IMG/VR virus record: IMGVR_UViG_3300012944_000073
Span: 1-20,208 of that record
DNA from: a virus
Strand: one strand, 5' to 3'
Length of the DNA: 20,208 nucleotides
This document shows positions 1-20,208 of this stretch, piece after piece (the stretch's first letter is position 1; each line of letters begins with the position of its first letter). The notes beneath the pieces were generated by a model. The model had not been told where the DNA came from. It made no database searches and saw only the letters and a list, made by a program, of their open reading frames with translations. A program made the position numbers and the translations under genes.

Positions 1-1079
1 GCTGAATCAGCGATCTTGGTCGAGTGCGTGCCGGCCACCGCGGCGACCGTAAGACCGACGCCGCTCGCAGGAGCATTCACCGTGACATTGCCCGCCCCGA
101 GAATCGAGATACGGGAAGTGTTGTTGGTGTATAGCCGGACTTCAGTGTTGCTAATCGCTCCGATGATCGCAACCCCACCGATAGCGTAGCTGACCCGAAA
201 ATCTCGGCCAGCCCCATCTAGAAGCTGAAACGCATCAGCCGAGCCGTTCGAAGTGATAGAGACAGGGGTACCGCTTGATGGCGCACCGAAAGAGACATTC
301 CCAGCGGGCAGGATGCTGAGGATCTGACGACCCCCGATGTCCTCATAGAGCGCCAACGTCCCATCTGATTCAGAGCCTACCCCGTTGACCCAGCGCCAAC
401 GACGCGATGCGCCGTTGTTTTCCAAGGAAATCGCTGCGGCCGTTCCGGAAGCTACCCCCTTGGCTTTGATGTGGCCACCATTCACGAGCAGCGGGATAAC
501 TCCGCCGGTCGGGTCGTTAATGACCCACGCGCCCGTTGAAAAGATAGAACCGCGCGCGGTGCTGTTCGAGGCGAAGCCGAGAGTATTGGCACTCGGAAGA
601 TAGATGCCGTTCGCCGGAATGCCGGAGCCGGTCGGGGCGAACGATACCCCGACCACCGTGCCGGCGATTACGGTGTTGCCGCTCGCCGCAGTGACGATGA
701 ATTTATTGGTGTTGACGGTGAAATCCCCGTCGGCGTTCAGCGTGCTGTCGAAGTCCCCCGGCACAGTCACATTCAGGAGCGAAGTCGAGAGCGAGACGCG
801 CAGCGTGCCGGCAACCGAGATGCCGAGTTGGGCAGCACCGATGCGATAGAGGCCCATCGTCGTTTCCGACGAGAAAGATAAAGCCGGCGTAGCCGCGCTG
901 CCATTCGAAAGTTGCAGCGGGCCGGTCATACCGCCCGCGCCGTTGCGCGCGAGCGAATTCGTGAGTTCGGCCGCGATGTCGGCCATCGTCGGATTCGCCC
1001 AGGTGGACTGAATCAACGTCCCGGAAACCACCGGGTTGCCGCTCGGGAGCGTGTAGGTACCAGATCCATTACGGGGCAT
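1..1079 (-). CDS. Tail fibre protein, N-terminal 359 residues (C-terminus beyond window)
   Basis: The open frame starts with ATG at 1079 and runs off the left edge without a stop. The N-terminus reads MPRNGSGTYTLPSGNPVVSG, then a WANPTMADIAAELTNSLARNG stretch. From memory this is the recurrent virion-attachment end of podovirus tail fibres, which typically begin MPRNGSGTYxLPxGNPVVxG. The rest is rich in Gly, Ser, Thr and Val with alternating hydrophobic residues, as expected for a trimeric beta-structured shaft. Residues 255-289 and 325-359 look like successive copies of one module, both with SILxAGNV followed by APxSG. The start overlaps the stop of the preceding 646-residue gene by 11 bases, suggesting coupled translation. 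The role is inferred to be host recognition at the distal tail; the receptor-binding end is not in the window. Confidence 0.85.
   Translation of the reverse strand, partial: MPRNGSGTYTLPSGNPVVSGTLIQSTWANPTMADIAAELTNSLARNGAGGMTGPLQLSNGSAATPALSFSSETTMGLYRIGAAQLGISVAGTLRVSLSTSLLNVTVPGDFDSTLNADGDFTVNTNKFIVTAASGNTVIAGTVVGVSFAPTGSGIPANGIYLPSANTLGFASNSTARGSIFSTGAWVINDPTGGVIPLLVNGGHIKAKGVASGTAAAISLENNGASRRWRWVNGVGSESDGTLALYEDIGGRQILSILPAGNVSFGAPSSGTPVSITSNGSADAFQLLDGAGRDFRVSYAIGGVAIIGAISNTEVRLYTNNTSRISILGAGNVTVNAPASGVGLTVAAVAGTHSTKIADS
3..317 (-). repeat. Two copies of a ~70-residue module in the tail fibre
   Basis: Within the fibre, SILPAGNVSFGAPSSG (from residue 255) and SILGAGNVTVNAPASG (from residue 325) are exactly 70 residues apart. 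Each is preceded by an LALYED or VRLYTN strand. The similarity is at protein level; the DNA copies have diverged. The second copy is cut by the window edge, so the total number of modules is unknown. Confidence 0.55.
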
Positions 1080-3009
1080 TGGCCGCTCCGACGAGTGCGG
1101 CCGGTGTGGCCGCGATAGACTGCTGAAGACCCGCGATTAATTGGCGTTGCGGGATGGAGAGTTGTCCGCCGCTCGTTTGGATACGGCGTACGGCGTCGAT
1201 GTATTGATGCGGATTCTGGAGCAGCCGATCGAGTTCTTGATTCATAAGGCGATCGCCACGCTGAGTCACCAGAGCTTTTAAAGAGGACACAACGGTCGCT
1301 GGCAGGCCCATCGCCATACCGACGCCTTCTTGCGCGCCGGACGCGATCAGATCCATCGCGGTATTCGAGCCGCCACCACCGGTACCGGCGTTCTTCACCC
1401 GCTGAGTAATGTTCTGTGCTTTCAGCGCATCGAGCGTGCGTGTCAGACGCTGCCGCGTGCCGGGCGCGAGTTCGTCGCCGAAACGACTCTCGCCCTTGCT
1501 CGCGATCGTGCGCGCTAGAGCGTGCTCGGTGACCTTCGGCACCCCACCGACTTCACCTGCGACCGGAACACCTTGCTGCGTCTGGAAACGTTCACGGATC
1601 GCCTGAGAAGCACGCGAGGCATTGACCGGCCGGCTCTCGGCCTTGTAGCCGGCGTTGACCGGGCTCCAGTTACCGCCGGATGACTTCTCTAATACTTGAT
1701 CGAGCGCGTCACGCAGCGACATGTAGTACGGATCGGTCGTCGGTGCCGAGCGGAATGGGTCCGTCAGCGGCGTTCCCTTCACCTGCCCGGACATGCGGGC
1801 GCGGAGCGCGGCGAGGTGCTGCGGCGTGATGTCCCCGCCCATCTCGTCGAACTGTCGGGAGATTTCCTGCAGCACACCCCGCATCTGGTTCTGGCCCTGC
1901 GGCGTACGCTTGGCCTGCTCGATCAGGTTGCGAAATTGTTCTGCCTCCGCCTTGAAAATCGCTGGGTCGACGTTGTTCGCCATCTCGCCCATGCGGGCGT
2001 TCCAATTCGACTGACGCACCGACTTATGCGCGCCCAGATCCGACAGATTGTCCGTGGCGCGTTCCACGTTCCCCCAGACGCCACGTGCGGTCTCGGCGTC
2101 CTTTTCGGCCCAGGCCGCCGGATTGCGAGCACGGCTGGCGCGCTCGGCCATCGCTAATTCGGGGCTTCCGGCGGTTGCCGCCGTCGAGAGCGGGATATCC
2201 TGGCCTCCAGGAGCCGCCAGAGCGCGCTCTGCGTCGCTTGCCGCGGTTCCGGCACGTCCAGATAGATCTTCGGCCGCGCGCGTCGCTGTGCCGTTCCTAG
2301 ACAACGTACGATACAGCCGCCGGCCGGCACCTACGACAGCAGGCAGTACCGCGCCGCCAGCGGCTCCTAACGCAGCATTGAAGCCGCGGGATTCCTCTGA
2401 AGTTACCGGCTGCAGCGCGCCGGCTGCGCCACCCATAAGAGACGCATCGAGCACGGCGGCTGCGGTTCCGCCTGCCTTCGGCGCGAAACGCGCCAAAGCG
2501 CGAGGAAAGACTTTACCGGCCAAGGAAAGGCCCTTGAAGGCTGCGCCGGCTGGAACGACCATCGTCGGCAATACTTCGCCCGCGAACTGAATCGTTTTTC
2601 CGCCGGGCATGGTTTCCGCTAGTTGCTCATCGATACGGCGCTTCTCCCGCACCGCCTCGTCCTCGGAATTGCCCCCGGTAATCTGATCGGATAAGGTCTG
2701 GCCGGATTCCCCAGTGAGATGCCGTCCAATCTGCTGCGCTCCCTGCACCAGATTCGTCATGCCGGCGCCCAGGTTCGCGGCCGCGCGTTTCCACAGTGGT
2801 TGATTAGCCTCCTGTTCTTTAAACCGGCTTCGCTCCGCTTCCGCATCCTCTTTGGCCAGTTGATCTCGATGCTGCTGCACGCGATCGGCGTAGGTGTTTC
2901 CTTTGGCCTGCTCATTTGCGAATTGCAATACCTGCTCGGGAGAAGTCCCTTCGGGTACTTCCAATCGAGCAATACGACCATCCGGCAGTTGGACCCGGGC
3001 AATAGCCAT
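1069..3009 (-). CDS. Putative internal virion / DNA-ejection protein (646 aa)
   Basis: The protein opens with VQLPDGRIARLEVPEGTSPE followed by QVLQFANEQ. This short domain type (xLPDGRxxxxxVPxGxSPEQ) is frequent at the N-termini of podovirus ejection proteins. A charged, probably helical region covers about residues 40-75. Glycine/alanine-rich hydrophobic segments follow at about 141-168, 181-200 and 211-229, and could insert into membrane. The C-terminal half is Gln/Arg/Ala-rich and helical, ending around LIAGLQQSIAATPAALVG. Its position just before the fibre and after the hub matches where short-tailed phages keep proteins that leave the capsid to carry DNA through the envelope. The ATG lies directly after the TAA of the preceding gene, with only a weak upstream AGGA. 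No lysozyme or transglycosylase motif was recognised. The ejection role is inferred from architecture and place, not from a known catalytic motif. Confidence 0.75.
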   Translation of the reverse strand: MAIARVQLPDGRIARLEVPEGTSPEQVLQFANEQAKGNTYADRVQQHRDQLAKEDAEAERSRFKEQEANQPLWKRAAANLGAGMTNLVQGAQQIGRHLTGESGQTLSDQITGGNSEDEAVREKRRIDEQLAETMPGGKTIQFAGEVLPTMVVPAGAAFKGLSLAGKVFPRALARFAPKAGGTAAAVLDASLMGGAAGALQPVTSEESRGFNAALGAAGGAVLPAVVGAGRRLYRTLSRNGTATRAAEDLSGRAGTAASDAERALAAPGGQDIPLSTAATAGSPELAMAERASRARNPAAWAEKDAETARGVWGNVERATDNLSDLGAHKSVRQSNWNARMGEMANNVDPAIFKAEAEQFRNLIEQAKRTPQGQNQMRGVLQEISRQFDEMGGDITPQHLAALRARMSGQVKGTPLTDPFRSAPTTDPYYMSLRDALDQVLEKSSGGNWSPVNAGYKAESRPVNASRASQAIRERFQTQQGVPVAGEVGGVPKVTEHALARTIASKGESRFGDELAPGTRQRLTRTLDALKAQNITQRVKNAGTGGGGSNTAMDLIASGAQEGVGMAMGLPATVVSSLKALVTQRGDRLMNQELDRLLQNPHQYIDAVRRIQTSGGQLSIPQRQLIAGLQQSIAATPAALVGAANAP

Positions 3010-4314
3010 TTACTCGAATCCTAGGAACTTGATCCCACCAGCGGAAGCTGGAGCGGCTCCGGTGCTGCTATTGCCTCGCCGCTCATCCCGCGAAGTATGC
3101 AGCGCATTGCGTTCTACCTGAACCTCTTTTTTCAGTTGGTTGACGATCGAGATAACTTGATCGTGGCTGTGCGCGGTCTGCAGCATGTCACGCGCATGGT
3201 CCTTGTCGCTGATCGAAGGCTGCCCGGTCGGGCTGATCGCACGAGCATACATGTTCACAAATGAGTTCACCGCAGCGCCGAAAGCGACCACACTTGGATC
3301 GCCGGTATTGCTGCGAGCGGAGATCAACGCGCGATTCACTGGGACCCATTTGGTGCGTGGCACTTGCGCGGAGGCTTCGATCACCAGATCCGCGCCCTTA
3401 TCTGCAGCTTCACCCGCAATGCTCAGTTGCGCTCCACGCGTACCGGCGGCACGCTCGCCGGATTTCACGCCCTCGAATTCTGCGATGGTCTGCGCGATTT
3501 GTGGTCCGCTCATGCCTTTGCGTTGCGCGGAATTTTGGATAGCCGCGCGCAGTGCGACAAGATTCGAAGCACCTTGCATACCGCGGCCGAGATTCTGCAG
3601 TACCGTACGATCGCCTGCTAAATATTGGTCAGCCATCATGTCAAGAGTCTGTTGAGGCAATGTAGCCTCCCCAGCGGCTTGGCGAGTGGCTAGGCTTCCT
3701 TGTGCGACGGCCAACATACCTTGGCGAATCGCGAGACCGTCCTGCCGCGCCTGCTCTCGTAACGCATTTGCTTGAATGGTTGCTTGTTGCCGTTGTTGAA
3801 AATCCACCGCACGCTGCGCCATCTGATCATATTTCGTCGCGGTCGAGAGCAGCATGTTGATCCGCTGCTCTTTGTGCGCCACCGGGTCCTCCATGAAGTC
3901 GCCCTCAGGAGTGACCATGCCATCTTTGCCGGCGGTGATCGGATTTTGTGCTTCGAGCGAGCGCTTGAAGAGCGATTGGCCTATATCCTTCATGCCGGCG
4001 CGTTGTGCCGCCATCGCCATCACGGCGTCATCGGCGCCCTGGCCGGCACGTTGCTTCGCGTAGCGCTGGAAGGCCGACACATCCGGCTTCTGCGCCATCA
4101 GGGCGATGCCTTGCTGCTGGTAATTCGCCGCCTGATCCTGGAGTTGCTGAATCTGCGGGTTGAACGACTGCGGCGTCGGCGCTTGCGGCGCGAGACTTTG
4201 CTGCGGGGTCAGCGGAGGCGCGATGATTCCGCGCAGCGCATTCTTACGCAGCACCGCAGGTGGGACCGGCGAGAAGCCGAATTGCCCGAGATCCTCTTCG
4301 AGACCGTCGTACAC
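3010..4314 (-). CDS. Putative internal virion / ejection-associated protein (434 aa)
   Basis: A GTG start at 4314 is preceded by CGGAG at a suitable distance and lies just after the TAG of the preceding gene. The N-terminal 60 residues are rich in Pro and Gln. A long Gln/Ala/Arg-rich, predicted helical body follows (about 60-270), with many QQ pairs and no obvious membrane segment. The C-terminal part includes ALISARSNTGDPSVVAFGAA and a NSFVNMYARAISPTG stretch, then SISDKDHARDML, which looks like a compact conserved domain of phage internal proteins. It lies between a small membrane-type protein and the 646-residue ejection-type protein, so these three probably form one ejection set. No enzymatic motif is visible. 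It could alternatively be a structural plug or neck protein. Confidence 0.7.
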   Translation of the reverse strand: MYDGLEEDLGQFGFSPVPPAVLRKNALRGIIAPPLTPQQSLAPQAPTPQSFNPQIQQLQDQAANYQQQGIALMAQKPDVSAFQRYAKQRAGQGADDAVMAMAAQRAGMKDIGQSLFKRSLEAQNPITAGKDGMVTPEGDFMEDPVAHKEQRINMLLSTATKYDQMAQRAVDFQQRQQATIQANALREQARQDGLAIRQGMLAVAQGSLATRQAAGEATLPQQTLDMMADQYLAGDRTVLQNLGRGMQGASNLVALRAAIQNSAQRKGMSGPQIAQTIAEFEGVKSGERAAGTRGAQLSIAGEAADKGADLVIEASAQVPRTKWVPVNRALISARSNTGDPSVVAFGAAVNSFVNMYARAISPTGQPSISDKDHARDMLQTAHSHDQVISIVNQLKKEVQVERNALHTSRDERRGNSSTGAAPASAGGIKFLGFE

Positions 4315-4317
4315 GCG

Positions 4318-4668
4318 CTACTCCGTCGGCATATCGTTGAGCCCGTACCCGGTCGGGTACTGAGGGAACTGCGATTGCTGTGGCTGGCGCGAGCGCACGA
4401 ATTGCTGGAACGCTTTGTCGCGCGAGCCCTGCAGACCCTCACGTTGCTTGTCCGCGCGCTGCTGGAGCACGCCGCCGCCGATCGCGCCGGCCAGGGCAGG
4501 GAACCATAAATTCCCCGGCATGCGCGAGGCCACGCGTCCTTGCTGCGGAACCGCCGGCTGCGCCATGCCGCGCAGCGCCTCGGCGCGTTGCTCGGTGCGA
4601 GCGATCTGCGCCTCTTGCGGCGTGAGGTCGCCCATCGCGATCAGGTATTGGAGAAGATTGTCGTCCAT
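4318..4668 (-). CDS. Small putative membrane-active virion protein (116 aa)
   Basis: The protein begins MDDNLLQYLIAMGDLTPQEA, a start that recurs in small podovirus proteins encoded among ejection genes (recognised from memory). Residues 54-68 (FPALAGAIGGGVLQQ) form one short glycine-rich hydrophobic segment that could cross or sit in a membrane. It is followed by a basic, Gln-rich tail. The ATG lies one base beyond the TGA of the upstream S74-type gene, with GAAGG close upstream, so translation is probably coupled. It is likely part of the internal or ejection protein set. A holin cannot be excluded from the sequence, but the single weak hydrophobic segment and the location argue against it. 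Confidence 0.7.
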   Translation of the reverse strand: MDDNLLQYLIAMGDLTPQEAQIARTEQRAEALRGMAQPAVPQQGRVASRMPGNLWFPALAGAIGGGVLQQRADKQREGLQGSRDKAFQQFVRSRQPQQSQFPQYPTGYGLNDMPTE

Positions 4669-4669
4669 G

Positions 4670-5845
4670 TCACACCTTCATGTAATCGACGGCGATGATG
4701 CCGCCAATGTTCCACTGCGCGTCTGCCGGCGCTTCCTGCGCGAGCACGCCGATGGTGGTCTTGCCATGCATCTTGTAGATGTACAACGGCGTCCCGCGCT
4801 TCGTCATACCGATGCGCTTGATGCCTCGCTTTAAAGAGCGGTCCGAGAAGTACATCGCTGCCAGCGCGGTCGTGCCGTTGATGGCGTTTTGCTGCTGCGC
4901 GTTGCCGCTGTTGATGCCGGCGTTGTACTGATCCATCGCGGCGTTGTACTGCTGCCCGGTCGCGCCCATGATGTTCGGGGCCGTGCCGGCGCCTGCGGTC
5001 TGGAACTGCGGGAAGTTGGGATTGCCGACTTGCTGGCCCGAGAGCAGCGCGTTGAGTTCGTTCAGCGGTTGTGAGCGGCGGGTCTGCTGCTCCGCGATCG
5101 ACTGCTGCCGATTTTGATTCTGGAAGTTCGAGCCTTGCAACGCCTGATTCCAGGCCTGCGATTGCGCCGCGTTGCCAAACTGACCTGAAGCGAGATCCAT
5201 CTGCTGCATCCGCTGGCCTTCCGCTGCAGCGGTCGAATCGGCGGTGGCGCGCGCGCCCGCGTAGGCGTCGGTGCGCTCATTGCCGAGTTCGGTCTGCGCC
5301 CGGTTCCAGGCTTCGCTGCCGCGCGTGAGCCCGCGCCCGAGCAGGGCAGCGTCGGTGCTTTCTTGCTTATGGGCGAACTGGGGGTCCAGACGGCTCGTAG
5401 CGCGGTTGTAGACGGCGTCCCCGGCCTTCGAGGCATAGGCGCCGCTGCCGCCTACCTGGGTGTTCAGCGGTCCGCCCTGAGGCGTTGTAGCCTGCGCAGG
5501 AAGATTATCCCAGTTCGCCGGCTCGTTCATCGAGCCCTGCACCCGGCCAAGGAACGACGACGCCTGATCGCTCAAGCCCGTCTGCACTTTCATCTGCGAA
5601 TCGAGCGCGCTCTGCTGCTGCGGATTCAGCGAAACGTTCTGCTGCCAGCGCGTGACCGGCTGACCGGTAGAGGGATCGGTAGTCGAAGAGGCGCCCCAAG
5701 ACTGCGAGCCCCACGGCGTGTTAACGTCAGGACGGTTCGCCCAGGTTTGCTGCTGCGTGAGTTGGTTCTGCTGCGTGGCCTGCTGGTTTGCGAGGCCGGC
5801 GTAGTCAGGAACCGGAGGCGGCGGAGGAGCGGATTTCCCACCCAT
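4670..5845 (-). CDS. Gln-rich virion protein with C-terminal S74-type chaperone-like domain (391 aa)
   Basis: Two in-frame ATGs occur, at 5851 and 5845. AGGGG abuts the first but is well spaced from the second, so the start MGGKSAPPPPPVPDYAG at 5845 is preferred. After the proline run the protein is Gln/Asn-rich with helical repeats and low complexity to about residue 325. The last ~60 residues contain YFSDRSLKRGIKRIG, then TPLYIYKMHGKTTIGVLAQE and a terminal VDYMKV. This matches the general pattern of the S74/endosialidase intramolecular chaperone (SDxxLKxxIxxIG...LYxYxY...GVxAQE). A Ser and a Lys five residues apart match the self-cleavage pair of that family. Such domains normally trimerise fibres and are cleaved off. 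Here it sits on a non-fibrous protein. The frame overlaps the GNAT-like gene by 41 bases. Confidence 0.75.
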   Translation of the reverse strand: MGGKSAPPPPPVPDYAGLANQQATQQNQLTQQQTWANRPDVNTPWGSQSWGASSTTDPSTGQPVTRWQQNVSLNPQQQSALDSQMKVQTGLSDQASSFLGRVQGSMNEPANWDNLPAQATTPQGGPLNTQVGGSGAYASKAGDAVYNRATSRLDPQFAHKQESTDAALLGRGLTRGSEAWNRAQTELGNERTDAYAGARATADSTAAAEGQRMQQMDLASGQFGNAAQSQAWNQALQGSNFQNQNRQQSIAEQQTRRSQPLNELNALLSGQQVGNPNFPQFQTAGAGTAPNIMGATGQQYNAAMDQYNAGINSGNAQQQNAINGTTALAAMYFSDRSLKRGIKRIGMTKRGTPLYIYKMHGKTTIGVLAQEAPADAQWNIGGIIAVDYMKV

Positions 5846-6257
5846 GGACATCCCCTAGAAAACGGCACTGAGACCGCGTCATGGTCAAAATCTGGAGAGC
5901 GCCATCGGGGTGTCCATCGGGGATGGTGGCACACAGCCTGAAGCCCAGCTTATAATCGAGTCGCAGAGCGGCGTCGTTGGTGCTGACTACCTTCGCTACG
6001 ATCACCTTCGCTTTGCATACCCTGAACGGGTAGTCAAAAGCGGCCTTCAAAACCTTCCGGGTGATCCAATGACCACCGTAGCCTGCGACGTGCATTTCGA
6101 TCGCGGACCCATTAAAGTTATCATATCCTATGACGGCGCGCAAGACCCCCATTTTATCGACCACCCCCAGACAGCGCAGGTGCGGCGACGGCACGAGGTT
6201 GATCTCGCGGCATAGCCACGTCGCAAGCGAGTCCTGAGGGCCGTTGACGAGTCTCAC
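5805..6257 (-). CDS. GNAT-like N-acetyltransferase family protein (150 aa)
   Basis: The GTG start overlaps the TGA of the tail hub gene (GTGA), so it is translated by coupling. The fold call rests on the pattern AKVIVAKVVSTNDAALRLDY followed by KLGF (residues 83-106). This corresponds to the GNAT beta4-loop-helix-beta5 region, with its N..A.RL..KLGF signature, and is preceded by an alternating hydrophobic strand around IEMHVAGY. The usual acetyl-CoA loop (Q/R-x-x-G-x-G/A) is not clearly present; GGHWITRKV occupies about that position. Related GNAT-like genes occur beside tail genes of other podoviruses, substrate unknown. The last 41 bases overlap the next gene, and the C-terminal ~20 residues look unstructured. 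It could be an active modifier of a virion or host component, or a degenerate structural version. Confidence 0.65.
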   Translation of the reverse strand: MRLVNGPQDSLATWLCREINLVPSPHLRCLGVVDKMGVLRAVIGYDNFNGSAIEMHVAGYGGHWITRKVLKAAFDYPFRVCKAKVIVAKVVSTNDAALRLDYKLGFRLCATIPDGHPDGALQILTMTRSQCRFLGDVHGWEIRSSAASGS

Positions 6258-7918
6258 ATCAGGGCCTGCGGGCTACCATTGACGAACAGAATGTGCGCGG
6301 CGCTGAAGGCCGTGCCAGGGAGGCCCCGCAGGTTCATCCGCAGGCTGCCGTAGTACCCGACCCCGGTGATGCCTGCCCACACCTCGAACGTGGCGTCAGC
6401 GCCCGCCCAGACCCCTTCGTCCCACTTCGCCACGTCCCAGCGAGAGCCGGATGACGGCGTGAAGGACGGCGAGCCCGGCGCGGCCTGGATGTTGAACTGC
6501 GTGTTCATGCGGATCGACACGCTGGGGGCAGCAGGCGCGATGAAGATCAGGCGCGCGGCATGAAAGGTCTTGAGTATGCCCGGGGTCTCGAACGGGTTGA
6601 ACGCTGGCTGCACATCCCCCTCGACCACGGTGCCGGCAACCGCCGCGAGTGTCTCACCGTCAGTGTCGTACCCGAGTTGCATGCCGACGGCGACGATGCC
6701 GCCGCGCCGACCGAAATAGAAGGTCTCGTTGAAGAGCGTGCTGCACGTCATCTCGACATTGTCGAAGGTAGACCATGCCGCGGTGGTCAGCGACATCAAC
6801 CATTGGGTGTTGATACCGGCGGGGGTCTTCGGTTGCAGAATCATCAGCGAGTCGATCTTCGGCAGAACGCGGACTTCCCAGCCAGGGAGCGTGATGTCAG
6901 TGTTGATTGCCGGCACCAGCGCGTTGTTGATCTTCAACGAGATCGGCCCGCCGGTCTCCAGGTTGTAGGTGCCATTGACGACAGCGGACATCGGCGTGAT
7001 GCCGCGCGAGGAGAGCACCATCAGATCGGCACCCTTCTTCGTGAAGAATTGCGTTCCCACGGGGAAGCGCCCGAGATCCCAATTGCCGACGAGATTCCAC
7101 GTAGCCGCGCTGCTCGGGTCTGCACCCTCATACACGATCACGTTGCCTTGCGCGCCAAAGGCGACAAAGAAATCTTTTACGTCCTGACCGCCACCGCTGT
7201 CCTTTGTCCAGGTGGCGCAGCACTGCAGAACGCCGCCCTTCGTCAGCAGCGGCCCGAGCGGGAATTGCGTGAGCGCGCCAGCGATGGCACCAAGCGCGAG
7301 GTACCAGACGCTGTTGTTGTTCTCGAACGTGAACCAGAGGCGGTTCTTCGCAGATGTGACCGAGGTGATGTTGGTGATGTTCGTCGGTCCACCCGTCAGC
7401 GTGCGCTTGATCCAGCCGCCGGTCGAATCGTAAGTGTAGTAGCCGCCGCCATTGTTCACCGCACACAGGAACATGTTGTTGTCTGTGTTCGAATGCATCG
7501 TGTGCGACCAGATGCCGGTCGCGGCGGCGTCGGTGAAGCCGACCACCGGGGTGCTGGTCGTGTCGGTAACGTTGAACACGGTCTCGTGAACCGCGGCGAA
7601 AAGCCGATTATTGAGCACGCCGCTGGTGGCGATGTAAGGCATCATCGTCTTGACATCGGTCTCGGCGCTCACGCCGGGGTCGAGGATGTTTGTGACGTGC
7701 TGTTTCCAGCCTGGGCGCAGCATCACGCCATCGGTCCGCATCAGCACGTTCTGCGCTCGCAGCGCGTCGCTGATCGGCATCGCGATGATGCTGTCTTTAA
7801 AGTTGAGGCCCCCGATCGGTGCCATGACCGGGATCAACTGTGACTCTTGGGGTTGTACGGCGGCGCGAGCTACCTGCCTCTGGTACACGCGCTGCCGGCG
7901 CGAGACAGGGACGCCCAT
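6254..7918 (-). CDS. Tail hub / tail stabilisation protein, P22 gp10-like by position (554 aa)
   Basis: The protein is dominated by short beta-strand patterns: Trp, Tyr and Phe alternate with Gly, Thr and Asn, as in NNRLFAAVHETVFNVTD, GGGYYTYDSTGGWIKRT and AKNRLWFTFENNNSVWYLAL. This is the look of a beta-propeller-like tail hub. It begins with a basic ~25-residue stretch and then IPVMAPIGGLNFKDSIIAMP, a start pattern common in podovirus hub proteins. The ATG overlaps the TAA of the adaptor gene (TAATG), and its own TGA overlaps the next start. Placed after the adaptor, it would close the DNA channel and provide the base for fibres, as P22 gp10 or T7 gp12 do. Assignment to either specific family was not checked by alignment. 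Confidence 0.7.
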   Translation of the reverse strand: MGVPVSRRQRVYQRQVARAAVQPQESQLIPVMAPIGGLNFKDSIIAMPISDALRAQNVLMRTDGVMLRPGWKQHVTNILDPGVSAETDVKTMMPYIATSGVLNNRLFAAVHETVFNVTDTTSTPVVGFTDAAATGIWSHTMHSNTDNNMFLCAVNNGGGYYTYDSTGGWIKRTLTGGPTNITNITSVTSAKNRLWFTFENNNSVWYLALGAIAGALTQFPLGPLLTKGGVLQCCATWTKDSGGGQDVKDFFVAFGAQGNVIVYEGADPSSAATWNLVGNWDLGRFPVGTQFFTKKGADLMVLSSRGITPMSAVVNGTYNLETGGPISLKINNALVPAINTDITLPGWEVRVLPKIDSLMILQPKTPAGINTQWLMSLTTAAWSTFDNVEMTCSTLFNETFYFGRRGGIVAVGMQLGYDTDGETLAAVAGTVVEGDVQPAFNPFETPGILKTFHAARLIFIAPAAPSVSIRMNTQFNIQAAPGSPSFTPSSGSRWDVAKWDEGVWAGADATFEVWAGITGVGYYGSLRMNLRGLPGTAFSAAHILFVNGSPQALM

Positions 7919-8691
7919 TAGGAGACCACCCCGGCATAGCCGGTGATCGGCAGGTTCGAGGCATCGATCAGATGTAGATCATTGGCCGGCGGGCAGCCGG
8001 CGATCATTGAAACCACCTCGGCGGTCTGCTGGCGGTTGTAGCGCTGGTCGTACGCGCGAGCGAACGCGGCCATCGCGGTCGTCGTGTCGAAGCCCTTGAT
8101 CTCTTTCCACTTGGCGACCGCATACAGTTGAACGAGGTACGGGTCGAACCGGATGATGTCGCCGTTTTTGTCGGCGAAGTTCTTGAGGATCGTCGGGTCC
8201 GTCGCGTCCTTGATATAGCCGCACGACAGATATTCGAACTGGAAATTGTGCGCCACGCTCGGGGGATAAAGCACCCAGAACTGGCCCAGCTTGTAGCGCC
8301 ACATCACCTGCACGTTGATGCCGACGGCGATCGTCTGCAGCGCCTGCCATGCCTGCGGATTCACGGACGTGTACGCGGGCCAGATCGAGGTGCGATCGTT
8401 CTGTGTGCGTTGGATGAATGAGAAAAAATCGGCCGGCAGATCGAAGGCCTTCTCCACCTGCCCTGGCGCATCCGCGATGATCGAGATGTTGGACTTGGTG
8501 ACGAAGTCGGGCCATTGAAACTCGCCCAGCATATCGGCCATCGCGTCATTGACTGCGACGACCATCTGGATTATGGCGGGATCGGTTGATCCCGCCGCAT
8601 CTGCAACGGTCGTGGCGAACCCCACGCGCCGCGCGACGCCCTGCACTATGTTGAGCAGAGTATCGTCACGCAGAAGAATGTTGAACGCCAC
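7918..8691 (-). CDS. Head-tail adaptor / connector protein, gp4- or gp11-like by position (257 aa)
   Basis: The GTG start at 8691 has GGAGG four bases or so upstream, a strong site. The N-terminal half is helical (LNIVQGVARRVGF, AVNDAMADMLGEFQWPDFV), followed by KAFDLPADFFSFIQ and WQALQTIAV. A Tyr/Trp-rich strand pattern follows (VMWRYKLGQFWVLYPP, FQFEYLSCGYI), then DPYLVQLYAVAKWKEIKG and a helix near the end. The LPADF motif followed by FEYLS and a later helical AVAKWKxxKG is characteristic of podovirus connector/adaptor proteins that bind under the portal. The stop overlaps the hub start, and the two genes are probably made in step. The exact family name is inferred. Confidence 0.7.
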   Translation of the reverse strand: MAFNILLRDDTLLNIVQGVARRVGFATTVADAAGSTDPAIIQMVVAVNDAMADMLGEFQWPDFVTKSNISIIADAPGQVEKAFDLPADFFSFIQRTQNDRTSIWPAYTSVNPQAWQALQTIAVGINVQVMWRYKLGQFWVLYPPSVAHNFQFEYLSCGYIKDATDPTILKNFADKNGDIIRFDPYLVQLYAVAKWKEIKGFDTTTAMAAFARAYDQRYNRQQTAEVVSMIAGCPPANDLHLIDASNLPITGYAGVVS

Positions 8692-8700
8692 GAGGCCTCC

Positions 8701-9375
8701 TTACTTTTTCGTGTGCAGTGTAGGACGTTGCAGTTCCGGCGCCTTGTCGTTGTTCTTTTCGACTTCGGCGTCGCTCGGGGCCGCGGTCTTCTGCGCCGCT
8801 AGGAGGGCAGCAACCTGCTCCTGAAGCTGCGCGATTTGCTTGTCGCGCGTATCGCCAGCGAGATCGTTGGCCTTCTTCAGATACTCTTGCGCCTGTTGCT
8901 TGAACGACTGCATCCCCATGAACTTCTGGGCGATGCTGTCGTTGATGCCGGCGAGCGCTTCCACGGTCGTGATGTGGAAGAACTTGAGTTCCTCGACCTG
9001 GGCAGCGTTCAGGAACGGAACCTGCGAGAGCGGCGTGCCGACTTCCTGCGACGCGTTCTTCAGGTACGCGTGATACTGGCGCTGGAACCGGAACTTGTCC
9101 TCGTCGGTCGCGGGACGGATGTTGATGTTGAGCTTGTCGCCAGGGACCATGATCTTCACGTAGTCCGTGTTCTCATAGATCGGGCGCTTCTGCTCTTCGG
9201 TCAGCAGCGGATTCTTCACGGGCTTCGAGAAGAATTGCGCGTAGAGCTTGGCGTCGCCCGCGAAGCGAGGATTCTCGCTCACGTGCTGCTCCATCTCGAT
9301 CATCGCGTCCAGCTTGCTGAAGTCGGTGTCCTCATTCTGCAGGTTCGTGAGTTCTTCACGGGTGTACTGTTGCAT
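8701..9375 (-). CDS. Conserved head-region phage protein of unknown role (224 aa)
   Basis: The frame is open from a TTG at 9402, but the ATG at 9375 (MQQYTREEL) has AGAGGAG upstream and is the better start. The core contains RPIYENTDYVKIMVPGDKLN, then RPATDEDKFRFQRQYHAYLK and GTPLSQVPFLNAAQVEELKF, and a QKFMGMQSFKQQAQEYLKKA helix. This arrangement, with PGD followed by RPxTDEDKxRF and GTPLSxxPxLxxAQVEELK, recurs in podovirus head-to-tail regions (recognised from memory). It is usually annotated only as hypothetical. The C-terminal 60 residues are a Gln/Lys/Asp-rich probable coiled coil and disordered tail. It is the last gene before the adaptor. It could be a head-completion factor or a capsid-internal protein. 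No enzymatic motif is seen. Confidence 0.75.
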   Translation of the reverse strand: MQQYTREELTNLQNEDTDFSKLDAMIEMEQHVSENPRFAGDAKLYAQFFSKPVKNPLLTEEQKRPIYENTDYVKIMVPGDKLNINIRPATDEDKFRFQRQYHAYLKNASQEVGTPLSQVPFLNAAQVEELKFFHITTVEALAGINDSIAQKFMGMQSFKQQAQEYLKKANDLAGDTRDKQIAQLQEQVAALLAAQKTAAPSDAEVEKNNDKAPELQRPTLHTKK

Positions 9376-9447
9376 GCTTGCTCCTCTGGTGAGGGTGAAC
9401 AAGGGGCCTTGAGACTGTGCGCTCTGTAGGTCCCCTGTGCCGCGACA

Positions 9448-9810
9448 TTAGGCCGCGGGTTCAGTTGCGCCCGTGAGATTCACGTACGCGAAATTCGTTG
9501 CAGCCGGTGCGCCGACAGTTTCAAGCGTCATCGCGGTATTGCCTGAGCCGCCGATCGAGAGACCAGCGACAGTGATGTCGCGCGAGGTTCCGGCAGCAGC
9601 CGAAAGTCGCATCGACCAGAGAATCGTGCCGGCACCGGTGGCACCATCACGAAGGTTGAACACGATGTCGCCCTGCGCCGCGACGGCATCGATACCGAGG
9701 GAGAAGCCGGTGCATTTGTGGCGAAAGCCCGCCTGTGCGGCCTTGCTGGCCGTCGCTTGCGTCGCTGCCACGGGGGCACTGTTGATTGCCCAATCGCTGC
9801 CGAGTGACAT
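9448..9810 (-). CDS. Small beta-rich head surface (decoration-like) protein (120 aa)
   Basis: An ATG at 9810 is preceded by AAAGGAC at good spacing. The protein is small, with alternating strands and small residues: FRHKCTGFSLGIDAVAAQGD, then IVFNLRDGATGAGTILWSMRL. The LRDGxxGxGTxLW element is a recurring feature of small phage beta-sandwich proteins encoded next to the major capsid gene. A head-decoration or outer head protein is therefore the best reading. It follows a strong hairpin terminator, and the 72 bases after it hold no gene. Function is inferred from context. Confidence 0.65.
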   Translation of the reverse strand: MSLGSDWAINSAPVAATQATASKAAQAGFRHKCTGFSLGIDAVAAQGDIVFNLRDGATGAGTILWSMRLSAAAGTSRDITVAGLSIGGSGNTAMTLETVGAPAATNFAYVNLTGATEPAA

Positions 9811-9837
9811 GGATGTCCTTTAAAGCGGTGGAAGGAA

Positions 9838-9857
9838 GAGGGGGCCGAAGCCCCCTC
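9838..9857 (-). terminator. Intrinsic terminator with UUCG tetraloop
   Basis: On the minus strand GAGGGGGC pairs perfectly with GCCCCCTC around a TTCG loop (8 bp), followed by TTCCTTCC. The stem is very stable but the U-tract is broken, so partial read-through to the next head gene is likely. It lies between the head-associated protein gene ending at 9864 and the start at 9810. Confidence 0.75.
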
Positions 9858-9863
9858 CCTGTC

Positions 9864-10361
9864 TTAGGTGATGCCACCCTGATGGAACGGCTTGTCGATC
9901 TGAACGTACGCGAGACCCGCGGCCGGCGTGCCGGTCGTGGTTCCCACCTTGGCGTTCAGCACCTGCTCACCCGCGACGACGGCGTCATCGACGCTGCCGG
10001 GCGTAGCTGCAAGCATCCACACTTCCGCACCAACCACCATCGCGTTCGGCGCCTTGACCGCGGCGAGGCCACGGACTTGGTACCATGCGAAGTTCGCCGC
10101 GAGGATGTTTGCCGTCAGCGAGACGGCGATCTGGCCATTGCCGCCAGTTGCGGGTGAGATAGCGGTGACCGGCGTACCGACCAGCGAGTAATCCACCAGC
10201 GTGCCCACAGCAGTCGCTGCGACACCGGGGAGATATACGAACGTACCCTGGATCTGGAGCACGTCGTCGAACGCTTCTACTTCTTGGCCCACGCGGAACT
10301 TCGCGACCGTGTCGATGCTCGACAGGTCCGGGCCGATGGTGCCGATTGCACGGTAGGTCAT
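9864..10361 (-). CDS. Head-associated / decoration-like protein (165 aa)
   Basis: The frame is open from 10421, but the ATG at 10361 (MTYRAIGTIG) has CGAGGA eight bases upstream and begins at a natural phage-like N-terminus. The protein is beta-rich: FRVGQEVEAFDDVLQIQGTF and VYLPGVAATAVGTLVDYSLV are followed by NFAWYQVRGLAAVKA and then VDDAVVAGEQVLNAKVG. The YxxLxGVAxTxxG...WYQxxGxA...VDDAVVAG order is one I associate with proteins encoded immediately downstream of podovirus capsid genes and thought to bind the head. It sits between two hairpin terminators, so its dose may differ from its neighbours. No similarity to an enzyme was noticed. Confidence 0.7.
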   Translation of the reverse strand: MTYRAIGTIGPDLSSIDTVAKFRVGQEVEAFDDVLQIQGTFVYLPGVAATAVGTLVDYSLVGTPVTAISPATGGNGQIAVSLTANILAANFAWYQVRGLAAVKAPNAMVVGAEVWMLAATPGSVDDAVVAGEQVLNAKVGTTTGTPAAGLAYVQIDKPFHQGGIT

Positions 10362-10396
10362 TTGAGTTTCCTCGAAAGGTTGTGTGGCGGAAAAGA

Positions 10397-10414
10397 GGGG
10401 GTTTTTAGGCCCCC
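10397..10414 (-). terminator. Intrinsic terminator after the major capsid gene
   Basis: On the minus strand GGGGG and CCCCC flank an 8-base loop (CCTAAAAA), followed by TCTTTTCC. It lies 26 bases past the capsid stop codon. The short stem and interrupted T-run predict partial rather than complete termination. Confidence 0.65.
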
Positions 10415-10439
10415 AACCCACCCACCACGAGGGGATGGA

Positions 10440-11426
10440 TTACGGACGCGTGTCTTTGACGCGACCCTGGTAACGCCCGCCGTTCATCGCGAGGTTGCCG
10501 GCCCAGGCGAGGATTTGAACCTCGGCGTCCTGATTGACGGCGTAGCGCTTGTTCGGGTTCAGCGGCACCATGTTGCGCTTCGAGTGCGGGCGCAGGAAGA
10601 TGTACTTGGTGTTGAGCAGAAACGCCGTCTTCGCCGGGCAGAACCCGCCGATGCCGCCGTCCAGCACCACGTCCGCGTCCATGAACTTGATGGACGGGAA
10701 ACCAAAGCTGGCCGTCTTCGGCTCCGTGAAGCGCTGCAGGGTCTGCAGTTCACGGACATAGTTCTGCCACATCACGTTGTCCATCAGGATCAGATCCGGG
10801 CGCTCCGTGCCGAGCACCAACCCCGACCACGCGGTATTCAGCGTCGCCTGGACCGGACCCGGATTCGTCACTGCGGTGTTCGTCAGGACATCGTTGATCG
10901 TCGAGCGCCAGAAGGTGAACGCTGCGCGATCGATGCCGCCGTACGTGCCGGTCGTCGGATCGAGCGGAACCGCGGCGTTGAGGCCGGTCAGTTCCTTGCC
11001 GCCCGTGCCGGTGCCATCGGCGTAAACGCCCGCGCCCAGCCGGTTCTGCATCGTTGCTTCCGCAACGCCGATGCGACCTTCCATCAGATCGATGAATGCC
11101 TCGGGACCGCTATTCTGCAGGTCTTCCAGACCGGACATGATGACCGGGCAGGCGAGTTGCTTGATGGTGAATTCGGCCGCGCTGATGACGTCCTGCGCCG
11201 CGATCGGCAGCAAGTCGTATCCGCTGTACCAGCCGGCGTTGCCGTTCTCAGCGAACGACAGTTCTTGGACGATGACGTTGCCGCCACCGAAGGATTTGAC
11301 GTTGCCGCGCTCGGAGAGCTTGGCATAGGCCGCGTTGGCCTTTTTCACGTTGTCGGCGATCTTCTTCGACCGGTTTTGAATCGTGGTCGCGATGATGTCC
11401 GAGTAGTTCGCGTTTGCGAAGGTCAC
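10440..11426 (-). CDS. Major capsid protein, HK97-fold type (328 aa)
   Basis: The protein starts with GTG at 11426, preceded by GGGAG. Recognisable capsid segments in order are TFANANYSDIIATTIQNRSK, LSERGNVKSFGGGNVIVQEL, WYSGYDLLPIAAQDVISAAE, IMSGLEDLQNSGPEAFIDLM (with EGRIGVAEATMQNRL following), GVYADGTGTGGKELTGL, then PDLILMDNVMW and a C-terminal LNTKYIFLRPHSKRNMVPL. This set matches a widespread podovirus major capsid family. The stretch from the AEF..KQ helix to the EATM region corresponds to the long spine helix and P-domain, and the N-terminal Asn/Lys-rich helix to the N-arm. At 328 residues it is of usual size and needs no delta domain, since a scaffold gene precedes it. It has its own structured leader and a terminator after it, which fits high, separately set expression. 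Confidence 0.9.
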   Translation of the reverse strand: MTFANANYSDIIATTIQNRSKKIADNVKKANAAYAKLSERGNVKSFGGGNVIVQELSFAENGNAGWYSGYDLLPIAAQDVISAAEFTIKQLACPVIMSGLEDLQNSGPEAFIDLMEGRIGVAEATMQNRLGAGVYADGTGTGGKELTGLNAAVPLDPTTGTYGGIDRAAFTFWRSTINDVLTNTAVTNPGPVQATLNTAWSGLVLGTERPDLILMDNVMWQNYVRELQTLQRFTEPKTASFGFPSIKFMDADVVLDGGIGGFCPAKTAFLLNTKYIFLRPHSKRNMVPLNPNKRYAVNQDAEVQILAWAGNLAMNGGRYQGRVKDTRP

Positions 11427-11437
11427 GGTTTACTCCC

Positions 11438-11595
11438 GTTAGGTTGTAGGGGACTGCGAGTGGCCCGAGGTTTCCTCCACCGTGAGCGTGCCGATTAGAC
11501 TGGCGCCCCGACTTTGGCGAGCATGGGTGTGCTCGTCGGACTAACTCCGCGATGGCCCTGTGGGTTCGCAGTCCCCCGTCCTGCCGGGGGCTAAC
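11438..11595 (-). promoter_or_regulatory. Structured RNA leader upstream of the major capsid gene
   Basis: The 171-base gap between scaffold and capsid genes holds no ORF but several complementary segments. On the minus strand an outer GTTAG/CTAAC pairing (11591-11595 with 11438-11442) encloses an 11-bp perfect stem, GGGGACTGCGA with TCGCAGTCCCC (11566-11576 with 11449-11459). An inner CGAGCA/TGCTCG hairpin with a 6-base loop lies at 11518-11535. The G-run 11573-11577 can instead pair with the CCCCC at 11586-11590 just upstream, so two folds compete. This could control capsid translation, RNA processing or transcription. No obvious sigma-70 promoter was seen in it. Confidence 0.5.
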
Positions 11596-11597
11596 CT

Positions 11598-12815
11598 TTA
11601 ATGCTGATGCTGGCTGATCGCTGCCATCAGGTCCCCGCGAAGGGAGCCATCAGATGCTTCGATCGAAGAACCACCGCCCGGTGAGCCGGTTAGCGAGCCA
11701 GATGCGGCCTTGGCCTTCTGCGCTGCTGCGTGCTGCTGCTGGGCGATTTGGGACTTCTGCCTTGACAGTGTAACCCCTTTTACGTCAGGATGCAAGAGGC
11801 ATGCCGCCTGATAGGCCTCCTGGAAGCCCATGTCGCGGCCTTCCTTGAGTTCCATCTCGATCAGATTCGCCATCAAGCCCCTGACTTCATTGAAGAATTC
11901 GTTCTTGGGGTCCGCGGCGAAAGTCTCCATCTCGTTGTTCGTTTCGCCCTGCAGCCGGGTGAAATTCTGGTTCCGCTGCTGCTCCACCTGCTGCATCATC
12001 TGCTGGAACGGAGCCACCTGCTGCGCGACCATTTGCTGGATGAGCGCCGGATCGACGCCACCCTGCTGGCCTTGCTGCGTCGGCTGCACCTGCCCGCTGA
12101 CGATCTGATCGAGCAGATCGATCGAGACCGCGTGCTGGTTGATGAGGTGCGCAATGAAACCGGCCTTGTCCTGCGCCGTGCCGCCGCGCAGAATCGACGC
12201 AGCCTGCAGCATGCCATGGATGAATTCAAACGGGTTCGCTCCGGTGCTTTGGATCATCGGCAGGAACGGATTGACAACTTGCGTCATCGTCTCCGTGAAT
12301 TGGCGCGCGCCCGCGGTCTTCTGCAGCACTTCGTTCACTTGCTGCTCGCGCCGGATGAAGGCCTCTTGGACCGCCTTCGGCGTCGTCGCCCAGTGCTCGC
12401 GCTCGCCAGCGTTCAGCGATTGCGGCGCACGCAGCACCGACGCGTTCTTCGCCGCCTGCGCAGCGTCCGCAGCGGCCTTGACTGCCGCCGGATCAAGGGC
12501 AGGTGTCTTGCCATCCGGCCCAGCCTTCGGCGCCGCGGCAGGAACCACAGGCGCGGCCTCGGCCTTCTCCGCAGCCTTCGCGAAGCGGCCTTGCGCGTCC
12601 CTGGTGCGGCCGTCGCCGCTCGGGTGTGCCTCGCCAGGGGCGCCGACTTCCGGCGTCTCTACGGCGGCTTCCTTGGGCTCCGGGAGGCCTTTCGACAGAT
12701 CCGGGATTTCTGCTACAACGGCCGGTGTCGATTCGGCAACAGGTTTCGCCTCGTTGGTGGATGCGGCGCTGGTCTCGATAGCGGCGGCAAGATCAGCGCG
12801 AAGATCGTCAGACAT
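11598..12815 (-). CDS. Scaffolding-type head assembly protein (405 aa)
   Basis: It lies immediately upstream of the major capsid gene and has the composition of a scaffold. The N-terminal ~130 residues are Ala/Pro/Glu-rich and probably disordered, including a DGRTRDAQGRFAKAAEKAE segment. Helices then follow (AVQEAFIRREQQVNEVLQKT), and a Gln-rich central part (about 245-300) looks like a coiled coil. The C-terminus is a disordered Gly/Ser linker followed by SLRGDLMAAISQHQH. Phage scaffolds commonly use a short C-terminal helix to bind the capsid. The N-terminus (DLRADLAAAI, residues 4-13) repeats this motif almost exactly. AAGGAG precedes the ATG at 12815. No Ser/His protease motif was recognised, so a protease-scaffold fusion is unlikely. 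Confidence 0.75.
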   Translation of the reverse strand: MSDDLRADLAAAIETSAASTNEAKPVAESTPAVVAEIPDLSKGLPEPKEAAVETPEVGAPGEAHPSGDGRTRDAQGRFAKAAEKAEAAPVVPAAAPKAGPDGKTPALDPAAVKAAADAAQAAKNASVLRAPQSLNAGEREHWATTPKAVQEAFIRREQQVNEVLQKTAGARQFTETMTQVVNPFLPMIQSTGANPFEFIHGMLQAASILRGGTAQDKAGFIAHLINQHAVSIDLLDQIVSGQVQPTQQGQQGGVDPALIQQMVAQQVAPFQQMMQQVEQQRNQNFTRLQGETNNEMETFAADPKNEFFNEVRGLMANLIEMELKEGRDMGFQEAYQAACLLHPDVKGVTLSRQKSQIAQQQHAAAQKAKAASGSLTGSPGGGSSIEASDGSLRGDLMAAISQHQH

Positions 12816-12827
12816 GTAGACTCCTTT

Positions 12828-13001
12828 TTACGGGTGGGTCGGTTTATAGGATCGCAGCGAATTGACTCGTGTTCCGGCCTTCGCTCTGCGTTGCGTGTTC
12901 AGCGCGATGGCAATTGCTTGCTTCTGGGGCTTACCGGCGCCCATCTCGGTTTCGATGTTCTCCGAGACTGCGGCTTTGCTTCCTGATTTATTCAGCGGCA
13001 T
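12828..13001 (-). CDS. 57-residue phage protein, DUF6496-like motif
   Basis: The ATG at 13001 has a perfect AGGAGG (13007-13012) five bases upstream, inside the 3' end of the 800-residue gene, and overlaps that gene by 14 bases. The sequence begins MPLNKSGSKAAVSENIETEM and continues GAGKPQKQAIAIALNTQRRA. This gives the pattern KSGSKxAVxxNIxxE...GKPxKQAIAIAL, which recurs in small phage proteins and at the ends of larger ones, and which I associate with DUF6496. The C-terminal ~18 residues are basic (KAGTRVNSLRSYK). TAA at 12828 is followed closely by the scaffold's Shine-Dalgarno. Role unknown; the basic tail and the conserved GKPxKQA helix suggest nucleic acid or protein binding. Confidence 0.8.
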   Translation of the reverse strand: MPLNKSGSKAAVSENIETEMGAGKPQKQAIAIALNTQRRAKAGTRVNSLRSYKPTHP

Positions 13002-15390
13002 TGTTGCCTCCTGTGATTGCTGCTGCCGCGGCAGCGATAGCCGCCGCGAGTTTTGGATCGATGTGACCGGCGTGTGCCTTGCCGGCGATGACGAGATCGC
13101 GAGCGGTCTCGGGTGATACCTTGAGGCGCTGTGCGGTCTTCTCGATCTGTTGCGCCAGCAGTTCGAGTTTTGGTGCTCCGATCGGTGATGTGATGCCGGT
13201 TGCGTGCGAGCCCGCGCCCCACGCGACGGCCTGCGCCGGCACGGATTCGAGCCCGCTGGCCTTGGCGACTTGCTCCTGCCACCACGGGGTCAGCGTCGTC
13301 ATCTCCGGTACGCTCGCGCTCGCGCCACGGGCCTCAGGCCGCATCGTGCGCGTCTCTGGCAGGCCTATGAGGCGTGACCAGTGAGCGTCGCCCACGGGCC
13401 ATTGCGTCTGGAAGCCGGTCTCAGGCACGCCGCTGGCGGCGATGTAGCTCGGAACCTTCGCGCTGCCCATCTCCACGTTGCCGGTGTTCTGGAACTTCGC
13501 CATCGGCACCGCCTGCGCGGTACTGTGATACGGATGACCGATCACCGCCTTCAGATCCTTCGGGAAGTTGCGGCCACGCTCATGCTCCGCCTGTCCGCCG
13601 TATTTCATGAAGTCCTCGAACTTGCCTTTGTCGGCCATCATCCGCGCCGCGGTGCCGCGATTGAGTTCGGTCAGCACCTCGCTGCCGGGCGATGCCATGC
13701 CGGTGAACGTGTTGAAGCGCTTGTACTGGTTGATGGCCTCCTCAGGTCCATACATCTTCACAAACTGGTCGTAGAGCGGGTCCATCGTGTACCACGACGC
13801 CATACCTTTAAAGAGATCCGGCCGCTCGCGTGCCGCGCCGATGATGTCCTGCATCCGGGCCGCATTCTCGGGCGTCGCCACCTCTTGCGCGGCGGCTGAC
13901 CCGCGCGCGTTCGCTGCGGCCTTGTACGGGCGCTCCGCGATGTTTCCTTGGCGCGTGCCGCCCTTCGAGATGTCGAACAGATCCTGCCGATCGACGCCGA
14001 AGAGCCGCCTCATGATGGCATCCTCGGGCGCGACGTTCGCGTTGGCGACAAGCTCGCGCGGATTGGAATGGATGCCGGGATACGGCGCCTCGGAGACTGG
14101 TCCGCCACGCAACGCGGTCGCGCGAGCAAAGCCTGGATTGGCCTCGCTGCTGCCACTGCCCGGAGCGAACGGGTCCTCATCGCTGAAATTCAAGGCGCCG
14201 CGTTGCTTGCGCCCCTGGCCGCGAGTGATATCCACCGGACGCTGCTCGCGGTTTGTGCGACCGAAAATCATCTCGTCGGGCAGGAGCCCGGTTTTCTGTT
14301 CTGCGTAGACGGTGCCGGTCGGGCTCGCGGTTTTATTCGCTTCGCCGTGCGGGCCGAAATTCACCCACGAGTTCTGGCCGCGGGTCTCACTCGCCATCGC
14401 GCGCGCCGCCTCGGGCGAGTACATCCCCATGTGCTGCTGGAACGCGTTCTCTTCGCCCCGAGCGCGGAACCCGACGCCTTGTTTGCTGTGGCCGAAGGCA
14501 TCATGCACCGCACGGAATAGATCATTGTGCGTGACCGGCTTGCCGCCCCATGTCTCACCTGATTGGCCCAGCAGCGGATTATTCGTGATCTCACCACTGC
14601 CGAAGCCTGATTCGGTGGGGAAGACATACATATGCTTGTTCTCTTGCAGATCCTTCACCGCGTTGCGCGGGTTGCCGTACGGATCACCCGACGCCGGCAT
14701 GAATTCGAAGTTGTAGCCAGCCCCCTTTAAAGCGTTGTATTGCGCGCCGGTCTCATCGATCATCGCCTTGTACGCCGCCGCGACCTTCGGGTCATTCGGC
14801 GCATGCGCCATATGCTCGTACGCGTCCGCGACGGTCTTCGCGAAGCCGGGATCGACGTTGACGAATTCCTGCTGCGGCCGATTCTGCCGGCCGGTGCTCG
14901 CCATGTAGTCGTTCGCCACCTGCTGCAACGGCGCGTGCGGGCCAGTGACATCCGCGGTCGCGCCCTTCAGATTTCCCTCGAACGGCTTCTCGATGCTTGG
15001 GCGTGTCTGGAACTTGCCTGGGCCTTTGGCCTTTGCACCCTTCGGCCCGATCATGTTGAGCCCGGTCACCGCGGCGGCGCCCGCCAGCGGGCCACCGTAC
15101 TCGGCGGCGATGTCGCCGGCAGGCTCGATCACGTGCTTATTCAACGCTTCGAACGGAACGTTGATGTTCTCGATCGTGCGCGTATCCTCGGGCGTGTAGC
15201 CGAGCTTCTCCTGCAGCGCCTTGATGCGCGCTGTGGCCTTCGCGTGACCCTCGCCAGCCAGCAGCGAGCCGATACCGGTGACGCCACCGATCGCGGACGC
15301 GCCCATGTTCTGCGCGATGGCGCGAGCGGCCTTGCCGCCTTCACGGATGCCGCCGTAGATCGCTTGGTCTAGGTTCTCGATCGTATCCAT
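12988..15390 (-). CDS. Large multidomain phage protein with HDxFGH motif, possible virion-delivered enzyme (800 aa)
   Basis: Translation is coupled to the upstream gene (TAATG overlap). Residues 1-115 contain Gly/Ala-rich helices (AIAQNMGASAIGGVTGIGSL; AAEYGGPLAGAAAVTG) resembling membrane-active segments. Residues 150-380 form a compact domain: MYVFPTESGFGSGEITNNPL, then LFRAVHDAFGHSKQGVGFRA, RGEENAFQQHMGMYSPEAAR and ASETRGQNSWVNFGPHGEAN. I recall very similar stretches in other phage and plasmid proteins of unknown function. His296, His301 and Glu335 resemble a 2-His-1-carboxylate metal site in spacing. Residues ~380-500 look like a linker. Residues ~500-735 form another block (RFNTFTGMASPGSEVLTELN, WPVGDAHWSRLIGLPETR, WQEQVAK...VPAQAVAWGA). 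A Leu/Ala-rich helical tail ends in GGNNAAE. The slot between portal and scaffold is often used by phages for proteins carried in the capsid. Enzymatic function is inference. Confidence 0.8.
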   Translation of the reverse strand: MDTIENLDQAIYGGIREGGKAARAIAQNMGASAIGGVTGIGSLLAGEGHAKATARIKALQEKLGYTPEDTRTIENINVPFEALNKHVIEPAGDIAAEYGGPLAGAAAVTGLNMIGPKGAKAKGPGKFQTRPSIEKPFEGNLKGATADVTGPHAPLQQVANDYMASTGRQNRPQQEFVNVDPGFAKTVADAYEHMAHAPNDPKVAAAYKAMIDETGAQYNALKGAGYNFEFMPASGDPYGNPRNAVKDLQENKHMYVFPTESGFGSGEITNNPLLGQSGETWGGKPVTHNDLFRAVHDAFGHSKQGVGFRARGEENAFQQHMGMYSPEAARAMASETRGQNSWVNFGPHGEANKTASPTGTVYAEQKTGLLPDEMIFGRTNREQRPVDITRGQGRKQRGALNFSDEDPFAPGSGSSEANPGFARATALRGGPVSEAPYPGIHSNPRELVANANVAPEDAIMRRLFGVDRQDLFDISKGGTRQGNIAERPYKAAANARGSAAAQEVATPENAARMQDIIGAARERPDLFKGMASWYTMDPLYDQFVKMYGPEEAINQYKRFNTFTGMASPGSEVLTELNRGTAARMMADKGKFEDFMKYGGQAEHERGRNFPKDLKAVIGHPYHSTAQAVPMAKFQNTGNVEMGSAKVPSYIAASGVPETGFQTQWPVGDAHWSRLIGLPETRTMRPEARGASASVPEMTTLTPWWQEQVAKASGLESVPAQAVAWGAGSHATGITSPIGAPKLELLAQQIEKTAQRLKVSPETARDLVIAGKAHAGHIDPKLAAAIAAAAAAITGGNNAAE
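13007..13012 (-). promoter_or_regulatory. Consensus Shine-Dalgarno AGGAGG
   Basis: A full AGGAGG lies five bases before the ATG at 13001. It is the strongest ribosome-binding site in this part of the operon and is decisive for calling the 57-residue gene real. It is embedded in the last codons of the 800-residue gene. Confidence 0.75.
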
Positions 15391-15884
15391 TACGCCACCG
15401 GGTACGGCACCTGATCGCTAGGGCCGCCCGCATAGCTCGGGCCGCTGCCGAAGTTGACGGTCTGACCGCTCTTCAGTTGTTGCGCGCTAGTCGGTTTGCG
15501 CAGCGCCTGCGCTCGAAGCTGCGCCGACAGATTGCCGGCAGGATTCGCCGCGCCCGGCGTGCTCTGTAGCGCGCGCATCTGTGGCGGCGGAGCAGCAGGC
15601 GTAGCCGCGCCAGGACCGCCTAGGATGTGCAGGATCGCAGCGCCAGGGTCTTGCAGCCAGCCGCTGGTGTGCGTGTGCAGGTAGCGGCTCACAGGGTCCC
15701 TGGCGACCGTATCCATGATGTTGTAGCCCAGCGTGTTCGAGCCCGCGGGACCGCCAGGGCGCGAGGCCTGACCCGAGCCGAAGCCGTATAGCTGGCCGGT
15801 GCCTTGACCCGAGATGCCGAAGCCGGGCGAGACACCGCCGAATGAATTTCCCGTGTACGGGCCTTGAAAAGGATCGAACGACAT
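15390..15884 (-). CDS. Gly/Pro-rich phage protein of unknown function (164 aa)
   Basis: The open frame extends to 16004, but the ATG at 15884 (MSFDPFQGPYTGNSFGG) is preceded by CGGAG and overlaps the TGA of the upstream gene (TGATG), so it is taken as the start. The N-terminal 60 residues are Gly/Ser/Phe-rich and low-complexity. A short central segment (YNIMDTVARDPVSRYLHTHT, then SGWLQDPGAAILHILGGPG) is the only part that looks ordered. The C-terminus is Ala/Gln/Pro-rich. It directly precedes and is coupled to the 800-residue gene, so it may be a partner or packaging adaptor for that protein. I do not recognise a family. Confidence 0.7.
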   Translation of the reverse strand: MSFDPFQGPYTGNSFGGVSPGFGISGQGTGQLYGFGSGQASRPGGPAGSNTLGYNIMDTVARDPVSRYLHTHTSGWLQDPGAAILHILGGPGAATPAAPPPQMRALQSTPGAANPAGNLSAQLRAQALRKPTSAQQLKSGQTVNFGSGPSYAGGPSDQVPYPVA

Positions 15885-16225
15885 CACTTTCTCCGGTTGC
15901 GCTCCATCACCTCGTAAACAGCGCGCCCGACATCGTCGCGGCGTGCCTTGTGGTCGCCACCCGTGGTGTGTACGTCTGCTCGTTCTTTTGCTTGCTGCGC
16001 CCATTGATTCTTGTAGTCGTCAGCAGTCGTGAGCCCGGTGCGCCGCATGTACTCGCGGTGCTTCGTGCGTGTGTCGATCGGCACGCCATCGGTCGTGCGC
16101 AGACCGTCGTAGTGCCGATCACCCCAGAGCGCGCCAGCGCCAAGCTGCGATGTCGGCTCGGTAGGCAGCACGTCAACGCCGCGCTCGTACGCGACGCCGT
16201 CAATGTAAACGAAGGTGCGCTTCAT
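15884..16225 (-). CDS. Conserved small phage protein (113 aa)
   Basis: It begins MKRTFVYIDGVAYERG and contains YDGLRTTDGVPIDTRTKHRE followed by YMRRTGLTTADDYKNQW, then a basic helix ending VYEVMERNRRK. The order xRTFVYxDG, then a GxxIDxRxKHREYMRxxGLTTxDDYK segment, is one I associate with small proteins in the portal-to-scaffold interval of podoviruses, function undefined. Charged and helical, no membrane segment. The ATG overlaps the upstream stop by four bases, and its own TGA overlaps the next ATG. A DNA- or head-vertex-binding role is possible from its basic C-terminus, but not shown. Confidence 0.75.
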   Translation of the reverse strand: MKRTFVYIDGVAYERGVDVLPTEPTSQLGAGALWGDRHYDGLRTTDGVPIDTRTKHREYMRRTGLTTADDYKNQWAQQAKERADVHTTGGDHKARRDDVGRAVYEVMERNRRK

Positions 16226-16464
16226 CGTCCTGGCTTAAACATGCTGTCGCCGGTCGGGTGTGCATGCGTCCGAATCGTCTGCAACAGGTAGAGCGCGATG
16301 CGCGCCAGATCGACCGTCGCCTGCGACGAGTCGAACACGCGCACTCCGCAGGCGGGATGGTTGCACTGAATCTCAAGATCGATCGCCTTGATGAGTTCCG
16401 CAACCTCGGTCGGCCCCGTAACTTCCGGCGCCGGCTTGAACAACGGGTGGTGGGCGAAGGCCAT
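16222..16464 (-). CDS. Small protein of unknown function with two cysteines (80 aa)
   Basis: Sequence features: a Pro/His-rich start (MAFAHHPLFKPAPEVTGP), a helix (TEVAELIKAIDLEIQ), then CNHPACGVRVFDSSQ and an amphipathic helix (TVDLARIALYLLQTIRTH). The two cysteines flank a CNHPAC loop that could bind metal together with nearby histidines, but a complete four-ligand set is not obvious. Start and stop overlap the neighbouring genes (TGATG and ATGA), so it is part of the coupled string after the portal. I do not recognise a family. Confidence 0.65.
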   Translation of the reverse strand: MAFAHHPLFKPAPEVTGPTEVAELIKAIDLEIQCNHPACGVRVFDSSQATVDLARIALYLLQTIRTHAHPTGDSMFKPGR

Positions 16465-16670
16465 CAGCGAGTCATCGCGTCGATGGCGTCACGCTGCTGC
16501 GCGGGACGTTGCTGCAACTGGTCGGCCGCATTACGGGCAGCACCCTGGCCTACCATGGCCGGCTGCGGCTGCCCTTGCTGCACGAGCCCGCGAAGGGCCT
16601 TCACGCGCGCGATGATTGACTGCATCGTCGAGGGCGCTTGCTGTTGCGGGACTTGCGGTTGTTGGTCCAT
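16464..16670 (-). CDS. Small Gln-rich phage protein (68 aa)
   Basis: GGAG stands eight bases before the ATG at 16670; a GTG three bases earlier is also in frame, so either could initiate. The protein is MDQQPQVPQQQAPSTMQSII, then a helix ARVKALRGLVQQGQPQPAMV and a Gln/Arg-rich tail. Both ends overlap neighbours (TGATG at the portal stop and at its own stop), which supports real translation. Low complexity prevents a family assignment. It could be a small internal head protein. Confidence 0.65.
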   Translation of the reverse strand: MDQQPQVPQQQAPSTMQSIIARVKALRGLVQQGQPQPAMVGQGAARNAADQLQQRPAQQRDAIDAMTR

Positions 16671-18730
16671 CACTTTGCTCCTGGGTGACCGCCGACGGGT
16701 GCCGGCTGTGGAAGTTTGTCGAGGATCTGTAGCACCGGGTTCTGCAGGTTCTGCGTCTCCACGGAGGTCTTCTGCGCGGTCGCCATGTTCTTGGCGGTCT
16801 CGCTCTTGATCTTGTCATCCTGCGGCGTCGGTTGCTTCGGCTGCGATGCGCCTTGTTGCAGGGCCTGCAAGCACTGATCGAGTACTCCCTCGATCTCCTT
16901 GCTCACTTTAAAGCCACCCATCGCCCACTGGAACAACTGGAACAGGAACGGCGCGGCGGCGGGTGCTTGCATCGCGAGCGGGCCCATCTTCTCGATGAAG
17001 GCACCGACCGCTTCGAGGAACTGAGACCGGGCCTCACGCTCTTTCGCCCAGTCCAGAGCGGCGATCGTGTCGGGATCGACACTGATCTTCCACTTCAGCA
17101 TTTCCGCGTTCTTAATGAGATCCGCGGCCTGCTGCGCCAACGCCTTGTCCGGTGTGGACATGATGTTGGATTCGTTGATGATCGTCTGCGCGTCGTAATG
17201 TTTCGAGATGATCTCGGCCTTGATGCGCTGGCCGCGTGCGATCCACATCGCGATGTCGCTTTGCTTCGACTGGATACGCGATGAGCCGAATTGCGCCTTC
17301 AGTTCCTGCGCACCCAGCGTCTCGTTGGGATCGCTCGCGCCGCGCATGATGTCGCTGATGCCCAGCACCTCGTACACATGCTGCTGCGCCGCCTGTAGCT
17401 CGACCCGTAGCTGTGAAATCACCTCGGCGATCTCCTGGATCGGCAGGAACGTCACTTGCCCCTGGATGCCGCCCTTCTCCGCGAACATGGCCCAGTTGTC
17501 CACGCCCACGAGCGAGAGTTCGCCTTGCTTGTAGATGTTCTTGATCTCGACGCTGTTCTTGTCGTACAGACCCGCGACCTTGCAGGCCTTCACGAGCCAC
17601 GACAGGCGCGTCTGGATCTCGTTGATCTGCTTGAACAGATCCACGGCCATCATGTAGTCGCTCTTCGGCATGAAGCGCGACGTGGTCGTGTTGGTCGTCA
17701 GCGGCTCGGGACATGGGAAGAAGCCTTCAAGACCCAGCATGTCTTCCTGGAACTTCAGGATCTCGTTCTGCCCGAAGGCGAACCAATAGACGCGCTTGGT
17801 GTCCTTGCACCATATCTCCCACAACTCGGCCTTCTCGAACGCCTGCGCCTGATTGTCGATGTCGGCGCCGACGCCCTCTTCGCCCTGGCGCCCGGCTTGC
17901 TTGCGATACGACAGCAACTCGGCCTTCGCGGCGCCATAGAGCTTGGTCGCCTGCGCCTTCGATTTAAAGACACGCTTCGCGACCCAGCGATTCTCTTCCC
18001 AGGTGCGACATGGTGACCAGATGAAATCACGCCAGTAGACGTAGTCGGTTGGCGAGTCCTCGGACAGCTTGACATCGAATGTGCCGCCTTGATCGATCAC
18101 CTGTGGCTGCGGCGCCGGCATCGGTGCGCCCGTGGCGGGGTCCACAGCGGGCAGGCCAGTCATCGGATCAGTCTGCGGCGGCGGCGGTGTCGGGCCGTAG
18201 GTCGGCTCGATCGTTTGCTTACCAATCTCAGAGTCATAGCGGTACCAGACTTGGCCCAGGCCCACCGTGAGATAGTCCGTGATGCCATGACGCGCGCTCG
18301 CGTCGAAGTCGCTGCCGTCCTTCTCGATGCCACAGTTCAGGATGCGCTCCAGCATGATCGAGGCTACACGAGCCACGTCGTCTTCGCTGTCGCGGTGCGT
18401 CCGCGTGACATCGACCTTCGGGACGCGCGCATAGAGCGACGCCTTCTGCACCTCGTACGTGGACCAGAACAGGTTGATGTGATTGCGCATGCCTTCGTCG
18501 ATGCCGCGCTTGTCGATCAACGCGCGGATAACTTCGACGCTCTTCGCATCGAAATCCTTCCGCTCTTTCTTGCCGGCCTCCATCTCGCGCTGCCAGAACT
18601 GCTGTATCCCAAGCGGATTGTTCTGGAACGGCGCGTACGGGTTGCTGACATCGCCAGGAGCGCCGGGCTTCTGTGCGGTGTCGGCCTTCGCCGGCTGGTC
18701 CTGCGGTGCTGCTGCGGTATCGTAGCTCAT
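16670..18730 (-). CDS. Portal protein (686 aa)
   Basis: The ATG at 18730 (MSYDTAAAPQ) overlaps the terminase stop (ATGA) and has AGGCGG upstream; a longer frame to 18757 would invade the terminase gene more deeply and is less likely. After a disordered N-terminus, residues ~45-135 contain REMEAGKKERKDFDAKSVEV and NLFWSTYEVQKASLYARVPK, followed by a helix with DSEDDVARVASIMLERILNC. This arrangement is typical of large podovirus portals. Next come DYVYWRDFIWSPCRTWEENR and a ...DLFKQINEIQTRLSWLVKAC... helix matching the portal stem region, then ELQAAQQHVYEVLGISDIMR with GASDPNETLGAQELKAQFGS (crown/wing side). It ends in a Gln-rich C-terminal helix. Twelve copies should form the DNA entry ring and dock the terminase encoded just upstream. 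Family name is inferred from pattern, not alignment. Confidence 0.88.
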   Translation of the reverse strand: MSYDTAAAPQDQPAKADTAQKPGAPGDVSNPYAPFQNNPLGIQQFWQREMEAGKKERKDFDAKSVEVIRALIDKRGIDEGMRNHINLFWSTYEVQKASLYARVPKVDVTRTHRDSEDDVARVASIMLERILNCGIEKDGSDFDASARHGITDYLTVGLGQVWYRYDSEIGKQTIEPTYGPTPPPPQTDPMTGLPAVDPATGAPMPAPQPQVIDQGGTFDVKLSEDSPTDYVYWRDFIWSPCRTWEENRWVAKRVFKSKAQATKLYGAAKAELLSYRKQAGRQGEEGVGADIDNQAQAFEKAELWEIWCKDTKRVYWFAFGQNEILKFQEDMLGLEGFFPCPEPLTTNTTTSRFMPKSDYMMAVDLFKQINEIQTRLSWLVKACKVAGLYDKNSVEIKNIYKQGELSLVGVDNWAMFAEKGGIQGQVTFLPIQEIAEVISQLRVELQAAQQHVYEVLGISDIMRGASDPNETLGAQELKAQFGSSRIQSKQSDIAMWIARGQRIKAEIISKHYDAQTIINESNIMSTPDKALAQQAADLIKNAEMLKWKISVDPDTIAALDWAKEREARSQFLEAVGAFIEKMGPLAMQAPAAAPFLFQLFQWAMGGFKVSKEIEGVLDQCLQALQQGASQPKQPTPQDDKIKSETAKNMATAQKTSVETQNLQNPVLQILDKLPQPAPVGGHPGAK

Positions 18731-20118
18731 TGCATTCCGCCTGGAGCGGTCTCCCAAAGATCATCCAAGGTGTAGACCTTGTTGTGTGTTACCGGCGGCG
18801 CAACCGGTGGCGGCGGAGGCGGCGGCTGTATCGCGCGCGGGTTCATAACGATCGCGCCGTACGAGTAGCCATCTCCACCGTGCGAGGCCCAGTTGTGATC
18901 CGGGTTCGCGCCAAACTGCCGAGTCTCCTCGTTATATTTGAACTGCCACGCGCGCAGGGCCTTGAGCCCCAACTCACACGCGGTCCGGTGGAAGATCGTG
19001 CGACGCGCGACCTTCCGTGCTGCTGAAATCCTGTCTGCTACACTGAGCATCGGGACGATCTCGACCCGATATCCTGCTGCTTTAAAGCGCTCCTGCGCGC
19101 TGGTCTTCGTCGCGAAGGTCTTCGCCCTCGCGTCGTGCGGCAGCCACAGCATCGAGACCTTGTCGGGCGACCAGCCGCTCTTGTCGAAGTGCTCGATCCA
19201 GTCCTCTGCGTCTCTGCCGCTGCCCTCGTCGTAGCCGCATGCGGCGAACCACGCATTCGGAAGCCGCTGCCACGCCCAGAACGCGGCCGTGTCGTGGAAC
19301 CCGATGTCAGCCGACAACTCGATCTGGCCGTCGGTGACGAAGTCGTAGATCCTGTTGTCTCTATCCGCCTGCTCGATCCACTTGCCGAGGATCGCGCCCA
19401 CGTTCGCGGCGCTGAAGTCGCAGTAGTACTCTTGCCTGACCAACTCTTCCGGCATCCCGTCGCGGATCTCCTGCGCCACCTTCTCTGGCGTCATCCGCCC
19501 GCCGCGGGTCATCGTGTAGTTGATGTCCATCATGCCGTAGTACCACCGGCCGCTGAACTGTTCGAGCTTGGCTACCTCACCGAGCGCGTGGAAATCGTTG
19601 TAGCCTCGCGGTGTACTGATGAAGGCCGCAGTACCGTTGTTTTCCGTCAGGATCGGCCTCACTAAATGCCAGCCCCTCGGATGCGAGAGCGCGTACTCGC
19701 TGAAGGTTGCGTGTACGGGTGACGCACCCACATTGGAATCGAAGTTGTCGGCGCCCAATAATTGCACGATCGAGCCGTTGTGCAGCGTGAGCTTCATCTC
19801 CAGTTCGTTCTTCTTGCGGATCATCTCGCGCGGGAACGTCGTGTCGATCAGGTTCTTGCCTTCCGGCGTAATGTTGTCCCAGACCGCCTTGCGCGCTTGC
19901 TTGAGCGAAGGCAGCAGGTGCCAGTACGTCCCGATGCGCGTCTGCGACATCTTGCAGGCCTGCACGAGCATCGTGCGGTCCTTGCCGCCCCGCCGATGCA
20001 TGCACCACCACGCGCGCCCAGGGATGGCCTTCTCCAGGCACTTGTCGAAGAAACCCATGATCGGGAGTTGATACTCCCGAGGCACAAAGCGCGTGCCGGG
20101 GTAGTCGAATTCCCGCAT
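18727..20118 (-). CDS. terL: Terminase large subunit, ATPase and nuclease (463 aa)
   Basis: The N-terminal ATPase has YPGTRFVPREYQLPIMGFF, a Walker A-type loop HRRGGKD (residues 41-47), a Walker B-like strand HATFSEYAL with Glu141 as the probable catalytic acid, and the coupling motif STPRG (168-172). The C-terminal RNase H-like nuclease shows acidic residues in the right order: Asp271 in LSADIGFHDTAAFWAWQ, Asp329 in WLPHDARAKTF, and Asp407/Asp416 in PDHNWASHGGDGYSYGA. The protein cuts and pumps concatemeric DNA into the prohead through the portal. Length is usual. The C-terminus carries a run of seven prolines and then YTLDDLWETAPGGMQ, probably a flexible portal-binding tail. The ATG shares a base with the stop of the upstream gene (TGATG), and the stop overlaps the portal start. 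Confidence 0.93.
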   Translation of the reverse strand: MREFDYPGTRFVPREYQLPIMGFFDKCLEKAIPGRAWWCMHRRGGKDRTMLVQACKMSQTRIGTYWHLLPSLKQARKAVWDNITPEGKNLIDTTFPREMIRKKNELEMKLTLHNGSIVQLLGADNFDSNVGASPVHATFSEYALSHPRGWHLVRPILTENNGTAAFISTPRGYNDFHALGEVAKLEQFSGRWYYGMMDINYTMTRGGRMTPEKVAQEIRDGMPEELVRQEYYCDFSAANVGAILGKWIEQADRDNRIYDFVTDGQIELSADIGFHDTAAFWAWQRLPNAWFAACGYDEGSGRDAEDWIEHFDKSGWSPDKVSMLWLPHDARAKTFATKTSAQERFKAAGYRVEIVPMLSVADRISAARKVARRTIFHRTACELGLKALRAWQFKYNEETRQFGANPDHNWASHGGDGYSYGAIVMNPRAIQPPPPPPPVAPPVTHNKVYTLDDLWETAPGGMQ

Positions 20119-20208
20119 CAGAAGTCATCATGGAAGCACACCGGCTTCGATTGCTTGGGCCGCTCGCGTCGCATCTCCATCTGCACGAACGTTCCGACGT
20201 ACGCACCC
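20118..20208 (-). CDS. C-terminal 29 residues of an upstream gene (partial)
   Basis: An open frame entering from the right edge encodes GAYVGTFVQMEMRRERPKQS and then KPVCFHDDF before TGA. The TGA overlaps the terminase ATG (TGATG), the same junction type used through the rest of the operon. This makes it likely to be a true coding end. Too little is present to identify it; a small terminase subunit or a small packaging-linked protein would be the usual neighbour. Confidence 0.6.
   Translation of the reverse strand, partial: GAYVGTFVQMEMRRERPKQSKPVCFHDDF

Follow-up and report, generated by a model that had tools for sequence, protein, structure and literature searches.

An 800-residue protein encoded among the head genes of this virus (translation ...THNDLFRAVHDAFGHSKQGVGFRARGEENAFQQHMGMYSPEAARAMASETRGQNSWVNFGP...) raises the question of what a phage does with a polypeptide whose sequence resembles the metal site of an enzyme. 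The window, i.e. the whole stretch of DNA analysed here (20,208 bases), is the whole virus record of this gene. The earlier note had singled out histidine and glutamate residues of this protein as possible metal ligands, and the series VH296DAFGH301 ... GE313 ... H320 ... SE335TRGQ is present exactly as described, LFRAVH296DAFGH301 being followed by GEENAFQQH320 and then by ASE335TRGQNS. The features of the protein and of its HDxFGH domain are as follows:

12988-15390, minus strand: 800-residue protein carrying the HDxFGH domain (open reading frame and translation)
14215-14950, minus strand: HDxFGH domain, residues about 147-392 (~240 residues), the span conserved in phages, plasmids and bacteria
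14677-14679, minus strand: codon of the invariant Y238 (identical in 104/104 members)
14485-14529, minus strand: helix 288-302 with N289, D290, R293, H296, D297, G300 and H301 (VHDAFGH), by DSSP of the model
14503-14505, minus strand: H296 codon
14500-14502, minus strand: D297 codon
14488-14490, minus strand: H301 codon
14428-14463, minus strand: helix 310-321 with G312, E313 and H320, by DSSP of the model
14452-14454, minus strand: E313 codon
14431-14433, minus strand: H320 codon
14356-14415, minus strand: helix 326-345 with E335, Q339 and W342 (SETRGQNSW), by DSSP of the model
14386-14388, minus strand: E335 codon
14293-14295, minus strand: codon of the invariant K366 (identical in 104/104 members)
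13063-14175, minus strand: C-terminal module, residues ~406-776, like the ends of polyvalent ORFs

The genes around it are:

16670-18757, minus strand: portal protein (phrog_12082, E 8.8e-142), upstream of the domain gene
11598-12815, minus strand: 405-residue scaffold-like protein, the next gene downstream, its putative role taken from its place between the domain gene and the major capsid gene
10440-11426, minus strand: major capsid protein (phrog_9953 major head protein, E 1.1e-103)

The placement between portal and scaffold, also pointed out earlier, recurs in the closest relatives (L001, L002 and L091), which keep the order of domain gene, scaffold-like gene and major capsid gene. In these three the domain forms a gene of its own (304-318 amino acids) between the portal and capsid genes. 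Because it stands alone at the same place, the HDxFGH domain is an independent unit, and the region matched in relatives stops near residue 392. The window protein has one further conserved module beside it. This C-terminal module shares 41-52% identity with the C-terminal ends of polyvalent ORFs at three loci (L003, L011 and L074) and has no Pfam match; a relation to DUF7178 was unsupported by profile comparison (1%). A function-unassigned protein of 113 residues (15884-16225, minus strand) is likewise encoded ahead of the domain gene, at a conserved position, in the three closest relatives (54-56% identity). Elsewhere in the window, a virion structural protein (4670-5851, minus strand; phrog_6121) has an end (SDRSLKRGIKRI...) weakly like an S74-type chaperone domain (E 0.17), and a 150-residue protein (5805-6257, minus strand) looks by eye like a GNAT acetyltransferase and has no Pfam match. 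PADLOC defence-system models gave no match, and neither Rfam families nor tRNAs were found.

The HDxFGH domain represents a family of its own, which is widespread and has an invariant residue set, HD-x-F-x-H / GE-x6-H / E-x3-Q. For residues ~134-372, tblastn found relatives on four actinobacterial plasmids and in 200 phage records; identity is 50% for those from cyanophages and uncultured phages, and ~32% for those from Rhodococcus phage E3 and Bxz1-like mycobacteriophages. The search of IMG/VR returned 310 related stretches and that of the GTDB contig collection 129, and 80 of each were kept. The near-identical stretches in other phage and plasmid proteins that the earlier note mentions were found among the tblastn and IMG/VR relatives. 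A distant-query scan with a plasmid protein yielded no viral relatives. Actinobacterial members of the plasmid type (L083 5239-6591; L135, L138, L141 and similar) are 450-585 amino acids long, have an extra N-terminal region without a Pfam match and read HDAFAH or HDAIAH at the motif. The domain has no Pfam or NCBIfam model, its sole name being PHROG 3170, a phage protein family of unknown function. This profile matches residues 185-345 of the window protein (E 1.3e-15) and all 18 of the 18 large ORFs scanned, whereas the HDxFGH family extends further, to proteins encoded on plasmids and bacterial chromosomes.

In many podovirus-like contigs the domain gene lies beside the terminase (TerL) and portal genes. 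In other phages the domain is found inside ORFs of 1,400-4,000 residues with the domains of polyvalent proteins. Pfam scans of 18 such ORFs revealed DUF7178 (7/18), LPD22 (5/18), LPD38 and GNAT (3/18 each), ART, GGDEF and RadC (2/18 each), and InPase, LPD23 and PBECR5 (1/18 each). The large ORFs thus carry several unrelated effector domains per polypeptide, and the HDxFGH domain is a module of phage polyvalent proteins (Iyer et al. 2017, PMC5512222), beside LPD22, LPD38, ART-PolyVal, InPase, PBECR5 and RadC. None of the LPD models in Pfam matches it. For polyvalent proteins, entry into the host together with the DNA has been proposed (PMC5512222). Since the domain is encoded beside portal and terminase genes or inside polyvalent proteins, it is reasonable to suppose from its gene context that the window protein is carried in the capsid and delivered in the same way; the literature search returned no virion proteomics for a phage with this domain. 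DUF7178 and the HDxFGH domain may work together, because they occur jointly in 7 of the 18 polyvalent ORFs and are adjacent or fused elsewhere: a Bxz1-like mycobacteriophage encodes a DUF7178-like protein directly before the domain (L081, 3879-5681 and 5674-6975), and in Rhodococcus phage E3 a DUF7178-like part is fused after it (L082, 5677-8253).

To judge from the aligned sequences, conservation of the motif is far beyond chance. It was scored over 104 diverse relatives (alignment A3): Y238, N289, D290, R293, H296, D297, H301, G312, E313, H320, Q339 and K366 are identical in every member and E335 in 103. The proposed ligands H296, H301 and E335 are therefore kept in homologues as the earlier note would have it. 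Six of the 104 members have Ala or Cys in place of G300, indicating that a Gly ahead of the second His is dispensable. Part of the invariance is by construction, because the GTDB relatives were retrieved with patterns containing NDxFR[AVI]VHD or ETRGQNS. The patterns used for the viral set (IMG/VR) were free of HDxFGH, E313 and E335, and the tblastn and HMM relatives were not selected by motif. In the viral set, the tblastn records and three profile-found Streptomyces members, the residues hold wherever aligned or printed, except for one E335K. H320 had been regarded as an alternative ligand. Its conservation was borne out (104/104), but the description is too modest, since neither H320 nor E313 varies any more than H296 and H301 do. 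The site is thus richer than a plain set of two His and one Glu, and the motif observation is stronger than the earlier note knew.

AlphaFold with A3 gave confident models for the window domain (pLDDT 90.8, pTM 0.88) and for a Streptomyces homologue (pLDDT 94.5, pTM 0.91). Both models show the same order of elements, namely helices, a few strands and then three consecutive helices that bear H296/D297/H301, E313/H320 and E335/Q339, respectively. On each helix there is a weak tendency for the conserved residues to lie on a single face (p 0.03-0.05). Foldseek against the PDB found no fold with E below 1 for either model, and no solved metalloenzyme was matched by fold or by sequence; 21 predicted phage proteins matched, and re-scoring of Foldseek's own PDB list with VIA-align gave no match. 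Structure prediction had been suggested as a check, and it placed H296, H301 and E335 on helices of a confident model, whereas the expected hydroxylase fold did not appear. A missing PDB match is not proof of a new fold.

Stand-alone genes of the family in bacteria code for ~220-310 amino acids, fall mainly into two clades and are separated from the phage clades on the tree (97/91). The first clade occurs in Streptomyces, Nocardia, Micromonospora, Saccharothrix, Paraburkholderia and others. Here a SufS-like desulfurase gene follows or lies nearby at 25 loci, methyltransferase and cystathionine lyase/synthase genes at 23 each, a homocysteine S-methyltransferase gene at 19, an adenosine deaminase gene at 11 and the gene of a genuine S-adenosylhomocysteine hydrolase, SahH, at 6; several of these loci come from close species and are not independent events. 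One gene set (L132, 2677-11002) comprises SahH, an MFS transporter, the HDxFGH protein, a SufS-like protein, a methyltransferase, a cystathionine lyase and a homocysteine methyltransferase, and this type of set is kept, although not with every member, from actinobacteria to Paraburkholderia. It looks like an undescribed biosynthetic pathway; searches of the literature on the gene set, DUF3293 or the motif found nothing relevant and no described pathway. The second clade occurs in Aquimarina, Chryseobacterium, Aureispira, Enterovibrio, Ruegeria and Actinophytocola. A SahH-like gene is present in 11 of its 11 loci, usually with a DUF3293 gene, and in Actinophytocola a single 814-residue ORF (L116, 4807-7251) is a triple fusion of SahH-like protein, HDxFGH domain and DUF3293; at another locus (L124) the domain is fused to DUF3293. 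The three Streptomyces members found by profile search also have a homocysteine methyltransferase gene alongside. The family is rare, with a match in 4 of 247 Streptomyces genomes and 3 of 398 Pseudomonadota genomes (query genome counted in each), one of the latter being a short fragment without the motif. Taken together, the gene neighbourhoods suggest that the substrate is a small molecule bearing sulphur or an adenosyl group.

Our preferred reading, held tentatively on sequence and models, is that residues ~147-392 form a non-haem metal enzyme, probably of iron, which acts on a sulphur- or adenosyl-containing small molecule and is delivered early in infection. Of the earlier proposal, the metal-dependent enzyme is favoured by conservation and predicted structure, and the kinship with hydroxylases is not. 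The ligands of a divalent metal, most probably iron, would be H296, H301 and E335; H320 and E313 would lie in its second shell or bind a second metal, and the substrate would be positioned by D297, R293, Q339, K366 and Y238. The reaction would be one on a sulphur- or adenosyl-containing metabolite, as the stand-alone bacterial relatives belong to gene sets of S-adenosylhomocysteine metabolism and transsulfuration and occur in fusions with SahH-like proteins. In phages the domain would be an effector that is associated with the virion and acts early in infection. Its substrate there may be a different one, given that phage and bacterial members form separate clades.

Less probable, though the first of the alternatives, is a di-metal hydrolase, lyase or oxygenase in which H296, D297, H301, E313, H320 and E335 bind two metal ions. 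Six potential ligands, invariant or nearly so on the three consecutive helices, are more than one metal needs. Against it, Foldseek gave no match beyond noise to HD-domain, ferritin-like or haem-oxygenase-like di-iron folds.

H-[DE]-x-x-G-H with a downstream Glu is the metal ligand set of two unrelated families, the pterin-dependent aromatic amino acid hydroxylases (AAAH) and the M49 peptidases. Since only the motif is shared with the HDxFGH domain, the likeness is an argument from analogy for a metal bound through two His and one Glu, and not one for membership in either family. E313 and H320, invariant here, have no counterpart in AAAH or M49.

In HExxGH peptidases the Glu is the catalytic base. 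The HDxFGH family always has His-Asp and never His-Glu, which disfavours a peptidase, whereas AAAHs tolerate Asp at this position. We therefore consider a zincin-like metallopeptidase rather unlikely; its HDxxGH motif would be a stretched one, comparable to M49 or to the HEXXXH peptidases found in polyvalent proteins, and its targets could be proteins of the phage itself or of the host. M49 (dipeptidyl peptidase III, PF03571) has the same His spacing and a similar downstream E-x-R-x-D/Q stretch (its relatives read HEVIGH...EEARAD), but the alignment spans 16 columns around the motif, and the residue after the first His is Glu in 11 of 11 M49 sequences and Asp in 104 of 104 members here. The hhalign probability of 1-2% is near that of negative controls (0.2-1.3%). 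MATCAP/DUF1704 (PF08014) gave a weak Pfam match (E 0.12) and has the HEXXXH spacing, but the match falls outside the motif and hhalign returned 0.1-0.2%, so that membership in M49 and MATCAP is unsupported. The succession of strands, motif helix and Glu helix recalls the zincin order of polyvalent-protein peptidases, among which an HEXXXH clade has been reported (PMC5512222), whereas no zincin of the PDB was matched by Foldseek and the bacterial gene context is small-molecule metabolism.

A virion structural or assembly protein, its residues kept for the fold or for zinc binding rather than catalysis, is still less credible. The gene does lie in the head module, and the homologue gp205 of Rhodococcus phage E3 is annotated 'structural protein', but stand-alone chromosomal homologues occur in metabolic gene sets without phage genes, and the invariant set is polar, as is typical of enzymes.

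The hydroxylases resemble the domain in H-[DE]-x-[FL]-G-H, with a spacing of five between the two His and a Glu about 35-40 residues further on; the window protein has HDAFGH at residues 296-301, and fetched bacterial phenylalanine hydroxylases (PheH) read HDLFGH or HDVFGH. The AAAH set, from which L176 (a member of the HDxFGH family) was left out, gave the top hhalign score among the families tried, 15-30% probability over nine aligned residues. Four PheH entries appeared in the Foldseek run with the window model, at E 6.5-9 and TM-scores of about 0.15. That the domain is a true divergent AAAH, the kinship proposed in the earlier note, is most improbable and was rejected after Pfam, profile and fold tests: the Pfam search gave no PF00351 match and the PDB sequence search no AAAH, no more than those nine residues align, no PheH entry appeared with the Streptomyces model, no similar PDB fold was found and AAAH landmarks such as YGAGxxSSxGE are absent.

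Returning to the preferred reading of a non-haem metal enzyme, a bolder version of it is a long shot: the family might be a new enzyme superfamily whose fold the PDB does not yet contain, and it would serve an undescribed S-adenosylhomocysteine-linked pathway in bacteria and be delivered by phages to upset S-adenosyl metabolism, thereby blunting methylation-dependent defence. Hundreds of phages, and bacterial gene sets around S-adenosylhomocysteine, share a predicted metalloenzyme that is nameless, has no Pfam or NCBIfam model and gave no solved relative in these searches; the HDxFGH domain deserves a name. The bacterial gene sets and natural fusions offer a concrete route to its substrate, and the substrate would show how a common module acts in the large, presumably injected proteins of phages.
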